From: Synechococcus sp. CC9605
GTDB taxonomy: Bacteria; Cyanobacteriota; Cyanobacteriia; PCC-6307; Cyanobiaceae
Direction of reading: 5' to 3'
NCBI RefSeq assembly: GCF_000012625.1
Contig: NC_007516.1
Location: 1,178,001-1,242,000, forward strand
Length of the DNA stretch: 64,000 bases
Position numbers and translations under genes: made by a program. Positions 1 through 64,000 of this stretch are shown in pieces. Under the pieces are notes generated by a model. It searched no databases. It saw only the letters and a list, made by a program, of their open reading frames with translations, and was not told where the DNA came from. How positions within the stretch are numbered: the first letter of the stretch is position 1; every line of letters starts with the position of its first letter.

Positions 1-699
1 CGCACCAAGGATCCCGTTGATGGCACGGATCTGGTGGAAAAAATCACCGATCAGGCTGGCCAGAAGGGCACGGGACTCTGGACCGTGGTGACGGCGCTGC
101 AGATGGGTGCCTCCGTGCCCACCATCTATGCCTCCCTTAATGCACGGGTGATGAGCTCGATGAAGCCCCAGCGCATGGCGGCTGAATCGATCCTTAAGGG
201 TCCTGCGATCAAGGACTTTGACCTGGGAACGCCTGACGACGCCATGGCTCCGTTGATGGATGCCACGGTGCTGAGCTGCATCGCCAGTTATGCCCAGGGA
301 ATGGAGCTTCTACGCATCGCCTCGCAGGATCTCGATTATGAGCTCCACATGCCGTCCATCGCTCAGATCTGGAAGGGGGGCTGCATCATTCGGGCCCGTC
401 TGCTGAAGCGGATTCAGGATGCTTTCGATGCTGATCCCCAACTGCCCAACCTGATGGTGGATCCTTGGTTCGCTGAGCAGATCAACCGACGTCTGCCCGG
501 ACTGGCTCAAGTGGTGGCGGGTGCCGCCGAAGCCGGCATTCCCGTTCCCTGCTTCAGCAGCACCCTCGACTACGTCAACAGCTACCGCTCCGGTCGCCTT
601 CCTCAGAACCTGGTTCAGGCGATGCGCGATTGCTTCGGCTCCCACACCTACCAAAGGGTCGACAAAGAGGGCACGTTCCATACCGAATGGCTCAGCTGA
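1..699 (+). CDS. gnd: 6-phosphogluconate dehydrogenase, decarboxylating (C-terminal part)
   Basis: Partial gene running in from the left edge; 232 residues of the usual ~470 are visible. The enzyme oxidatively decarboxylates 6-phosphogluconate to ribulose 5-phosphate with NADP+ in the cytoplasmic oxidative pentose phosphate pathway. The visible part is the all-helical C-terminal domain, with the family segment GTGLWTVVTALQMGASVPTI and the late segment TYQRVDKEGTFHTEWL typical of the 6PGDH C-terminus. The reading frame is open from base 1, so the true start lies outside the window. It is followed 11 bp later by pgl, the preceding step in the same pathway, so co-transcription is likely. Confidence 0.96.
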   Translation, partial: RTKDPVDGTDLVEKITDQAGQKGTGLWTVVTALQMGASVPTIYASLNARVMSSMKPQRMAAESILKGPAIKDFDLGTPDDAMAPLMDATVLSCIASYAQGMELLRIASQDLDYELHMPSIAQIWKGGCIIRARLLKRIQDAFDADPQLPNLMVDPWFAEQINRRLPGLAQVVAGAAEAGIPVPCFSSTLDYVNSYRSGRLPQNLVQAMRDCFGSHTYQRVDKEGTFHTEWLS

Positions 700-710
700 G
701 TGATTGAGCG

Positions 711-1424
711 ATGACCAACTACCGCATCGAGCGGGCGAAGGATGCTCAGGACCTCGCCCGCCAGGCCTGTGAAACTGTTGCCGCCCAAATTGATCTGGCC
801 TTGGATCATCGGGATCGTTGCCAGATCGCTCTCTCCGGGGGGAGCACGCCCGCCAGCGCTTACTCCCTGCTCGGTCAGGAACGGCTGCCCTGGGATCGGG
901 TTGATGTCGTCCTGGGTGACGAGCGCTGGGTGGCTGCCGACGATGCGTCCAGCAACGCCGGCATGCTGCGCCGCACCCTGCTCGCACCCGGGCCAGGAGC
1001 TTCAGCCGCTTTTCATCCTATGCCCACCCTGGAACTGGAGAGTCCTGAGGCCAGTGCCCAGGCCTTTGCTGACCAGCTCTCTCAGCTGTGCCCAGGTGCA
1101 CCACCGGTGTTCGATGTGATGCTGCTGGGCCTGGGGGATGACGGCCACACCGCGTCCCTTTTCCCCGGCACTGAGGCTCCAGCGGTGCTGGATCGCTGGA
1201 CGACCATTGGTCGCGGCAAGGGGTTGGATCGCATCACCTTGACGGCTCCTGTGCTCAGTGCCGCCCGTCAGGTGATCTTCCTCGTCAGTGGGGCTGGAAA
1301 ACAGGAGGCCCTCAGGCGACTGGTGGATCCCTCTGAATCCTCTGATCGCACCCCCGCTCGGCTGGTTCAACCTGCTAGTGATGTGCTGGTCCTTGCCGAT
1401 CAGGATGCAGCCGCCGGTCTCTGA
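711..1424 (+). CDS. pgl: 6-phosphogluconolactonase
   Basis: Encodes 237 residues, the normal length for the DevB/NagB-like 6-phosphogluconolactonase family. It hydrolyses 6-phosphogluconolactone to 6-phosphogluconate. Visible family signatures are the sugar-phosphate loop ALSGGSTPASAY, the GDERWV motif and GLGDDGHTASLFPG. It lies directly downstream of gnd on the same strand, giving a two-gene oxidative pentose phosphate unit. The ATG at 711 follows the gnd stop by only 11 bases. The 3' end overlaps the next gene's likely ATG by 20 bp. Confidence 0.95.
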   Translation: MTNYRIERAKDAQDLARQACETVAAQIDLALDHRDRCQIALSGGSTPASAYSLLGQERLPWDRVDVVLGDERWVAADDASSNAGMLRRTLLAPGPGASAAFHPMPTLELESPEASAQAFADQLSQLCPGAPPVFDVMLLGLGDDGHTASLFPGTEAPAVLDRWTTIGRGKGLDRITLTAPVLSAARQVIFLVSGAGKQEALRRLVDPSESSDRTPARLVQPASDVLVLADQDAAAGL

Positions 1425-1965
1425 GCAGATTCTTTTCCATGGCAGCGACTTTGCTGACTGGGCCAGCCTGAACGACACAATCATGGGCGGCCGATCCCGT
1501 GCTGGTTGTCGCGTAACCCCCGACGGACTCGTGCTGGAGGGCGAGCTGGTGGAGACCGGCGGTGGCTTTGTGAGCTGCCGTTCCCCGCGCCTGCAGCCTC
1601 CGCTCGATCTGTCCCCTTATTCGGCGCTTCAGCTGGATGTGGAGGGCGAGGGACGCACCCTGAAGATTGCCCTTGGTTGCCGGGATGGAGCCATGGGACT
1701 CACCGAACTGATTCCCGGTGGTCTCCGCTGGGTGGTGGATGTTCCGACTCAACCGTCTGGCGTGACCCCTGTTGTGGTGCCATTCGCCGACCTCAGACCC
1801 ACGGTGCGTGCCAAGCCCGTTGGCTTACCGCTGCGCTTCATTTCTAGTGGCATCACCCGCATTCAAGTGCTGCACTCGAAATTCGGCGATGCTGGAGATC
1901 TCAATCCGGGGTTTCGCGCTGGCTCCATCCGGGTGGTGATCCGCTCAATTCGCGCCTTGCCTTGA
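1405..1965 (+). CDS. CIA30-family (complex I intermediate-associated-like) protein
   Basis: 186 residues from the ATG at 1405. The frame stays open further upstream, but that would overlap pgl by over 130 bp, so the shorter start is preferred. The segment ASLNDTIMGGRSRAGC and the beta-rich galactose-binding-like pattern match the CIA30/NDUFAF1 family, whose mitochondrial members help assemble complex I. Cyanobacterial homologs are common but of unproven function. A role in NDH-1 assembly is only an inference. There is no signal peptide. Overlap with pgl suggests translational coupling. Confidence 0.75.
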   Translation: MQPPVSEQILFHGSDFADWASLNDTIMGGRSRAGCRVTPDGLVLEGELVETGGGFVSCRSPRLQPPLDLSPYSALQLDVEGEGRTLKIALGCRDGAMGLTELIPGGLRWVVDVPTQPSGVTPVVVPFADLRPTVRAKPVGLPLRFISSGITRIQVLHSKFGDAGDLNPGFRAGSIRVVIRSIRALP

Positions 1966-1969
1966 GTCG

Positions 1970-2338
1970 ATGGACCTTCTGGTGTTGATTGCCAAGGCAG
2001 CTGACGTCTGCCTCAAGCCCTGGAGCCATGCTGTTGTTCTGATTGATCCTGCGGCTCCAGAACAAATCGACGATCTTCACGTGCGGATTGAATGCCGCGA
2101 TGGCGACGGCCAGCGTTGCTCCGATCAGGACCTTGAGCTGGAGATCTACCGGAGTGGCGTCGAGATCAATCTGATGCTGAGCTGGTGGGACCAACCGGAA
2201 CGACCGATGCTTTGGCACGGGCGCCATCCGGTCTGGATGGATGGCGCTTCAGGTCAGCGTTGCTCTGCTCCGCAGGATGCCGCCCCGCTTGAAGCATTGG
2301 GTCGGCGCCTACGGGCTCTAGTGCAACCGGCGTCTTGA
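1970..2338 (+). CDS. Conserved hypothetical protein, acidic, 122 aa
   Basis: I do not recognise a named family. It is a soluble 122-residue protein with no membrane segment or signal peptide. The N-terminus is MDLLVLIAKAADVCLKPWSH. A middle stretch is rich in Asp and Glu and contains RIECRDGDGQRCSDQD. It begins 5 bases after the CIA30-like gene and so probably belongs to the gnd-pgl transcription unit. It ends 12 bp from the convergent ilvD stop. Confidence 0.7.
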   Translation: MDLLVLIAKAADVCLKPWSHAVVLIDPAAPEQIDDLHVRIECRDGDGQRCSDQDLELEIYRSGVEINLMLSWWDQPERPMLWHGRHPVWMDGASGQRCSAPQDAAPLEALGRRLRALVQPAS

Positions 2339-2349
2339 TTCCACCGAAT

Positions 2350-4023
2350 TCAGTCGGCGTGGTCGGTGGTTGCACCCCGGCTTGAGCTGGAGACGAGCCG
2401 CGCGTACTTGCCGAGAATTCCGCTGCGGTAACGCGGTTCCGGCTTGCTCCATCCCGCACGACGGCGATCCAGTTCCGCTTGATCCACGTTGAGTTGGAGC
2501 AGCAGCTGATCAGCATCAACCGTGATGCTGTCGCCTTCTTGCACCAGGCCGATCGTTCCACCAACAGCAGCTTCAGGAGCCACATGACCCACCACCAGGC
2601 CATAGGTGCCGCCGCTAAAGCGGCCATCGGTGATCAGGGCGACCTTGTCCCCCAGGCCCTGACCAACAATCGCTGAAGTTGGAGCCAGCATTTCCCGCAT
2701 GCCCGGTCCACCAACGGGACCCTCGTTGCGGACCACCACCACATCCCCGGCCTGGATCTTTTTATCGAGGATGGCGGCAAGGCAGTCTTCCTCGCTTTCA
2801 AACACCCGCGCAGGGCCAGTGAGCACAGGGGTTTTCACGCCGCTGATCTTGGCCACGCTTCCCTCGCTGGCGAGGTTGCCCTTAAGGATGGCGAGGTGAC
2901 CTTTGGCGTACAGCGGATTGCTGAGGGGGCGGATCACCTCCTGCCCGGCGGGGGGCTCCGACGGCACATCGGCCAGCAACTCCTTCAGGCTTTTGCCTTC
3001 CACGGTTCGGCAGTCGCTGTGCAGCAAGCCAGCATCCAGCAGCAGCTTCATCACCTGGGGAATGCCGCCGGCGTTGTGCAGATCAACGGTCACGTAGCGG
3101 CCGCTGGGCTTGAGATCACAGATCACCGGCACCCGCTGACGGATCCGTTCGAAGTCATCGATGCTCAGGTCGACGCCGGCGGTACGGGCAATGGCCAGCA
3201 GGTGCAGTACCGCATTGGTGGAGCCACCCACCGCCATGATCACGCTAATGGCGTTCTCAAAGGCTTCCTTGGTGAGCAGGTCCAGAGGGCGAATGTTGGC
3301 TTTCACTGCCTCCACCAGCACCTCAGCGGAGCGAGCGGCACTGTCGGCCTTTTCCTCGTCCTCGGCTGCCATCGTGGAGCTGTAGGGAAGGCTCAGCCCC
3401 ATCGTTTCGATGGCGGCACTCATGGTGTTGGCGGTGAACATGCCGCCGCAACTGCCAGCCCCAGGGCAGGCATTTTTCTCAACTGCGGTGAGCTGCACTT
3501 CGTCGATCTTGCCGCTGGTGAGTTGCCCCACCGCCTCAAAAGCGCTCACCACCGTGAGATCACAGCCCCCGAGCTTGCCCGGCTTGATCGTGCCGCCGTA
3601 GACGAAAACCGAAGGAATGTTCATCCGAGCCATGGCCAGCATGGCGCCAGGCATGTTCTTGTCGCAGCCACCAACGGCCAGCACCCCATCCATGCTCTGA
3701 CCGTTGCAGGCCGTTTCGATGGCGTCAGCAATCACTTCACGGCTCACCAGGGAGTACTTCATCCCTTCAGTGCCCATGGAGATTCCATCACTCACGGTGA
3801 TGGTTCCAAACATCTGGGGCATGCCTCCGGCCTGGCGGGCTGCTTCCTCAGCCCGTTTGGCCAGGTCGTTCAGCCCGATATTGCAGGGGGTGATAGTGCT
3901 GTAGCCGTTGGCAATGCCCAGGATGGGCTTGCCGAAATCACTGTCTCCAAAGCCCACGGCCCGCAACATGGCGCGGTTGGGAGACCGCTGGATCCCCTTG
4001 GTGACGGCGTCGGAGCGAAGCAT
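2350..4023 (-). CDS. ilvD: Dihydroxy-acid dehydratase
   Basis: 557 residues. It dehydrates 2,3-dihydroxy-3-methylbutanoate and -pentanoate to the 2-keto acids, the third common step of valine and isoleucine synthesis. Iron-sulfur ligand motifs are visible (GGCDKNMPG and [12 protein letters not shown]), as is the C-terminal signature [15 protein letters not shown] chose the internal Met giving [20 protein letters not shown] because this is the family's conserved N-terminus. The frame extends 9 codons further to 4050. It is convergent with the unit ending at 2338 and leads no obvious operon. Confidence 0.97.
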
Positions 4024-4067
4024 GGAACGGAGCGGACCAGTGGCAATCAAGCCAACCTACCGAGCGC

Positions 4068-4346
4068 TCAACCTTCGTTTCCGAGACCCTCAAGCTGGGC
4101 GCGAACGCGGGCAATCTCCGCATTGAGTTTTTCCACCCGCTCCTCAAGGTGCCCGTTGGCTGAACTGTCCATCACTTCGGAACCGTCCTGCATCCGCGGT
4201 GCGTGCAGCATTGACTTCTGCGCGCCATAACGCCTACGCCTGTCAGCTTCATTGAGAAGCCACCACGCCAGGCCTGCAGCACCGAGCACTGCTCCGGTGA
4301 CCAGAGTTGCCAGGGTTCCTGAGCCCGTGTCGTGCTGCTGGGCCAT
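4068..4346 (-). CDS. Small single-membrane-helix protein with C-terminal coiled coil
   Basis: Unrecognised 92-residue protein. The start at 4346 gives MAQQHDTGSGTLATLV, and an in-frame Met lies 4 codons upstream. A hydrophobic helix (about residues 11-31, TLVTGAVLGAAGLAWWLL) is followed by a basic RRRRYG patch. The C-terminal third (HLEERVEKLNAEIARVRAQL) has a heptad-like pattern typical of a short coiled coil. The layout suggests an inner- or thylakoid-membrane anchored adaptor, but no function can be assigned. It lies 44 bp upstream of ilvD on the same strand. Confidence 0.65.
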   Translation of the reverse strand: MAQQHDTGSGTLATLVTGAVLGAAGLAWWLLNEADRRRRYGAQKSMLHAPRMQDGSEVMDSSANGHLEERVEKLNAEIARVRAQLEGLGNEG

Positions 4347-4382
4347 GGGTGCAATCAACCTTTCTGAAGGTTAGTCACGCCC

Positions 4383-4982
4383 TCAGGATCGGAGGTTCAG
4401 CCGTCGCACAGGGTCACCGATTCCCGGGCGAATCTCACCCTGTTCTCCCAGGTCTTCGTCGATGCAGGCGGTATGCAGAGTCAGATCTGGAATCGCTTCA
4501 CCCAACCGTTTCAGTCCAGGACTGGCGCACAGGGCAGTGATCAGCCGCAGCCGGTGTCCATCCACACCTCTGCTCTGGAGCTTCTGCAGAAGCTCGAGGG
4601 TGGCCTCACCATCGCTGATCTGATCGACAAACAGAATCACTCCGGCGGTGGATTCAATCTCCTGTGGGCACGGCCCCAGGCAGAGGGAAGCATCGGGAAG
4701 GACTGATCGTCCTCCCTGCCAAAGCTCAAGGCCCGCGGGCAGCACTGGCATGGCGATCAGCGGTACTGATGCCTCAACGAGGGTGCCTTCGCTGTCTCCA
4801 TGGATTCCGGGCACCATCTCCCGGCGATGGGGAAGCCAGTTCCGCAGGGCTTCGTAGGTGAGCCACCGGCCGAGCTCCTGCAGGGCGGTGGCGTAGAGGG
4901 CAGCAGGGGTTTCCCGGTGCCGCAGCATCGTCAGCCAATGACCGATCAGGGGATGGGGTGGAACCACCACCCGCAAGCTCAT
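4383..4982 (-). CDS. Uracil phosphoribosyltransferase-like protein (diverged)
   Basis: 199 residues resembling Upp, which makes UMP from uracil and PRPP. The N-terminal VVPPHPLIGHWLTMLRHRET and C-terminal TACIDEDLGEQGEIRPGIGD align well with Upp. The catalytic core does not. The PILRAG segment reads PVLPAG, and the PRPP loop expected as DPMLATGGS reads VDQISDGEATL. It may be inactive, or use altered substrates. The chosen start is MSLRVV; two further codons are open upstream. The start is divergent from, and almost touches, the pentapeptide gene region. Confidence 0.75.
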   Translation of the reverse strand: MSLRVVVPPHPLIGHWLTMLRHRETPAALYATALQELGRWLTYEALRNWLPHRREMVPGIHGDSEGTLVEASVPLIAMPVLPAGLELWQGGRSVLPDASLCLGPCPQEIESTAGVILFVDQISDGEATLELLQKLQSRGVDGHRLRLITALCASPGLKRLGEAIPDLTLHTACIDEDLGEQGEIRPGIGDPVRRLNLRS

Positions 4983-5043
4983 GGCCATATCGACTCGCTC
5001 CGCTGACAGTTGCCATAACGTGATTGCTCAAATTATCGGTCTC

Positions 5044-5553
5044 ATGGGCGCCCTTCGACGTATGGCCTCGCTGCTGGCGATGATCACGCTGGCAATCAGC
5101 ACCGTTGTCTGGCCTGAACCAGTGCAGGCCATCACCGCGCCCGAGTTGCGTGGTCAATTCGCAGTTCAGGAGATCAGCGCCGATATGCACGGCCTCGATC
5201 TCAAGGAAAAAGAGTTCCTCAAGGCCGATTTACGGGAAGTGAATCTCAGCGGTACGGACCTGCGCGGTGCTGTGATCAACACCTCGCAACTGCAGGGGGC
5301 CGATCTTCGTGATGCCAATCTTTCCGATGTTGTGGGCTTTGCCAGCCACTTCGAAGGAGCGGATCTGCGGGGGGCCAACTTCACCAACGCGATGATGATG
5401 CAGAGCCGTTTCACAGACGCTCAGATCGATGGTGCTGATTTCACTAACGCTGTGATCGATCTGCCGCAACAGCGCGCCCTTTGCGCTCGGGCGGATGGAT
5501 CCAACCCAATCAGTGGTGTCTCAACCCGTGAGAGCCTGGGCTGCCGCCCTTAA
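5044..5553 (+). CDS. Exported pentapeptide-repeat protein
   Basis: 169 residues. From the ATG at 5044 there is a clear signal peptide: a basic MGALRRM, a hydrophobic core, and an Ala-X-Ala-like end at EPVQA. It is therefore probably lumenal or periplasmic. The mature part carries A(D/N)LXX pentapeptide repeats (for example LKADLREVNLSGTDLRGA and EGADLRGANFTNA) that should fold as a right-handed quadrilateral beta-helix. Two Cys lie near the C-terminus. The frame is open upstream to 4981, but that region lacks signal-peptide character. Thylakoid-lumen pentapeptide proteins are common in cyanobacteria, and their roles are mostly unknown. Confidence 0.85.
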   Translation: MGALRRMASLLAMITLAISTVVWPEPVQAITAPELRGQFAVQEISADMHGLDLKEKEFLKADLREVNLSGTDLRGAVINTSQLQGADLRDANLSDVVGFASHFEGADLRGANFTNAMMMQSRFTDAQIDGADFTNAVIDLPQQRALCARADGSNPISGVSTRESLGCRP

Positions 5554-5558
5554 TCGTC

Positions 5559-6674
5559 ATGGCTAAGCGTCTGCCGGTGACCGTGATCACCGGGTTTCTT
5601 GGTGCCGGCAAGACCACGGTGCTCCGCCATCTGCTCACCCGCGGCGGTCAGCGGTTGGCCGTGATGGTCAACGAATTCGGCAGCGTTGGGCTTGATGGTG
5701 ACCTGATTCGCAGCTGTGGCTTCTGTCCCGAGGAGGACGTTGACGGACGGTTGGTTGAGCTGAACAACGGTTGCCTCTGTTGCACGGTTCAGGACGACTT
5801 CCTGCCGACCATGGAGACGTTGCTGGAACGGGCGGATCAGCTGGATGGGATCGTCGTCGAAACAAGCGGTCTTGCTTTGCCTCGGCCTTTGCTCCAGGCC
5901 TTGGATTGGCCGGCCATCCGCAGCCGTGTGCATGTGAATGGTGTGGTGACGCTGGTGGATGGCGAAGCCTTGGCTGCGGGCAGCCCAGTAGCTCATGCTG
6001 ATGCGCTTGAGCGGCAACGGGCCGAGGATCCCAGCCTCGATCACCTCACAGCGATCGACGAGTTGTTTGAGGATCAACTCCAGGCCGCAGACCTGGTTTT
6101 GATCAGCCGGGCTGATTGCCTGGACGCATCAGCGATGGCTGAGGTGCAGGGACTGATCCAGGGCAAAGTGCGCCCGGGTACCGCTCTGCTTCCTGTGTCT
6201 CAGGGACAGGTGGAGACATCCGTTGTGCTCGGACTGGAGCACAAGCCAACTGCCCAGGCCCATACCCATCACGATCACGACGACCACGATCACGACGACC
6301 ACGACCATCACGACCACAGACACGTCGCCATGGTCGGCAGCAATGTTCGCGTTGAAGGTGCATTGGATCGTCAGGCCCTCGAGCAGCTGCTGCCCAGCCT
6401 CGTGAGCAATCACCAGGTGGTTCGACTCAAGGGTCGTGTCTGGCTGCCCAGCAAAGCGCTTCCGCTTCAGATCCAGATGGTGGGTCCGCGCTTGAACAGC
6501 TGGTTTGAAGCAGCTCCCAGCCATGCCTGGCGTCCCGATCAGGGCTGTGGTGCTGATCTGGTGGTGCTGGCCTTGAACGAGGCTGCAGCTCCGGCACTGG
6601 AATCCGGCCTTCAGAGGCTGGTGCAGGCCACACCGGCCAAGGCCAGCCCCGCGGCAGCCACGCCGGAGAGCTGA
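5559..6674 (+). CDS. CobW/COG0523-family GTPase with His-rich metal-binding stretch
   Basis: 371 residues. G3E P-loop GTPase of the CobW/YjiA/ZNG1 group, known as metal chaperones. The Walker A is GFLGAGKTT near the N-terminus. The metal-site CxCC motif sits in NNGCLCCTV, followed by ETSGLALP, and the guanine-specificity position is a variant, SRADCLD. Around residues 235-256 is a His/Asp run encoded by near-perfect 15-bp repeats, likely binding Zn, Co or Ni. The C-terminal CobW_C domain follows. It starts 5 bp after the pentapeptide gene. Zinc allocation is the best guess, but no zur-like box is obvious. Confidence 0.9.
   Translation: MAKRLPVTVITGFLGAGKTTVLRHLLTRGGQRLAVMVNEFGSVGLDGDLIRSCGFCPEEDVDGRLVELNNGCLCCTVQDDFLPTMETLLERADQLDGIVVETSGLALPRPLLQALDWPAIRSRVHVNGVVTLVDGEALAAGSPVAHADALERQRAEDPSLDHLTAIDELFEDQLQAADLVLISRADCLDASAMAEVQGLIQGKVRPGTALLPVSQGQVETSVVLGLEHKPTAQAHTHHDHDDHDHDDHDHHDHRHVAMVGSNVRVEGALDRQALEQLLPSLVSNHQVVRLKGRVWLPSKALPLQIQMVGPRLNSWFEAAPSHAWRPDQGCGADLVVLALNEAAAPALESGLQRLVQATPAKASPAAATPES
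6270..6299 (+). repeat. 15-bp tandem repeat encoding His/Asp metal-binding run
   Basis: The unit CACGATCACGACGAC occurs twice back to back (6270-6284 and 6285-6299), with degenerate continuation to about 6323. It encodes the alternating His/Asp stretch of the CobW-like GTPase. The repeat is in frame, so copy-number change would lengthen or shorten the metal-binding tail without breaking the protein. Confidence 0.85.
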
Positions 6675-7477
6675 ATCGGGTCTCCCTCCATTCGGCCCAC
6701 AAAAAGAGCCATCACTGGCGCCGTGGCCATCAGCGTCACCCCTTCTCCAACGGGCATCGTTTGCAGCACCACCTGTTGCAACAGGATTCCGCCGTTGGTT
6801 CCAACCACGGTGGCGAGCACAAGTTTCCATCGCTCCCGTCGCTTCAGCTTGGTCTGTCTCCAGATCCCGCTGAAGAAGGGGAGCAGACCAAGCCACCCGC
6901 CCAGCAGCCGGATGGATGCCGTCTCCAATGGGGTGAGGTCGCTGCTGATCAGCACATGACGGGCCAGAAAGGCTCCGCTCAACCCGCAGATCACGGCCGT
7001 GAGAGCCAACAGCAGCCCTGGGCCGAGCTCTGCAGCGCTGGCAGTCCGCCTCCTTTGGTTTGTCTCTTTCGCCTGAATGGCAATGAGAACCACCGCGCTT
7101 GAAACCAAAAGCGCACCGACAGCGTTCATCACTCCCAAGCTGTCCCCCATCACCAGTACTCCTGCGATGCTGGCCAGCACCGGTCCGCTTGCTTCCACGG
7201 TGAGAGTTCGTCGGGTGCCGAGCCGCCGCAATGCCCCGAGATAGAAACTGTCGCCGGCCGCAATGCCGATCAAGCCGCTGACCAACAGCAGCACAACGGC
7301 CTGGACTTCGGTGTGGTTCGGAAGTGTGAGCAGAACCGGCAGAAACAGCAGGCTGGCCAAGCCGTTTTTCATGGCGTTAAGCCGGATCGCCGACATCCGC
7401 CCCGTTAGCGACCTCCAAAGCGCACTGGCTCCCGTCCAGGCCATGGCCGCTCCCAGGGCCGCCAGTACACCCGTCAT
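6611..7477 (-). CDS. EamA/DMT-superfamily permease
   Basis: 288 residues with about ten hydrophobic segments arranged as two EamA repeats. This is typical of drug/metabolite exporters such as RhaT/YdcZ-like permeases; the substrate is unknown. I chose the ATG at 7477 (MTGVLAALGAAMAWTGASAL), which begins directly in the first membrane helix. The longer reading frame adds 66 polar residues unlike the family. The 3' end overlaps the convergent CobW gene by 64 bp. The gene is divergent from the DUF389 gene, leaving under 90 bp for both promoters. Confidence 0.85.
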   Translation of the reverse strand: MTGVLAALGAAMAWTGASALWRSLTGRMSAIRLNAMKNGLASLLFLPVLLTLPNHTEVQAVVLLLVSGLIGIAAGDSFYLGALRRLGTRRTLTVEASGPVLASIAGVLVMGDSLGVMNAVGALLVSSAVVLIAIQAKETNQRRRTASAAELGPGLLLALTAVICGLSGAFLARHVLISSDLTPLETASIRLLGGWLGLLPFFSGIWRQTKLKRRERWKLVLATVVGTNGGILLQQVVLQTMPVGEGVTLMATAPVMALFVGRMEGDPIQLSGVAAAGLALAGVACTSL

Positions 7478-7563
7478 GTTGTGGTGGTGATCGTTGTGCA
7501 GTCTGCTGCGCTGTTCAGAACTCTGTGCACAATTCAGGAATTTGAGGCCTGGAGACGTGCACG

Positions 7564-8639
7564 GTGCTGGGGCAATTGCTGGAGAGCCTGTCGGGACATT
7601 GGGCGGTTCATCTTGAAAGTCGTGTTCCGCGCACGGAGCTGTATGAAGCGCGTATCGCCTCATCCAAGCCGTCACTTGGTTTTTTCATCCTTCTGATCAG
7701 TTCTGCGGTGATCGCCACCCTCGGGCTGATTTCCAACAGCACGGCAGTTGTGATCGGGGCCATGATCGTCGCCCCGCTGATGGATCCCATCCTCAGCCTG
7801 GCCTTTGGTTTGGCCGTGAGCGATGGACGATTGATCCGACGCTCCGCCGTCACCGTTGGTTTTGGCGTATTGGCGGTGGTCGGAACCGCATCGTTGATCA
7901 GTTGGGGACTCGGCGTCAGCTATGCGCAGTCGGAGATCACTGGCCTCACGTCTCCGAACCTGATCGATCTCGGCATCGCCATTGCGGCCGCTGTTGCCGG
8001 GTCGTTTTCGATGACCCGCAAACCATTGTCGAATTCGATTGCCGGGGTGGCGATTGCTGTTGCCCTGGTGCCACCGCTCTGCGTCAGCGGCATTGGCCTC
8101 ACCCTCGGCTCGGAAATGGTGGCTGTGTTTGGTCGCGGAACGGTGGCAGGTCTCACCAATCAGATCGCGGAAGGTTCGTTTCTGCTTTTTCTGGCAAACC
8201 TGATCGGAATCACCGTCACCAGCCTTGTGTTGTTTTTGGTGCACCGTTACGGCTCATCCCGCACTTGTTGGCGCAACCTTGTGGTTTGGCTGGGATTGCT
8301 CAGCATGCCGCTGTCATCGGCATTGCATGATTTCAGTGTGCGGCAGCAGATGGATGCCGTGTTTGCTCATGTCAAAGCTGGACGACTCAACGCATTGCCA
8401 TCGCCCAAGGAAACCCGAGATTGTGGTCATTGGTTCGTCTAACGTACAGCAACGTCAGCGTTGTTGATAACAAGGCAACGCTTGATCTCGTCCTAAATGC
8501 GCCCGAAGACTTCTTGAATCAGTCCGTGATGAATTCTCTTAATCAACAGATTTTTAGTCGTGCCAAAGAGTTTGGCGTGGATGATCTTGATATGAACATC
8601 AGTGTGATCCCTAATCGTGATTATAAGTTTGACAATTAG
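7564..8639 (+). pseudogene. DUF389-family membrane protein, interrupted by a frameshift
   Basis: The N-terminal reading frame (GTG 7564 to stop 8442, 292 aa) contains the DUF389 core. It has several membrane helices and the segments STAVVIGAMIVAPLMDPIL and AVALVPPLCVSGIGL. The expected polar C-terminus continues in another frame to 8639, with LTYSNVSVVDNKATLDLVL. The two frames overlap around 8360-8440, so a one-base deletion or a -1 shift joins them. No canonical slippery heptamer was seen. It may be a recent pseudogene, a sequencing error, or still function with a short tail. Function of the family is unknown. Confidence 0.7.
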
Positions 8640-8649
8640 CAATTCAGCC

Positions 8650-9621
8650 TTACTGCCCCTGCTGCCGATGGTTTGATGGCCCCAGTGATGCGTTGATCAG
8701 ATCGTTCGACAACATCCAGAGCATCGTCGATTTGTCGCTGTCAGTTGCTTCCTCGGAGGGTTCCGTTGGTTTGAATTGATGCCGGCCAGGGCCCAGCAGC
8801 GCATTGCTCCAGTAGCTGAATCCCGGCTGGTGAAGCTGTTCATCGATGAGCTGCACCAGCAGTTCCCCAGCCCGCTCAACGTTTTCCGTCAATCGCAAAA
8901 GATCCCGGGCGATCAATCCGAACAAGGCTTGCCCCAGGGGATTGGCTTGGCGACTGTTCCTGAAAAATCCCCCTGTCATCCGTGGAATCACAAGCCCTGG
9001 ACTCCAGGCCACGACAGGCAGCTCAGGACGTTGTCGGTGGATCTGCAGGGCCATCAGCAGATTGCAGAGCTTGCTGTCTTTGTAGGCCTTGTCTGCATTG
9101 AACGGACTTTCTCCATCCACCATCGGGGCCCCGGGACCCTGGCGCAGTCCCTTCAGCATGCCGAGGCCGGCAGGCTTCCCAACCCGTCCTCCGCCCGTGG
9201 TTGGGTTGTGCACCTCAGAGGCGGTGATCACCAGGGCACGGGTTTGCTCTTTTAATTCTTCAGCCAACAGTTGATGGGCCAGGTGGTTCACCGCAAAAGT
9301 GAGTTCAATGCCCTGTGCGCTCCAGCGGGGGGAGTCATGGCCGGCGTATTGCAACCCAGCATTTAGCACCAGTGCATCGAATGGCGTCCCGTCACAGCAG
9401 AGTTCTTCAATCGCTCTGGCGACGGACGCAAGGTCAGCCAGGTCGGCGATACACGTCTCCACGGAATCCGAAAGAGCCTTGCGGGTTCGTTCGGCTCGTT
9501 CTGCATTGCGGCAAACAACGGTGATTGCATCACCGCGGGCCAGCAGGATCTTTGCCGCTTCAAGGCCAATACCGCTGCTGGCACCGGTGATCAGAACGCG
9601 GCGCTTTTTAGCCGTCGTCAT
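8650..9621 (-). CDS. Short-chain dehydrogenase/reductase, protochlorophyllide-reductase-like
   Basis: 323 residues from MTTAKKRR. Classical SDR fold: the nucleotide motif GASSGIG is near residue 13, NAG is in VLNAGLQYAG, and the catalytic YxxxK lies in AYKDSKLCNLLM. That last segment closely resembles light-dependent protochlorophyllide oxidoreductase and retinol-dehydrogenase-like SDRs. It is probably an NADP(H) oxidoreductase. True LPOR normally also has conserved Cys residues at the pigment site that I cannot confirm here, so I do not call it por. Ten further codons are open upstream. The start overlaps the next gene's stop by 14 bp. Confidence 0.85.
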   Translation of the reverse strand: MTTAKKRRVLITGASSGIGLEAAKILLARGDAITVVCRNAERAERTRKALSDSVETCIADLADLASVARAIEELCCDGTPFDALVLNAGLQYAGHDSPRWSAQGIELTFAVNHLAHQLLAEELKEQTRALVITASEVHNPTTGGGRVGKPAGLGMLKGLRQGPGAPMVDGESPFNADKAYKDSKLCNLLMALQIHRQRPELPVVAWSPGLVIPRMTGGFFRNSRQANPLGQALFGLIARDLLRLTENVERAGELLVQLIDEQLHQPGFSYWSNALLGPGRHQFKPTEPSEEATDSDKSTMLWMLSNDLINASLGPSNHRQQGQ

Positions 9622-10405
9622 GGAGCTTGAACACATAGAGATCCCCGTCACGATCGCTCACCACGTACAACCTGTTTCGATCAGGATCGAAGGCAACACC
9701 CTCCGGTTTTCGGATCCGTTTTGGCTTGTCTCCCGTGCTGATGGTGAGATCGAGGCGTTGAAGCACAGTGTCGCGTGCCCAGTCGTATTGGAACAGGCAC
9801 CGGCCCTTGTCGCTCACAATCCAGAGGGTGTCGCTGCTGCTGTCGTAGCTCAGGCTCGAGAAATCCAGCTTCTCGGCCTTCAGTTCGGGGTGGATGAACC
9901 CTTGGCTGGGCTGCAGCTCGCGTGTGGAGATGATTGTCGTGAGCGAGGAATCCAGTTCAATCAGCAGACCGGGCTGGTGCTCTTTCACCACAAACACATG
10001 GTCGTTGCTGGTGTTCACAGTGATGCCCTCCAAGCCGTTGTTGTCAGGAGGGTCGGGGAAATGGTGCGCAATCGTGTCGTAGTTGGTCATGGCTGACAGG
10101 GGGCATCGAGAGCGTTCCCTTCGGGTGTTCAGATCCACCACCACCAAAGAATTGCTTCCCTCCTGCACCACGAGCAGCTCGCTGTCATCGCCACGGATTG
10201 CAATGCCCTCCAAGTCGTCGAGGCCGATGAAGAACGAGTCCCTCACCGACACTCTGCCTTTGAGATCCAGACGAAAAATCGCCTTGGTGTCATCGCTGAC
10301 GGTGTAGAGCGCTGAGCCATCTCCGTTCAACGTCAGCCCGGATGGTTCATTCAGGCCGAGGCCTGGGTCTCGAATCCGGTGACGGTGCAGCAGCTCGAGG
10401 CGCAT
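9608..10405 (-). CDS. SdiA-regulated/YjiK-like beta-propeller protein
   Basis: 265 residues from the ATG at 10405, which has GAGG 9 bases upstream. The frame is open to 10495. Repeated blades of the type LTLNGDGSALYTVSDDTKAI and GVAFDPDRNRLYVVSDRDGD indicate a propeller like the SdiA-regulated/YjiK or esterase-like phytase families. No signal peptide is seen with this start. Biochemical function is unknown. It shares 14 bp with the SDR downstream, suggesting coupled translation, and is divergent from the LOG-family gene. Confidence 0.7.
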   Translation of the reverse strand: MRLELLHRHRIRDPGLGLNEPSGLTLNGDGSALYTVSDDTKAIFRLDLKGRVSVRDSFFIGLDDLEGIAIRGDDSELLVVQEGSNSLVVVDLNTRRERSRCPLSAMTNYDTIAHHFPDPPDNNGLEGITVNTSNDHVFVVKEHQPGLLIELDSSLTTIISTRELQPSQGFIHPELKAEKLDFSSLSYDSSSDTLWIVSDKGRCLFQYDWARDTVLQRLDLTISTGDKPKRIRKPEGVAFDPDRNRLYVVSDRDGDLYVFKLHDDG

Positions 10406-10506
10406 CGAGGTCATCCTCACAGGGACCCATTCCCGGTAATTCTTGATGCTTGGCTCGTTTTTGCCAGCCATTGCAGGTGAGGATGAGGGGATCACGGCCA
10501 GGCGCC

Positions 10507-11061
10507 ATGAATCGGATCGCTGTGTATTGCGGCTCCTCGAGCGGCGACTCGAGCGGCGACTCGAGCCTGTTCAAACGTGCTGCCACTGAGCTGGGTGCAC
10601 TGATTGCCTCCCAGGGCATGGCCCTGGTTTACGGCGGTGCTCGCATTGGCCTAATGGGCGCTGTTGCTGATGCAGCTTTGGCCTCTGGAGGGAAGGTGAT
10701 CGGGGTGATTCCCGAGGCGCTAACGCAGGATGAAGTGGTGCACACCGGTTTGACCCATCTCGAGGTTGTGGCATCGATGCACGAGCGCAAAGCGCGGATG
10801 CTCGATCTGGCCGATGCAGCCGTTGCCATGCCCGGAGGCCTGGGGACCCTCGACGAGTTGTTTGAAGCTTTGACCTGGGCTCAGCTTCGTTTTCATGCCA
10901 AGCCGATCGGCATGCTCAACATCGATGGCTACTTCGATGCGCTGCTTGGCTTTCTGGATCACAGCGTTGCGACGGGATTTCTTTCGGAGCGGAATCGCGA
11001 GCTCCTCCTGGATGCAACAACGCCAGAATTGCTCATCTATCGACTCCTCAACGCGTCCTGA
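10507..11061 (+). CDS. LOG-family protein (TIGR00730; cytokinin-riboside monophosphate phosphoribohydrolase type)
   Basis: 184 residues from MNRIAVYCGSSS. LOG proteins are Rossmann-fold phosphoribohydrolases that release the base from nucleoside monophosphates. The hallmark PGGLGTLDELFEALTWAQ (PGGxGTxxE) is present, with SMHERKARM before it. Near the N-terminus, a 12-bp in-frame duplication turns the usual short loop after CGSSSG into GDSSGDSS. The stop codon shares a base with the ATG of the following SDR (TGATG), so the two are translationally coupled. Physiological substrate is unproven. Confidence 0.88.
   Translation: MNRIAVYCGSSSGDSSGDSSLFKRAATELGALIASQGMALVYGGARIGLMGAVADAALASGGKVIGVIPEALTQDEVVHTGLTHLEVVASMHERKARMLDLADAAVAMPGGLGTLDELFEALTWAQLRFHAKPIGMLNIDGYFDALLGFLDHSVATGFLSERNRELLLDATTPELLIYRLLNAS
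10536..10566 (+). repeat. 12-bp in-frame tandem repeat in the LOG-family gene
   Basis: CTCGAGCGGCGA occurs twice (10536-10547 and 10548-10559) and is followed by a partial third copy, CTCGAGC. It encodes repeated Ser-Gly-Asp-Ser next to the nucleotide-binding loop. It looks like a slippage-generated duplication. Confidence 0.85.
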
Positions 11062-11756
11062 TGCAACGCACGGTTTTGCTCACCGGAGCCAGTCGTGGCA
11101 TCGGACGTTCCATCGCCAGACGGCTGCTCAAGGATGGTCACCGCCTCAGCCTTGGGCTGCGGGATCCGGAGGCTATTAGGAGAACAGATCTAGACGGCGA
11201 GACGGTGTTGCTTCACGCCTACGACGCCAGCGATCCAGGGAGTGCTGAAACCTGGGTCAGTGCCACCGATCGTCAATGGGGTGGCATCGACACCGTGATT
11301 CATTGCGCAGGGATTCTGCATCGAACACCGCTGTTGTTTGCCGATGGCGAAGAGCAGCAGCTTGATGAACTCTGGGCAATCAACGTCAAGGGGCCCTGGT
11401 GGCTCACCCGCGCAGCCTGGTCGCACCTGGTGGCCAGTGGCCATGGACGAATCCAGGTGCTGGTGTCAATGAGTGGCAAGCGCGTCAAAGGTCGAATGGC
11501 GGGCTACCCCGTCAGCAAATTCGCCTTGATGGGGCTCTGTCAGAGCATGCGCAATGAAGGTTGGGACAAAGGGATTCGGGTGACCGCCATCTGTCCCAGT
11601 TGGGTCAACACCGATATGGCTCGTGCGGTGACGGCCGTTGAACCTGCCGCGATGACCCAACCCGAGGATCTTGCGTCTCTCTCGAGCAGCCTGTTGTCGA
11701 TGCCCAACGCCGCCGTTCCGTTCGAGTTGGCGATGAATTGCTCGCTCGAAACCTGA
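11061..11756 (+). CDS. Short-chain dehydrogenase/reductase
   Basis: 231 residues. Classical SDR: GASRGIG near residue 8, the NAG-equivalent region IHCAGIL, catalytic Ser in VSMSG, and YPVSK as the catalytic YxxxK. Likely an NAD(P)H-dependent oxidoreductase acting on a carbonyl; the substrate cannot be read from the sequence. The start overlaps the LOG stop by one base. It is unrelated in detail to the POR-like SDR at 8650-9621. Confidence 0.85.
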   Translation: MQRTVLLTGASRGIGRSIARRLLKDGHRLSLGLRDPEAIRRTDLDGETVLLHAYDASDPGSAETWVSATDRQWGGIDTVIHCAGILHRTPLLFADGEEQQLDELWAINVKGPWWLTRAAWSHLVASGHGRIQVLVSMSGKRVKGRMAGYPVSKFALMGLCQSMRNEGWDKGIRVTAICPSWVNTDMARAVTAVEPAAMTQPEDLASLSSSLLSMPNAAVPFELAMNCSLET

Positions 11757-11801
11757 ATCTTCCGGTGAGGTCGATGTCGCCTTCAGATGATGTCGCTATG
11801 G

Positions 11802-12113
11802 ATGACTCAGCGTCCGTGCCCTGCGATGTGTCTTCTGGCGGCGATTGGCCTGCTGGCACCACGCCTGGTTTTGGTGTTGATGTGGATGATCAACAGCAGC
11901 TTCGTGCTGCAACCTTTCAGTGCAACCAGTGTTCCTAATCCGGTGCTGCCTGTTCTTGGACTCCTGTTTCTCCCCACCACAACCCTCGGCTATTGCTGGG
12001 CTGTGTCCTCGTTCGGAGGTGTCTCGTCGTTCAGTGGCCTGTTGGTGGTGTTGATCGGACTGATCATTGACTTCGGCTTGATCGGTAATGGCCGTGGTGC
12101 TGTTCGTCGTTGA
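11802..12113 (+). CDS. Small conserved membrane protein
   Basis: 103 residues from MTQRPCPAMC. Three hydrophobic segments are visible (LLAAIGLLAPRLVLVLMWMI, VLPVLGLLFLPTTTLGYCW and GLLVVLIGLIIDFGLI). There is no family name I can give. The pattern of a helix followed by an NPVLP turn and a second helix resembles small cyanobacterial inner-membrane proteins. The end overlaps the HIT-family gene's start region by 4 bp. Confidence 0.7.
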   Translation: MTQRPCPAMCLLAAIGLLAPRLVLVLMWMINSSFVLQPFSATSVPNPVLPVLGLLFLPTTTLGYCWAVSSFGGVSSFSGLLVVLIGLIIDFGLIGNGRGAVRR

Positions 12114-12577
12114 AGATCAACCCCGTGGATAACTGCGCCATCTGTCAGCTGCATCTCGACCCACAAGCGCAAGAGCGGTATGAGATTCAGCGTTCTGAAC
12201 TCTGGGTCTTGCGCCATCACCCCGACCCAGCACCTCTGCCTGGCTGGCTTCTGTTGGATTCACTGAGGCACTGTTCCGGGCCCGTGGATTTCACGGAGGC
12301 CGAGGCTTCCGGTTGGGGCAGCGCAGTGCGCGATGCAAGTGATCTCGTGAAACAGATCACCGGATGCGAACGCGTGTATGCCATTGCCTTCGGTGAGGGA
12401 GCCCAGCACCTTCATCTGCATCTCATTCCGCGCCATCTGAATGAGCCGGCCTCCAAGGCCTGGGCGGTTGCAGACTTATACAGGGCGATGGATCGTGGGG
12501 ATCGAGCTGCTGCCGATCCTGATGCTGTGGCCGCGATGGTTCAACGCTGCCGTGCGTTGATCAGCGTTCCAGATTGA
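12110..12577 (+). CDS. HIT-family hydrolase
   Basis: 155 residues if started at the TTG at 12110, or 150 from the in-frame GTG at 12125. The histidine triad appears as QHLHLHLIPR, the active-site signature of HIT nucleotide hydrolases and transferases. A CAIC motif near the N-terminus matches members that bind zinc there. Typical substrates are dinucleoside polyphosphates or aminoacyl-AMP. It is convergent with the next gene and overlaps it by 17 bp. Confidence 0.85.
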   Translation: MKINPVDNCAICQLHLDPQAQERYEIQRSELWVLRHHPDPAPLPGWLLLDSLRHCSGPVDFTEAEASGWGSAVRDASDLVKQITGCERVYAIAFGEGAQHLHLHLIPRHLNEPASKAWAVADLYRAMDRGDRAAADPDAVAAMVQRCRALISVPD

Positions 12578-12983
12578 AACGTTTGTGTGTCTTGGTGCTG
12601 TTGGCGCCTTGCTTGAAATTGCCCAAGGGCCAGCCGAGGTGCCTGAGATGGTTCACCGTGTTCTGCGATGCGGTGAAGCAGTTTTCGCTGTAACTGCTGG
12701 CAATTCCGATCTCTTTGAGGGTGAGCAGCAGCAACCTTTGCTCCCGTCGTGTGCCCCGCCGGCTCGCGAGCAGCACGAAGTCGCGTTCGTGAAGTTGTTC
12801 GGTGATCGAATCGATGTTGTCGGAATAACCCAAGGAGAGGGTCTGATCAATGGCGCGATAGGCGGTGTAGATCCTTCCCTCAGGATTGGTCTCAAGGGTT
12901 TGAACCCTTTCGCTCAGGGCGATGACGGCGTCCATCACGGGTGCTTGAAGCGCCTGCTCGATCTGTTCAAGCTGCACAATCAC
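12561..12983 (-). CDS. Hypothetical protein, 140 aa, partner of an RHH-like protein
   Basis: Unrecognised. A helical N-terminus MIVQLEQIEQALQAPVMDAV is followed by a mixed basic region with SRRGTRREQRLLLLTLKEIG, and the C-terminus is basic. The GTG start at 12983 overlaps the stop of the upstream RHH-like gene (GTGA), so the pair is translationally coupled. A small DNA-binding protein followed by an overlapping partner resembles toxin-antitoxin architecture. However, no known toxin motif is visible, so that remains speculation. Confidence 0.6.
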   Translation of the reverse strand: MIVQLEQIEQALQAPVMDAVIALSERVQTLETNPEGRIYTAYRAIDQTLSLGYSDNIDSITEQLHERDFVLLASRRGTRREQRLLLLTLKEIGIASSYSENCFTASQNTVNHLRHLGWPLGNFKQGANSTKTHKRFNLER

Positions 12984-13216
12984 AACCCTCCCACGGCCAA
13001 ACGTTCATCACAGGCAGCGTCGTAGGCGCGGATTGCTGCGCTTGGAATGGAGCCATTGCTCTTGAGTTGGCGCACCGACAGCTCCACGCACTGCAGTACA
13101 ACGCTGGTGAGCTCACGTCCTTCGCACAGGGCCCAGCCGCGAAGAAGAACATGAAGGCTCGGTGGAACGGAGACCGTGAGCTTGACCTGGGTCTCTCGGG
13201 TGGAGGTTTTGATCAT
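12980..13216 (-). CDS. Ribbon-helix-helix-like small DNA-binding protein
   Basis: 78 residues. The N-terminal beta strand VKLTVSVPPSLHVLLRGWA followed by two helices (ALCEGRELTSVVLQ and onward) fits a CopG/Arc-type ribbon-helix-helix fold. It starts with ATG at 13216. An imperfect inverted repeat lies 26-59 bases upstream and could be its own operator. It is coupled by a 4-base overlap to the downstream hypothetical gene. Autoregulation is inferred from layout only. Confidence 0.6.
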   Translation of the reverse strand: MIKTSTRETQVKLTVSVPPSLHVLLRGWALCEGRELTSVVLQCVELSVRQLKSNGSIPSAAIRAYDAACDERLAVGGL

Positions 13217-13241
13217 GACCCGTCTGCAGCCGGAGCGTCCC

Positions 13242-13275
13242 TAAGGTAGCTCAAGAGTTACTGTTGAGCAACTTA
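13242..13275. promoter_or_regulatory. Imperfect inverted repeat upstream of the RHH-like gene
   Basis: GCTCAA (13249-13254) is matched by TTGAGC (13264-13269). An outer TAAG/CTTA pair (13242-13245 and 13272-13275) extends the symmetry across a small internal loop. It sits just upstream of the minus-strand RHH-like start codon. That is the position expected for an autoregulatory operator, although a transcript hairpin is also possible. The rest of 13217-13493 holds no convincing gene. Confidence 0.4.
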
Positions 13276-13493
13276 AGGGTGTATCAAGGGCATTTTCCTG
13301 GTTGCTGTTGGATTGCTCCAAGGTATTGCTAGACCCTGTGGCGTGACCGCCAGGGCTGCTGCTCGTGTCCCTGAGTCATGGGCCACTTCTGTAAGGAAGG
13401 AGGTCTGAACTATCTGGCAGTAATTGTTGTGTCTCTCTGACATCAATCCGGCCTTGCTTGGTTTGCCGTGTTTCGTTGACGAGGTGTTTCCAG

Positions 13494-13979
13494 ATGTCGA
13501 TTTTTCATCGCTCTGGTGAAGCTTCTTTTATGCAAAATCCGCGTAACTATGGATATGATGTTGTTTTAAAAGCGTCGACTTCGATGGGCACCGCTTCTGT
13601 TCAGGCTGACAAGGTCGTTAACGTCAGAATGTCTGAATCAGAGCACACTCTGTTGAAGGCATATTGCGCTTCGCTGAACCGCAGCATGCAAGACGTCTTG
13701 CGCGATTTTGCATTGATGGAAATCCAAAAGCAACATAACTTTTGCCGCATCGTGCGATCATTGATGGAAGAGCACGGCGTCGATCAGGATCCCCGAGCGA
13801 AGAAGCCCTGCGCTGGCTATTCTTGTTACTACTGCCGTCACGCAGAAGCCTGCAAGGATGGTGAAACTAATTTGCTCTTCATTCCTCGCCAAGAATTGCG
13901 TGAAATGGTAACTGAGGAATGTTCATATATTTTGAATTTCTACGGCAGCAGCATCGAGGCTCCCATCCGGGTGGGCTAA
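13494..13979 (+). CDS. RHH-like protein with C-terminal Cys cluster, AT-richer than neighbours
   Basis: 161 residues from ATG 13494. The segment KVVNVRMSESEHTLLKAYCA followed by LNRSMQDVLRDFALMEIQKQ fits a ribbon-helix-helix domain (about residues 43-80). A Cys/His cluster, CAGYSCYYCRHAEAC, follows at about residues 110-124 and may bind zinc or a cluster. The N-terminal 40 residues are low complexity. Base composition is visibly more AT-rich than flanking genes, suggesting transfer or relaxed constraint. A regulatory role is inferred from the RHH-like region only. Confidence 0.6.
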   Translation: MSIFHRSGEASFMQNPRNYGYDVVLKASTSMGTASVQADKVVNVRMSESEHTLLKAYCASLNRSMQDVLRDFALMEIQKQHNFCRIVRSLMEEHGVDQDPRAKKPCAGYSCYYCRHAEACKDGETNLLFIPRQELREMVTEECSYILNFYGSSIEAPIRVG

Positions 13980-14104
13980 TCGAGTTTCAGCCCTTCTGTC
14001 TCTTCATCCACCGAGGAACGAGCCTTTTCGTCAAGAAGTTGATCCAGGCCGTTTAAGCAGGATTTATTTCGAGTCTCGAGCGCAATTTGTGGATGTCGAG
14101 AAAT
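13976..14104 (-). CDS. Possible 42-aa protein with a non-standard (ATT) start
   Basis: An open frame on the minus strand ends with TAG at 13976-13978 and reads SRHPQIALETRNKSCLNG and DQLLDEKARSSVDEETEGLK, a plausible helical acidic protein. No ATG, GTG or TTG is in frame before an upstream TGA. The ATT at 14104 has AAGGGG about 10 bases upstream. It could be a real gene with a rare start codon, the remnant of a longer gene, or chance. It overlaps the convergent Cys-cluster gene by 4 bases. Confidence 0.25.
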   Translation of the reverse strand: MSRHPQIALETRNKSCLNGLDQLLDEKARSSVDEETEGLKLD

Positions 14105-14145
14105 CTGACCACTACCCCTTCAAAAAACCGGACGATTCGGCTCAT

Positions 14146-14251
14146 AGTGACTTCGTCAAGTCGCTAATCAGGCTTGGAAGCCGGACAGAGCGATGTCCGG
14201 CGCGTTGGTGTTTGACTCCTGCTGGGCAAGAGTCAAACACCTTTCTTTCTT
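14146..14251 (+). ncRNA. Candidate structured small RNA: three tandem hairpins ending in an intrinsic terminator
   Basis: Three stem-loops follow each other on the plus strand. 14146-14165 has an 8-bp stem (one G-U pair) and a 4-nt loop. 14180-14201 has a perfect 8-bp stem GCCGGACA/TGTCCGGC and a 6-nt loop. 14207-14241 has a perfect 12-bp stem GGTGTTTGACTC/GAGTCAAACACC and an 11-nt loop, followed by TTTCTTTCTT. The last has the form of a rho-independent terminator. No protein gene fits here. It could be a free-standing sRNA, or the structured 3' end of the Cys-cluster gene mRNA about 170 nt upstream. Confidence 0.5.
14207..14251 (+). terminator. Strong intrinsic terminator
   Basis: A perfect 12-bp stem (14207-14218 with 14230-14241) with an 11-nt loop, followed by a T-rich tract. 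It would end plus-strand transcripts from the 13.5-14.2 kb patch before the minus-strand tRNA-Ser. Confidence 0.75.
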
Positions 14252-14408
14252 AAGAAATTTGGTTGTGTATCTCGGCGACCGGATTTGTCGGTCAATGTAA
14301 TTAGGTGGTCGAATCGCTCCGGTGGTGCATCACCGTCGGCCACACAACATTCACAAATTGATATTGAGACGATCGATCATCGAGATCGACGTTTCAGCTG
14401 GTTCAAAA

Positions 14409-14495
14409 CGGAGAGGGTGGGATTCGAACCCACGGTGCCCGTGAAGACACGCTGGTTTTCAAGACCAGAGCCATAAACCACTCGACCACCTCTCC
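14409..14495 (-). tRNA. tRNA-Ser(UGA)
   Basis: 87-nt cloverleaf on the minus strand. The acceptor GGAGAGG pairs with CCTCTCC, with discriminator G. The anticodon loop CTTGAAA sits within the CTGGT/ACCAG stem, giving anticodon TGA. The long variable arm and the GGTTCGAATCC T-arm are class II features of a serine tRNA. No CCA is encoded. It lies downstream of nrdJ on the same strand, separated by 58 bp that contain two overlapping hairpins. Confidence 0.95.
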
Positions 14496-14498
14496 AGA

Positions 14499-14540
14499 GG
14501 GTGTCAGGTGCCCCGCAGGACACCCGATAACTGTATCGGG
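14499..14540 (-). promoter_or_regulatory. Two overlapping, mutually exclusive hairpins between nrdJ and tRNA-Ser
   Basis: GGGTGTC (14499-14505) pairs with GACACCC (14519-14525). CCCGATA (14523-14529) pairs with TATCGGG (14534-14540). The two stems share bases 14523-14525, so both cannot form fully together. There is no T-tract. This could affect read-through from nrdJ into the tRNA or mark a processing site; the function is unproven. Confidence 0.4.
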
Positions 14541-14553
14541 ACGTGCTCCCAGT

Positions 14554-16884
14554 TCAGTTTTCCGGCTTAGCCAGAGGCAGCAGACACTTATCGGAATCAC
14601 AACCAGCGGGGCCGGCTTCCGTCAGCTCACCCTGGTCGTAACGCTGCAGTGCTTCGAAGAAATCACTGCTGACGCGACGCTTCACCACAGCCGATTGCAG
14701 CTCCTCGTAGGTGGCTGCATCGATCGGCTCAAAGGGCAGGCGCGGGAAGGTGGCGTTGGCATCGAAGCGGGCCAGAAGTGCCGCTGAGATGTAGCCCTCG
14801 CCCTTCTCCATGGCCTGATGCAGAGCATCAGCCAAGGGTTCGATTTCGTGCTCGCGGAATTCGATGGTGGCTGAGGTGTTGTGGGCGGTGTAATGCCGCT
14901 GCACCTGCATGTAGAAATCGAATTGCGCCATGGCACTGAATCCGTTGATGTCGACGGCATCAGCACCGGGCAGGTTGGCCCAGCTCACCTCGGTGGGAAT
15001 CTCCACCAGCCATTCTGTGCAGCGGGGATCGAAGGGGTCATTCAGCAGACGACCTTCCTCATCCTTGTCGGACTGTGAGGGAACGATGGTGTAGCCGTAG
15101 TCCATGCAGGCCATTGCCACGGGGTCGTTCTTGCGGAAGGTGATCCGGCGGATGAAGCGCTGGGCCTTGGGTGGGTGCCAGCCGGGGGCAGCACCGGTGA
15201 GCAGGCTCTTGGTGCCTGCAGGTTGCACGGTTGTGCAGCGGTTGGGACGACGCAGGCCATGGCGGTCGCAGTAGTCCCAGACCGTTTGATTGACGATCTC
15301 CTTCCAACGGCTCAAGTAAGCAGCTTCCTGCTCCTTGAAGCGCAGACCTTGCTCGGTGTCAGGCCGGCCGGCCTCCCACCAGCTCAGCCATTGCGTACCG
15401 AAGGCATGGACGAAGAAGTCGAACAAACCGGTGAAGCTGACGCCCACGATCGGATCCCACTCACGGCTCTGGCGGTAGCGCTCAACCTCGAAACGATGGT
15501 TGAGCAGACAGGCAACCGAGAGGGCGCCTGCACGGAAGGCATCGGCCTGGCCTTCCTCGTCGCTGGGATCGATCTGGTTGAGGTGCACCTCGGCCAGATT
15601 GCAGTGGAAATCGGCACCCAGGATCTCGCCGCAGGGATTCAAGCCATAACGGCTGAGGCGATGCTCCAGCTCGTCAGCTCCGATGGGGCCATGGTTGTCG
15701 GACAACCAACGACCTGCTTCCTCACGCCCCTGATCGCAGTAGATCTCAATGAACTCGCTGCGCAGTTCAGGGGTTGTGAGCAGATCAGCATTGGAGCGAG
15801 CGATCGCCTCGGGTGCGAACTGAATGGCACCTTCACCGGAGTGGAACTGCTTGGTCACCGCTGCGTGCACCACGTCCTTGCTGGGACGGGAGTGATACAC
15901 GCGGGTGTGGTTGGCCATCCGCAGCGCATCACGCTCGGGATCGATCCTCCAGTTGCCCTCTTCGTCTTGCTGCCAGAGGTTGTCCTTGGAGGATGCAGCA
16001 GCCTGGTCGTCCGAAGCGAACTGGCGCATGCCGGCGCTGCGACGGATGTTTCCGGCCACGATCGTGACGGCGGCTTCGTCGATCAGCAGGCAGCACTCGA
16101 CTGAGGTGAGCCGACGGCCCTGGGCCTTGTTCAGCAGTCGAGCAACGCGCCCGTAGAGATCCTTCAGTTTGACGGGGTTGGCCATGCCACCGAAACCCTT
16201 CAGCGTTTCCCCAACGGGGCGCACATCGCTGAGGTCCACTTCAATCTGAATGGGACCGCCGTTGAACCGTTCATCGCTGCTGAGCTCGAGCATCAGCTGG
16301 TAGCTGTCCACCCAGCCGCGGCGGGTGTCGCCCACCTTGATGGTCACCTTGTTGCCATCAATGATGTGAGTGCAGTCGTCCTGGCGCTCAGCCGCAGAAG
16401 TGATGCCGATTTCGCTGACGCTGAGAACTTCAAAGCTGTTGCGCACCACCGGAAGCCGGTCGATCAGGCGCGGCTCGATGATGGCCCCGGTGCCGCAGCC
16501 CATCATCGCCAGGTCCATCATCAGACCGAAGGCATGCCAATCGACCAGGTTGGTGGACGTGCAGTTGTAGGAGCCCGAGAAATTTTCGGGCTGTTCGATC
16601 CAGCGGGTGCCACCGATCCAGAGCCAGCGGCCTGAGGGAAGAGCTTTTTTCTCGGCCTGCATGCGAGCCAGCAGGGCCACTTCCGCATCGCTCAGGTTGC
16701 CCAGCTGACGCAGGCCTTCCAGGTTACGCGCACCCACCTGACTCCAGCTTTCACGGCCAATAGGGGTTTTGCGGCTGTAGGTGCGATAGAAGACCGGGTT
16801 GGCAGCGGGAGCGGTTGCGGGGAAGTCGCCGAACCCGGCGACAGCTCCCGCAGAGGTCTCCACACGATTTGGAGTGAGGGTCAC
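14554..16884 (-). CDS. nrdJ: Adenosylcobalamin-dependent (class II) ribonucleotide reductase
   Basis: 776 residues from the GTG giving (M)TLTPNRVETSAGAV; the frame runs 20 codons further to 16944. It reduces ribonucleotides to deoxyribonucleotides using B12-derived radical chemistry and needs no oxygen or second subunit. Visible features are SYNCTSTN with one active-site Cys, LNPCGEI with the radical Cys, MMGCGTGAI, and a C-terminal CDSDKC (CxxxxC) swivel pair for thioredoxin reduction. The length matches monomeric class II enzymes. It is divergent from a methyltransferase gene. Its presence implies a dependence on cobalamin for DNA synthesis. Confidence 0.93.
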   Translation of the reverse strand: MTLTPNRVETSAGAVAGFGDFPATAPAANPVFYRTYSRKTPIGRESWSQVGARNLEGLRQLGNLSDAEVALLARMQAEKKALPSGRWLWIGGTRWIEQPENFSGSYNCTSTNLVDWHAFGLMMDLAMMGCGTGAIIEPRLIDRLPVVRNSFEVLSVSEIGITSAAERQDDCTHIIDGNKVTIKVGDTRRGWVDSYQLMLELSSDERFNGGPIQIEVDLSDVRPVGETLKGFGGMANPVKLKDLYGRVARLLNKAQGRRLTSVECCLLIDEAAVTIVAGNIRRSAGMRQFASDDQAAASSKDNLWQQDEEGNWRIDPERDALRMANHTRVYHSRPSKDVVHAAVTKQFHSGEGAIQFAPEAIARSNADLLTTPELRSEFIEIYCDQGREEAGRWLSDNHGPIGADELEHRLSRYGLNPCGEILGADFHCNLAEVHLNQIDPSDEEGQADAFRAGALSVACLLNHRFEVERYRQSREWDPIVGVSFTGLFDFFVHAFGTQWLSWWEAGRPDTEQGLRFKEQEAAYLSRWKEIVNQTVWDYCDRHGLRRPNRCTTVQPAGTKSLLTGAAPGWHPPKAQRFIRRITFRKNDPVAMACMDYGYTIVPSQSDKDEEGRLLNDPFDPRCTEWLVEIPTEVSWANLPGADAVDINGFSAMAQFDFYMQVQRHYTAHNTSATIEFREHEIEPLADALHQAMEKGEGYISAALLARFDANATFPRLPFEPIDAATYEELQSAVVKRRVSSDFFEALQRYDQGELTEAGPAGCDSDKCLLPLAKPEN

Positions 16885-17002
16885 GTGCGGTGCTTGGGCG
16901 AAGGACAAGTATCGAAACCCTAACGCCACAGATGGGGGTAGCAAGGTCTCTTCACCACCATCAACAGTGTCCCGTTCAAACTGAGCCCTGAATTGGCAGC
17001 GA

Positions 17003-17683
17003 ATGATGGAGCGGCGGCTGGAGCCTGAGTTGATGAACGGCGATGCACAGGTGCAGGCCTACGCCGCTGCCGACTTCAGTTCCGGCGATCAAGCCACCCT
17101 TGAGGCGATCCAGCAGCTCCTCTTCACCACATCACCGTTGCCGGCTGATCCACTGGTGGTGGATCTGGGTTGTGGGCCGGGAAACATCACCCTTCAGCTG
17201 GCCGAACTCTTACCGAACGCTCGGATCGTCGGCATCGACGGTGCCGAATCGATGCTGGCTCTGGCCCGGGAGCGAGCGCAGCAGCAGCAACTGGAGATCT
17301 CATTCCTCTGTCAGACCCTTCAGGAGGTTCTTCAAGGGCCTCTTCTTGGACAGGCCGATCTGATCGTCAGCAACAGCCTGTTGCATCACCTGCACCAACC
17401 CGATCTGCTCTGGACGGTTAGCCGAGCTCTGGCAGCACCGGGGTGTCGCGTCTTGCATCGGGATCTGCGGCGTCCGTTCTCCGACGCTGAGATTGAACAG
17501 CTGCGGCTCAAGCACCTTCCATCGGCACCAGAGGTGTTGCAGCACGACTTCGCTGCCTCGCTGGCGGCGGCCTTTGAGCCTCATGAGGTGACTGCCGAGC
17601 TCCACAGGCTTGGTCTCAACCAGTTAGCCGTGTCGGCGGAGGACGACCGTTATCTGGTGGTGTCAGGCTTGGTGAAGTCCTGA
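17003..17683 (+). CDS. Class I SAM-dependent methyltransferase
   Basis: 226 residues. Motif I VVDLGCGPGNITLQLAEL binds S-adenosylmethionine. The acidic residue after beta 2 lies in IVGIDGAESML, and LIVSNSLLHHL corresponds to motif IV. The substrate is unknown; the overall form resembles trans-aconitate or ubiquinone-type methyltransferases. There are two adjacent ATG codons at 17003 and 17006. It ends 6 bp before prfC, so the two are probably co-transcribed. Confidence 0.85.
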   Translation: MMERRLEPELMNGDAQVQAYAAADFSSGDQATLEAIQQLLFTTSPLPADPLVVDLGCGPGNITLQLAELLPNARIVGIDGAESMLALARERAQQQQLEISFLCQTLQEVLQGPLLGQADLIVSNSLLHHLHQPDLLWTVSRALAAPGCRVLHRDLRRPFSDAEIEQLRLKHLPSAPEVLQHDFAASLAAAFEPHEVTAELHRLGLNQLAVSAEDDRYLVVSGLVKS

Positions 17684-17689
17684 AATCCG

Positions 17690-19336
17690 ATGAGCGGCAG
17701 TCAAGCGACCACTGATGGTGATCTGGCCCAGGTTCTGGCCTCTGCGGTGGATCGCCGTCGCAACTTTGCGATCATTTCCCACCCCGACGCGGGAAAGACG
17801 ACACTCACCGAGAAGTTGCTGCTTTACGGGGGTGCCATCCAGCAGGCCGGTGCGGTGAAAGCACGGGGTGAGCAGCGCAAGGTGACCTCCGACTGGATGG
17901 AGCTTGAGAAGCAGCGGGGGATTTCGATTACCTCAACGGTGCTGCAGTTCGATTACGACACCACCACGATCAATCTCCTGGACACGCCAGGGCACCAGGA
18001 TTTTTCTGAAGACACCTATCGAACGCTTGCAGCGGCGGACAACGCCGTGATGCTGGAAGACGCTGCCAAGGGATTGGAGCCTCAGACCCGGAAGCTGTTT
18101 GAGGTCTGCCGCATGCGCCAGATCCCGATTTTCACCTTCATCAACAAGATGGACCGCCCGGGGCGGGAACCGCTCACCCTGCTCGATGAAATCGAGTCGG
18201 AGCTCGGCCTCACCCCCTGGGCTGTGAACTGGCCGATCGGCAGTGGCGAGCAATTCCGTGGCGTGATCGACCGCCGCAGCAAGGAGGTGGTTCTGTTCAG
18301 CCGTGCAGAACGCGGCAAGCAGGCCAGTGAGCAACGCCTCTCCCTGGACGACCCTGCCCTGCGGGAGTTGGTGGAAGAGGACCTTCTGGATCTGGCCGTT
18401 GAAGAAATGGAGTTTCTGGAGGCTGCTGGCGCCGAGCTGGACATCGAGATGGTTCATGCCGGTGAACTCACCCCCGTGTTCTTCGGCTCAGCCATGACCA
18501 ACTTCGGGGTGCGTCCCTTCCTTGATGCCTTTCTTGAAATGGCGCAACGGCCGATCGCTCGATCCAGCAGCGAAGGTCTGGTGGACCCGTTGCGTGAAGG
18601 GTTCAGCGGCTTTGTGTTCAAGCTTCAGGCCAACATGGACCCCAGGCACCGCGACCGGGTGGCCTTCGTCCGGGTCTGCAGCGGCCGCTTTGAAAAAGAC
18701 ATGACGGTGAAGCATGCCCGCACCGGCAAGGCGATTCGTCTCTCCCGTCCACAAAAGCTGTTCGGTCAGGACCGAGCCGTGGTGGAAGACGCCTATCCCG
18801 GTGACGTGATCGGTCTCAACAACCCCGGCATGTTTTCCATTGGCGACACGCTGTATGTGGGTTCGAAAGTGGAATACGAAGGCATTCCCTGCTTCAGCCC
18901 GGAGATTTTCAGTTGGCTGCGCAACCCCAACCCTTCAGCCTTCAAGAACTTCCGCAAAGGGGTGAACGAGCTGCGGGAAGAGGGGGCGGTGCAGATCCTT
19001 TATGACACCGATGAGAGCAAGCGAGATCCAATTCTTGCGGCCGTTGGGCAACTCCAACTTGAGGTGGTGCAGCACCGGCTTGAAAACGAATACGGCGTTG
19101 AAACCCGCCTTGAGCCCATGGGTTTTCAGGTTGCCCGTTGGATCAATGGAGGCTGGACCGAACTTGAAAAAGTCGGGCGGATCTTCAATTGCAAAACCGT
19201 GCGTGATGCCTGGAATCGGCCTGTGCTGTTGTTCAAGAACGAGTGGAATCTCAACCAGCTCCGGGAGGACCACCCCGAGCTTGAACTCAGTAGTGTTGCC
19301 CCGGTGGTGAGTGGGGTGGAGCCGATCAGTCTTTGA
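17690..19336 (+). CDS. prfC: Peptide chain release factor 3
   Basis: 548 residues, close to the ~530 usual for RF3. This GTPase recycles RF1 and RF2 from the ribosome after peptide release. G1 is [16 protein letters not shown], switch I is [12 protein letters not shown]3 is [16 protein letters not shown] and G4 is [10 protein letters not shown]. The RF3-specific C-terminal domain follows. The N-terminal 20 residues are variable. It follows a methyltransferase gene by 6 bp. Confidence 0.96.
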
Positions 19337-19405
19337 GCAGGTCGGATTTTTTCATCCACAGCTTCTTGGCTCTCTCGCCAGAATCTTACGGAGCCTCCAT
19401 CTTCC

Positions 19406-19627
19406 GTGAGTACGTTCTGGCTGCTGAAGAACAACGCTGACGGCGGCACCGAATACGTGTGCTTTCGCGGCGATGATGAATCAGTGGAAATGCTGGAGGG
19501 TTACCACCTTCCTCCGCAGATGCCGTTGATCAAACGGCGCTCGTGGATGAACCGGGTGGATGCCCTTAGCTGTCGCAGCCGGCTTGAGCGGAGCGAGGGT
19601 TTTCGTCACGGTGCCCCCCTCTTCTGA
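19406..19627 (+). CDS. Small conserved hypothetical protein, 73 aa
   Basis: Unrecognised soluble protein with a GTG start, beginning MSTFWLLKNNADGGTEYVCF. No membrane segment or cofactor motif is seen. It lies 69 bp after prfC and 41 bp before the CPP1-like gene, all on the plus strand. The coding pattern looks real, but function cannot be inferred. Confidence 0.6.
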   Translation: MSTFWLLKNNADGGTEYVCFRGDDESVEMLEGYHLPPQMPLIKRRSWMNRVDALSCRSRLERSEGFRHGAPLF

Positions 19628-19668
19628 ACAGGCCCCGATACGCTCTTCAAAGGAACCCGACCAACGCA

Positions 19669-20364
19669 ATGGCAGCCCTGGGTGAATCTGGTCCCGATGC
19701 AAACGCAGATGATCCATTTGCCCGTCTCGGACTAAGCCGCGATGCGGGCTTCGAGCAGGTTCAGGCGGCCAAGGCACGTTGTCTCGCCGATGTTTCCGGT
19801 GATGATCAGGCCCGAGCCAAGGTAGAAGCGGCCTACGACGCAGTCTTGATGGCGCGTCTTCGGGACCGGCAACAGGGTCAGGTGAGTGCTGCTGCAGCGA
19901 CGGCGTCTGAGCGGGAGGCGATGGCGGGTTCGATGCCTGCTCCGCCAGCTCAGGCACCGATGGGCAATGTGTTGTCGAACCTCCGCAACAAGCTGCCCGA
20001 CCCCTCCCAGTCCCTCTCCGGCCTGAAGCCCGATTGGGCCCTGGTGGAAGGGCAAGGGCGTTCCGTGCGCCTCATTGCCGGGATCATCGGCATTGCTCTT
20101 TTGCTGATCTCGGCCGGCAGCATCCAATTGGTGCTGGCTCTTGCAACCATCGGTGTTTTCCTCAGTCAGGTTCGCCGTGGTCGTCGCCCACTGGCATCCC
20201 TGGGGTGGACGTTGTTGGTGCTCAGCGTTGGTTTGGCGGCAGGCTCTTTGCTGAACCTGGCGCTCTCCCCCACTGCTGTTGAGCAGCTGGCTCTCAGTCC
20301 GCTGCAGATCCAAGCCTTGCCAGCCGCTCTTCTGCTGTGGGCTGCAGCTCTATTCCTGGCCTGA
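19669..20364 (+). CDS. CPP1-like/J-like membrane chaperone
   Basis: 231 residues. The N-terminal segment DPFARLGLSRDAGFEQVQAA followed by helices resembles a degenerate J domain. There is a Pro/Ala-rich linker around residues 85-100. The C-terminal half has three to four membrane helices. This is the layout of CPP1 (chaperone-like protein of POR1) and its cyanobacterial homologs, which help stabilise protochlorophyllide oxidoreductase in plants. The bacterial role is inferred. It is convergent with hslO, with 3 bp between the stops. Confidence 0.82.
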   Translation: MAALGESGPDANADDPFARLGLSRDAGFEQVQAAKARCLADVSGDDQARAKVEAAYDAVLMARLRDRQQGQVSAAAATASEREAMAGSMPAPPAQAPMGNVLSNLRNKLPDPSQSLSGLKPDWALVEGQGRSVRLIAGIIGIALLLISAGSIQLVLALATIGVFLSQVRRGRRPLASLGWTLLVLSVGLAAGSLLNLALSPTAVEQLALSPLQIQALPAALLLWAAALFLA

Positions 20365-20367
20365 ACT

Positions 20368-21285
20368 TCAGGCCGCCGCCGGTAGACCGTCAATCAGCTC
20401 CTGAAGCTCCGCAGCGCTCACGTCATAACGGTTGTTGCAGAAGTGGCAGGTCAGTTCTGCTCCACCATCTTTGTCCCGCATGTCAGTGAGTTCGTCTCTG
20501 CCCAGCAGGAGCAGGGCTGCTTTGCTGCGCTCATGGCTGCAAGGGCAGAAAAAACGCAGCTCCTGACTGGCCTCGGCATCGTCGAGGGGTTTGGGATCAA
20601 GGTCGGGGAAGACGTCTAGAAGCAGATCCTCCAGCTGGTCTCCACTTGCCGCCAGCCGCTGACTGAATCCGGTGATTTCGCGGCAACGCTGTTCAATCAG
20701 CTCCACCAGGGCCGGCTCTTCCGCCGCTTTGGGAAGAATCTGAACCAGCAGGCCACCACTGGCGTGGATGCCGGCGCTGTTCACCTGCTCACCCACAAAC
20801 ACTGCGGAAGGGGTTTGTTCGGAGTGGAGCAGATAGGAGGCAACATCCTCACCAATGCCTCCGCTAACGAGCTCAACGGTGCTGTTGAAGGGCTCGCCCT
20901 TGCCGTCATCACGCATCACGTGGAGGTAACCGGTTCCAGCTGCCTCCTTGAAGTTGAAGCTGAAATGGCCTGCTTCGTCCTGAATCGGGTCGAGTTCGAG
21001 GGCCGGCTCGCCGACGTAGCCGCGCACAGTTCCGTTGCGACCGGCATCCACCATCAAGTTCTTGATCGGACCATCGGAACCCAGACGCAGATTCACCCGG
21101 CCGTGGCGCACCTTCATCGAACTGGCGAGCATCAGTCCCGCCGTCATGGCCCGTCCCAGCATCACGCTGGTAAGGAACGACAGCCCATGGCGCTCCCTTG
21201 CCTCACGCACGATGTTGGTTGTCGATACCGCCACCAACCGGATGCCACCTGCAGCGGCTGTTGCGCGAACCAGCCGGTCGGCCAT
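20368..21285 (-). CDS. hslO: Redox-regulated chaperone Hsp33
   Basis: 305 residues from [21 protein letters not shown] longer frame to 21357 would overlap the upstream ABC gene, so the internal start is chosen. Hsp33 is activated by oxidation to hold unfolding proteins. Its C-terminal zinc switch is intact: CxC in [10 protein letters not shown] and CxxC in [11 protein letters not shown]. It sits 14 bp downstream of an ABC ATPase gene on the same strand, so co-transcription is likely. Confidence 0.95.
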
Positions 21286-21299
21286 ATCCCCTCGGAATC

Positions 21300-21938
21300 T
21301 CAGGGCAATGTAGTCATCGGTTCGAGCCGCCCGCTCCGCAAACGCTGGCGTTCGCACTCCCAGTCTTGAAACAGCTCGGGTTCGTGGGTGACCACGATCA
21401 GCACCTGTTCACGGGCCAGGCCGGCAAGCAGATCAAGCACGTCTCGTCTCACCGACCAATCCAACCCTGCAGTGGGTTCATCCAGGAGGAGCACTTCAGC
21501 GCCGCGGAGCATCTGCACCGCGAGGGCAAGCCGCCTTTGCTGCCCGCCGCTCAGCCGTTCTGGTGCCGTTGTTGAGGAGATGGTGTCGAGGCCAACCCGT
21601 TCGAGCACGCTCTGTTCTCGCTCATGACCGAGCCGCCGATGGCCCAGCCGCAGTTCCTGCGCCACGCTCAGGCCGAGGAAATGGCGCTCGGGGAACTGGA
21701 AGACGATGCCGCACAGCCAGCGCAGCTGCCGTCGTTTCATCACGTTTCCGTTCCAGCGGATGCTGCCGGATGTGGCTGATGCCAAGCCGCTGATGATCTC
21801 CAGCAGCGATGTCTTCCCAGATCCACTGGCGCCAGCGATCAGCAGCGGCCGTCCTTTCTGCGCGTGAAAAGCGACGCCGTCGAGGATGGGGGCACCGGCC
21901 GTTGCAGGTGTATAGGTGATTCCGGAGAGCTCGAGCAT
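21300..21938 (-). CDS. ABC transporter ATP-binding protein, ECF/CbiO-like
   Basis: 212 residues, a single ATPase domain. Walker A is GASGSGKTS, the Q-loop is [14 protein letters not shown], the signature is LSGGQQRR, and Walker B is [12 protein letters not shown]. The FQFP-E-H region and small size resemble EcfA/CbiO ATPases and plastid ABCI11 (NAP14), implicated in metal homeostasis. No permease or substrate-specific partner is adjacent, so its membrane partner must be elsewhere. It is upstream of hslO and divergent from the DUF3531 gene. Confidence 0.85.
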
Positions 21939-21979
21939 GCGATCAGCTTGAACGATGATGAAAGCGTCGCGATGGCCCC

Positions 21980-22429
21980 ATGGACATTCGTTTTCGTGAA
22001 GTCGATCCCTTCAATTGCTGGTTGTGGATCCGTTTCTCGGAACCTCCCAGCAAGGGGGAGCGGAATTACGTGGATGGAGTCTTCGACAGCTGGTACGTAA
22101 TCGGGCGTTTGGGCGGCTTCAACGCGGAAAACCTGCAGGTGCATGACGCAGGTTCCGATCTCAGTTGGATGACCTACGACAACGATGGGGCGGAGTCGGC
22201 GATGCCCGCTCTGATGCACAACATGGGGCAGCTCGAATACCAGAACGACTGGGGACGGTGCTGGGTGGATCTCGGTACGTCGGATGGTGTTGCCATAGAT
22301 GTTCTGATCAATGCCCTGCGTCAACTGGACTCCGACGTGGTTCAGATCGAAGAGCTGGTGGTTGGTGGGGTCAATGAAAATTGGCCGATTGAAGACCACC
22401 CCGACAGCGTTTTCCCTGCCGGTGGCTGA
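21980..22429 (+). CDS. DUF3531 family protein
   Basis: 149 residues from MDIRFREVDPFNCWLWIRF. The sequence, including GVFDSWYVIGRLGGFNAENL and WGRCWVDLGTSDGVAIDVL, fits the cyanobacterial and plastid DUF3531 family, whose function is unknown. It is soluble with no membrane segment. It overlaps the GTG of rsmE by 8 bp, suggesting coupling. Confidence 0.8.
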   Translation: MDIRFREVDPFNCWLWIRFSEPPSKGERNYVDGVFDSWYVIGRLGGFNAENLQVHDAGSDLSWMTYDNDGAESAMPALMHNMGQLEYQNDWGRCWVDLGTSDGVAIDVLINALRQLDSDVVQIEELVVGGVNENWPIEDHPDSVFPAGG

Positions 22430-23153
22430 ACGCCGGCGCTTGCTTCTGTCGCCGGATCGCCTGGAGCAGGGTGGATCGGTTCTGCTCAATACCGAAGAGC
22501 AGCACTACCTGCGGAGAGTGTTGCGTCTGCGCTGCGGCGAGCAGGTGGATGTGATCGATGGCTGCGGCCGCCTCACTCGCGCAACCCTGATGGAGCCGCA
22601 GATGCTTGGGCTCGACAGTTCAGTGCAGAACATTGAACCCTCGCCAAAACCTCAGCTGGGCCTGGCCGTGGCCTTGATGCGGCGGGGGATGGATGAGGTG
22701 GTCCGAATGGCCTGTGAGCTTGGGATTGATCGGATCCAGCCCCTGCGCTGCGATCGCTGTGTTCCCCAAGCCGACCACCGACCCGAGCGCTGGGCCACGA
22801 TCATTCGTGAGGCGGTGGAGCAGTGCGAGCGGTTATGGATACCGCAGCTGCATGAGGTGAACGGTTTATCCGAATGGATTGGAGAACAGGACGGTCTGCG
22901 TTTTGCAGGGGTCACACGCGAGTCGGTCGCTCCATCGTTGGATCAATGTTTGCGCCAACAGGGGAATGCAAGCCAGACCATTTGGGTGGTGATCGGTCCT
23001 GAGGGGGGATGGACCTCAGCAGAACAAAATCTCTTTGCCGAAGCGGGGGTCCGGCCTGTGCGGATGGGAGCAACCATCCTGCGCAGTTCGACAGCAGCGG
23101 TGGCAAGCGCGGTGGAACTGGTGCGTTGGCGCGATGGCCTGATCAGCTCTTGA
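22422..23153 (+). CDS. rsmE: 16S rRNA (uracil-1498-N3)-methyltransferase
   Basis: 243 residues from the GTG at 22422, giving (M)AERRRLLLSPDRLEQGG. An in-frame ATG at 22374 is the alternative. It is a SPOUT-class methyltransferase that modifies U1498 in the ribosomal decoding region. The N-terminal PUA-like segment EEQHYLRRVLRLRCGEQVDV and the trefoil-knot SAM site VIGPEGGWTSAEQ followed by LRSSTAA are characteristic. It overlaps DUF3531 upstream and the convergent 23143-23574 gene by 11 bp. Confidence 0.93.
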   Translation: MAERRRLLLSPDRLEQGGSVLLNTEEQHYLRRVLRLRCGEQVDVIDGCGRLTRATLMEPQMLGLDSSVQNIEPSPKPQLGLAVALMRRGMDEVVRMACELGIDRIQPLRCDRCVPQADHRPERWATIIREAVEQCERLWIPQLHEVNGLSEWIGEQDGLRFAGVTRESVAPSLDQCLRQQGNASQTIWVVIGPEGGWTSAEQNLFAEAGVRPVRMGATILRSSTAAVASAVELVRWRDGLISS

Positions 23154-23574
23154 ACAGATCCTGAGACATTCCCCGGAAGGATTTCAGAGCTGCACCGGGT
23201 CGACGGCTGCGTTGACGCAGGCCGCCACCAGGCATCAGGTTGCCTGGGGCAAAAGTGGAATAGGTCACGGCCGGGCGTGCTGCTTCCGCTGCAGCCAGTT
23301 CAGCGGCGATGGCTTCTGCAGTGGTGAGTGAGGTTGCGGGCTGGGAGCTCGGCTCAGCGTTGGCGTCGAAAACGGCCTCTGAGGCAGAAGGCTTGGCTGC
23401 AGCTGAAGGCTCGGAGGGTGCCTTAGGTGTTGCAACAGCATTTGCGGCGACGACAGCTGCCTCAACCGGCGCTTCTTCGCTTGCTGGAGCCTCCTTTTGA
23501 GGCAGCTCAAGGGTGGCCGGAGCGGCGGAGTCATCCAGGGTGAGGAAAAACCCCTTGTTGCTGTTGAACACCAT
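23143..23574 (-). CDS. Ala/Pro-rich hypothetical protein
   Basis: 143 residues. The short N-terminus MVFNSNKGFFLTLDD is followed by about 70 residues of Ala, Pro, Ser and Glu, a probably disordered linker. The C-terminus is basic and better ordered (FAPGNLMPGGGLRQRSRRPG). No known domain is recognised. It is convergent with rsmE and divergent from the DUF92 gene. Confidence 0.65.
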   Translation of the reverse strand: MVFNSNKGFFLTLDDSAAPATLELPQKEAPASEEAPVEAAVVAANAVATPKAPSEPSAAAKPSASEAVFDANAEPSSQPATSLTTAEAIAAELAAAEAARPAVTYSTFAPGNLMPGGGLRQRSRRPGAALKSFRGMSQDLFKS

Positions 23575-23633
23575 CCGGTCGACCAGAGAACGAACGCCCC
23601 CGATTCTCCCTCTGCAATGGCCGCAGGCAGGAG

Positions 23634-24380
23634 ATGCTTAGGGCACTGCAACACGGTGTGATGTCCCCACTCTGGATTCAGGCCCTGCTGGTGAATTCGG
23701 TTTTGATTGCCCTGGCGCAGCGCACAACCGTGCTCACCCGCAGTGGATGGGTCCATGCGGCTGCATTGGGCACGATTCTTTGGGGTTGCTTGGGGTGGTC
23801 GGGCTGGTTGGCCGTGGTCGCCTACCTCTGCCTGGGAAGTCTGGTCACCAAAATCGGCTTTCAGAACAAGCAGAGCCGCGGTCTTGCCGAGGGCCGCGGT
23901 GGGCAGCGCGGCCCGGAAAACGTCTGGGGTTCCGCTGCTGTTGGAGCCTTTCTGGCACTGCTCATCGGTGCCGGCGTCGAGCCCCATGAGCTGTTGTTGG
24001 TTGGTTTTGCTGCGAGTTTCGCCGCCAAGTTGGCCGACACCTTCGGCAGTGAGATCGGCAAACGTTTCGGGCGCACCACGGTGTTGATCACCAGCCTGCG
24101 AGTGGTCCCGCCAGGCACTGAGGGGGCCATCAGCCTCGAGGGAACCCTGGCCAGTGCCGCCGGCAGCATCGCCATGACCCTGGTGATGCTGGCCCTGCAG
24201 CTGATTCCCTCATGGCCTGTGGCGGGGCTGGTGATGCTGGTTGGTCTGGTGGCGACTCTCGGTGAAAGCCTGCTCGGCGCCCTGGTGCAGGATCGCGTGG
24301 CCTGGTTGAGCAATGAGCTGGTCAATGCTCTTCAGACCCTTATGGCCGCAGTTTTGGCGATGCTGCTGATGGCGCTCTGA
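23634..24380 (+). CDS. DUF92/VTE6-like membrane protein (phytyl-phosphate kinase family)
   Basis: 248 residues with about six membrane helices. The polar signature KQSRGLAEGRGGQRGPENVW and ADTFGSEIG between helices are typical of the DUF92/TIGR00297 family. Plant and cyanobacterial members phosphorylate phytyl phosphate for salvage into tocopherol, phylloquinone and chlorophyll. This fits a phototroph, but substrate is inferred from the family. A second Met at codon 10 (MSPLWIQALL) is an equally good start. Its end overlaps the convergent sigma-factor remnant. Confidence 0.85.
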   Translation: MLRALQHGVMSPLWIQALLVNSVLIALAQRTTVLTRSGWVHAAALGTILWGCLGWSGWLAVVAYLCLGSLVTKIGFQNKQSRGLAEGRGGQRGPENVWGSAAVGAFLALLIGAGVEPHELLLVGFAASFAAKLADTFGSEIGKRFGRTTVLITSLRVVPPGTEGAISLEGTLASAAGSIAMTLVMLALQLIPSWPVAGLVMLVGLVATLGESLLGALVQDRVAWLSNELVNALQTLMAAVLAMLLMAL

Positions 24381-25132
24381 TCAGCTGCTCTGGATGGGAT
24401 CAGACCATCGCGTTGGGCCCATTGCCGCAGCAGTCGAAGGCCCTCATCGAGATGAAGCCGCAGGGTTGAGCGGCTGCAATTCAAGACTTGAGCCAGATCC
24501 TTGAGGCTCTGGCCTTCGATCAAGTGGGCTTTCAGCACCGTGCCGGCCAGGCTATCCACCTGATGCAGAACGCTCTTCAGCTAGTCCAGGTGTTCGTCGA
24601 CCTCACAAGCTTGTGTTGGTTCCAGAGGGCTGGCACTCAGGTCGACGACCTGGCTGACCCCATGGCTCTTCACGGCCTCGGACCACCGCTCCGGGAGAAC
24701 TGAGAGTGCTGTGGCGAGTTCGAGATCGCTGAGACTCGGTTGGGTGTTCTGTTCGCGTTCGCGCTGAATCTTCATCCCAGCTGCGTAGAGGACGCAGCCT
24801 CCATGAACTTTAATCATGCGTGATCGATCGCGTCGGTAGTGGAGGATTTGACCGGTAGCCCGCGACAGCAGATAGCTGCTGGGTTTCACCCGTCGCTGCG
24901 GATCAAACCGATCCACGCCACGGATCAATCCAACCCGGGACTCCTGCAGCAGATCGTCGAACTCCTCAGGCCCGCGTTGCTGTTGCCGACGGGCCGCGCA
25001 GTGGGCCAGGCCTAGGTGTTCGAGAGCTTGTTGATTGCGCCGTGCAATGTAGGGCGGCAGTACACGGCGAGACTCGTGCCGCAGGTGGCGTTGAGAAATC
25101 AAGGGATCAGTGCTACTGATCCAACTGTTCAA
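24332..25132 (-). pseudogene. Sigma-70 family factor interrupted by an in-frame amber codon
   Basis: One reading frame runs from MNSWISSTDPLISQRH (start 25132) to 24332 and is broken only by TAG at 24581-24583. Before the stop lie sigma region 2 (EFDDLLQESRVGLIRGVDRF and PSSYLLSRATGQILHYRRD) and region 3. After it lies region 4 with the helix-turn-helix QSLKDLAQVLNCSRSTLRLH. Codons flanking the stop (HLD, then LKSVLHQVDSL) continue the protein smoothly, so a single substitution such as CAG to TAG explains it. Without suppression the factor lacks -35 recognition. It may be a recent pseudogene or a sequencing error. Confidence 0.8.
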
Positions 25133-25159
25133 CGCTCAGCCCCGAAGCGGTTGGCCCTT

Positions 25160-25180
25160 AAGTGCCGCAGATCGGCACTT
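25160..25180. promoter_or_regulatory. Perfect 8-bp inverted repeat between the sigma factor and PCP_red genes
   Basis: AAGTGCCG and CGGCACTT are separated by CAGAT, with an extra GTGCCGG half-site immediately downstream (25183-25189). It lies in the 83-bp gap between two divergent genes. The position and symmetry suit an operator. A hairpin is possible, but there is no T-tract after it. Confidence 0.45.
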
Positions 25181-25215
25181 TCGTGCCGGATCATTGGTGC
25201 AATGGTTTTGGATTG

Positions 25216-25380
25216 ATGGACTGGCAACCAGAGGCCCTGGCAGCACTCAAGAAAGATGTTCCGTTCTTCGTTCGGCCTGCTGTGCGTAAACGGGTTGAGT
25301 CGATGGCAGATTCAGATGGACGGTCCGACATCGACCTGGATTTCTACAAATCCGCCAAGCAGGCCATGGCCCCTAGCTGA
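25216..25380 (+). CDS. Small PCP_red-domain protein
   Basis: 54 residues from the ATG at 25216 (MDWQPEALAALKKDVPFFVR). The segment FFVRPAVRKRVESMA matches the PCP_red domain (PF08369), found at the C-terminus of the ChlB subunit of light-independent protochlorophyllide reductase and as a stand-alone protein in cyanobacteria. The frame is open to 25162, but the earlier residues do not fit. Likely a small partner or regulator in chlorophyll synthesis; the stand-alone role is unproven. Confidence 0.8.
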   Translation: MDWQPEALAALKKDVPFFVRPAVRKRVESMADSDGRSDIDLDFYKSAKQAMAPS

Positions 25381-25383
25381 TCC

Positions 25384-25551
25384 TCAGGAGGGGTCGAGGT
25401 CGCAGCGCTGCAGTTCCGGTTGGGTCAATCGGTCAACGATGCGTGCCATATCCAGGGCTGTGAGTTCACCGTTTTCATCCCACTTGAGCGTGGTTTTGCG
25501 CTGGGCAGGGGGGTGGCCGGCAGCGCGTTGTGCAGAGCGGTCAGGTCCCAA
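25384..25551 (-). CDS. Possible 55-aa basic protein with TTG start
   Basis: A minus-strand frame reads RSAQRAAGHPPAQRKTTLKW then DENGELTALDMARIVDRLTQ, ending with TGA at 25384-25386. Its composition looks coding. The only standard start is TTG at 25551, since a TGA lies five codons earlier, and no good Shine-Dalgarno is seen. It fills the otherwise empty 25381-25605 gap, convergent with the PCP_red gene. It may be genuine or the 3' remnant of a longer gene. Confidence 0.35.
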   Translation of the reverse strand: MGPDRSAQRAAGHPPAQRKTTLKWDENGELTALDMARIVDRLTQPELQRCDLDPS

Positions 25552-25605
25552 GTCCGATCACCAATGTCAGGAGAGCCACACATTAGTCGCCGCAGTGGGT
25601 CTCGT

Positions 25606-26292
25606 TTACATGCTGATAGGTGTTGATGTGTTGACGGGAGCAAGTCCAGCCCACTCCCGTAGAGGCGCCCACTGATCCAAGCGCTGGTCCAGCCATCGGT
25701 GGCCGTCAGCATTGAGATGGATTCCGTCGGGTTCCATCCAGGTCAACCAGTTGGGCTCTTCCTGCATCTCCTGATGCATGGGCAGGAAGGGCACATCAGC
25801 CTCACGGCACTGTTCGGCCATTACGGCCTCCGTTGCCGCGATCTGGCTGTTGCAGTACCAGAGGCAACCGGCAAAGGGCATCACGTGCTCATCCACCGCT
25901 GTGAGACCCAGCACAAACACCTCCACCTCCTGGGTCATCTCCTTGAGAAGTTGTCCCAGGCCGAATGAAAAGGCCTCCACATCCAGTTGGGGTCTCCCGT
26001 CGATTCGACCAACGCGGGCGGTGTCATTCAGCCCGACACTGAGCAGAAGCCCGCCAGGTGTTTGGCGACGCAGTTCGCCGCGGCAGCTCCACTCGCTGCG
26101 CCAGCGTGCGGCAACGCGTTCCAGGCCATCTCCTCGCACACCAAGGGGGTACACCACCGGTGCGTTCGGCAGGTTCATCCAGCGCAGGCGCAACCGTTGG
26201 CACCAACCACCCGCTTCACGGTCACCCCAACCATGCACTCCACTGTCCCCGTTCACGATCAGCTGACGGGAGGCCTCGTTCGCACCGCTCAT
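25606..26292 (-). CDS. SGNH/GDSL-type hydrolase
   Basis: 228 residues. Block I is VNGDSGVHGWGD with the catalytic Ser near residue 17, block III is LSVGLNDTARVG with the Asn, and block V is PDGIHLNADGHRWLD with the Asp-x-x-His pair. No signal peptide is present, so it is cytoplasmic. The family cleaves acyl or acetyl esters. Its ATG overlaps the stop of the transporter permease by 4 bp (ATGA), tying it to substrate uptake by that system. Confidence 0.87.
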   Translation of the reverse strand: MSGANEASRQLIVNGDSGVHGWGDREAGGWCQRLRLRWMNLPNAPVVYPLGVRGDGLERVAARWRSEWSCRGELRRQTPGGLLLSVGLNDTARVGRIDGRPQLDVEAFSFGLGQLLKEMTQEVEVFVLGLTAVDEHVMPFAGCLWYCNSQIAATEAVMAEQCREADVPFLPMHQEMQEEPNWLTWMEPDGIHLNADGHRWLDQRLDQWAPLREWAGLAPVNTSTPISM

Positions 26293-27821
26293 AAGGCCAT
26301 GGCCCGGCTGTTCCAGCTCCCCTGAAGTCGTTCCCCCAGGCTCTCACCCAGCAGCGTGAGCAACGCGGAGATCAGCACGATCCAGAGCACCAGCCACCAG
26401 TGAAACGAGCTGAGGGCCTCCATGAGCTGCCAGCCCAGACCGGCTCCCCCCACCATGCCGATGATCGCAGTGTCGCGCAGGATCACATCCAACCGGTAAG
26501 TCGCATAGGTGAGGTAGGCGCGACTCACATCCGCCAGGGGGCCGTAAAGCCAGCTCACCCGAGGGGTGGCGCCGCAGGCCTTCATGGTCTGGGCGGAATG
26601 CAATCCCGTGCTGCGAATGTCGTCGATCAGCACCCGACCCATCACACCGCCGTGGTGCAGCCCCAGGGCCAGCCCCGCCAGGGCCAGGCTTGGTTTGGCC
26701 AGCATCAGAAGCAGGAGTGCAGTGAGAGGTGCCGGGATGAGTCGCAACGCGCCCCACACCACTCCCTGCAGGCGCAGGCTGGCCTGGCTGGGCCAAACCA
26801 GCAGCAGGAGTGGTGGAAGGCTAGTGGCAACACAACCGGCAATCAGGGTGATCCACACCGTTGCACCAATCACCCCGGGCCAGGAGATCTCCAGGGCAGC
26901 ATTGAATCCCTGGGATCCGTCGATGAGGTTGCCGACAACCATCGACCACTCAGCCACTGGCCAGGCCAGCTGCAAATCCAGCTGTGTTCCCCAGCCGAGG
27001 GCGACCCATGGGCTGCCCATGGCCACCAGGAGAATCAGCAGTCGTGACCAGCTGCGCAGCGTTCGCAGCAGTCGGTCGAGCACCACCATGGCGATGGCCA
27101 GCAACCACAGGCCACTCCACAGCTCCTGAAATTGAAGCGAGCGCAGGCTGAGGCTGAGGTCTGTCCCCAGTCCTCCGAGGCCGAAAACGCCCAAAATCAA
27201 GGCTGAACGAAGCGCGCAATCGAGGCGGTGGCCGATGTGGTCGCTGATCGGCTCTGCCAGCGGAGGGACAAGCCCGGTGAGCATCACGGCCCATGGCGTG
27301 GCGCCGGCTCCCTTGAGGACGGGGATCGCCGGTGAAACGTGGCAATCCACCTGATCGGCAATCACCCGCGCCATCAGAACTGTGTAGGGAATCGTGATGG
27401 CGCAGACCGCAACCCAGCCATTTAGTCCGAACACCTGAAGCAGCAAAAGCCCCCAGATCAGTTCATGCACTGCGCGCAGGGGCGCCAGCCAACGGCGCAA
27501 GATCTGGGCAGGCCAACGCACGTCCGCCAGGATCTCCCAGAACGTGCTTGAGCTCAGCAGGCCGAGACCCACACCGAGAACACTGCTGATGCCCCAGGAC
27601 ATCACGGCGATCACGAGGGTGATCTGGAGCCCCTTCAGCAAGCTACCCAGAACGATGGGATCGATGCAGGGCTGCACGGCCCCTGCGGCGAACTGTTGAA
27701 GAACTGAAAGTCCTCCGCCGTGACCATCGCGAAGCAGCACCACAAGAACGCCCAGCAGACTGAGACCCGGCAGCAATGGGATCAGCGGCAGGGCTGGCTT
27801 CAGGCCGATGCGTAGAGCCAT
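26289..27821 (-). CDS. Phosphonate-type ABC transporter permease, fused double domain (PhnE-like)
   Basis: 510 residues, about twice a normal PhnE, with two binding-protein-dependent permease domains in one chain. EAA-type coupling loops appear in each half: VLKGAGATPWAVMLTG at about residues 168-183 and TMKACGATPRVSWLYG in the second half. The C-terminus RDTAIIGMVGGAGLGWQL is typical of PhnE. It should form the whole membrane channel as one polypeptide. It overlaps the ATPase gene by 22 bp and the SGNH gene by 4 bp. Confidence 0.88.
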   Translation of the reverse strand: MALRIGLKPALPLIPLLPGLSLLGVLVVLLRDGHGGGLSVLQQFAAGAVQPCIDPIVLGSLLKGLQITLVIAVMSWGISSVLGVGLGLLSSSTFWEILADVRWPAQILRRWLAPLRAVHELIWGLLLLQVFGLNGWVAVCAITIPYTVLMARVIADQVDCHVSPAIPVLKGAGATPWAVMLTGLVPPLAEPISDHIGHRLDCALRSALILGVFGLGGLGTDLSLSLRSLQFQELWSGLWLLAIAMVVLDRLLRTLRSWSRLLILLVAMGSPWVALGWGTQLDLQLAWPVAEWSMVVGNLIDGSQGFNAALEISWPGVIGATVWITLIAGCVATSLPPLLLLVWPSQASLRLQGVVWGALRLIPAPLTALLLLMLAKPSLALAGLALGLHHGGVMGRVLIDDIRSTGLHSAQTMKACGATPRVSWLYGPLADVSRAYLTYATYRLDVILRDTAIIGMVGGAGLGWQLMEALSSFHWWLVLWIVLISALLTLLGESLGERLQGSWNSRAMAL

Positions 27822-28504
27822 TCCAATTGATCCCGATGAATGGTGTCTGGAGCCGCATCGATCACCAGGGCGCCTCCACGGAGCCCCAGAACCCGATCAA
27901 ACCGGTGTATCAGATCCGGTCGATGCAGGCTGATCAGACAGCCCGGCAAGAGGAGCAGGGTGTTGAGAACGTCTTCGGCGAGGCTGGGATCAAGGGCGGA
28001 GAGGGGTTCGTCCGCCAGCACGAGTTCAGGCTGCTGATGCAGCAAACGGCCCAGAGCCACCCGTTGGCGCTGCCCTCCGGAGAGCTCACGCACGGGCTGT
28101 TCAAGCAAATCGGCCTCCAATTTCACCTGGTGCATCAATGCCAGGCAGGTGTTTGTGTCCAGGGGACCCAGCAAGTTTCGAATCGCCCAGAGCAGCCCAT
28201 GGCGTCCCAGGGCACCGCTGTTGATGTTCTGGATCACGCTCAGTTCCTCCACCAGGCGCAGGTCCTGCCAGAGCGTGCCAATCTGGCGCCGTTGCCGGCG
28301 GGACAGCTGTTGAGGGGGGCGACTACACCAGTGCACGGATCCAGCATCGGGGCTTAGGGCCCCATTGCAGAGCTTCAGCAACGTGGTTTTGCCGGCGCCA
28401 CTGGCACCGAGCAAAACCACACGCTGGTCCGCACGAAGGGTGAGAGTGATCGGTTGGAGCCGTTGCCCCAGGCAGGCCTGGCGCAGCTCCAGCAGCGCCG
28501 TCAA
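27800..28504 (-). CDS. Phosphonate-type ABC transporter ATP-binding protein (PhnC-like)
   Basis: 234 residues. Walker A is GASGAGKTTLLKL, the signature is LSGGQRQRVALGR, and Walker B is ELVLADEPLSALD. It should power the adjacent PhnE-like permease. The ATG overlaps the binding-protein stop by 4 bp, and the 3' end overlaps the permease by 22 bp, so all three subunits are translationally coupled. Substrate cannot be read from the ATPase. Confidence 0.9.
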   Translation of the reverse strand: MTALLELRQACLGQRLQPITLTLRADQRVVLLGASGAGKTTLLKLCNGALSPDAGSVHWCSRPPQQLSRRQRRQIGTLWQDLRLVEELSVIQNINSGALGRHGLLWAIRNLLGPLDTNTCLALMHQVKLEADLLEQPVRELSGGQRQRVALGRLLHQQPELVLADEPLSALDPSLAEDVLNTLLLLPGCLISLHRPDLIHRFDRVLGLRGGALVIDAAPDTIHRDQLEWLYASA

Positions 28505-29424
28505 CGGATCTTTCCGAGTTGGCGACCCACCGTTTCTATCATCACGTAGTCCTCGTCCTTGGCGGGGATGAAGCGTTCGGCACCAAACAGCTCAAGAATA
28601 GTGGCGCCGTTCTCTGTGTCTGCCGAAAGGTCCAGCAAGGCGGTTTGGAGCTTGTCGGTGAAACCATCGCCAAAGCGCTCATCCAGCCCAGGCCTCACCA
28701 CCCAGTGGTAATCCACGTAGGGCGGTGTCCTCCAGATCACCGACACCTTGCTTGGATCCACGCGGCCGTCCGCCATATTGCTGCGCCAGACCTGCTCGTT
28801 CAAGGCGCCCACCTCGTAGGCACCGCTTTGCACCACAGCAATGGTGGCGTCGTGGCTTCCGCTGAAGCCAGGTCCGCCCCCCGCCAGATCCTCAGGTTTC
28901 ACGCCGTTCTCCCCCATGAAAAACTGGGGCATCAGGCGGCCGGAGGTAGAACTCTCCGAACCGAAGGCCAGTCGGCGTCCCTTCAGTTCAACCAGTTGGT
29001 CGCCACTGGTGATGGGGCGCAAACCACTGGCGCCATTGGCGATGAACACACTTGTGAACTCTGCATCGATCTCCCGTTGCGCCAGAACCCGGGCTCCAGG
29101 CGTCTGCAGCCTGGCCTGCACACCGGTGAGTCCACCGAACCAGACCAGATCAAGGCTGCCGGTGCGGAAGGCACTCACCGCCGCCGCGTAATTGCTCACC
29201 GGCGCATACCGCACAGGCACATCCAGCTTTTCGCTGAGTTCCGAAGAGAGCGTGCCGTAGAGGCGATTCAGTTTCTCGGGGTTCTGGTCGGGGATGGCAC
29301 CGATCTGCAGAACGGCCTGTTTGGTGTCGTTCTGGGGTGCGCCGCAACTGGAAACACTGGCCGTGAGTGCGAGGCCGGCAATCAAACCGGTGGCTACCAC
29401 GGCCCTGCGTTCTCGTACAGACAT
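28501..29424 (-). CDS. Phosphonate/phosphite-type ABC substrate-binding lipoprotein (PhnD-like)
   Basis: 307 residues. A lipoprotein signal peptide ends at VSSC (Cys27). The mature protein is a PhnD-family type II binding protein with LQIGAIPDQNPEKLNRLYG at the start, GSLDLVWFGGLTGVQ, FGSESSTSGRLMP and SGSHDATIAVVQSGAYEVGA. Relatives bind phosphonates, phosphite or other small anions; some databases label this subgroup as selenate-binding. The ligand is therefore open. First gene of the transporter unit, 26 bp downstream of an aminotransferase. Confidence 0.88.
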   Translation of the reverse strand: MSVRERRAVVATGLIAGLALTASVSSCGAPQNDTKQAVLQIGAIPDQNPEKLNRLYGTLSSELSEKLDVPVRYAPVSNYAAAVSAFRTGSLDLVWFGGLTGVQARLQTPGARVLAQREIDAEFTSVFIANGASGLRPITSGDQLVELKGRRLAFGSESSTSGRLMPQFFMGENGVKPEDLAGGGPGFSGSHDATIAVVQSGAYEVGALNEQVWRSNMADGRVDPSKVSVIWRTPPYVDYHWVVRPGLDERFGDGFTDKLQTALLDLSADTENGATILELFGAERFIPAKDEDYVMIETVGRQLGKIR

Positions 29425-29450
29425 TCAGAAAAAGAAGTGATCAGATCGGA

Positions 29451-30635
29451 TCAAAAGGAACGAAGCAGCCGCTTCAGTCGCAACAGTCCATCGTTGATCG
29501 TCTCATCCGCTACGGCACAGGAGAGTCGAATGCAGCGGTCATCGCCGAAGGCCAGACCCGGAACCACGGCCAGACCTTCCTGTTCCAGGGCTTGCCGGCA
29601 GAACTCCATCGAATCGGGCACGCCGTCCGGCAGGCGGGGGAAGGCGTAGAAAGCCCCTTGAGGGGGCGTCAGGGTGATGCCCTCCAGAGCCTGCAGCCCC
29701 TCTATGAGCAGAGTTCGGCGGCGGTTGTAGCTGTTTGCCATCTCGCGCACGCAATCTCGGGGCCCTTCGATCGCCGCCAGGGCACCCCGTTGAGCAAAGC
29801 TGCACACATTGCTGGTGCTCTGGCTCTGCAGGGCTGAAGCAGCCTTGATCACGGCAGCATCTCCAGCGAGATAACCGAGGCGCCAGCCGGTCATTGCCCA
29901 ACCTTTGGCAAAGCCGTTCACGGTGAAGCAACGTGAGCGGATCTCTTCGGCAATGGCCGCAAAGCTGCAGTGCTGCTGGCCATCGGCCAGGAGATATTCA
30001 TAGATCTCATCGCTCATCACCATCAGCTGGGGGTGACGAGCCACCAGCGCGGCCAGAGCCTCCAGTTCGGCCCGTGTCATCACCTTGCCGCTGGGGTTGC
30101 CCGGGGAATTGATCACCAGCAGTCGGCTGCGGGGGGTGATCTGCTGCTCCAGCAGGTCGAGGTCAAGGCGGAAGCCTTCCTCCGCTTTGGTGGCAATGAT
30201 CCTGGTGCTCGCCCCGGCCAGGGCGGCCATCTCGGGATAGCTCAGCCAGTAAGGCGCCGGCAGCAGCACTTCGTCGCCGGGATTGAGCAGCACCTGGAAC
30301 AGGTTGTAGATGGCTTGCTTGCCACCGTTGGTGACCAGCACCTGCTCCGGCTGGGTTGGAATCCCGTTTTCGACGCTGAGTTTGTGGGCCAGAGCAGCAC
30401 GAAGATCGGGGTCCCCCGCGGCGGGGCCGTAGCGGGTGAAGCCGGATCCCAGAGCATGCTGAGCTGCTTCAACGATGAATGGTGGCGTCGCAAAGTCCGG
30501 TTCACCGGCACTGAGGCTGCAGATGTCCTTGCCGCTGTCGCGCAGTGCTTTGGCCTTGGCGCTGATCTCCAGCGTCAGCGACGGTTTGAGGGCGACAGCT
30601 CGGTCTGAAAGTTCTGGCGGGCGCGGCATCGGCAA
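29451..30635 (-). CDS. PLP-dependent class I aminotransferase (aspartate aminotransferase type)
   Basis: 394 residues, the usual length of AspC of the Igamma type. The PLP-binding Lys lies in TVNGFAKGWAMTGWRLGYLA, INSPGNPSGKVM contains the substrate-binding region, and SDEIYEYLL holds the conserved Asp and Tyr. Likely makes aspartate from oxaloacetate and glutamate. It sits 26 bp upstream of the binding-protein gene and could share its transcript. Whether that link is functional is unknown. Confidence 0.9.
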   Translation of the reverse strand: MPMPRPPELSDRAVALKPSLTLEISAKAKALRDSGKDICSLSAGEPDFATPPFIVEAAQHALGSGFTRYGPAAGDPDLRAALAHKLSVENGIPTQPEQVLVTNGGKQAIYNLFQVLLNPGDEVLLPAPYWLSYPEMAALAGASTRIIATKAEEGFRLDLDLLEQQITPRSRLLVINSPGNPSGKVMTRAELEALAALVARHPQLMVMSDEIYEYLLADGQQHCSFAAIAEEIRSRCFTVNGFAKGWAMTGWRLGYLAGDAAVIKAASALQSQSTSNVCSFAQRGALAAIEGPRDCVREMANSYNRRRTLLIEGLQALEGITLTPPQGAFYAFPRLPDGVPDSMEFCRQALEQEGLAVVPGLAFGDDRCIRLSCAVADETINDGLLRLKRLLRSF

Positions 30636-30715
30636 CGCACCTCCCCGCGGTGCGTTTAAAACTTCATCATCCTGCCGTAGATGGTGTCGCAGACAACCTT
30701 GATTTCTCAGCGCCC

Positions 30716-31117
30716 ATGAATGCGATACAGATCAGCTGGGTCTTGGCTGCGGAGGACAGCGCCCGGTTGGCGACGTTCTACAGCGAGCTGTTTCAAGCCA
30801 CGTTGAAGCCTGGAGTAGCGCAGCACCACTGCATCGTTCAATTCAGCGATGGAACCCAGCTGGAGATCTATCAGCCCTCACGCCGGCGACCTTTCCCTGC
30901 CCGGGGCAAAGCCCTGGCGCCCTGTTTGAGGCTCTCCCCTTCTCAGGAGCCCCTGCCTGAACTTCAGCGGCTGCTCAGCAACGCTCTGCAGCGTGGTGGA
31001 TCGCTTCTCGAGGAGGCGCGGCTTGAGCCCTTTGGTGCTGAGGCCTGGATCCACGATCCGGAGGGCAATGCTCTGTTGCTTTTGGCTCCGCTGGCCTCTA
31101 CCGCCTCGGTGTCATGA
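30716..31117 (+). CDS. VOC-superfamily (glyoxalase-like) protein
   Basis: 133 residues from MNAIQISWVLAAEDSARLAT. It has the beta-alpha-beta pattern of one vicinal-oxygen-chelate fold, with FYSELFQATLKPG and the C-terminal WIHDPEGNALLLLAP typical of the family. The metal ligands are not clear, so it may be a binding rather than catalytic member. The frame is open 22 codons upstream. It overlaps the uracil-DNA glycosylase gene by 4 bp. Confidence 0.8.
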   Translation: MNAIQISWVLAAEDSARLATFYSELFQATLKPGVAQHHCIVQFSDGTQLEIYQPSRRRPFPARGKALAPCLRLSPSQEPLPELQRLLSNALQRGGSLLEEARLEPFGAEAWIHDPEGNALLLLAPLASTASVS

Positions 31118-31677
31118 CCATCTCCACCCTGGAGGCCTGCAGTGCCTGCACAGCCTGTGACCTCGCCAGTTCGCGCCAGACCGTCGTCATCAGCCGCGGC
31201 AATCCCAAAGCGGATCTGATGCTGATCGGTGAAGCACCAGGTGCTCAGGAAGATGCTCAGGGCGTCCCGTTTGTCGGCCGTTCAGGATGTGCCCTCGATC
31301 AACTGCTGCGTGATGTGGATCTGGATCCCGAGCATGACCTCTACATCTGCAATGCGATCAAATGCAGGCCCCCAAACAACCGACGACCGAAAAAAACTGA
31401 GTTGGCCGCCTGTCGGGCCTGGCTTGACCTGCAACTGGAGGCCGTTGACCCCAAGGTGATCGTGCTGACGGGAGCCACCGCTGTGGAGGCCATCCTTGGC
31501 ATCAAGGGGGGCATGACCCGGCTTCGTGGTGAGTGGCAGAGCTGGAATGGACGAGAGGTGATGCCGATTTTTCACCCCTCCTATCTGCTTCGCAATCCCT
31601 CCAAAGCAGCCGGCGCGCCCCTGGATCTGACACGACAGGACCTCTCCGCAGTGCGGCGCAGGCTGTGCGAACGTTAA
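31114..31677 (+). CDS. Uracil-DNA glycosylase, family 4 (4Fe-4S)
   Basis: 187 residues. It removes uracil from DNA in base excision repair. The N-terminal Cys pair in [10 protein letters not shown] and the later Cys in [11 protein letters not shown] are the expected cluster ligands. The active-site motif [20 protein letters not shown] and the C-terminal [10 protein letters not shown] are family signatures. It overlaps the VOC gene by 4 bp and ends 20 bp before ispG. Confidence 0.92.
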
Positions 31678-31697
31678 CGCGCTTCACCACCGGCCCC

Positions 31698-32894
31698 ATG
31701 ACTGCCCTGGCTCGGCGCTACGACACCCAGATCCACCGCCGTGTGACCCGCACTGTGATGGTGGGTGATGTGCCGGTAGGCAGCGAGCACCCGATCGTGG
31801 TGCAGTCGATGATCAACGAGGACACCCTCGATATCGAGGCTGCTGTAGCCGGCATCATCCGCCTTGCCGAAGCCGGCAGTGAGATCGTTCGGGTGACGAC
31901 GCCCTCAATGGCCCACGCCAAGGCGATGGGACAGATCCGTAAGGAGCTTCGTCAGCGCGGCTGCAGCGTTCCCCTGGTGGCGGACGTTCACCACAACGGC
32001 GTCAAGATCGCCCTGGAGGTCGCCCAGCACGTCGACAAAGTTCGGATCAATCCCGGCCTGTTCATTTTTGATAAGCCAGATCCGAACCGCCAGGAGTTCA
32101 GCCCCGAAGAATTTGCTGCCATCGGCCAGCGCATTCGTGAGACGTTTGAGCCCTTGGTGACCCTGCTGCGGGACCAGAACAAAGCGCTTCGAATCGGTGT
32201 GAACCATGGCTCCCTGGCGGAGCGGATGCTGTTCACCTACGGCGACACCCCTGAGGGGATGGTCGAATCAGCGATGGAATTCGTGCGCATCTGCCACGAG
32301 CTTGATTTTCACAACATCCTGATTTCGATGAAGGCCTCGCGGGCTCCTGTGATGCTCGCGGCTTACCGCCTGATGGCGGACACCATGGACAAGGAAGGCT
32401 TCAATTACCCCTTGCACTTAGGCGTGACCGAAGCCGGCGATGGTGATTACGGCCGCATCAAGAGCACCGCAGGCATTGCCACTCTGCTGGCCGATGGATT
32501 GGGAGACACCCTCCGGGTTTCCCTGACGGAGGCCCCCGAAAAAGAAATCCCCGTCTGTTACTCGATTCTCCAATCCCTGGGTCTGCGCAAGACCATGGTC
32601 GAGTACGTCGCCTGCCCCAGCTGCGGTCGCACCCTGTTCAATCTGGAGGAGGTGTTGCACAAGGTTCGCAACGCCACATCCCACCTCACGGGTCTGGACA
32701 TCGCCGTGATGGGGTGCATCGTCAATGGCCCTGGCGAAATGGCCGACGCTGATTACGGCTACGTCGGCAAAACCCCTGGCGTGATTTCGCTGTATCGCGG
32801 TCGTGATGAAATCCGCAAGGTGCCTGAAGCTGAGGGCGTTGAAGCCCTGATCCAGTTGATCAAAGAGGACGGTCGCTGGGTGGAGCCCGCCTGA
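31698..32894 (+). CDS. ispG: 4-hydroxy-3-methylbut-2-en-1-yl diphosphate synthase
   Basis: 398 residues from [20 protein letters not shown]. The frame is open into the glycosylase gene, but this start fits the family. IspG converts MEcPP to HMBPP in the MEP isoprenoid pathway, usually fed by ferredoxin in cyanobacteria. 4Fe-4S ligands are seen in CPSCGRTL and [10 protein letters not shown]. The barrel motif [16 protein letters not shown] is near the start. Followed 33 bp later by a carboxy-terminal protease. Confidence 0.96.
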
Positions 32895-32927
32895 TCTCGT
32901 TAGTCTGAAGAATCAGTCCTGAAGGCC

Positions 32928-34277
32928 ATGGTTAGGAGTCAGCGCCTGCGTTCTTTGGTCCGTTCGACTCCGTTGCTGTTGATCCTCGGTGTCGGCGGTG
33001 TGGTCACCGCCATGGGCATCAGCTCACCAGGTCTCTCCCTGCCATCGGCATCCGGGGGATCGATATATGACAGTCCCAAGGAGGTGATTGATCAGGTCTG
33101 GCAGATCGTTTATCGCGATTACCTTGATTCGACAGGCTCCTACGACGAAGCGACCTGGCGCCAACTGCGGAGCAATCTGCTGAGCAAGTCTTATGGGGGC
33201 AGCGCCGAGTCCTACGAGGCGATCCGGGGCATGCTGGCCAGCCTCGATGACCCTTACACGCGTTTCCTTGATCCAAAGGAGTTCAAGGAGATGCAGATCG
33301 ACACCTCCGGTGAGTTGATGGGCGTGGGGATTCAGCTCAGTCTCGACAAAGACACCAAGGAACTGATTGTTGTCTCCCCGATTGAGGGCACCCCAGCTTC
33401 CCGTGCGGGCGTTCAGCCCAAGGATGTGATCGTTTCCATCGATGGTGCCTCCACCAAAGGCATGACCACCGAGGACGCTGTCAAGTTGATTCGTGGCCCA
33501 GAGGGCACCGATGTGCTGCTGGGACTCAGGCGCCAGGGTCAGGTGCTGAATGTGCCGCTGAAACGGGCCCGGATTGAGATCCATGCAGTGAAGGCCATGC
33601 TCAACACGGCGCCCAACGGCCGCAAGGTGGGCTACATCCGTCTCAAGCAATTCAATGCCAACGCCACGCGTGAAATGCGTGCTGCCATCAAGGATCTGGA
33701 ATCTCAGGCTGCTGAGGGCTATGTGCTGGATCTGCGCAGCAATCCCGGCGGCCTGCTCGAGGCCAGTGTGGACATCGCCCGCCAATGGCTCAATGAAGGC
33801 ACCATCGTCAGCACCAGAACCCGCGAGGGCATTCGCGATGTGAGGCGCGCCACGGGAAGTGCAGTCACCGACAAACCCCTGGTGGTGTTGATTGACCAGG
33901 GATCCGCCAGTGCCAGTGAAATTCTTTCAGGGGCACTCCAAGACAACTCCCGTGCCCAACTCGTTGGACAGAAGACCTTCGGCAAGGGACTTGTCCAGGC
34001 CGTTCGCGGATTGGCCGATGGATCCGGTCTGACAGTCACGATCGCCAAATATCTGACCCCGAAGGGAACCGACATTCACAAGAACGGTATTCAACCGGAC
34101 ATCGAAGCAGCGATGTCGAAAAAAGAGAGCAAGAATTTCTCGGTTGAAGACCTTGGAACCCAGAAAGACAGTCAATACAAGACAGCTGAGGGGACCCTAT
34201 TGAACCAATTGAAGAAAAGTCAGGCAGGGACTACGTATCAACCTGGCAGAGCCAACCTCAGCTTCGCGCTGCAGTAG
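32928..34277 (+). CDS. Carboxy-terminal processing protease, S41 family
   Basis: 449 residues. An N-terminal signal/anchor (about residues 14-33) directs it to the lumen or periplasm. A PDZ domain follows (about residues 125-200, GVGIQLSLDKDTKELIVVSP). The catalytic Ser lies in DQGSASASEILSGAL and the Lys in GQKTFGKGLVQ. CtpA of this family matures the D1 protein of photosystem II, but cyanobacteria have several paralogs. Which one this is remains open. The C-terminal 60 residues are polar. Confidence 0.9.
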   Translation: MVRSQRLRSLVRSTPLLLILGVGGVVTAMGISSPGLSLPSASGGSIYDSPKEVIDQVWQIVYRDYLDSTGSYDEATWRQLRSNLLSKSYGGSAESYEAIRGMLASLDDPYTRFLDPKEFKEMQIDTSGELMGVGIQLSLDKDTKELIVVSPIEGTPASRAGVQPKDVIVSIDGASTKGMTTEDAVKLIRGPEGTDVLLGLRRQGQVLNVPLKRARIEIHAVKAMLNTAPNGRKVGYIRLKQFNANATREMRAAIKDLESQAAEGYVLDLRSNPGGLLEASVDIARQWLNEGTIVSTRTREGIRDVRRATGSAVTDKPLVVLIDQGSASASEILSGALQDNSRAQLVGQKTFGKGLVQAVRGLADGSGLTVTIAKYLTPKGTDIHKNGIQPDIEAAMSKKESKNFSVEDLGTQKDSQYKTAEGTLLNQLKKSQAGTTYQPGRANLSFALQ

Positions 34278-34278
34278 T

Positions 34279-34449
34279 TCAGGAGATCGGCTGCATCAGT
34301 CCGCCGCCGCCGCCGCCACCGTTGGAATCATCGTCATCCGAGGCGCCGGGTTGGAAGAGGGCGTACACACCGAGTGCAGTGGCACAGAAAACGCCACTGA
34401 TCAGTTCCAGAGAAACGCCACCAGCACCAATCTCGACGAATTCACCCAT
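34279..34449 (-). CDS. Small single-helix membrane protein with poly-Gly tail
   Basis: 56 residues starting at ATG 34449. One hydrophobic helix (about residues 12-32, with LISGVFCATALGVYALF) is followed by an acidic ASDDDDS stretch, seven consecutive Gly, and LMQPIS. The Gly run is coded by a GGC-type triplet repeat. It does not match psbX, psbY or petM that I know. The clear coding pattern and anchor suggest a real small membrane component, possibly of a photosynthetic complex. It is convergent with the protease gene. Confidence 0.65.
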   Translation of the reverse strand: MGEFVEIGAGGVSLELISGVFCATALGVYALFQPGASDDDDSNGGGGGGGLMQPIS

Positions 34450-34528
34450 GTCCAACGGATTTCGCTGAGACCAATGTAACGAAGAATTGCGTGGTTGGTA
34501 ACGTTTTTCTCAGAATTGGATTCAGGCT

Positions 34529-37500
34529 TCAGACCTGAACCACCACTGCGTTCTTGGCGCGAAGCTCCTCCTGCCGCTGTGCCTCGGTTTTGCCGTCGGC
34601 GTCGGGAATTTGGGCTGCCATCAGACGCAGCCATTCCATCAGTTGTTCCAGTTGCTTCTCCATGGGGAGAACACCGAGACCGCGGGCCATCACCTTGTGC
34701 TGGATGCCGTTACCGGCCTGGTACACCAAACGGCCATGCAGATGCTGGGGCAATCCCTGGCGCAGCAAACGGAACGCCGGTTCCTCCATGGGAGTTTCAA
34801 GCACGATGTTGGGCTTCTCCGGCTTGATCCTGGAGAAGCCGCACCGCTTCGCCAGAAGTTTGAGTTCCATCAGCTGCAGAAGTGACACCACGGCAGCGGG
34901 CAGCGCTCCGTAGCGATCGGCCCAACCCGCAGCCAGTTCCACCAGGGCCTCGGCCGTGAGGCAGTCGGCTGCAGCTCTGTAGGCCGCGATCTTTTCATCG
35001 GGGTCAGTGATCCAGTCGGCAGGCACGAAGGCCGTGACGGGGAGGTCCACCTGGGTGTCTTCAACGCTGGGGATGTCTTGGCCCTGAATTTCAGCCAGGG
35101 ATTCCTGCAGCATTTCCATGTAGAGGTCAAAGCCAATGGTTTCCATCTGGCCGCTCTGCTGCACGCCGAGAAGATTGCCGACCCCACGGATCTCCATATC
35201 CCGCATGGCGAGCTGATAACCACTGCCCAGTTGGGCGAACTCCTGGATGGCGCGGAGCCGCTGACGGGCGGTGTCGCTCAGTGATGCATTGCCGGGATAG
35301 AACAACCAGGCATGAGCCTGAATCCCGCTGCGGCCGACCCGTCCCCGCAATTGGTACAGCTGAGCAAGGCCAAAACGGTGGGCGTCCTCAATCAGGATCG
35401 TGTTGACGCGCGGGATGTCCAGGCCGCTTTCCACAATCGTGGTGCAGAGCATCACGTCGGCTTCACCCGCGTTGAACGCCACCATGGCGTTCTCCAGCTC
35501 ACCCTCGGCCATCTGACCGTGAGCCACCAAAAGCTTCAGGCCTGGCAGCATCTCCCGTAGGCCTGCGGCCACCTCCTCAATTCCCTCAACCCGGGGAACC
35601 ACGTAGAACACCTGACCCCCACGATCCAGTTCCTGGCGGATGGCGCTCCGCATCGCCTCCGGATCCAACGAAGCCAGGTGCGTCTTGATCGGACGGCGCA
35701 GCGGCGGTGGTGTGGTGATCAGACTCATCTCCCGCACCCCCGAAAGGCTCATGTAGAGCGTTCTGGGAATCGGCGTTGCCGACAGGGTTAGGACGTCCAC
35801 GTCCTTCCGCAGCACTTTGATCTTTTCCTTCTGGTTCACACCGAAGCGCTGTTCTTCATCCACCACCAACAGACCAAGCTCTTGGAATGACGCTCCTTTG
35901 CTGAGCAACTGGTGGGTTCCCACCACGGCGTCGATGGTTCCCTGCTTCAGGCCATCGAGAATGGATTTGCGTTCCGACGCTGTTCGGAACCGATTGAGCA
36001 GGGCCACCTTGATCGGATACGGCGCGAAGCGTTCCGAGAGCGTGCGCCAGTGCTGCTGAGCCAACACGGTTGTAGGAGCCAGCATCGCCACCTGCTTCCC
36101 AGCGGTGATGGCCTTAAAGATGGCGCGGATCGCAACTTCGGTCTTGCCGAAGCCAACGTCCCCGCAAACCAGACGGTCCATCGGCTCCTGCCGTTCCATG
36201 TCCCGTTTCACGTCGGCCGTGGCCTTCAGTTGGTCTGGCGTCGGGTCATAGGGGAAAGACTCCTCCATTTCCACCTGCCAGGGGCCGTCAGTGGGGAAGG
36301 CAAAGCCAGCAGCCTGTTGCCGTTCCGCGTACAGCTTCACCAGATCAAGGGCAACCTTGCGAACCGCTTTCTTGGCACGTTCCTTGGCCTTGTTCCAGGC
36401 CGTACCGCCCATTCGGTTGAGCTGCGGAGGTGTTTCGCTCGTGGCGCGGTAACGGCCCAGGCTGCCGAGTTGATCGGCGGCAACCCGAAGGATTCCATCG
36501 GCGTACTGCACCACGAGGTAGTCGCGGATGTCGCCTGACATCGCGAGTTTTTCCATGGCTTTGAAGCGGCCGATGCCATGGTTCCGATGCACCACGAAAT
36601 CGCCCGGCCGCATCTTGTTGGGATCAACCGTGCGGCTGGCGGCCTTGCGGCGACGGCGCACATAACCACTGGAGCTCAGGCTCTGCTGGCCAAAGAATTC
36701 ACGGTCGGTGACCAGGGCAATCCGCCAAGCCGGAAGCTGCAAACCCTCAAGTTCAGCCGTGCCCCTCACCTTCAACGCGACGGGGGTGTTCTGCTCAATC
36801 AGACGGGAAATGGCATTGCTGTCTCCCGCGTTCGGCACAAACCGACTGATGCAGTCGTGCTCCTCCAGCAGAGCAACCGCTCGGCTGGGTTGTGCAGACA
36901 CCAACCAAACGGCCGTGCGCTCGGTTTGAAATCCCTTGATCAGTTCCCCGAGTTTTCCGAATTGGTTGGGGTAGGCCGCAACAGGGCGGCTGGCGAGGTC
37001 GAAGCTGTTGGGGTGCTGGTCAACTTCCAGCAGTTCTGCCATGTCAAAGCCATGGAAAACCTCCGTCAGGGCATAGGCAGCTTCAATCTCACGGTGCAGA
37101 ACCGCTGGCCAAAGCCGATCACGATCTCCCTCGTCCAGGCCCGCCTCAGCAGCCATGTCGTGGTGATGTTCCTCCACATGGCTGAGCCACTGTTGTCCGT
37201 GGGCCAAGCCCTGGCGTCGCTCATCGATCACCACCGTTGTGGTGTCCGGCAGGTAGTCGAGAAGCGAGGCGGGTTGCCCCCAGGCGAGACCCATCAGCCG
37301 GCGCATGCCCTCCGGTGTCCCCCCGTTCAGAAGCTGCTCCGTGCCCTCAGCACCAAGCAATGGCTCCAGTCCATCGGGCATCGTCTCCCTGAGCTGGTCC
37401 GCGATCAGAGGCCCAAAACCTGTTGGTGTGAGTCGGAGCGCATCGACGGGGTCCAGGGAGCGTTGGCTGGCTGGATCGAATTCCCGCAGCTTGTCGAGCT

Positions 37501-38107
37501 CCTCACCAAAAAATTCGAGTCGAACAGGCAGCTCACTGCTCACGGGGAAGATGTCGACGATGTCTCCGCGTCGGCTCCAGCTCCCTTCCTGCTCAATTGT
37601 GTTGACCCGCTCGTAGCCAAGTTGAGCGAGCGTCTCACCCAGTGCCTCCAGATCAACCTGATCCCCTTTGCGCAAGGTGCGCGTCTTCGTTTTCAGAACG
37701 TCCGGTGGGGGGAGATGGGGCTGCAAACAACGTTCCGTGGCCACGATCGCCCAGCTCAAAGCATCCGGGTCTCCCAGCAGGTCACTCAGAACTTGAAGTT
37801 GCCCCCAGGTGATCTCACTGGTGGGATCGAAGGGTTCATAGGGAGAACCTTCGCTGGTGGGGTACAGGCCGGCCTGGCTCCATCCCATCAACTCCAGCAG
37901 CGCCGTCCAGCGTCCCGCTTCCTCAAGGGTTGGCACCACCACGAGCAGAGGTGCACCGCGCCGTTGTGCAAGTGCGCTGGCCACCAGAGCTCGGCTGCAC
38001 CGACCTGCTCCACGCATCAACAAGCGTTGGGCGCGGATTGAGCGCTCATCAAGCTCACCGGTGAGTGCAGTTTCCTGCAACTTGGTCACCAGGGAACGGA
38101 GCGGCAT
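34529..38107 (-). CDS. mfd: Transcription-repair coupling factor
   Basis: 1192 residues from MPLRSLVTKLQETALTG; the frame extends 11 codons upstream. Mfd removes RNA polymerase stalled at DNA damage and recruits UvrA. The UvrB-like N-terminal domain contains GAGRCSRALVASALAQ and EGSPYEPFDP. An RNA-polymerase-binding CarD-like domain follows (GDFVVHRNHGIGRFKAM). The RecG-like translocase has Walker A GDVGFGKTEVAIRAIFK, DEEQRFGV as motif II and QLRGRVGRS. Length is normal for the family. A single large gene, with small unknowns divergent at its 5' side. Confidence 0.97.
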   Translation of the reverse strand: MPLRSLVTKLQETALTGELDERSIRAQRLLMRGAGRCSRALVASALAQRRGAPLLVVVPTLEEAGRWTALLELMGWSQAGLYPTSEGSPYEPFDPTSEITWGQLQVLSDLLGDPDALSWAIVATERCLQPHLPPPDVLKTKTRTLRKGDQVDLEALGETLAQLGYERVNTIEQEGSWSRRGDIVDIFPVSSELPVRLEFFGEELDKLREFDPASQRSLDPVDALRLTPTGFGPLIADQLRETMPDGLEPLLGAEGTEQLLNGGTPEGMRRLMGLAWGQPASLLDYLPDTTTVVIDERRQGLAHGQQWLSHVEEHHHDMAAEAGLDEGDRDRLWPAVLHREIEAAYALTEVFHGFDMAELLEVDQHPNSFDLASRPVAAYPNQFGKLGELIKGFQTERTAVWLVSAQPSRAVALLEEHDCISRFVPNAGDSNAISRLIEQNTPVALKVRGTAELEGLQLPAWRIALVTDREFFGQQSLSSSGYVRRRRKAASRTVDPNKMRPGDFVVHRNHGIGRFKAMEKLAMSGDIRDYLVVQYADGILRVAADQLGSLGRYRATSETPPQLNRMGGTAWNKAKERAKKAVRKVALDLVKLYAERQQAAGFAFPTDGPWQVEMEESFPYDPTPDQLKATADVKRDMERQEPMDRLVCGDVGFGKTEVAIRAIFKAITAGKQVAMLAPTTVLAQQHWRTLSERFAPYPIKVALLNRFRTASERKSILDGLKQGTIDAVVGTHQLLSKGASFQELGLLVVDEEQRFGVNQKEKIKVLRKDVDVLTLSATPIPRTLYMSLSGVREMSLITTPPPLRRPIKTHLASLDPEAMRSAIRQELDRGGQVFYVVPRVEGIEEVAAGLREMLPGLKLLVAHGQMAEGELENAMVAFNAGEADVMLCTTIVESGLDIPRVNTILIEDAHRFGLAQLYQLRGRVGRSGIQAHAWLFYPGNASLSDTARQRLRAIQEFAQLGSGYQLAMRDMEIRGVGNLLGVQQSGQMETIGFDLYMEMLQESLAEIQGQDIPSVEDTQVDLPVTAFVPADWITDPDEKIAAYRAAADCLTAEALVELAAGWADRYGALPAAVVSLLQLMELKLLAKRCGFSRIKPEKPNIVLETPMEEPAFRLLRQGLPQHLHGRLVYQAGNGIQHKVMARGLGVLPMEKQLEQLMEWLRLMAAQIPDADGKTEAQRQEELRAKNAVVVQV

Positions 38108-38171
38108 GGAGCAGGCCTCGGCAATCCATGATCTTCGCAATAAGGTGCCAGCTGCTGCGTTTCACCGGTCG

Positions 38172-38408
38172 ATGCCGCGCTACTGCTGCCCGTCCTGCTG
38201 TTGCGGCCCGGCCTTGGTGTTGCATCCACCCAAGGGGGTTATTCCGCTCTGCTCCAGCTGCGCGACACCATTGCAGCGTCAGCCCCTGGTCCGGCCCATT
38301 CCGCTGCTGGTGTTGCTGACGGTGGGCGGCGTGCTGATTGCTTCCTCGATCCCCATCCTGTTCCACCCCGAACCAGTTCCCAGCTCAGGGCGCGAAAAAC
38401 TGGCCTAA
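38172..38408 (+). CDS. Small protein with two Cys pairs and one membrane helix
   Basis: 78 residues from MPRYCCPSCCCGPALVLHPP. Cys pairs CCPSCCC and CSSC look like a zinc ribbon. They are followed by a hydrophobic helix (PIPLLVLLTVGGVLIASSIP) and a short polar tail. No function is known to me. It is divergent from mfd, with about 64 bp between starts. A longer upstream frame overlaps mfd and is not credible. Confidence 0.6.
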   Translation: MPRYCCPSCCCGPALVLHPPKGVIPLCSSCATPLQRQPLVRPIPLLVLLTVGGVLIASSIPILFHPEPVPSSGREKLA

Positions 38409-38448
38409 GGCGGAGTTTCCGGTTCAATGCGTTGGTATTGGCGCCTTC

Positions 38449-38583
38449 ATGACACTCGGCCGTTTTTTGATTTTCTTTGTGATCGGGCTGGGGCTCGCAT
38501 TCACCATCCCTCAGTTGAGCTGGTTGCTTTGGCCTCTGGCCGCTTCAGCGCTTTTTGTTCTTGTCCAACTAATTCGCGCTTGA
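38449..38583 (+). CDS. Small hydrophobic membrane protein, 44 aa
   Basis: Starts at ATG 38449 (MTLGRFLIFFVIGLGLAFTI) and consists of two closely spaced hydrophobic segments ending LVQLIRA. It follows the zinc-ribbon-like gene by 40 bp and is probably on the same transcript. Its family is not recognised; its length is at the limit of what can be called from sequence alone. Confidence 0.5.
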   Translation: MTLGRFLIFFVIGLGLAFTIPQLSWLLWPLAASALFVLVQLIRA

Positions 38584-38611
38584 TCGGATGTGCCTGAGGC
38601 TGAACAGAACC

Positions 38612-39118
38612 TCAGGACAACCAGCAGGCATCCACTGAAAAGGTGAGCACGTCGTGGGCATCACGATGGTCGCCGGAAGTGATGGCAACACAGGCCAGCT
38701 GCCCATCCGCAAAACAGGTTTTTGACTTGAGCACAAATTTGGCGGCGTCATTGTGGGACCAAACCGCTAGGCCCTGCTGTTGGGCCTCGTCGTTGTAGGT
38801 GTCCCAGAGTTCAGCGAAGCGTTTCGCCTCAGGCCCCTGCAGAAATTCGTCCAACGCTTCGTCAGCACCAACCTCACGGAAGCGCTCCAGAAAAGAGCGC
38901 ATTAGGGGATCATCGATCACGTTGCTGGTGGCAATGGCACCGGTGATGCCACGAACGGACGTTCGAACAACCCGGTTGGGGTCAGTTCGGGCGTCAATGA
39001 TCACGACGGGGCATTGAAGATCCCAAGCGCTTCGATTCCTGAGCTCACGGCCTGCTTCGGAAATGTCATCCCGAAGATCGCTGATCAGTTGCCGTACAAC
39101 AAGAGTGGGATCTTCCAT
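38612..39118 (-). CDS. Conserved hypothetical protein, 168 aa
   Basis: Soluble acidic protein beginning MEDPTLVVRQLISDLRDDIS, with DLQCPVVIIDARTDPNRVVR in the middle and a Cys near the C-terminus in FSVDACWLS. No catalytic motif is recognised and there are no membrane segments. It stands alone, convergent with the small membrane genes. Its upstream side borders the AT-richer gene-poor stretch at 39.1-40.1 kb. Confidence 0.65.
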   Translation of the reverse strand: MEDPTLVVRQLISDLRDDISEAGRELRNRSAWDLQCPVVIIDARTDPNRVVRTSVRGITGAIATSNVIDDPLMRSFLERFREVGADEALDEFLQGPEAKRFAELWDTYNDEAQQQGLAVWSHNDAAKFVLKSKTCFADGQLACVAITSGDHRDAHDVLTFSVDACWLS

Positions 39119-39289
39119 GCCTGAATCTATCGCGAAATCAGTTCAGGAATTTGGCAGGTTAAAGATTCAAAACGCTGAGCCTTGAAGGCCACTCTTGTGG
39201 CAAATAAGATCCTCGAGGTTCCACCGGGCTTGCAATACGTGTCAGACCATCGGCCCGATCGAGCTGCAGTTGACGAATCGATCCTCGTT

Positions 39290-39901
39290 ATGCCGTCAGT
39301 CACTTTGATAAGGCGTCCCTTGGCTTGTCTTGCTGGTCTAACGCTGCTGTTGTTCGGTCACAGCATGGAAGCTTGATCCGGTGGATGCCAAAGCTATGAG
39401 GCGGCATTCAATCTTGAAGCGGGAATGCGGGATGGATTAACCCTGAAACAGGCCAAAGCAAGCATTCTTGAAGATGGTTACACAGATGGCTCTGCTGCCT
39501 GCTTTGCAGCCATCAAGAATGAAATCAACCAAATGCCCTATGCCTTTCCACTCGTGAATCAAGCTCTCTACAAAAGAACGCGCCGCTAGAGAGCACACAT
39601 AAGTGAGCCTTCTATTGGAAAAGCATGCTGTACAATTATCGCAGCGGAAGCGAAGTCCATCACAACGGCAATATCTTCAAAGGCAGCCAACCAAAAATCT
39701 CATCATTTAGCGAAAGCTGCGGAATACTACTCGCGTGCTAAGCAATTGATCGAACTTGATCAAGACTGGCAGGCTTCGGGCTCAATGATCCTCAAAGCAC
39801 TTGCCGAAGAAAGGAGGTCCGAAAACACCGGTTTGCAGGTGATGAACGTAATCAAATATCAAAAGCCCAAAACCAAGCTGGAGTTCAACTTCCGCAGCTG
39901 A
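39290..39901 (+). pseudogene. Degraded secreted-protein reading frame with two in-frame stops
   Basis: One frame stays coding-like for 204 codons but is cut by TGA at 39374 and TAG at 39587. Segment 1 is a signal peptide (MPSVTLIRRPLACLAGLTLL). Segment 2 reads CQSYEAAFNLEAGMRDGLTL and YTDGSAACFAAIKNEINQMP. Segment 3 reads HHLAKAAEYYSRAKQLIELD and has no ATG, GTG or TTG near its start. Alternatively, segments 1-2 are one broken gene and segment 3 another. The stretch is AT-richer than its surroundings. No family is recognised. Confidence 0.5.
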
Positions 39902-40117
39902 GTTAGTAGTTCTGCAACCTTTCAACTGTGGGCTGATCTGACCTCGCTACTGCCCCATAGGGGCCATTTCCCCCTTCAGAAAGACGCGGAGGAAATGACC
40001 GGTCTGCCCAGAGTGTGAAGACGATTCACTCTGCCGCAATCGGCATGGACGCCGTATCAGTCCCTGCCGCAAGAATGTTGTAGACCATCCTTTCAGACCC
40101 TTCTTGAGTGTTCGTAC
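39902..40117. other. Gene-free stretch with three short inverted repeats
   Basis: No convincing reading frame is present. Inverted repeats are GCCCC/GGGGC (39952-39964), CAGAGTG/CACTCTG (40009-40015 with 40027-40033), and TGCCG/CGGCA directly after. These could be parts of a small RNA or 3' structures for the flanking genes. There is no T-tract strong enough to call an intrinsic terminator. Confidence 0.4.
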
Positions 40118-40870
40118 TTATTTGGCAAGGCTCAGTGTTTGCTCCTCTAGCAGCATGTTGAACTGCAGCAGTTGTTCATCGCTGAGCTGCTGACGACTAG
40201 TTGCCTCCAATTGTTGTTGGAGAAAAGCTCTGGCTTGATCAGAGCTCCAGCCCAGCTGCTTCAACATGGCGTCTCCTTGCTGCAGTAGGTCACCACGTCG
40301 GATCGGCGCTGGTGCTGTGGACGAATCCTCGTTGGCTTGAATCAACTTCAGCTGACGCAGATAGGCCACGAGATCGGCATAGCGGGTGAGCTTGTGGCGG
40401 CTTCCAAGACCGAAGGCTCGGGTCAAGTAGGCCTGCTCCTGTTCCCGGGACCATCCGATGCGTCTGATTTCCATATCGATGGCGGTCAGCTCATCACTCC
40501 AATCGTCTGGATCCGTTGGGGTTTCGGAGGGGACGTTGTCATCAGCCGTGACGGGAGGTTGTTGGCTGACAGGGGGTTCTGGAGCTGAAGGGGGCTCGCT
40601 TTGATCAATCTTTCTGGGCCGCTCGACGGTCTGCGGCTGTGGGTCCTGTTGATTCGACTTGGATTCAGAGCGAGCCGAACTCTGTGTGTGTTGTGGTCGC
40701 CCAGCGGCATCGAGCCTCGTGTGCAACCGTTGCAACGCCCTTTCCTCAGCTTCTTCAGCAGTCGCGGCTTCACCGAGGGCGCTGCCCTGCAGAGAACCGT
40801 CGTGCCAGGCCTCAACCCGCACGATGCATCTCAGGGTGTCGACGTGACACAGTTCGGCCCGGATCTGCAT
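40118..40870 (-). CDS. Hypothetical protein with disordered middle and helical C-terminus
   Basis: 250 residues from MQIRAELCHVDTLRCIVRVE. The N-terminal ~60 residues form an ordered mixed domain (RVEAWHDGSLQGSALGEAAT). A Pro/Gln/Ser-rich linker covers about residues 65-130. The helical C-terminal part contains two related segments, RRIGWSREQEQAYLTRAFG and KQLGWSSDQARAFLQQQLE, which look like an internal duplication. Function unknown. It is divergent from terC with 38 bp between starts. Confidence 0.65.
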   Translation of the reverse strand: MQIRAELCHVDTLRCIVRVEAWHDGSLQGSALGEAATAEEAEERALQRLHTRLDAAGRPQHTQSSARSESKSNQQDPQPQTVERPRKIDQSEPPSAPEPPVSQQPPVTADDNVPSETPTDPDDWSDELTAIDMEIRRIGWSREQEQAYLTRAFGLGSRHKLTRYADLVAYLRQLKLIQANEDSSTAPAPIRRGDLLQQGDAMLKQLGWSSDQARAFLQQQLEATSRQQLSDEQLLQFNMLLEEQTLSLAK

Positions 40871-40908
40871 CGCAATGGAACAGCGCTTGCACTTTCTAGG
40901 CTGCCGCA

Positions 40909-41646
40909 ATGGACATCACTTCGCTTCCCTCACTGTCGGATTTCTTCGAAGGTGCCGATCAATGGGGAGAGGTTTTGGCACTGCTGCCTGTTCTGGTGCT
41001 GCTGGAGCTGATCTTGTCGGCTGACAATGCCGTGGCCCTTGCGGCCATCGCCCGCAGCAGCCGCCAACCGGAGCAGGAAAAGTTAGCCCTCAATCTGGGC
41101 ATTGGCATTGCCCTGGTCTTGCGGATTGCCTTGATCATTGTGGCCCAGTGGGTGTTGCAAAACGCTTGGGTGCAACTCCTGGCGGCCGCATATCTGGTTT
41201 GGCTGGTGGTTGATCACTTCAACAACCGATCAGGCCCAGATGGGGAGTCCAATGAGAGCAATGAATCCAGTGGTCTGTCCCGCCCCTTCCTGAACACGGT
41301 TCTGCTGCTGGCTTTCACAGATCTGGCCTTCTCCATCGATAGCGTTGCCGCAGCCGTGGCCATCAGTGATCAGATTGTGTTGATCAGCACAGGTGCCTTC
41401 ATCGGCATCGTGGCGCTGCGTTTTACATCTGCCCTGTTCATCCGCTGGCTTGATCTGTATCCAAGGCTGGAAACAGCTGGATTTCTCGCTGTTGCTTTTG
41501 TGGCGCTGCGCTTGATTGTTCACGTTGTCCTCCCAAGCCTCAATCAACCCGACTGGCTCACCCTGTTGGTGGTGCTGATGCTGTTTGCCTGGGGAATGTC
41601 GATCCGTAGCAACGATCTCGATCAGGACGAAAGTCATGCTTGTTGA
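40909..41646 (+). CDS. TerC-family integral membrane protein
   Basis: 245 residues with seven or more hydrophobic segments. The two acidic family motifs are seen: LELILSADNAVALAAIA near residue 35 and FTDLAFSIDSVAAAVAISD near residue 140. TerC proteins are linked to tellurite resistance, manganese export and, in plastids, thylakoid biogenesis. A metal-transport role is inferred from the family. It overlaps the DUF6464 gene by 11 bp. Confidence 0.9.
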   Translation: MDITSLPSLSDFFEGADQWGEVLALLPVLVLLELILSADNAVALAAIARSSRQPEQEKLALNLGIGIALVLRIALIIVAQWVLQNAWVQLLAAAYLVWLVVDHFNNRSGPDGESNESNESSGLSRPFLNTVLLLAFTDLAFSIDSVAAAVAISDQIVLISTGAFIGIVALRFTSALFIRWLDLYPRLETAGFLAVAFVALRLIVHVVLPSLNQPDWLTLLVVLMLFAWGMSIRSNDLDQDESHAC

Positions 41647-41974
41647 ATTGCGCCATATCAGTGGTGATCGTTTGATCCATCGTGTTGACCTTGAGGATCC
41701 ACCACAACCGGGTCGCTGGTTTGTTGTTGAAGAGCAGTCTTTTCTTGTGATGCAACGTCGTCATCGTTATGCGCTTCGCAACGGTCGCTATGTGATGGCT
41801 TCGGTGGCCTTGATGGTGAAACCCCAGGCTCGCCCTGCTGATGCAACACCCTGGCGACATGGCTGGGTGATCGGCGACCCGAACTGTCGTTTCAATGCCC
41901 ACAGCCCTTTGCTCCGCTGTGCCGTATGGCCAGAAGGGCCCTGCGACAGCTGCAGCCACCGTGAACCTCGCTGA
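41636..41974 (+). CDS. DUF6464-like cyanobacterial protein
   Basis: 112 residues from the ATG at 41636, which overlaps terC. It contains PPQPGRWFVVEEQSFLVMQR, a basic HRYALRNGRY stretch, and a C-terminal Cys-containing block, WVIGDPNCRFNAHSPLLRCA followed by GPCDSCSHRE. This arrangement is typical of the cyanobacterial DUF6464 family; function is unknown. Four Cys near the end could bind a metal. It ends 3 bp before the next gene, so terC, this gene and the RFK-like gene probably form one operon. Confidence 0.75.
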   Translation: MLVELRHISGDRLIHRVDLEDPPQPGRWFVVEEQSFLVMQRRHRYALRNGRYVMASVALMVKPQARPADATPWRHGWVIGDPNCRFNAHSPLLRCAVWPEGPCDSCSHREPR

Positions 41975-41977
41975 GAC

Positions 41978-42628
41978 ATGAACCCTGAATGGCTCACAGG
42001 GCGTCTCTGCGCTGGCCACGGAGTGGCCTCCGGCACAAGCAAGGAATCTCCATACCCAGATGGAACGATTCGAATGCAATTCCCTGTGTTCAATGCCTTA
42101 GGGCTTGATCTCTCGAGCTGTTATTTCGGCACGCTAAATCTCGATTTTGCGCCGCTCGAGGTTTCGCTCACGAATCCAGACCACCTGTTCGAAAAGGTGC
42201 AATGGACCAAACTCCACCCCCCTGAAACATTTTCGTTCTGGCGAGTGGAAATCAAGACCACTGAAGTCGAGGTTGTTAGTGGTTGGATCTACCACCCCCA
42301 TCCAGAGACCAAGGAACGTCATTGGCAACCTCCAACAACAGTGGAGTTGCTTGCACCACGTTTAAGTGGGGTGGAACCAGGCTCCACCATTTCTCTCCGC
42401 GATCAACGCAGACGGATCCAACTTGTGGACACGATTCGCTTGCGCGCAAGGCTGCTTGAATTTCTGAAATTCAGAGTGCTGGCCTCGCAGCAAACATTTT
42501 TTGAAGCCGACGCCCTGATGAATCGTCGACAATGGCTGTCGACAATGTTCCCGGAAGCCCTACAACTCTCCGAACTGGATCTCGATCGGGTCTGGACTCA
42601 AGCGCGTTCGTTGTACACGGAATCCTGA
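41978..42628 (+). CDS. Protein resembling archaeal CTP-dependent riboflavin kinase (DUF120/RFK fold)
   Basis: 216 residues. By eye, the N-terminal 140 residues follow the cradle-loop-barrel plan of archaeal RibK: LTGRLCAGHGVASG at the start, GTLNLDF at residues 51-57 (the GTLN motif binds Mg and nucleotide in archaea), and TVELLAPRLSGVEPGSTISL at 121-140. A ~75-residue helical extension (LVDTIRLRARLLEFLKFRVL) is not in the archaeal enzyme. Bacteria normally use RibF, so activity here is uncertain. It lies 3 bp after DUF6464 and is convergent with fmt. Confidence 0.5.
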   Translation: MNPEWLTGRLCAGHGVASGTSKESPYPDGTIRMQFPVFNALGLDLSSCYFGTLNLDFAPLEVSLTNPDHLFEKVQWTKLHPPETFSFWRVEIKTTEVEVVSGWIYHPHPETKERHWQPPTTVELLAPRLSGVEPGSTISLRDQRRRIQLVDTIRLRARLLEFLKFRVLASQQTFFEADALMNRRQWLSTMFPEALQLSELDLDRVWTQARSLYTES

Positions 42629-42629
42629 A

Positions 42630-43646
42630 TCACACCTCGCCGAAGCGATCTCCCAGAGTGGCCTTGAGTTGTTGCAACAGAGCGGGCGCTGTGCTGCGTG
42701 CTTTTCCTTCCAGCTGCGCCTCCCGAATCAGAAGGGGACAACCTGAACTGCTCACCACAAGCCCTAGATCCTCGATCATTGCGAGGATCGTCCCTGGGGG
42801 ATGCCCGCCGGTGGGCCATTGGCCCACGAGGCTGCGCCCTTCAGTACTGAGTTGATCCTGCAGGCGCTCGATCAATGGCTCCGTGCGCAACACCTTCAGG
42901 CGTTTGTCATGCAACTGGGTGAACGCCCCTGGATGAAGCCCCATCACCTTGCGATGGATGCTGAGGGCCGAGGCTGACCAATCCAATTGGAAATCCTGTT
43001 TCTCCAGCATGCGGGCATAGGTCGACCCCTCGGCCTGAACACGCACATTGAGCTTCGCCAATCTCTCGTCTTCTGGGCCCGTACCCGCCGCTTCAATCAG
43101 CGGCATGGCCTGCACCATCAGTTCTGCAGTGAGAGCACTGAGCCGTTCGGCCAAGGCGATGGAGGTATCCAGGAGCTCGATTGGGGTGCGTTGTTCGAGC
43201 AGCACAGGGCCGGTATCGAGCCCTTCTTCCATGGCCATGATCCCCACACCCGTTTCCTGATCTCCTTCGAGCAGGGCCCACTGGATGGGACCAGCACCGC
43301 GCCAACGCGGTAGAAGTGATCCATGGCCGTTCCAGCTGCCCAGAGGCGGCTGCTCCAAAACATCCTTGGGCAGGATCTGTCCGAAGGCCACAACCACCGA
43401 AGCATCAGCACCGAGGGCAGCAAGCTTGGCTTTGCAATCGTCATCCCGTCGGATCCGTTCAGGTGTGAACACCGGTAGACCGAGTTCCTCGGCCCTCGCC
43501 TTCACCGGTGATGGAACCAGCTGTTTGCCTCGACCGCGCCGCCGATCGGGCTGCGTCACCACTCCAACGATGGTGTGACCTGCCCCATGCAAAGCATCAA
43601 GAGTCGGCACCGCATAGGCCGGTGTTCCCCAGAACAAGATGTTCAA
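42630..43646 (-). CDS. fmt: Methionyl-tRNA formyltransferase
   Basis: 338 residues from the TTG giving (M)NILFWGTPAYAVPTLDAL; the frame continues 17 codons upstream but would overlap the pmbA-like gene. It formylates initiator Met-tRNA using 10-formyl-THF. The catalytic block HGSLLPRWRGAGPIQWAL is present, and the C-terminal tRNA-binding domain begins around residue 210. It starts 2 bp after the stop of the PmbA-family gene, so these are co-transcribed. Confidence 0.95.
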   Translation of the reverse strand: MNILFWGTPAYAVPTLDALHGAGHTIVGVVTQPDRRRGRGKQLVPSPVKARAEELGLPVFTPERIRRDDDCKAKLAALGADASVVVAFGQILPKDVLEQPPLGSWNGHGSLLPRWRGAGPIQWALLEGDQETGVGIMAMEEGLDTGPVLLEQRTPIELLDTSIALAERLSALTAELMVQAMPLIEAAGTGPEDERLAKLNVRVQAEGSTYARMLEKQDFQLDWSASALSIHRKVMGLHPGAFTQLHDKRLKVLRTEPLIERLQDQLSTEGRSLVGQWPTGGHPPGTILAMIEDLGLVVSSSGCPLLIREAQLEGKARSTAPALLQQLKATLGDRFGEV

Positions 43647-43648
43647 CG

Positions 43649-45019
43649 TCAGGCTTCGCCGGTGATGGAGAGACCATCCACCCAAACATGGGGGCAAACC
43701 CCACGGTGGGTGACTTCTGAATCAGCTTCCAGATGAGCAATGCCGTTGAGAACAGAGCGGATGTCGCCGGCAACTGTTGCTGCTTCAACCGAAACCCGTT
43801 CTCCGTTGTTCACCAACCAACCATCGAAGGGCAAGGAGAAGGAGCCTTGGGTGGCCTTCACTCCGGCATGAAGCGCTGATAGATCCTCAATCAGCACGAA
43901 AGGGCCAGACTCGGTGCGGTGGTCGAGGCTGTTGCCACTGCTCACCTGCGGGTTGGAACCAACCACGAACCAGTCGGGACCGACCGAAACCTTGGCTCCA
44001 AGCCCAGCATGGCCGGTGGGTTGAACACCGAAGGCTCGGGCCGTGGCTTCCGAGTGAAGGAAATTGCGGAGGGTTCCGTCCTCAATCAATGAGAGGCGCC
44101 GGGTTGGTGTTCCCTCGCCATCAAAGGCTGCCGCACTGATGTGTCCCGGGTGGAGGCCGTCATCGTGGAGATTGAAGAAAGGAACCGCCAGATCGGTTCC
44201 AATCGAATCCCGCTGGCTCAAGCTCACCCCGTCGAGCACGGAACGCGCATTGAACATGCTGCTGAAAGCACCGAGCAGAGAGAGAAAAGCCTCAGGGGTG
44301 AAACAGACCCGATAGGTCCCTGTTTCGATCGGTTGATAGTCCAGATGGCTGACGGTGCGGTCAACCGCTTCGCTGATGCAGCCCTGAACATCAAGTTCAC
44401 TGCTGCCAAGGCCCAGACGAACTGCACCGCCACTGCGGGGCTTGCGACCTGTTTGTTCCGCCCTTGCGTAGAGATAGAGGCTGGCTTGGGTGCGCTCCAT
44501 CTGGCGCAGTGCCCCGTCACTATTAAGATAAAGGCTTTGAGACAGGGATTCCGACAGTCCATTGTAGGGGACTGTTTGGATTGCGGTGTGACGACCGAGC
44601 AGATCGGCTTCTGCTTCCCGCAGAGTGTCCAGCAGGGGGAGGATTCCCTGACGTGGTTGAAGCGGTCGATCGAGCTCGGGGAGTGGGGCTGTCGACAGTG
44701 ATGAGAACTGAGGAATCTCCTCTGGATTGCCAAAACGACTGGCCGCATGCGCCCCAACCAGAGCTTGTTCCAAGCCGCCATCGGAGAGGTCGGTGGTGCT
44801 GGTGATGCCCACCAAGCCATCGCTATTCCAAACCCGGACGGTGATTGAGCTGCGCTGCGAGGCCTTGAGTTGTTTGGCTTCACCGCGATCCACTTGAACG
44901 GAGCAGTCGTCACTGCAAGCGGCACCAAGGTCCCAACGACGAATCCCTTCACTTGAAGCAAGGGTCTGAAGGCGATCCCTGAGATCTTTGGCGTTAAGGC
45001 TGTTGTTGCTGCTCATCAT
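43649..45019 (-). CDS. PmbA/TldE-family peptidase subunit
   Basis: 456 residues from ATG 45019, which shares one base with the upstream TldD stop (TGATG). TldE/PmbA is the non-catalytic partner of TldD in a heterodimeric zinc protease that processes modified peptides and removes leader fragments. As expected it lacks HExxxH. Segments include DLGAACSDDCSVQVDRGEAK near the start and TGHAGLGAKVSVGPDWFVV later. It lies directly between tldD and fmt. Confidence 0.88.
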   Translation of the reverse strand: MMSSNNSLNAKDLRDRLQTLASSEGIRRWDLGAACSDDCSVQVDRGEAKQLKASQRSSITVRVWNSDGLVGITSTTDLSDGGLEQALVGAHAASRFGNPEEIPQFSSLSTAPLPELDRPLQPRQGILPLLDTLREAEADLLGRHTAIQTVPYNGLSESLSQSLYLNSDGALRQMERTQASLYLYARAEQTGRKPRSGGAVRLGLGSSELDVQGCISEAVDRTVSHLDYQPIETGTYRVCFTPEAFLSLLGAFSSMFNARSVLDGVSLSQRDSIGTDLAVPFFNLHDDGLHPGHISAAAFDGEGTPTRRLSLIEDGTLRNFLHSEATARAFGVQPTGHAGLGAKVSVGPDWFVVGSNPQVSSGNSLDHRTESGPFVLIEDLSALHAGVKATQGSFSLPFDGWLVNNGERVSVEAATVAGDIRSVLNGIAHLEADSEVTHRGVCPHVWVDGLSITGEA

Positions 45020-46428
45020 CAACGGCCCCCCACCGTGATCGAATCAACCTTGATGTGGGGCTGCCCAACGGTGACGAACACACTTCCACTCACAGATCCA
45101 CAGAACCCGGCAGCCAGTTCCAGATCGTTGGCGCACATCGAAATGCGAGGCATCACCTCCTTGGCATCACCGATCAACGTGGCGCCTTTCACGGGTTTGG
45201 TGAGTTTGCCGTTTTCAATCAGATACCCCTCTTCAACGGAAAAATTGAACTGACCCGTCGGGCCCACACTTCCCCCACCCATGGCCTTGCAATACAGGCC
45301 TTGGTCGACGGATTCAATCAACTGCTCTGGTGTATGTGATCCCGCGTCGATGAAGGTGTTGCGCATCCGGCTCGCAGCGGCGAAGGCATGGCTCTGACGC
45401 CGGCCGCTTCCGGTGCGTTTGTGGCCTGTGCGCAGTTCACCGGCCCGATCACTGATGAAGCGTTGGAGCACACCGTCCTTGATCAGAACGGTGCGCTCCG
45501 GTTCCATTCCCTCGTCATCCATCGAAAGGGAGCCGAAAGAGCCACCACTCAGGCCTTCATCGATGGCGGTGATAGCAGGGTGAGCGATCAGTTCACCAAC
45601 GCGGTCAGCAAAGGGAGTGGTGCCCCGTTCGATCTGGGTTGTTTCGAGCAGATGCCCACAGGCCTCGTGGAAAATCACGCCACCAAAGCGATTGGCGAGA
45701 ACAGCCGACATCTGTCCGGCATCCACGTAGTCGGCCCGCAACATCGTTCCAGCGCTGTTGCACACTTCAGCTGCACTGGCCTCGGAATCCCAGGCCCGAA
45801 GATCGTCCGGACGATCGGAACTTCCATAGCGGCGGCCAATGCTGGACCGGTGATCCCCGTCGGCGGCGAGAACGGAGAGACCGGTTGATTGATGCAGGCG
45901 GATGTCGCGGGCAAACGTGCCATCGGATGCAGCCACCAGCACTTCCTGCCAGTCGCGGGCGTAACTGCCACGCCTCACCTGAAGGTGCTGACCAAGACGA
46001 TTGAGATGGGCTGTGCCCTGGAGCAGACACTGGCTTGCCTGATCGAGAGATGGACAGCGATCCAGCCAATCGGCTTTCATCACACCGTGGTCGGTTAACG
46101 GCTTTAACCCCTCAAAAGCTGCAGGAGAACTGAGCTGTTGCGCTTCGAGGCCGAGCATGGCCAGGGCCTGGTCAAGGGCACGCTTGAGGCCAGCTTCGCT
46201 CAGATCGTTGGTGCTGACGAAGCCATCTCGGCCATTACGGAACACCCTCAAGCCAGCGCCACGGGCGAAGGACGGATTGACACTGGTGATCCGATCCTGT
46301 TCAACAAGCAAACCGATGTGGTCAGTGCGCTCAAGAAACACCTCCACCAGGTCGGCACCTGCGGAGCTACCACGGTGCAGCAAGGACTCCAAGAGTCCTT
46401 GCCACTGATTCGAAAAGGCGTTGGTCAA
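45019..46428 (-). CDS. tldD: TldD-family zinc protease
   Basis: 469 residues. The zinc-binding HExxxH is visible in GGVIFHEACGHLLETTQIE (about residues 253-271), with later Cys/His-containing segments in the C-terminal half. Together with the following PmbA-like protein it forms the TldD/E protease. The pair shares stop and start codons and so should be made in equal amounts. There is a 32-bp gap to the acsF stop upstream. Confidence 0.93.
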   Translation of the reverse strand: MTNAFSNQWQGLLESLLHRGSSAGADLVEVFLERTDHIGLLVEQDRITSVNPSFARGAGLRVFRNGRDGFVSTNDLSEAGLKRALDQALAMLGLEAQQLSSPAAFEGLKPLTDHGVMKADWLDRCPSLDQASQCLLQGTAHLNRLGQHLQVRRGSYARDWQEVLVAASDGTFARDIRLHQSTGLSVLAADGDHRSSIGRRYGSSDRPDDLRAWDSEASAAEVCNSAGTMLRADYVDAGQMSAVLANRFGGVIFHEACGHLLETTQIERGTTPFADRVGELIAHPAITAIDEGLSGGSFGSLSMDDEGMEPERTVLIKDGVLQRFISDRAGELRTGHKRTGSGRRQSHAFAAASRMRNTFIDAGSHTPEQLIESVDQGLYCKAMGGGSVGPTGQFNFSVEEGYLIENGKLTKPVKGATLIGDAKEVMPRISMCANDLELAAGFCGSVSGSVFVTVGQPHIKVDSITVGGR

Positions 46429-46460
46429 GAAATCTCCTCGATTGGGCTGGGGGAGTCCCC

Positions 46461-47531
46461 TCAGCGCACAGCTGGCTGGAAACGATCGCTGTCGATCGCG
46501 GGCATTAGGAACAGCTTGGCCATCTCGGCACCGTTACCGATCCAGAAGGGCAGCTTTCGCAGCAACTTCACAGGAGCGATGGCATCGCTGGCATCAGCCT
46601 TGTCCAGAGCAGCATTGTTGGCAACAAGGCGTTCGAGACGCGTCCAGAACTTGTCGTTGTTGACATCAAGAACAACAGGGAAAACGCGCGCAGACGTTTC
46701 GTTGGTTTTCTCGATCACCATCTTGTCGTAGGTGCGAGCATCCAATCCGAGAGCCTCGTAGAACTCCTTGCGGGCCACGTCGCGCACATACATGGTGGCG
46801 AACACTGCCAGCAGAAAAAAGCGGCACCAGAGTTTGGCGATCGGGCCACGAACCGTGTCCGGTTGAGCCTTCATCAGGGCATCGAAGAAATCGCCATGAC
46901 GGTTTTCGTCCTGACACCAGTTCTCGAAGAAGTTGAAGATCGGGAAGATCTTGCTGTCGGGATTCTTTTCGAGGTGGCGATAAATAGCGATGTAACGCCA
47001 GTAGCCGATCTTTTCAGACAGGTAGGTGGCGTAGAAGATGAATTTCGGCTTGAAGAAGGTGTAGTCCTTGTTGGCCGTCAGGAAGCCGAGATCCAGCTGC
47101 ATGCCGAAATCACTCATCGACTTGTTGAGGAAGCCGGCGTGGCGAGCTTCATCACGAGCCATGTGAGCAAAGCACTCGGCCAGGAGAGGATTCTTCGCCT
47201 TGATCCGGCGGCTCAGTTCCTTATAGAGCAGGAACCCTGAAAATTCCGAAGTGCAGCTCTGCTCAAGGAATTCGATGAACACCTTGCGGGTTTCAGGATC
47301 CAGTTTGTCGGCAGCACCCTCGAACTCTTCGTTACGAACGAAGTGGTGGCGGTTGTAATCCTTCCTGAACTCCTCACAGATGGCTTCCAGTTCAGCCTCA
47401 TTGGGCTGAAGATCCATCGCCGCCATCGCTTCGAAATCGGTGGTGTAGAAGCGAGGGGTCAGGATTGTGTCCTTGACTGGATCCTTGATGGCTACAGCGC
47501 TGCCTTCGGCCACGGCGGTGGGAGGGACCAT
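46461..47531 (-). CDS. acsF: Mg-protoporphyrin IX monomethyl ester oxidative cyclase
   Basis: 356 residues from [20 protein letters not shown]; the frame extends 19 codons upstream but this start fits the family. This aerobic diiron enzyme forms the fifth ring of chlorophyll (divinyl protochlorophyllide). Diiron ligands are seen in [28 protein letters not shown] and [14 protein letters not shown]. It requires oxygen and usually Ycf54, which is not in the window. Direct evidence of a chlorophyll-making organism. Confidence 0.97.
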
Positions 47532-47597
47532 CAGTTGCGGTTCACTATCCTGCCAATGTAGGCCTGTCAGCCCGACCCCCGAGGCCAACGCGGGCGG

Positions 47598-48035
47598 TTA
47601 GTTACCTCCCAGCCACTTTTGGCCGTTGAGCCGTTGCAACAGGCGGGAAACGAGAAGAGGCAAAGACATCCGCTTCTCATCGATCAGAAAGCTCTCCAGC
47701 AGCGTCGGCTCACTGCCTGCATCAGCCAGGGCAATCACCTTGGAGCTGTTGATGTCGGCCTTGGAGAAACAGACCCAGAAGCGGCGGCCTCCAGGAAGTT
47801 CACCGACCACCATCGGACATTCACCGCCGACGACGGGACGCTGCCCCTCGATGCGCTCGAGCCGGTCAGCTGTGATGTCGTGTTCGGCGAGCTGTTTGGC
47901 AACAGCCGGCAGAAACAGCGTGTCGATGAATTCAGGGAAGGGCTTGTCCTCCGGCTTGGGCGGCTTGGCTTTCGGCGCCGGTTTGGCGGGGGCCTCTTGA
48001 CCTGAAGACTGTTTCTCGACTGGGGTTTCGCTCAC
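47598..48035 (-). CDS. DUF2996 family protein
   Basis: 145 residues. A Lys/Pro/Ala-rich N-terminal tail (about residues 1-32) precedes a compact domain with FPEFIDTLFLPAVAKQLAEH and MVVGELPGGRRFWVCFSKAD, matching the cyanobacterial DUF2996 family. Plastid relatives (LPA2/LLB1-type) have been linked to photosystem II assembly, so a similar role is possible. Located 66 bp upstream of the acsF start on the same strand. Confidence 0.78.
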   Translation of the reverse strand: MSETPVEKQSSGQEAPAKPAPKAKPPKPEDKPFPEFIDTLFLPAVAKQLAEHDITADRLERIEGQRPVVGGECPMVVGELPGGRRFWVCFSKADINSSKVIALADAGSEPTLLESFLIDEKRMSLPLLVSRLLQRLNGQKWLGGN

Positions 48036-48080
48036 CGATCCAGCATCGCTGGGGCAACTGTAAGCAGCTTGGTGCGTTGC

Positions 48081-48566
48081 TTACCAGTTCGCCTCCGGAT
48101 CATCTCCCCAATCACTGATCTCCTGTGAGGGGGAGGCCACAGCTGAAGCGCCGGATGAAGTGGCCGAATGCCGAGGGGCTGATGACGGACGTTGAATCAC
48201 GCGGTATGCCACAGACACGGTTGGAGCCGGTTCCCTCACATCTCGTTCGGGGCCTGGGTTGGCACTGGATCTAGGTGCAGGTTCGTTGGCAGCGTTATCC
48301 CTCTCATCAAATTCCGGTTGAACGTGAGAACGGCTTTGGCGACGCAGGGGACGTTCAGCAGGCGAGACCAAAACCGCTGCGACAGCGGCTCCGGCCGCAC
48401 CACCCACGCCAGCAAGCGCTGTCCATGCCCCAAGGGGGAGCGGAGGTGTTGTCCACACCAGCAGACGAATTCTGGTTTTCTCGCCAACGTTGCTGGCCGA
48501 CAGCACCAGCAGCACCAGCAGTGGTGCCAGGCAGGGAATCAGCAACAGCCGCTGAAACATGCTCAT
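48081..48566 (-). CDS. Two-helix membrane protein with disordered C-terminus
   Basis: 161 residues from MSMFQRLLLIPCLAPLLVLL; a second ATG lies two codons later. Two hydrophobic helices (about residues 4-24 and 38-66, with PLGAWTALAGVGGAAGAAVA) are followed by about 90 polar, Arg/Ser/Pro-rich residues. The family is not recognised; the layout recalls LapA-like proteins. The ATG overlaps the ubiX stop by 4 bp, so it is coupled to ubiX. Confidence 0.65.
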   Translation of the reverse strand: MSMFQRLLLIPCLAPLLVLLVLSASNVGEKTRIRLLVWTTPPLPLGAWTALAGVGGAAGAAVAAVLVSPAERPLRRQSRSHVQPEFDERDNAANEPAPRSSANPGPERDVREPAPTVSVAYRVIQRPSSAPRHSATSSGASAVASPSQEISDWGDDPEANW

Positions 48567-49171
48567 TCCAGGGGGCCGTTCCAACGGTTCAGGGGTGCGA
48601 GGTCGTCCTCCAAGCCATCGAACAGGCGCACTACCAGAAAGTCCACCATCTCCTCCAATGAATCGGGCCGGGTGTACCAGGCCGGGATGGGTGCGGCAAT
48701 GGTGGCGCCAGCTTCTGCAAGGCCGGTGAGGTTGCGGAGGTGAATCAGGTTGAAGGGCATCTCCCGGGGCGCAATCACCAGGGGACGACGCTCCTTGAGG
48801 TGCACATCCGCGCAACGTTCGATCAGATCAGCGGCAATGCCGGCATGGATCCGACCGACGGTTCCCATGCTGCAGGGAACGATGACCATCGCGCGAGTTC
48901 GGTAACTGCCACTGGCGATGCAGGCGGCTTGATCATTCCAGCGATGGCAGGTGAGTTCGCCGCTCTCGACCCCAAGCCTCTCCTTCCAGAAATCGCGTTG
49001 CTTCAGAGGATCCACGGGGATCGATAGCCCCTGTTCCGCACGAAACACCTCATGGGCGCCATGGCTGAGCACGAGATGAACAGCGCGCCCGCGCTGCAAG
49101 AGCAGCTGGAGGGCACGCTCGGCAAGGGGTTGGGCGGATGCACCAGTGACCGCAAGAACGTAGGGATGCAT
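48563..49171 (-). CDS. ubiX: Flavin prenyltransferase UbiX
   Basis: 202 residues from the ATG at 49171 (MHPYVLAVTGASAQPLAERA); a GTG lies one codon upstream. UbiX attaches dimethylallyl to FMN to make prenylated FMN, the cofactor of UbiD decarboxylases used in quinone synthesis. VTGASA is the flavin-phosphate loop, VIVPCSMGTVGRIHAGIAAD is the central signature, and LVIAPREMPFNLIHLRNL follows. It sits a few bases downstream of the RNase R/II stop. No ubiD is in the window. Confidence 0.93.
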   Translation of the reverse strand: MHPYVLAVTGASAQPLAERALQLLLQRGRAVHLVLSHGAHEVFRAEQGLSIPVDPLKQRDFWKERLGVESGELTCHRWNDQAACIASGSYRTRAMVIVPCSMGTVGRIHAGIAADLIERCADVHLKERRPLVIAPREMPFNLIHLRNLTGLAEAGATIAAPIPAWYTRPDSLEEMVDFLVVRLFDGLEDDLAPLNRWNGPLE

Positions 49172-49174
49172 CAC

Positions 49175-51496
49175 TCAGCGCTCGCTGAGGGCGACAGGCA
49201 GCGGCTCCGACGATTCAGGCTCGCTGGAGGCATCGGATGCCTGGCTGATGACCTCAAGGTCGATCTGATTGCGCAGAACATCCACATTGATCACGCGCAC
49301 CTGAACTGCATCGCCGAGTTGATAGGTCTGACGGTTCTTGCGACCGACCAGGCGATTCTGACGTGATCTGTATTCGTACCAGTCATCGTTGAGGGAGCTC
49401 ACATGAACCAGCCCCTCAACGCGACTCTCACCGACTTCCACGAAAAAGCCATAGCTCTGCACACCGCTGATGCGCCCCTCCACCTGTTCGCCGATCAGGG
49501 GCTGGGCTGAACGGGCCTGGATCATCGACAGCAGATCCTTCTCCAGTTCCAACACCTGGCGCCGACGGGTGTTGAGCCGTTGCACCGTGCGCTCATTCAC
49601 CAATCCGTTCAGCTTCTCGTCCTGTGATGCCGTAAACAGGGGCCATGTGAGATCAGCACCGGCACCCTTAAGCCCAAGCTTCAGACGCGTTTTGTGACGC
49701 ACGGTTGGACGATCCTTGGCATCGGTGAGCAGTGCAACGATCACCTGTTGGTTCACCAGGTGGGCGTAGTGCTGAGTTGCACAGGTCCAGGGGGTCAGTG
49801 ATGTGTTGGGGCGGATTGGAGCAGCATCCTCCCCATCGGAATCTGCTGCCGCTGAACTGGCTTCTATGGATGCCACAAGGCTGAGCGGTGGCAGGGCATG
49901 ACTGAGCTGCTGTTCAAGCACGCGGCGTTGACTGCTGTGCTTGAAAACCTGAATCAGTTCCGAAGCTGATGGGCAACCGTCGTCATCCAGTTCCAGTGGA
50001 AGGTCTAAGGCAATGGCTGTCTTCGCCACATCGGTCAGCACGCTGCCATCGGGTTCATCCGCCTCGATGGTGATTCCAGGCAATTGGAGATCGAGTCGTT
50101 GTGCGGTCCATGCACGGTCGGCAGCCCTCAACAGAGGCTGAAGGAACGCATGGGGGTCCACCGGGTTGAACGCATCAACCCAGCGATGCCGCAAACCGGA
50201 TGGATCTGCGCTGCGCAAGTCACCAAGGGCTTCCAGCTGTGGAGGGCAGAGATCGAGTTGCACAACTCCGCTGCTGCGCTCGTGCTCCAACAGCAAAGTG
50301 CTGCAGAACCGCAGGGTCTCCAGCTGACCGAGCTGGTCTTTGATCGGTTTGAGAGCCGCAGGGATGCTGCGTGCCTTGGGTTTGCGTTCCGCAAGGGCGA
50401 TCAACTGGTCGGCGCTTACGTCGGCGACGGGGCGCACCGAACTCAGCATGAACTCCCAATCGGTCGCCTCACCGTTGGCTGCAAGATCGATCCGAACGCT
50501 GATGGCGTCAGCCTCGGAACCGGCGGAGAAGCTGGTGACCTTATTGAGGGATGGAGTCAACAGGGGTTGCCAGACCTCACCGAGGCAAAGCGCTTCGCCG
50601 CGATCACGCAGGCATGCCTCAAGGCTATTGCCTATCCCGATCCGCTCGCCCACGCTGGGTACATGGACCCAGAGGCGACATCCGCCGTCCTTGGGCTCAA
50701 CGTGCACGGCAGGCAACCCCGGCGCGTCCTCCTGACTCCATCCTTTGAGAAGTAGCGAAGGCTGGTCGGTGAGATCAACCCGACCCTTGGCCGCAGGTGT
50801 TTTGCCAGAGCTTCGGGGTGCTGCAGGTCGGTCCTGAAGCCCAGCCTTGGTCAGGAGCAGGTCTCGATCTGCCGCCGGTCCGCCATTGAGCGGGAGAGAT
50901 CGAACAACATGGCCGGCCGCAGCATGCTGAGCCACGGGATAGCGGTCGATCCGTACCTCAACAACGCTGGAGACCTCATCGCCGGGCAGGTGCTTCGCAT
51001 CCTCTGCTGGCAATTCAATGCCAGCAAGCACCCGGTCATCCAAAGGTGAGGCCAGCAGCTGTTCACTCTGCTGCTCCACCTGCGCCAGGAGCGATTGCGT
51101 GGCCCGTTCCAGGATGCATTGAACGCCACCTTCTGGAGAACGGCGGCGGCCGCCCTCCCGCGTCACCAGCACCAGCACTCGATCACCGTTCCAGGCGTGG
51201 TTCAGCTGATGGTCACGGATGTAAATGTCCTCACCGCCGTCATCGCGAATGGCAAAGCAGAAGCCTTTGCTGCTGCAGCGCAGGCGAGCATCAATCAGAT
51301 CACTCTCTTGGGGCCGAGTGAGTCCACCCTCACTCGTCTGCTCGATCACACCGATTTTCATCAGTGATGAAACCGCAAGTTCAAGCGCTGCTTTGTCCGT
51401 CTTGTTGCTGAGCTTGAGGATCTTGGCCAGTTGGTCTGACTCAGAGGGATGCTCTGTCGAGAGCTGATCCAGCAGATCGGCAACCGTAAATTTCAT
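49175..51496 (-). CDS. RNase R/RNase II family 3'-5' exoribonuclease
   Basis: 773 residues. N-terminal winged-helix/cold-shock part (MKFTVADLLDQLSTEHPSES), RNB catalytic domain and a C-terminal S1 domain (GEQVEGRISGVQSYGFFVEV). Degrades mRNA and structured RNA. The RNB active-site region, normally containing the fourfold Asp pattern, looks shortened and diverged in the middle of the protein. I cannot confirm all catalytic Asp. Family members of this type are usual in cyanobacteria. It ends immediately before ubiX. Confidence 0.85.
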   Translation of the reverse strand: MKFTVADLLDQLSTEHPSESDQLAKILKLSNKTDKAALELAVSSLMKIGVIEQTSEGGLTRPQESDLIDARLRCSSKGFCFAIRDDGGEDIYIRDHQLNHAWNGDRVLVLVTREGGRRRSPEGGVQCILERATQSLLAQVEQQSEQLLASPLDDRVLAGIELPAEDAKHLPGDEVSSVVEVRIDRYPVAQHAAAGHVVRSLPLNGGPAADRDLLLTKAGLQDRPAAPRSSGKTPAAKGRVDLTDQPSLLLKGWSQEDAPGLPAVHVEPKDGGCRLWVHVPSVGERIGIGNSLEACLRDRGEALCLGEVWQPLLTPSLNKVTSFSAGSEADAISVRIDLAANGEATDWEFMLSSVRPVADVSADQLIALAERKPKARSIPAALKPIKDQLGQLETLRFCSTLLLEHERSSGVVQLDLCPPQLEALGDLRSADPSGLRHRWVDAFNPVDPHAFLQPLLRAADRAWTAQRLDLQLPGITIEADEPDGSVLTDVAKTAIALDLPLELDDDGCPSASELIQVFKHSSQRRVLEQQLSHALPPLSLVASIEASSAAADSDGEDAAPIRPNTSLTPWTCATQHYAHLVNQQVIVALLTDAKDRPTVRHKTRLKLGLKGAGADLTWPLFTASQDEKLNGLVNERTVQRLNTRRRQVLELEKDLLSMIQARSAQPLIGEQVEGRISGVQSYGFFVEVGESRVEGLVHVSSLNDDWYEYRSRQNRLVGRKNRQTYQLGDAVQVRVINVDVLRNQIDLEVISQASDASSEPESSEPLPVALSER

Positions 51497-51596
51497 CGTG
51501 GCGTACGCAGAAACCGACCATCAGGGCCGGGAGAGACGGAAGGGGTGGCCGACGCTGTTCAGCAGGCCGTGCGGAGTCAGCCCTTCAGGGCCCACC

Positions 51597-51911
51597 TTAG
51601 GACTCAGGAGTTTGATCCTCCTCTCTGGTTGGTTCCGCATCACGGAAGAGAGGAACCAGCAGGCGGCCACCGATCACGAGGAAACCCAAAGAGGCCAACA
51701 GCTGCAGCAGGTCGCTGGGAATGACTGTGGCAACGGAACCACCGGCAAAGGCCCCCAGCAAACTGGCAAGAACCAACGCGGATGATGAACCGAGAAACAC
51801 GGCCAGGGGGCGATTGGACGTCCCACTGATCGCCACTGTGGCGAGTTGGGTCTTATCACCGAGTTCAGCCAGAAACACGGTGAGGAAGGTGGAAATCAGG
51901 AGCGGAAAATC
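51597..51911 (-). CDS. Half-size TMEM165/GDT1-family cation transporter, copy 1
   Basis: 104 residues from MDFPLLISTFLTVFLAELGD. Three hydrophobic helices, with the family motif E-x-G-D-K-T in AELGDKTQLATVAIS near residues 16-30. Full-length members (about 200 aa) carry this motif twice and move Mn2+ or Ca2+ in exchange for protons; here each motif is on a separate small protein. It starts 5 bp after its sister gene. The pair probably forms a heterodimer equal to one full-length transporter. Confidence 0.87.
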   Translation of the reverse strand, partial: DFPLLISTFLTVFLAELGDKTQLATVAISGTSNRPLAVFLGSSSALVLASLLGAFAGGSVATVIPSDLLQLLASLGFLVIGGRLLVPLFRDAEPTREEDQTPES

Positions 51912-51916
51912 CATCG

Positions 51917-52249
51917 TCAGCTCGAGGCATTGAGCCAAAGGGAACGGGTGGCTTGGAGACCCAGCCAGATGCCAAGCGCCACCATCAGCACTCCGGCCAT
52001 CAGTTCAAGACGCTCAGGTGGAAGGGTTTTGGCCAACCATTGACCAACGAGAACGCCCACAAGGCTGGAAGCAATCAACGCCAGTGCGGCACCGATGAAC
52101 ACCAGAACAGGTGAGCCGGATTGGGCGGAGAGCAACAGCGTCGCCAACTGTGTTTTGTCGCCAAGTTCAGCCACAAAAACCGTGGTGAACGTGCTGAAAA
52201 GCACGGCAGCAAAGCTGCGCGACTCAGGGCTGGTTTGCTCACTTGTCAA
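51917..52249 (-). CDS. Half-size TMEM165/GDT1-family cation transporter, copy 2
   Basis: 110 residues. A polar N-terminus MTSEQTSPESRS precedes three hydrophobic helices. The motif AELGDKTQLATLLLS matches that of its neighbour. The two proteins share this core but differ outside it, as expected for an old duplication. Cyanobacterial GDT1 proteins export or store manganese for photosystem II. It overlaps the YkgJ-type gene's end by 11 bp. Confidence 0.87.
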   Translation of the reverse strand: MTSEQTSPESRSFAAVLFSTFTTVFVAELGDKTQLATLLLSAQSGSPVLVFIGAALALIASSLVGVLVGQWLAKTLPPERLELMAGVLMVALGIWLGLQATRSLWLNASS

Positions 52250-52613
52250 CAGAACCTCCCGCGTTCTGAGCGCGATTGAACCTACGCATCACCCCACTGC
52301 GACCGCCGTAGGTGCTGCGAATCTGCTGATGGCAACAAGCGATGGCGAAGGCGTCGAACTGATCGTCGGGAACGTCAAAAAGACGGCCCAACCCACTGAC
52401 ATGACAGAAATCAGGACGCTCCTCATAGATCGTGCAGCGCTGACTACCCGTGTCGTAATGAATGCACCATCCGTCGGGTCCAACCATGGCCAGATAGGTC
52501 CGTTGTTGCTCTTCGCTCAAGGCCTCAAGGGCATCAGCCCGTTCCTCCGGAGCCAGTCGGCAACAGGCTCCGCAGTGTTTGATGCAGGTCCATTGCGGCG
52601 TTTCACGACTCAT
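52239..52613 (-). CDS. YkgJ-family Cys-cluster protein
   Basis: 124 residues. Conserved Cys positions are seen in CIKHCGACCRLAP near residue 10, CIHYDTGSQRCTIY, and RPDFCHVSG, as in the YkgJ/UPF0153 family of putative zinc- or iron-sulfur-binding proteins. Function is unknown. It heads a minus-strand unit with the two GDT1 halves, overlapping the first by 11 bp, which hints at a metal-related role. Confidence 0.85.
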   Translation of the reverse strand: MSRETPQWTCIKHCGACCRLAPEERADALEALSEEQQRTYLAMVGPDGWCIHYDTGSQRCTIYEERPDFCHVSGLGRLFDVPDDQFDAFAIACCHQQIRSTYGGRSGVMRRFNRAQNAGGSVDK

Positions 52614-52621
52614 GACTGAGG

Positions 52622-52640
52622 CTGTGACAAGCCATCACAG
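52622..52640. promoter_or_regulatory. Palindrome CTGTGA-N7-TCACAG between YkgJ-type gene and psb30
   Basis: A perfect 6-bp inverted repeat with a 7-base spacer lies just upstream of the minus-strand YkgJ-type gene and 82 bp upstream of psb30. It resembles a CRP-family site (TGTGA-N6-TCACA) but the spacer is one base too long. It may be a regulator site for either gene; evidence is weak. Confidence 0.3.
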
Positions 52641-52721
52641 AGATCAGAGCCAATCCGTCGCTCTCGGGACTGAGCCCCGTAGCCTGGGAGGCGTAACGAT
52701 TTCGGACAGCGCTGCAACGCC

Positions 52722-52829
52722 ATGGGCTTTGACATTCACCTGATCGCCAACTTTGCCGCCCTGGCGATGATCACCATTGCTGGTCCTGCTGTCATCTTCA
52801 TCCTCTTCTACCGTCGCGGCGCGCTCTGA
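52722..52829 (+). CDS. psb30: Photosystem II subunit Psb30 (Ycf12)
   Basis: 35 residues starting [20 protein letters not shown], one membrane helix with [14 protein letters not shown] at the end, matching Ycf12/Psb30. It is a peripheral low-mass subunit of photosystem II that stabilises the complex under strong light. Too short for most gene finders, but length, helix position and the RRG(A)L end are right. It is convergent with recJ, 10 bp away. Confidence 0.92.
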
Positions 52830-52839
52830 TCGCCCCGTT

Positions 52840-54738
52840 TCAGGGACGAAGCCCTAAGCCCAGACAGGCTTCTTCGAGCAACTGAATCACCCGCTGATCC
52901 CTTGCCAGGTCGTTGTCACTGGTGAGGGATTCTTCTTGTTTGATGCTCGCCTGCAGGGTCTCACCATCGCCATTGGTGAGCGTCAAACCTGAGCTTTGCG
53001 TCCACCGGGCTGTGTACTGGCGTGTGCCGCGGTCGATCAAGACCAACTCGGAGTGGGCGCGGATGGCTTTGAGCTCCAGTTGGAGACGCTGTTCTCCCTG
53101 CCAGCGGTTGATCGAAATGCTGTAGGCCACGTCACAGCATTCGGGAACAGCTGCCGATGAATCCCATCGCCAGGCGATGGCGCGACGCTCACTCTCCCCT
53201 TGGCGCAGCGTCAGCGCCAGATGCCCTCCCTTGAGGTCTCGCCGATCCCCAACGCTCACCCCCCTCGACCAGAACAGAGGTTTGGGATGACCGATCCCGA
53301 AGGGTGCCAGGGATTGCAGGTGGCGCCACAGATCCCAGTTCACATCCTTCAACTGCAGCAGAGCGTCGGGTTGCACGGGACGCCCCTGGGCCTGGGTCAT
53401 CAGCCAGCTATCGGCCTCGGAACAGAGACGCTCATGCAGTGCATGCACAAGCTCCGCTTTCACTGTGAACCCACCTGCAGCGGGATGGCCGCCAAAACGG
53501 GTCAGCAGATCACTGCAGCTGGAAAGAGCGCGATCCACAGCGAAGCCGATCGGTCCCCGCACCGAAGCCCGCAGGCTTCCATCCCCCTCACCGGCCAGAA
53601 GAGCGGTGGGACGGTGGTAACGCTCCATCAGCCGAGCAGCAACAATGCCGATCACCCCGTGGTGCCAGTGACTTTGTGCCAGGAGCAGAAAGGACGGAAG
53701 TGCTTCATCGCTCTCCGCTTCCACCAGAGCCACGGCCTCCGCTTCGATCGCATCGCAGAGATCCCTTCGCTGACGGTTGCAATCATCACAACGTCGTGCG
53801 AGGGCCATCGCTGAATCAGGATCCTCAGCTGTGAGCAGATCCACCACAAGCCTCGGTTCGCCGAGGCGACCGACGGCATTGATGCGCGGTGCAAGCTGAA
53901 ACCCGATGTCCTCTGCCGTCAGCGGCCGTTCACCCAATCCGGCCAGGTGCTGAAGTGCTTGAACGCCCTTGCACTCGGAGCGGTGCAGCTGGTTGAGCCC
54001 CTCAAGCAACCAACTGCGGTTGGCCCCCACCAGTGGTGCCATATCGGCCACCGTGCCGATGCAGAACAGATCACGTGCAACACGGATGGCTTCTGGTTTG
54101 TTCAGCGCCTCGGCAACGGCATGGGCCACCACGTAGGCGAGCCCCACACCGGCCAGACCGCGGTAGGGCGAGCCCTCCGGCGTGGTGGCCGGGTGAATCA
54201 GTGCAGTCATCGGCGGCCGCTCCATCGGGATGGTGTGGTGATCGGTCACGATCACCTGCATGGTCAAACTTGCGGCCAGTTCAAGCGCTTCCCTCGCAGC
54301 CACTCCGTTATCAACGGTGACCAGGAGCCGCACTCCATCGTCATAGAGCCGCTGCACCATGGCGGGATTGAGGCCATATCCCTCTTCCATCCGCGACGGA
54401 ATGGCGGGTTCCGGCTCTGCACCCAGCGGGGCCAATGCCCGCAACAGCAGCGCTGTGCTCGTCATCCCATCGGCGTCGTAATCACCACAGATGGCGACAC
54501 GTTCACGGGAGCGGCAGGCCGCTACCAGACGATCACAGGCTTGCTCAAGATCGGGGAAATGATCGCGGGTGGGTGGCAGATCACCAGGGGAGAGAAAGCT
54601 CGCGGCTTCGGATGTGGAGCTGAATCCGCGGCGCCGCAGCACACAGCGCAGCGCCAGCGGCAAATCAAGCCCGCGCAGTGGCGATGGTTCCACCACGGCC
54701 GGAAGGGACCAGGACCAGTGGAGCGGAACAGCCGGCAA
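52840..54738 (-). CDS. recJ: Single-stranded-DNA-specific exonuclease RecJ
   Basis: 632 residues. 5'-3' ssDNA exonuclease of recombination and mismatch repair. DHH-family motifs are present: VAICGDYDADGMTSTALLLR, TVDNGVAARE, VIVTDHHTIP and, in DHHA1, RFGGHPAAGGFTV. The C-terminal OB-like region is moderately diverged. Divergent from the HAD gene, with 32 bp between starts. Confidence 0.95.
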   Translation of the reverse strand: MPAVPLHWSWSLPAVVEPSPLRGLDLPLALRCVLRRRGFSSTSEAASFLSPGDLPPTRDHFPDLEQACDRLVAACRSRERVAICGDYDADGMTSTALLLRALAPLGAEPEPAIPSRMEEGYGLNPAMVQRLYDDGVRLLVTVDNGVAAREALELAASLTMQVIVTDHHTIPMERPPMTALIHPATTPEGSPYRGLAGVGLAYVVAHAVAEALNKPEAIRVARDLFCIGTVADMAPLVGANRSWLLEGLNQLHRSECKGVQALQHLAGLGERPLTAEDIGFQLAPRINAVGRLGEPRLVVDLLTAEDPDSAMALARRCDDCNRQRRDLCDAIEAEAVALVEAESDEALPSFLLLAQSHWHHGVIGIVAARLMERYHRPTALLAGEGDGSLRASVRGPIGFAVDRALSSCSDLLTRFGGHPAAGGFTVKAELVHALHERLCSEADSWLMTQAQGRPVQPDALLQLKDVNWDLWRHLQSLAPFGIGHPKPLFWSRGVSVGDRRDLKGGHLALTLRQGESERRAIAWRWDSSAAVPECCDVAYSISINRWQGEQRLQLELKAIRAHSELVLIDRGTRQYTARWTQSSGLTLTNGDGETLQASIKQEESLTSDNDLARDQRVIQLLEEACLGLGLRP

Positions 54739-54770
54739 GGGAACGCAACAAGCAGTGATGTCCCAGCATT

Positions 54771-55550
54771 GTGCCGTTGCTGCTCCTCAACGTGAACAGG
54801 CTTTCAGCGGTCTTTTGGGATGTGGATGGCACCTTGGCCGACACGGAAATGGACGGTCATCGACCGGCCTTCAACATGGCTTTCGAGGAGCTGGATCTCC
54901 CCTTCGTTTGGGATGAAGCGCTGTACAACCGGCTGCTGGCGATTCCCGGTGGACTCCGCAGGGTGAAGCTTCACGCTGAAGCCTGTGGTGTGGCCCTTAG
55001 TCAGCACCAGCTGGCCCAGGTGCGAGATCGAAAACGCTTCCATTATTTAGAACGGGTTCGCCAAGGGCATGTGCAGCTCCGCCCTGGTGTGAAAAGGCTT
55101 TTGCAGGAGTTGAGTCGGTCAGGCGTGCAGCAGTGGATCGTCACCTCCAGCGGATCAGCGTCGGTGATGGTTCTGCTGGAACAGTTCCAGCAGCAGATCC
55201 CCTGCTTCGATGGGGTAGTGACGTCGGATGACGTTGCTGCGGGCAAGCCAGCACCGGACGGCTATCTGCTCGCCCTCAAACGCAGTGGGGCCAACAGTGT
55301 TGCCAGCCTTGCCGTCGAGGATTCTGCGGCGGGTCTTTCGGCAGCCAGAGCCGCAGGTTTGCGTTGTCTGCTGACCCCATCCCCCTGGGATGCCGAAGCC
55401 CTGCGCGATTCCGTTGGCGAGGCCACTGCAGTGTTGGATCACCTGGGGGACCCGGGAGAGCCAGCAACGGTGCTTTCCGGCGCCTCTTGCCAGGAGGAGG
55501 CAGTGACGCTGAAGTATCTGGAGACTCTGTTGTCGGTACCGGATCGATGA
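54771..55550 (+). CDS. HAD-superfamily hydrolase, CbbY/beta-phosphoglucomutase-like
   Basis: 259 residues from a GTG at 54771. Motif I is FWDVDGTLADTEMDGH, motif II is IVTSSGSAS, the Lys of motif III is in SDDVAAGKPAPDGYLLAL, and motif IV is AVEDSAAGLSAARAAGL. The helical cap and motif I resemble CbbY, a xylulose-bisphosphate phosphatase in autotrophs. The exact substrate is inferred. Its stop overlaps the start of the DUF565 gene by 4 bp (ATGA). Confidence 0.88.
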   Translation: MPLLLLNVNRLSAVFWDVDGTLADTEMDGHRPAFNMAFEELDLPFVWDEALYNRLLAIPGGLRRVKLHAEACGVALSQHQLAQVRDRKRFHYLERVRQGHVQLRPGVKRLLQELSRSGVQQWIVTSSGSASVMVLLEQFQQQIPCFDGVVTSDDVAAGKPAPDGYLLALKRSGANSVASLAVEDSAAGLSAARAAGLRCLLTPSPWDAEALRDSVGEATAVLDHLGDPGEPATVLSGASCQEEAVTLKYLETLLSVPDR

Positions 55551-55858
55551 GCTCAATCCAGCGCACACGACTGGCTTGGCTACAGAAGAGTTGGGGGGCC
55601 GGAATTCGACGGTCCTGGTCTGGACCCTGGTGGCGCCGCAGTGCTTCGTTGTTGCTGCTTCTGATTGGGTTTTTCATCGGAAGCAACCTCCCCATCTACA
55701 TTCTGAACGCCGTCGAATTAAGAACTCACTTAGCGCTCTATGCCCTGATCGCCTGTGAATTGATGGTGCTGGGGCGTCGTCGTCTCCCCTGGCTCGACAA
55801 CATCCGGATCGGTTTTGTCTATGCCGTTGTTTTGGAGGCATTCAAAGTTGGATCCTGA
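55547..55858 (+). CDS. ycf20: Ycf20/DUF565 family membrane protein
   Basis: 103 residues from ATG 55547. Basic N-terminus (TRLAWLQKSWGAGIRRSW), then hydrophobic helices (SLLLLLIGFFIGSNLPIYIL and LALYALIACELMVLG), and an ending [17 protein letters not shown] typical of Ycf20/DUF565. Plastid and algal members influence thermal dissipation (NPQ). Coupled to the HAD gene upstream; the glycerate kinase start lies inside its 3' end. Confidence 0.85.
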   Translation: MSSIQRTRLAWLQKSWGAGIRRSWSGPWWRRSASLLLLLIGFFIGSNLPIYILNAVELRTHLALYALIACELMVLGRRRLPWLDNIRIGFVYAVVLEAFKVGS

Positions 55859-56825
55859 GGCTCAACGCCTGATTTCAATCAGCGACCAGCGCCGGTTGCT
55901 TGAACATCTCGAGTTGGGTGATGTGGAGCGTTGGTTGGCTCAGCAGCACCAGTCCGGGCGTCACCGGATCGCCCTCGGGCATTGGCATCCCCAGGCGGCC
56001 CCGGATTGGCTGTGGTCTGTGGGTCTACCCCTTCTGAGCCTGGCTGAAAAATGGCGCGGAAAACGCCGTCTGATCGGATTCAGCGCCCTGCCTGGATGCG
56101 GGAAAACCACCCTGGGGCAATGGATTGAAGCCGCAGCAAAAGAACTTGACCTCTCCGTGCAGGTGGTTTCGCTGGATGATTTTTATTTCGAAGCAGAACG
56201 TCTTGAAGAAGCCATGCGCGGCAACCCCTGGGGTGTGCCCCGTGCGCTTCCCGGCAGCCATGATCTGGGGCTTCTGCAGGAGTGTCTCAAGACATGGAGA
56301 CAGGGTGAGAACGTCCTGATGCCCTGCTTCGACAAAGCCAAACGACAGGGACGTGGAGATCGGAGCGGTTGGCGCCGTTGCGCTGCCGACCTGCTGATTT
56401 TTGAGGGTTGGTTTGTGGGCTGCAGACCAAATGCCGACGTAACGGCGGATGAGCCCCATCTCGAGAGCCCTCTAACGCCGCAGGAGTTGGAGTGGCGCCT
56501 GAAGCTGCAACCTGTGCTCGCCAACTACGAACCCACCTGGAGCTGTTTCGATCAACTCTGGCAAATGCGAGCGACCGACTTCAACGCGCCTTGGCGATGG
56601 AAGCGGCAACAGGAAGCCACCCTTGAGGCGGAGCGGGGTGTGTCGCTATCGAATGCCGACTTGGATCGTTTCATCCGCATGATTCTCTGCTCGCTGCCAT
56701 CGAGCAGTTTTCACACCATGCGAGCAGATGTTGTCGTGGAGGTGGATCCGGATCGAACCCTGCGGCGAATCCACCTCCCGAGTTCCACTCAGGATTCGGC
56801 GTCTTCGGACTCACTCACCGGATAA
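55848..56825 (+). CDS. glyK: D-glycerate 3-kinase-like P-loop kinase
   Basis: 325 residues from the TTG at 55848, chosen because GGAGG lies 9 bases upstream; longer in-frame starts exist at 55815 and 55821. The Walker A is [18 protein letters not shown], followed by VVSLDDFYF and [10 protein letters not shown], typical of the GLYK/YggC family. Plant and cyanobacterial GLYK makes 3-phosphoglycerate, the last step of photorespiration. It overlaps Ycf20 by 11 bp and the convergent rpmF by 37 bp. Confidence 0.88.
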
Positions 56826-56965
56826 ACAAAACCCTGGGCGCGGCCACTCAGAACAGACTTGCCGATGGACATGGCGCGCTGGGCGGCAACGGCTGCCTTG
56901 GCCTTCCAGGTGGCGCTCCGCTGGTTGCGCTTGGCCTTGGATGTTTTCTTCTTCGGGACGGCCAT
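56789..56965 (-). CDS. rpmF: 50S ribosomal protein L32
   Basis: 58 residues: [20 protein letters not shown] at the start, then [20 protein letters not shown]. The N-terminus ([10 protein letters not shown]) is the L32 hallmark. The tail [14 protein letters not shown] is a typical cyanobacterial end, and the Cys zinc ligands found in some L32 proteins are absent. It is convergent with, and overlaps, the glycerate kinase gene by 37 bp, and is divergent from ftsH. Confidence 0.95.
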
Positions 56966-57052
56966 TGCGCCTGGTGAATTTCCAAACCGAGATTGTCTCG
57001 TTTGGAACCCCCTTGCGTCAAATCGCTAGGCTCCCTGCAGCGCAGCGTTGAC

Positions 57053-58849
57053 GTGGCACCAGGTTCGAACTCCAGTGTTTCCGCGGCCCCTCAGAAGGCT
57101 CAACCTTCCTCGATTCAGGGTTTTTGGACGAAGCAGGACAAGGTGAGTTACTCCACCCTGCTGAAGGACATCGATGCGAAAGAGATCAAACAGTTGGATC
57201 TTGTGCCCGGTCAACGGGAGGTAAGAGTCCAATACAACGATGGCAGGCGGGTCACCGTTCCCGTTTTCGCCAACGACAACCAAATCCTTCGGGCTGCTGA
57301 GAGTTCCGGCACGCCGCTGACGGTCGTTGACATACGCCGCGAACAGGCAGGACGAGAACTGGCGGGAACCCTGATGTTGGTGCTGCTGGTGGTGGTCGGC
57401 TTGTCGTTTCTGTTGAAGCGTTCGGCTCAAATGGCGAACAGAGCTCTAGGGTTTGGGCGCAGTCAACCTCGCTTGAAACCCCAGCAAGATCTTCAGCTCC
57501 GTTTTGAGGACGTTGCCGGCATTAACGATGCGAGGCTTGAACTTGAGGAGGTGGTCACGTTTCTCAAGCAGCCCGAGGCCTTCATCCGCCTGGGCGCCAA
57601 GATCCCTCGGGGCGTGCTGCTTGTGGGCCCCCCTGGTACCGGGAAAACTCTCCTTGCCAAGGCGATTGCAGGAGAGGCGGGTGTGCCGTTCTTCTCCATC
57701 GCTGCCTCTGAGTTTGTTGAGCTGTTCGTGGGTGTTGGTGCGAGCAGGGTTCGCGATCTGTTCCGCCAAGCCAAGGAAAAGTCCCCCTGCATCGTTTTCA
57801 TTGACGAGATCGATGCGGTCGGTCGTCAACGCGGGGCTGGCATCGGCGGCGGCAATGATGAACGAGAGCAGACCCTCAACCAACTCCTGACGGAGATGGA
57901 CGGTTTTGAGGAGAACTCCGGTGTGATCCTCCTGGCGGCTACAAATCGCGCCGACGTGCTCGACGCCGCACTGTTGCGTCCAGGACGCTTCGATCGGCGC
58001 ATTGATGTGGGCCTTCCCGATCGCCGAGGTCGCGAGGCCATTCTCGCCGTGCATGCGAGAACTCGACCCCTTGATGACGCGGTTTCGCTGTCGGATTGGG
58101 CGAGCCGCACCCCGGGGTTTTCAGGGGCTGACCTCGCCAATCTCCTCAACGAAGCGGCCATCCTCACGGCCCGCCAGAACATGCTCCGGATCGGTGAATT
58201 TCAACTGGAGGGAGCCCTGGAGCGGATCACCATGGGCCTGAGCAATCGCCCCTTGCAGGACAGCGCCAAGAAACGGCTCATCGCCTATCACGAAGTTGGC
58301 CATGCTCTGGTGGCAAGTTTGCTGCCGGCTGCCAACGCAGTGGACAAAGTCACGATTCTTCCCCGTGGGGGTGCCGGTGGTTACACCCGCTTCATGCCCG
58401 ACGAGGAGGTGCTGGATTCCGGGTTGATCACGCGGTCGTCCTGCCTGGCTGACCTGGTTGTCGCCCTTGGTGGACGGGCCGCTGAGCAGGTGGTGTTTGG
58501 ATCGCTTGAAATCACCCAGGGCGCCAGTGGCGATCTCCAGATGGTGGCGCAACTCGCACGGGAGATGGTGACGCGTTTTGGCTTTTCCAACCTCGGCCCC
58601 ATGGCACTGGAGGGTCCCGGCACGGAGGTGTTTCTGGGGCGCGATTGGTTCAATCAGCGGCCGGGCTATGCCGAATCCACAGGTCAGGCCATTGATTCTC
58701 AAATACGCCAGCTCGCCAAAAACGCTCTTGCAGAAGCCATTGCCCTTCTGGAGCCCCGCCGCGAGTTGATGGATCAATTGGTGGACGTTTTGATCGCTGA
58801 GGAAACGATCGACGGTGATCGGTTCCGAGACATCGCTGGCCTTCCATGA
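57053..58849 (+). CDS. ftsH: ATP-dependent zinc metalloprotease FtsH (single-membrane-span variant)
   Basis: 598 residues from GTG 57053; the frame is open to 56993. AAA domain: Walker [21 protein letters not shown], Walker [14 protein letters not shown], and an SRH with [18 protein letters not shown]. Protease site: HEVGH in [15 protein letters not shown], third ligand Asp in [11 protein letters not shown]. Only one membrane helix ([16 protein letters not shown], about residues 105-120) is visible; the usual first helix is missing. It follows rpmF divergently and overlaps the UPF0182 gene by 4 bp. Confidence 0.93.
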
Positions 58850-61590
58850 GACGCCTCCTCCTTCTGCTGCCGCTGGTTGTTGTTGCAGCCCGGATGCAGA
58901 TCGAGTGGCTCTGGTTCAATCAGTTCAATTTGGCCAATGTTCTTTTAGAGCGCTGGCTTCTTCAGGTTTTGTTGGCGGGGGTGGCAATGCTGCCGTTGCT
59001 TGCAGCCCGGGCCTGGTCCAGACAATTCAGACAACAGAGGCTGACGTCCTCCCAGGGGATCAGCCTTCGTGGATGGCCATACGGAATCGCTCTGCTGATC
59101 TGCGCTGTTGTGGTGCTGATCAGTGCACTGCTGACGCTGGATCTTTTGGCGTTGGCCATCAGTGATCCATTTCAGCTGGGGGATTGGCAGTCAAACGTAT
59201 GGCCTCACAGCCGGATCGGCTCAGTTGTGAAGCTCGTCCAAGTCGGAGGGATTGGCCTGGCGATGACCTGGCTGCGTTTGAGGCCTTGGTTGGGCCGGAT
59301 TGTTGCTGCGTCGTGGGTTGTTGTCGTCAGCCGCACCTGGGGCATTTGGTCGCTGGCTCTCTGGATTCCTAATGAATCCACGAAAGACCCCTTGCTCGGA
59401 GCGGATTTGAGCTTCGGCTTGGGGCGTTTTGCCGGATTGCATCTGGCCCTGGACCTGCTGCTCTTGGGCGCCACGTTCACCCTCGTCTTTGAGCTCTGGA
59501 GAGTTCTGGCGAGTTCACAAGCCATCTCTGACTGGGCCAGTCCGGCCTTTTCACCGCGACAGATGCGGTTGATCCGGTTGCTTTCGGCACTTCTGCTGTT
59601 CGGAGCAGCGGGACTGGTGTGGTTATCGAGGCATCAGCTCCTGTGGACTCAACATGGTCTGGTGGCAGGAGCGGGATGGCTGCAGGCCCACATGACCCTT
59701 CCGTTGCGTGGTTTCGCCACACTGCTGCTGTTGCTGATGGGGTTGGCGCTTCTGTTGCCCTGTCAGCGACGGCTGCGTCAATTCCTTGCATTGGCCTTGG
59801 CGACGCTCGTCATGCTGGAGACGTTGGCAACACCGCTGACGCGCTGGCTCGTGGTGCGGCCCAGGGAATTTGCTTTACAGGAGCGCTATCTGAAAAATGC
59901 CATTGAGGCCACGCAATGGGGCTTCCAGTTGGACCAAATCAAGAGTCAAGTCGATGACCCCTCAAGGTTCAGCCCGACTGATCGTGAGGAAGGCGCCAGC
60001 ACGCTCGAAAATGTCCGCATCTGGGACAGCGGTCCTCTGCTGGAAGCAAACCGTCAGCTGCAACAGCTGAGGGTCTACTACCGCTTTTCCAATGCAGCCG
60101 TTGACCGCTATCCGTTGAATCAAGACAGCGATTCATCCCAGCAGGTGATTGTCTCGGCCCGCGAATTGGATCAATCCGCATTGCCGCGTCGTTCCAAAAC
60201 CTGGCAAAACCGCCATTTCATCTTCACCCACGGCTACGGCTTCACCGTCAGTCCGGTGAATGAACGCCGGGACGATGGTCTCCCCTCCTATTTCATCAAA
60301 GGGCTTGGCACGGAAACAAAAATCGCTGGAAATCCAGCGCTAGGTATTGAACGATCGGAGGTTGAGAAAGAAATTCCCGTCGGTGACGCGGCACTCTATT
60401 ACGGGATGCTTCCTTCTCCGTATGCCGTTGCTCCGACAGATATAGCGGAATTCGATTACCCAGAAGGCGACATCAATGTGATGACGCATTATCAGGGATC
60501 GGGAGGCGTACCGATTGGAACATGGCTTCAACGTTGTTCAGCAGCTGTTTATCTTCGTGAACCTAGATTGCTGTTTACAAACGCGATCAATGCAGACTCC
60601 AAACTGCTGATCCGGCGTGATGTGCGCAGTCGCGTCAAAGCGATCGCACCCTTCATTGATTTTCGCGGAGAGCCTTACTTGATCTCAATTCCGGATGCTC
60701 AGCAGGGTTCCAGTAATAGGATTAACCAGAATTCAAATCAACGCCAGCAACATCAGTATTGGGTCGTTGAGGGTTATACCCACAGCTCGACTCTGGCCTA
60801 TAGCGCAGCAGTCTCGCCAGACGATTCTGATCGATATTTAAGAAACTCGGTGAAAGCCATCGTTGACGCCTACAACGGCAGCATTCGTTTTTTCGTATCA
60901 GAGCCTGAGGATCCGATTGTAAATGCCTGGATTCGCGGCTTCCCAGATTTATTCGAACCAATGCAGGCGATGCCACTTCTTGTTCGTGATCACCGCAGAG
61001 TTCCTGAGGATTTCTTCAATGTTCAGGTGAATCAGCTCAAGCGGTATCACGTAGACGATCCTCAAATCTTCTACAACGGTGATGATGTTTGGCAGGTTCC
61101 CAGTGAAATCTATGGTGGGCAAAAAATTAACGTTGAGCCATATCACATCACAGCCCAAGTCCAAGGAAATAACAACTCCGAATTTCTTCTGCTCCAACCG
61201 CTGACCCCCCTAGCTCGTCCGAATCTCACAGCCTGGTTGGTGGCTCGAAACGACGGTGACCACTACGGTGAATTGGAACTGATCGATTTTCCTAAAGACA
61301 AAATCATCCTCGGCCCGGAGCAAGTTCAGGCGCTGATTCATCAGGATCCAGACGTGAGCGAGCAGTTCGGCCTTTGGGATCAGGACGACCTCGAGCTCGT
61401 GCAAGGCAATCTTCTTGTGCTTCCCGTTGGTTCAGGACTGTTGTATGTGGAACCGGTATATCTGCGCACCAGGAAGGTTGGGCTGCCCTCACTGGCCAGG
61501 ATTGTTGTGAGTGACGGTCGGTTGGTGGCCATGGACCAAGACCTCAACCTCGCTTTGGATCAACTCATGAAAAAAGCCCCACCCGTTTGA
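58846..61590 (+). CDS. UPF0182 family large membrane protein
   Basis: 914 residues. The N-terminal third has about seven membrane helices; the rest is a large extracytoplasmic domain with IEATQWGFQLDQIKSQVDDP and GYTHSSTLAYSAAV. It matches UPF0182, found across cyanobacteria and actinobacteria, of unknown function. The ATG overlaps the ftsH stop (ATGA), suggesting a functional link to membrane protein quality control. Base composition in the C-terminal half is more AT-rich. The 3' end contains the terminator of the convergent peroxiredoxin gene. Confidence 0.9.
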   Translation: MRRLLLLLPLVVVAARMQIEWLWFNQFNLANVLLERWLLQVLLAGVAMLPLLAARAWSRQFRQQRLTSSQGISLRGWPYGIALLICAVVVLISALLTLDLLALAISDPFQLGDWQSNVWPHSRIGSVVKLVQVGGIGLAMTWLRLRPWLGRIVAASWVVVVSRTWGIWSLALWIPNESTKDPLLGADLSFGLGRFAGLHLALDLLLLGATFTLVFELWRVLASSQAISDWASPAFSPRQMRLIRLLSALLLFGAAGLVWLSRHQLLWTQHGLVAGAGWLQAHMTLPLRGFATLLLLLMGLALLLPCQRRLRQFLALALATLVMLETLATPLTRWLVVRPREFALQERYLKNAIEATQWGFQLDQIKSQVDDPSRFSPTDREEGASTLENVRIWDSGPLLEANRQLQQLRVYYRFSNAAVDRYPLNQDSDSSQQVIVSARELDQSALPRRSKTWQNRHFIFTHGYGFTVSPVNERRDDGLPSYFIKGLGTETKIAGNPALGIERSEVEKEIPVGDAALYYGMLPSPYAVAPTDIAEFDYPEGDINVMTHYQGSGGVPIGTWLQRCSAAVYLREPRLLFTNAINADSKLLIRRDVRSRVKAIAPFIDFRGEPYLISIPDAQQGSSNRINQNSNQRQQHQYWVVEGYTHSSTLAYSAAVSPDDSDRYLRNSVKAIVDAYNGSIRFFVSEPEDPIVNAWIRGFPDLFEPMQAMPLLVRDHRRVPEDFFNVQVNQLKRYHVDDPQIFYNGDDVWQVPSEIYGGQKINVEPYHITAQVQGNNNSEFLLLQPLTPLARPNLTAWLVARNDGDHYGELELIDFPKDKIILGPEQVQALIHQDPDVSEQFGLWDQDDLELVQGNLLVLPVGSGLLYVEPVYLRTRKVGLPSLARIVVSDGRLVAMDQDLNLALDQLMKKAPPV

Positions 61591-61600
61591 CGGGCAGGGC
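61570..61600 (-). terminator. Intrinsic terminator of the peroxiredoxin gene, inside the UPF0182 3' end
   Basis: Read on the minus strand: an 11-bp stem (two G-U pairs) with loop CAA at 61576-61600, followed by TTTTTT at 61570-61575. It lies 26 bp after the peroxiredoxin stop and overlaps the last codons of the convergent UPF0182 gene. It may also attenuate transcription from the other side. Confidence 0.85.
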
Positions 61601-61625
61601 AAATCTGAATGGTTTGATCGAACGA

Positions 61626-62228
61626 TCAGCCGATGGCGGAGAAGTATTCCTTGGAACCCTTGGGATCAGGCTTCATGGTCTTTTCACCAGGAGTCCAGTT
61701 GGCCGGGCAAACCTCATCGGGGTTGGACTGCACGTACTGGAAGGCCTGCAGAACCCGCAGGGTCTCATCCACGTTGCGGCCAACAGGCAGGTTGTTAATG
61801 GTGGCATGCATGATCACACCATCGGGGTCGATGATGAACAGACCACGCAGGGCAACACCCTCAGCGTCATCGAGAACGTTGTAGGCCGTGGAGATTTCCT
61901 TCTTCAGGTCGGCAACGAGGGGATAGTTGATATCGCCCAGGCCACCCTGATTCCGAGGGGTCTGGATCCAAGCCAGGTGGCTGAACTGGCTGTCCACGGA
62001 AACGCCGAGAACCTCGGTGTTCTTGCTGGAGAAATCGGCGTAGCGGTCGCTGAAAGCCGTGATTTCAGTCGGGCAAACGAAGGTGAAATCCAGTGGATAG
62101 AAGAACAGCACCACGTACTTGCCCCGATACTGGGACAGGGTGACTTCCTTGAACTCCTGGTCCACCACTGCGGTGGCTGTGAAATCAGGGGCCAGCTGGC
62201 CCACACGCAAGCAACCGGTGTCGGTCAT
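61626..62228 (-). CDS. 2-Cys peroxiredoxin
   Basis: 200 residues. Peroxidatic Cys52 in [12 protein letters not shown] and resolving Cys174 in [13 protein letters not shown], with a C-terminal YF motif (KEYFSAIG) typical of sensitive, thioredoxin-reduced 2-Cys Prx. It reduces hydrogen and alkyl peroxides and is abundant in phototrophs. A strong intrinsic terminator follows its stop, so it is monocistronic. The 121-bp gap upstream should hold its promoter. Confidence 0.96.
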
Positions 62229-62349
62229 GTTCGGGAGGTGAATGAGTGAGCTGAAGGCCGCAACCGACTTAACACGTAGTCGATCCGACTTCCAGTATCA
62301 GGATTGAACCTATCACGACCATAGCCATCCGTCGCCATAAACTCAGTGG

Positions 62350-62673
62350 ATGACTGACCAACTCACGAGCTGGGATCCTGCGCTCCTGCGCAAGTTCAGT
62401 TCCACCGGACATTTCCGTCTGCTGAACCAACTGAAGGGAGATCTGCGCAAGAAACCCCTGGACAGAGACCAGCGCACTGGCCAGCTGAGGAGTCTGGGTG
62501 GGAATCGCGGCGCAACCCGGCGTTCGATGCCAACGAGAAACGTTGAGCCGGCACCAGCACCCTCACCCGCCGCACCCGCACCGACAGTGGTTGTTGAGAC
62601 CGTGGCTCAGCCCACCAAGGAAGAACAGCCGAAATCCTTCCGAGACCGCCTCAATGCCATCGACATGCGCTGA
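62350..62673 (+). CDS. Conserved hypothetical basic protein with Pro/Ala linker
   Basis: 107 residues. The N-terminus has an ordered basic segment (DPALLRKFSSTGHFRLLNQL), then a Pro/Ala-rich linker around residues 67-90 and a short conserved end, SFRDRLNAIDMR. No known domain. The pattern suggests a small binding protein with two short contact motifs. It lies between the peroxiredoxin promoter and tRNA-Met. Confidence 0.68.
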   Translation: MTDQLTSWDPALLRKFSSTGHFRLLNQLKGDLRKKPLDRDQRTGQLRSLGGNRGATRRSMPTRNVEPAPAPSPAAPAPTVVVETVAQPTKEEQPKSFRDRLNAIDMR

Positions 62674-62720
62674 GGCTGAACCCTTGAGATGTATGATGGG
62701 GACTTGCCTGAAGGGCCTGC

Positions 62721-62794
62721 GTCAGAGTAGCTCAGCTGGTTAGAGCACAGGATTCATAACCCTGAGGTCGGGAGTTCAAGTCTCCCCTCTGACA
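62721..62794 (+). tRNA. tRNA-Met(CAU), elongator type
   Basis: 74-nt cloverleaf: acceptor GTCAGAG/CTCTGAC, D-arm GCTCAGCTGGTTAGAGC, anticodon loop TTCATAA (CAT) within CAGGA/CCCTG, and T-arm GGGAGTTCAAGTCTCCC. The lowest anticodon-stem pair is an A-C mismatch. A CAU tRNA may also be tRNA-Ile2 (lysidine-modified) or the initiator. The first acceptor base pairs normally, which is against the initiator. No CCA is encoded. Confidence 0.85.
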
Positions 62795-62855
62795 TTCATT
62801 GTTCCGAGTTGTCGAGCAAACAGCTCGAGACCGGATCGGTCATGAAATAGTTGAT

Positions 62856-63905
62856 TCAGGCCTTTCGTGCCGGCAGCTTGACCAAGGGATTGAGTGCTGC
62901 GCCACCGGCTCGACGGATTTCGAAGTGAAGGTGAGGTCCGGTGCTACGTCCGGTGCTTCCCATCAGTGAAATGCGAGCCCCGCGAGGAACAACTTGTCCT
63001 TTTTTGACCAGAAGGCGGCTGTTGTGGGCATAACGCGTGGATTCACCATCACTGTGAGCAATTTCAACCAGGTATCCGTAGGCACCGCTCCAGCCGGAAT
63101 AGGAGACAATCCCATCTCGTGCTGCAACGACAGGTGTTCCGGTGTTGTTGGCGATATCAATCCCTTTGTGCATCCGACCCCAACGCCATCCATAACCAGA
63201 GGTAAAAACACCCTTTGTTGGCCATTGATAACCCACGATCGGTGGTTTGAGGCTGTCGGGTTGATCCGCCATCGGGAGAAGCGTGTGCTCTGGCCAAGCA
63301 GCACCTCCACTTCGGAGCGGACGAACAGCAAGCAGGGACTGGCCGGAAGAAGCCTGGGCGACTTGAAGTTCCCGACCAACCGTCAGAGCACTGAGTTCAA
63401 GCCCTGGATTCCAGGTCTTGAGCTGCTCTTGGGTGACGCCGTGGCGCTTGAGGAAGGCAGCCAGGGAATCACCTTTCTGGATTTTCGCAAGGGTGCCGAC
63501 CGGTGGCGGGGCGGCCACTGGAAGCGTCTGACGCTCACTGTTCCGCTTGAGTGACGACAACGTCCCAGCAACAACCCGGGCAGAACGAGGCAGGGAAAGC
63601 CAACTCTCTTTCGCGAAAACGTGGGAGGAAGGCACGTTGTTCAACGCGGCCAGAGCCTCACGATCAAGTTTGAACAGTTCAGCAAAACGCCTCAGCGACG
63701 TTTCGCGAACAACCTCGAACCAAACCGGATTTGTTGGTTCGGCTTTGCTTACAACAGCGTTGATTACCGGAGGATCAAGAGCTGGCAGCGGAGGCAACTC
63801 AGCAAGCTCAAAGGTGGCGTTATCGGCAATTCCGGGCAGAGAAGCCCACAAACCCAAGGACAGCACAGGGCTTACAGCAGCTGCCAGAGCAAGCGGTGCG
63901 CGCAT
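62856..63905 (-). CDS. LysM-containing M23 family peptidase
   Basis: 349 residues from MRAPLALAAAVSPVLSLGLW, an N-terminal signal peptide; the frame runs 13 codons upstream. One or two LysM-like segments (LAKIQKGDSLAAFLKRHGVT) precede a C-terminal M23 domain with HKGIDIANNTGTPVVAARDG and HLHFEIRRAGG. It is a secreted murein endopeptidase or a NlpD-like activator. The first His/Asp (HKGIDIA) and last HxH zinc ligands are present, so it is probably active. It sits alone at the right edge. Confidence 0.88.
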   Translation of the reverse strand: MRAPLALAAAVSPVLSLGLWASLPGIADNATFELAELPPLPALDPPVINAVVSKAEPTNPVWFEVVRETSLRRFAELFKLDREALAALNNVPSSHVFAKESWLSLPRSARVVAGTLSSLKRNSERQTLPVAAPPPVGTLAKIQKGDSLAAFLKRHGVTQEQLKTWNPGLELSALTVGRELQVAQASSGQSLLAVRPLRSGGAAWPEHTLLPMADQPDSLKPPIVGYQWPTKGVFTSGYGWRWGRMHKGIDIANNTGTPVVAARDGIVSYSGWSGAYGYLVEIAHSDGESTRYAHNSRLLVKKGQVVPRGARISLMGSTGRSTGPHLHFEIRRAGGAALNPLVKLPARKA

Positions 63906-64000
63906 GAAAACCCTTAGACGCGTTGAGGGTAACGATCCGAACATCCCGGCGCAAGGGGGATTGGAGCAGTGGTGGGATCACCACAACTGCAACTGCTGAC

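Follow-up and report, generated by a model that had tools for sequence, protein, structure and literature searches.

The fold of RibK is known from the riboflavin kinase of archaea, and in the evolution of barrel folds it is seen as a bridge. In the archaeal enzyme MJ0056 (PF01982, DUF120) we take T43 and N45 to be the ligands of Mg2+; the loop 14-19 together with residues 112-115 presumably contacts CDP, and E107 is assumed to contact FMN. A second described form is RbkR of Thermoplasma acidophilum (HTH-RibK; 3cta, 5trd), in which the RibK domain is accompanied by an N-terminal DNA-binding domain. The bacterial flavokinase is RibF (PF01687).

The window analyzed here is a stretch of 64,000 nucleotides from Synechococcus sp. 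CC9605. It contains a gene for a protein with similarity to archaeal RibK, and we use RKL (RibK-like) as our own name for the family of this protein. The features of the locus are collected in Table 1.

The RKL gene and its neighbors

The open reading frame extends from an ATG at 41978 to a stop at 42628, exactly as placed in a sequence-only reading of this DNA. The gene is kept in nearly all genomes of the same genus with 52-95% identity, and dN/dS over the entire protein, compared with six relatives, is between 0.09 and 0.21. It is therefore a real gene under purifying selection. In one complete genome of the same genus (G032, locus L143) a frameshift near residue 107 splits the gene; this genome may be able to do without RKL, or the frameshift may be an error.

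Three genes are closely packed here: the first, for TerC, shares 11 bases with the DUF6464 gene, and 3 bases separate the latter from the start of RKL, the third. Synechococcus and Cyanobium-like genomes share this gene order. Both neighbors had already been named in the sequence-only reading, and the Pfam matches agree with these names. A literature search on DUF6464 found nothing. On the opposite strand, adjoining the TerC gene, lies a conserved ORF of 263 aa (40118-40909) with genus-wide synteny, whose sole Pfam signal is a weak one below the cut-off to the SAM_SMF domain.

Table 1. Features of the RKL locus (positions in the window; residue numbers of the window protein)
Feature	Position	Strand	Evidence
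Membrane protein of the TerC family; opens the apparent operon	40909..41646	+	PF03741 E 2.3e-42; synteny
DUF6464 protein	41636..41974	+	PF20065 E 3.6e-31; synteny; spacing from ORF calls
RKL protein, whole gene, 216 aa	41978..42628	+	ORF call; conservation; dN/dS ~0.1-0.2; AlphaFold2 pLDDT 90.1
RibK-like cradle-loop-barrel domain, residues 1-146	41978..42415	+	VIA-align to 2vbv; hhalign 95.5%
GHGVASG loop, residues 13-19, counterpart of MJ0056 GLGEGR 14-19	42014..42034	+	alignments
GTLN motif, residues 51-54; T52 and N54 = MJ0056 T43 and N45	42128..42139	+	T and N invariant in 81/81 RKL and 8/8 RibK
PPETFSF motif, residues 81-87, RKL-specific	42218..42238	+	E83, F85, S86 invariant in 81/81
HPHPETK stretch, residues 106-112, holds insertion	42293..42313	+	P107, H108, T111, K112 invariant in 81/81
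E123 = MJ0056 E107	42344..42346	+	invariant in 81/81 RKL and 8/8 RibK
Fused helical domain, from about residue 147; motif RLLEFLKFRVLA.Q..FF	42416..42628	+	model; loci of relatives

Relationship to archaeal RibK

The AlphaFold2 model of RKL, built with a 15-sequence alignment, has a pLDDT of 90.1 and a pTM of 0.82. When this model was compared with known structures by VIA-align 2, the best match was 2vbv, an entry of MJ0056, with Z 14.5, an rmsd of 2.3 Å and 17% identity, 126 of 134 residues being aligned. Ranks one to seven, with Z from 14.5 down to 7.1, were all taken by archaeal RibK: the five entries listed for MJ0056 and the two for Thermoplasma RbkR, where the RibK domain of the T. acidophilum protein aligned with Z 11.1. 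Outside archaeal RibK the top match reached only Z 6.5, and RibF shows a distant barrel similarity (Z about 5-6) which is far weaker than that of RibK. At the level of profiles, an alignment of 13 diverse RKL relatives was matched by hhalign to an alignment of 8 RibK/DUF120 sequences with a probability of 95.5% and a score of 53.7, as compared with a maximum of 23.7 for 200 column-shuffled RibK alignments.

We regard it as practically certain that the barrel of RKL is homologous to archaeal RibK and has the same fold, as the sequence-only reading had proposed. Neither of the two outcomes which that reading had named as refuting it, namely an unrelated fold or a high-scoring match to another family, was found. 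An unrelated protein resembling RibK by short motifs only would be in line with the Foldseek search, where archaeal RibK chains are not among the matches listed for the RKL model, and with the PDB sequence searches (phmmer and profile), which returned chance matches to SH3 and WW domains only and no RibK. However, the structural alignment spans the whole domain and the profile-profile comparison is independent evidence for homology. This explanation is therefore extremely improbable, and as far as the tools reach it is already refuted by the structure and profile evidence.

In scans of Pfam, NCBIfam and PHROGs no family was found above the cut-off for RKL. PF01982 is the Pfam family which RKL members match most often, always below the cut-off (9 of 15 members and, in a second set, 4 of 13; best E 0.004), and no RKL member tested reaches the cut-off. 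The cut-off was passed in none of 145 cyanobacterial genomes, and several of the top matches below it in these genomes are RKL homologues. For the window protein itself no match to PF01982 is listed in the Pfam scan and the flavokinase profile PF01687 gave no match. RKL is a separate unannotated bacterial family and not part of the RibK family as defined.

Motifs and active-site residues

For a comparison at the level of residues 33 RKL and 8 RibK sequences were aligned jointly; the counts out of 81 in Table 1 refer to the alignment of RKL sequences from a genome scan. In the joint alignment MJ0056 G14, T43, N45, P96 and E107 correspond to RKL G13, T52, N54, P107 and E123, and G13, T52, N54 and E123 are invariant across both groups. 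The motifs picked out in the sequence-only reading align as expected: GTLN with RibK G42-T43-L44-N45, the opening G-x-G loop with RibK G14 and the closing ELLAPRLSGVEPGSTISL segment with RibK E107-IIAP...DGD. The second glycine of the G-x-G loop, however, is present in only 9 of the 33 RKL relatives, and this part of the proposed likeness does not hold for the family.

RKL also departs from RibK at several positions. All 33 RKL sequences lack four residues that include R115, which is invariant in the RibK sequences, and the position of MJ0056 D122 is mostly occupied by Tyr and is not conserved. After P107 five residues (HPETK) are inserted in RKL where archaeal RibK has a gap, the position of MJ0056 T99 corresponds to H115 in most RKL sequences and the loop before the helix is longer (SPYPxGTIxMQ). 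In addition the motif W76...E83-x-F-S-F is nearly invariant in RKL. With T52, N54 and E123 kept, R115 deleted and the insertion present, RKL retains the presumed residues of the metal and catalytic sites, but with a nucleotide loop and a substrate side that have been rebuilt.

The C-terminal helical domain

Beyond about residue 147 the model of RKL forms four helices. This domain alone gave no clear match in Pfam, among PDB sequences or among PDB folds, and its fold may still be a known one. In other genomes the same domain occurs as a separate cyanobacterial protein of 70-85 aa which is encoded by an adjacent gene, alone or as part of a fusion. In G090 (L146) a stand-alone RKL (752-1237) is followed downstream by an ORF for the C-terminal domain (1462-1704), and in three further genomes (G102, G045 and G066) the domain is found without RKL. 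G022 has kept it as a short clean ORF with its own ATG next to fmt (L142:2104-2330; 82.5% identity), whereas the TerC, DUF6464 and RKL parts are missing at the same place. Since the domain is separate in the first of these genomes and alone in the other four, the most plausible reading of the window protein is that two genes, once separate, were fused. This would have happened in the Synechococcus/Cyanobium line. What had been described as a new helical C-terminal extension is helical and real, but it is a fused small protein and not an appendage of RibK. Compared with RbkR, the window protein does not carry the N-terminal DNA-binding domain and has the helical domain at its C-terminus.

Other fusions and gene neighborhoods

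RKL is also found in fusions of a different kind. In Pseudanabaena (L050, L090, L098 and L112) its N-terminal fusion partner is cpYpsA SLOG (PF12694, E 1.1e-30), a separate domain which the window protein does not have; a literature search for cpYpsA, SLOG and riboflavin kinase together found nothing relevant. On three enterobacterial plasmids RKL is fused to a GT9 glycosyltransferase. At the enterobacterial plasmid loci L132:6891-8465 and L134:4891-6465 the RKL-like domain is C-terminal, and the neighbors are radical SAM, PHP phosphatase and glycosyltransferase-like genes with DUF262 nearby (and at L132 also AbpA). A fusion with shikimate dehydrogenase is present in a MAG labelled Acidobacteria.

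Such unlike partners would fit a portable ligand-binding module, and we therefore considered whether RKL could be a non-catalytic domain which senses a flavin, a nucleotide or a sugar-nucleotide and regulates its partners, with the helical or other fused domains as output. The changed nucleotide loop would suit this explanation too, and the conserved residues of RKL could serve the binding of a nucleotide or flavin without catalysis. On the other hand T52, N54 and E123, the presumed catalytic-site residues, are invariant in all 81 sequences and the extra invariant H/T/K motif exceeds the usual needs of binding alone. A purely sensory role seems to us rather unlikely.

The gene neighborhoods were considered as a guide to the substrate and rejected for this purpose because the neighbors are unlike at 40 cyanobacterial and about 20 other loci. 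Recurrent neighbors are few and lineage-bound, and most other loci have nothing in common. In five genomes of one cyanobacterial family (L171, L180, L189, L195 and L199) RKL follows directly after ChpXY (CO2-hydration) of an NDH-1 set, and at four of these five loci a second ndhF/ndhD/chp set comes after RKL. In Variovorax (L206:1725-9624) a LacI regulator, an ABC sugar transporter, an MGH1-like glycoside hydrolase, a ROK kinase and RKL are encoded in a row; nearby are RbsD, another ABC set for sugars and a kinase of the PfkB type. The neighbors are similar in MAGs labelled Polaromonas and Brachymonas, RKL thus being the last gene of a sugar-use cluster in three betaproteobacteria. In a single cyanobacterium (L182) ribD follows RKL in the same orientation after a gap of 113 bp. 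Fusions and neighbors are leads and do not name a substrate.

In the course of this survey a bacterial DUF120 protein was noticed on a plasmid of Azoarcus sp. KH32C (L139:7974-8411). Its gene sits between those of the UbiX flavin prenyltransferase and a NUDIX protein in a phenylphosphate carboxylase/UbiD cluster, and RibK was likely recruited there for the supply of prenyl-FMN.

Distribution and coexistence with RibF

A GTDB scan with one conserved RKL peptide as query yielded 306 RKL coding loci, distributed patchily over many phyla. The best 80 of the 306 belong to Cyanobacteria, Chloroflexi, Proteobacteria and Actinobacteria (Janibacter) and to MAGs labelled Verrucomicrobia, Gemmatimonadetes, Acidobacteria, Bacteroidetes and others. 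The protein had been introduced as a cyanobacterial relative of RibK; it is cyanobacterial, but the family is not limited to this phylum. Within the Cyanobacteria RKL is present in 77 of 242 genomes, two thirds of the sample being without it, and among the genomes listed it is absent from those of 1.6-1.7 Mb of the same family. It occurs in 4 of 274 genomes of the class to which the Polaromonas-labelled MAG belongs. Neither viral contigs, searched with two different queries, nor phage records contained a relative.

The genome of our strain encodes a separate RibF with FAD_syn and flavokinase domains, and PF01687 matches at this one place only and not at RKL. Each of the 15 RKL genomes examined for the flavokinase domain has it, and RKL is therefore accessory and not the sole FMN source of the cell. 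This coexistence with RibF also sets RKL apart from archaeal RibK.

These findings bear on the proposal of the sequence-only reading that RKL is a CTP-dependent riboflavin kinase. A genuine riboflavin kinase using CTP or another NTP could supply FMN in addition to RibF, as a back-up or in a regulated way, and it would be consistent with the fold and the T/N/E residues shared with MJ0056, with the position upstream of ribD in one cyanobacterium and with the Azoarcus protein beside UbiX/UbiD, according to which bacteria can apparently recruit RibK to provide flavin. But RibF is found in each of the RKL genomes tested, the arginine invariant in RibK is missing throughout and D122 is not conserved, RKL members stay below the PF01982 cut-off and adjacency to a flavin gene was noticed at only 1 of 40 cyanobacterial loci. 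We consider a riboflavin kinase unlikely and would not maintain the proposal as such; that riboflavin is the main acceptor of RKL is correspondingly doubtful.

Proposed function

Since RKL is a separate family which stands beside ordinary bacterial RibF, it probably has another job. From the pattern of retained and altered residues we favor, with a probability of roughly 0.55, that RKL is an accessory Mg-NTP-dependent small-molecule kinase whose nucleotide and substrate pockets have changed. The barrel would most likely work in a RibK-like manner: Mg2+ held by T52 and N54 would position the phosphates of the NTP, and with the help of E123 a small substrate would have one of its hydroxyls positioned or activated to receive the gamma-phosphate. 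Because both the loop for the nucleotide and the pocket for the substrate are remodelled, riboflavin would probably not be the acceptor, or at least not the main one, and the preference for cytosine may no longer apply. The helical domain would probably tether or regulate the enzyme, since it is encoded next door or alone in relatives.

Parts of this proposal differ in strength. That RKL is a kinase of some kind, riboflavin included, we infer to be likely, and a kinase of something other than riboflavin is still somewhat favored. More tentatively, RKL could be a widespread bacterial family of Mg-NTP-dependent kinases with the RibK fold, a changed nucleotide preference and a new acceptor, for which a sugar, polyol or nucleoside carrying a free primary hydroxyl would be conceivable. 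Against any kinase it can be argued that no consistent operon partner of RKL names a substrate.

The fusion described here gives a cyanobacterial protein of 70-85 aa of unknown function a Rosetta-stone partner. RKL itself is small and easy to test. If the more tentative proposal of a widespread kinase family with a new acceptor is true, it would be a kinase family that is named by none of the profile libraries searched (Pfam, NCBIfam and PHROGs). Patchily distributed, coexisting with RibF and equipped with the same metal-site residues as RibK and with an invariant motif of its own, RKL would represent a kinase-like enzyme that lacks an assignment.
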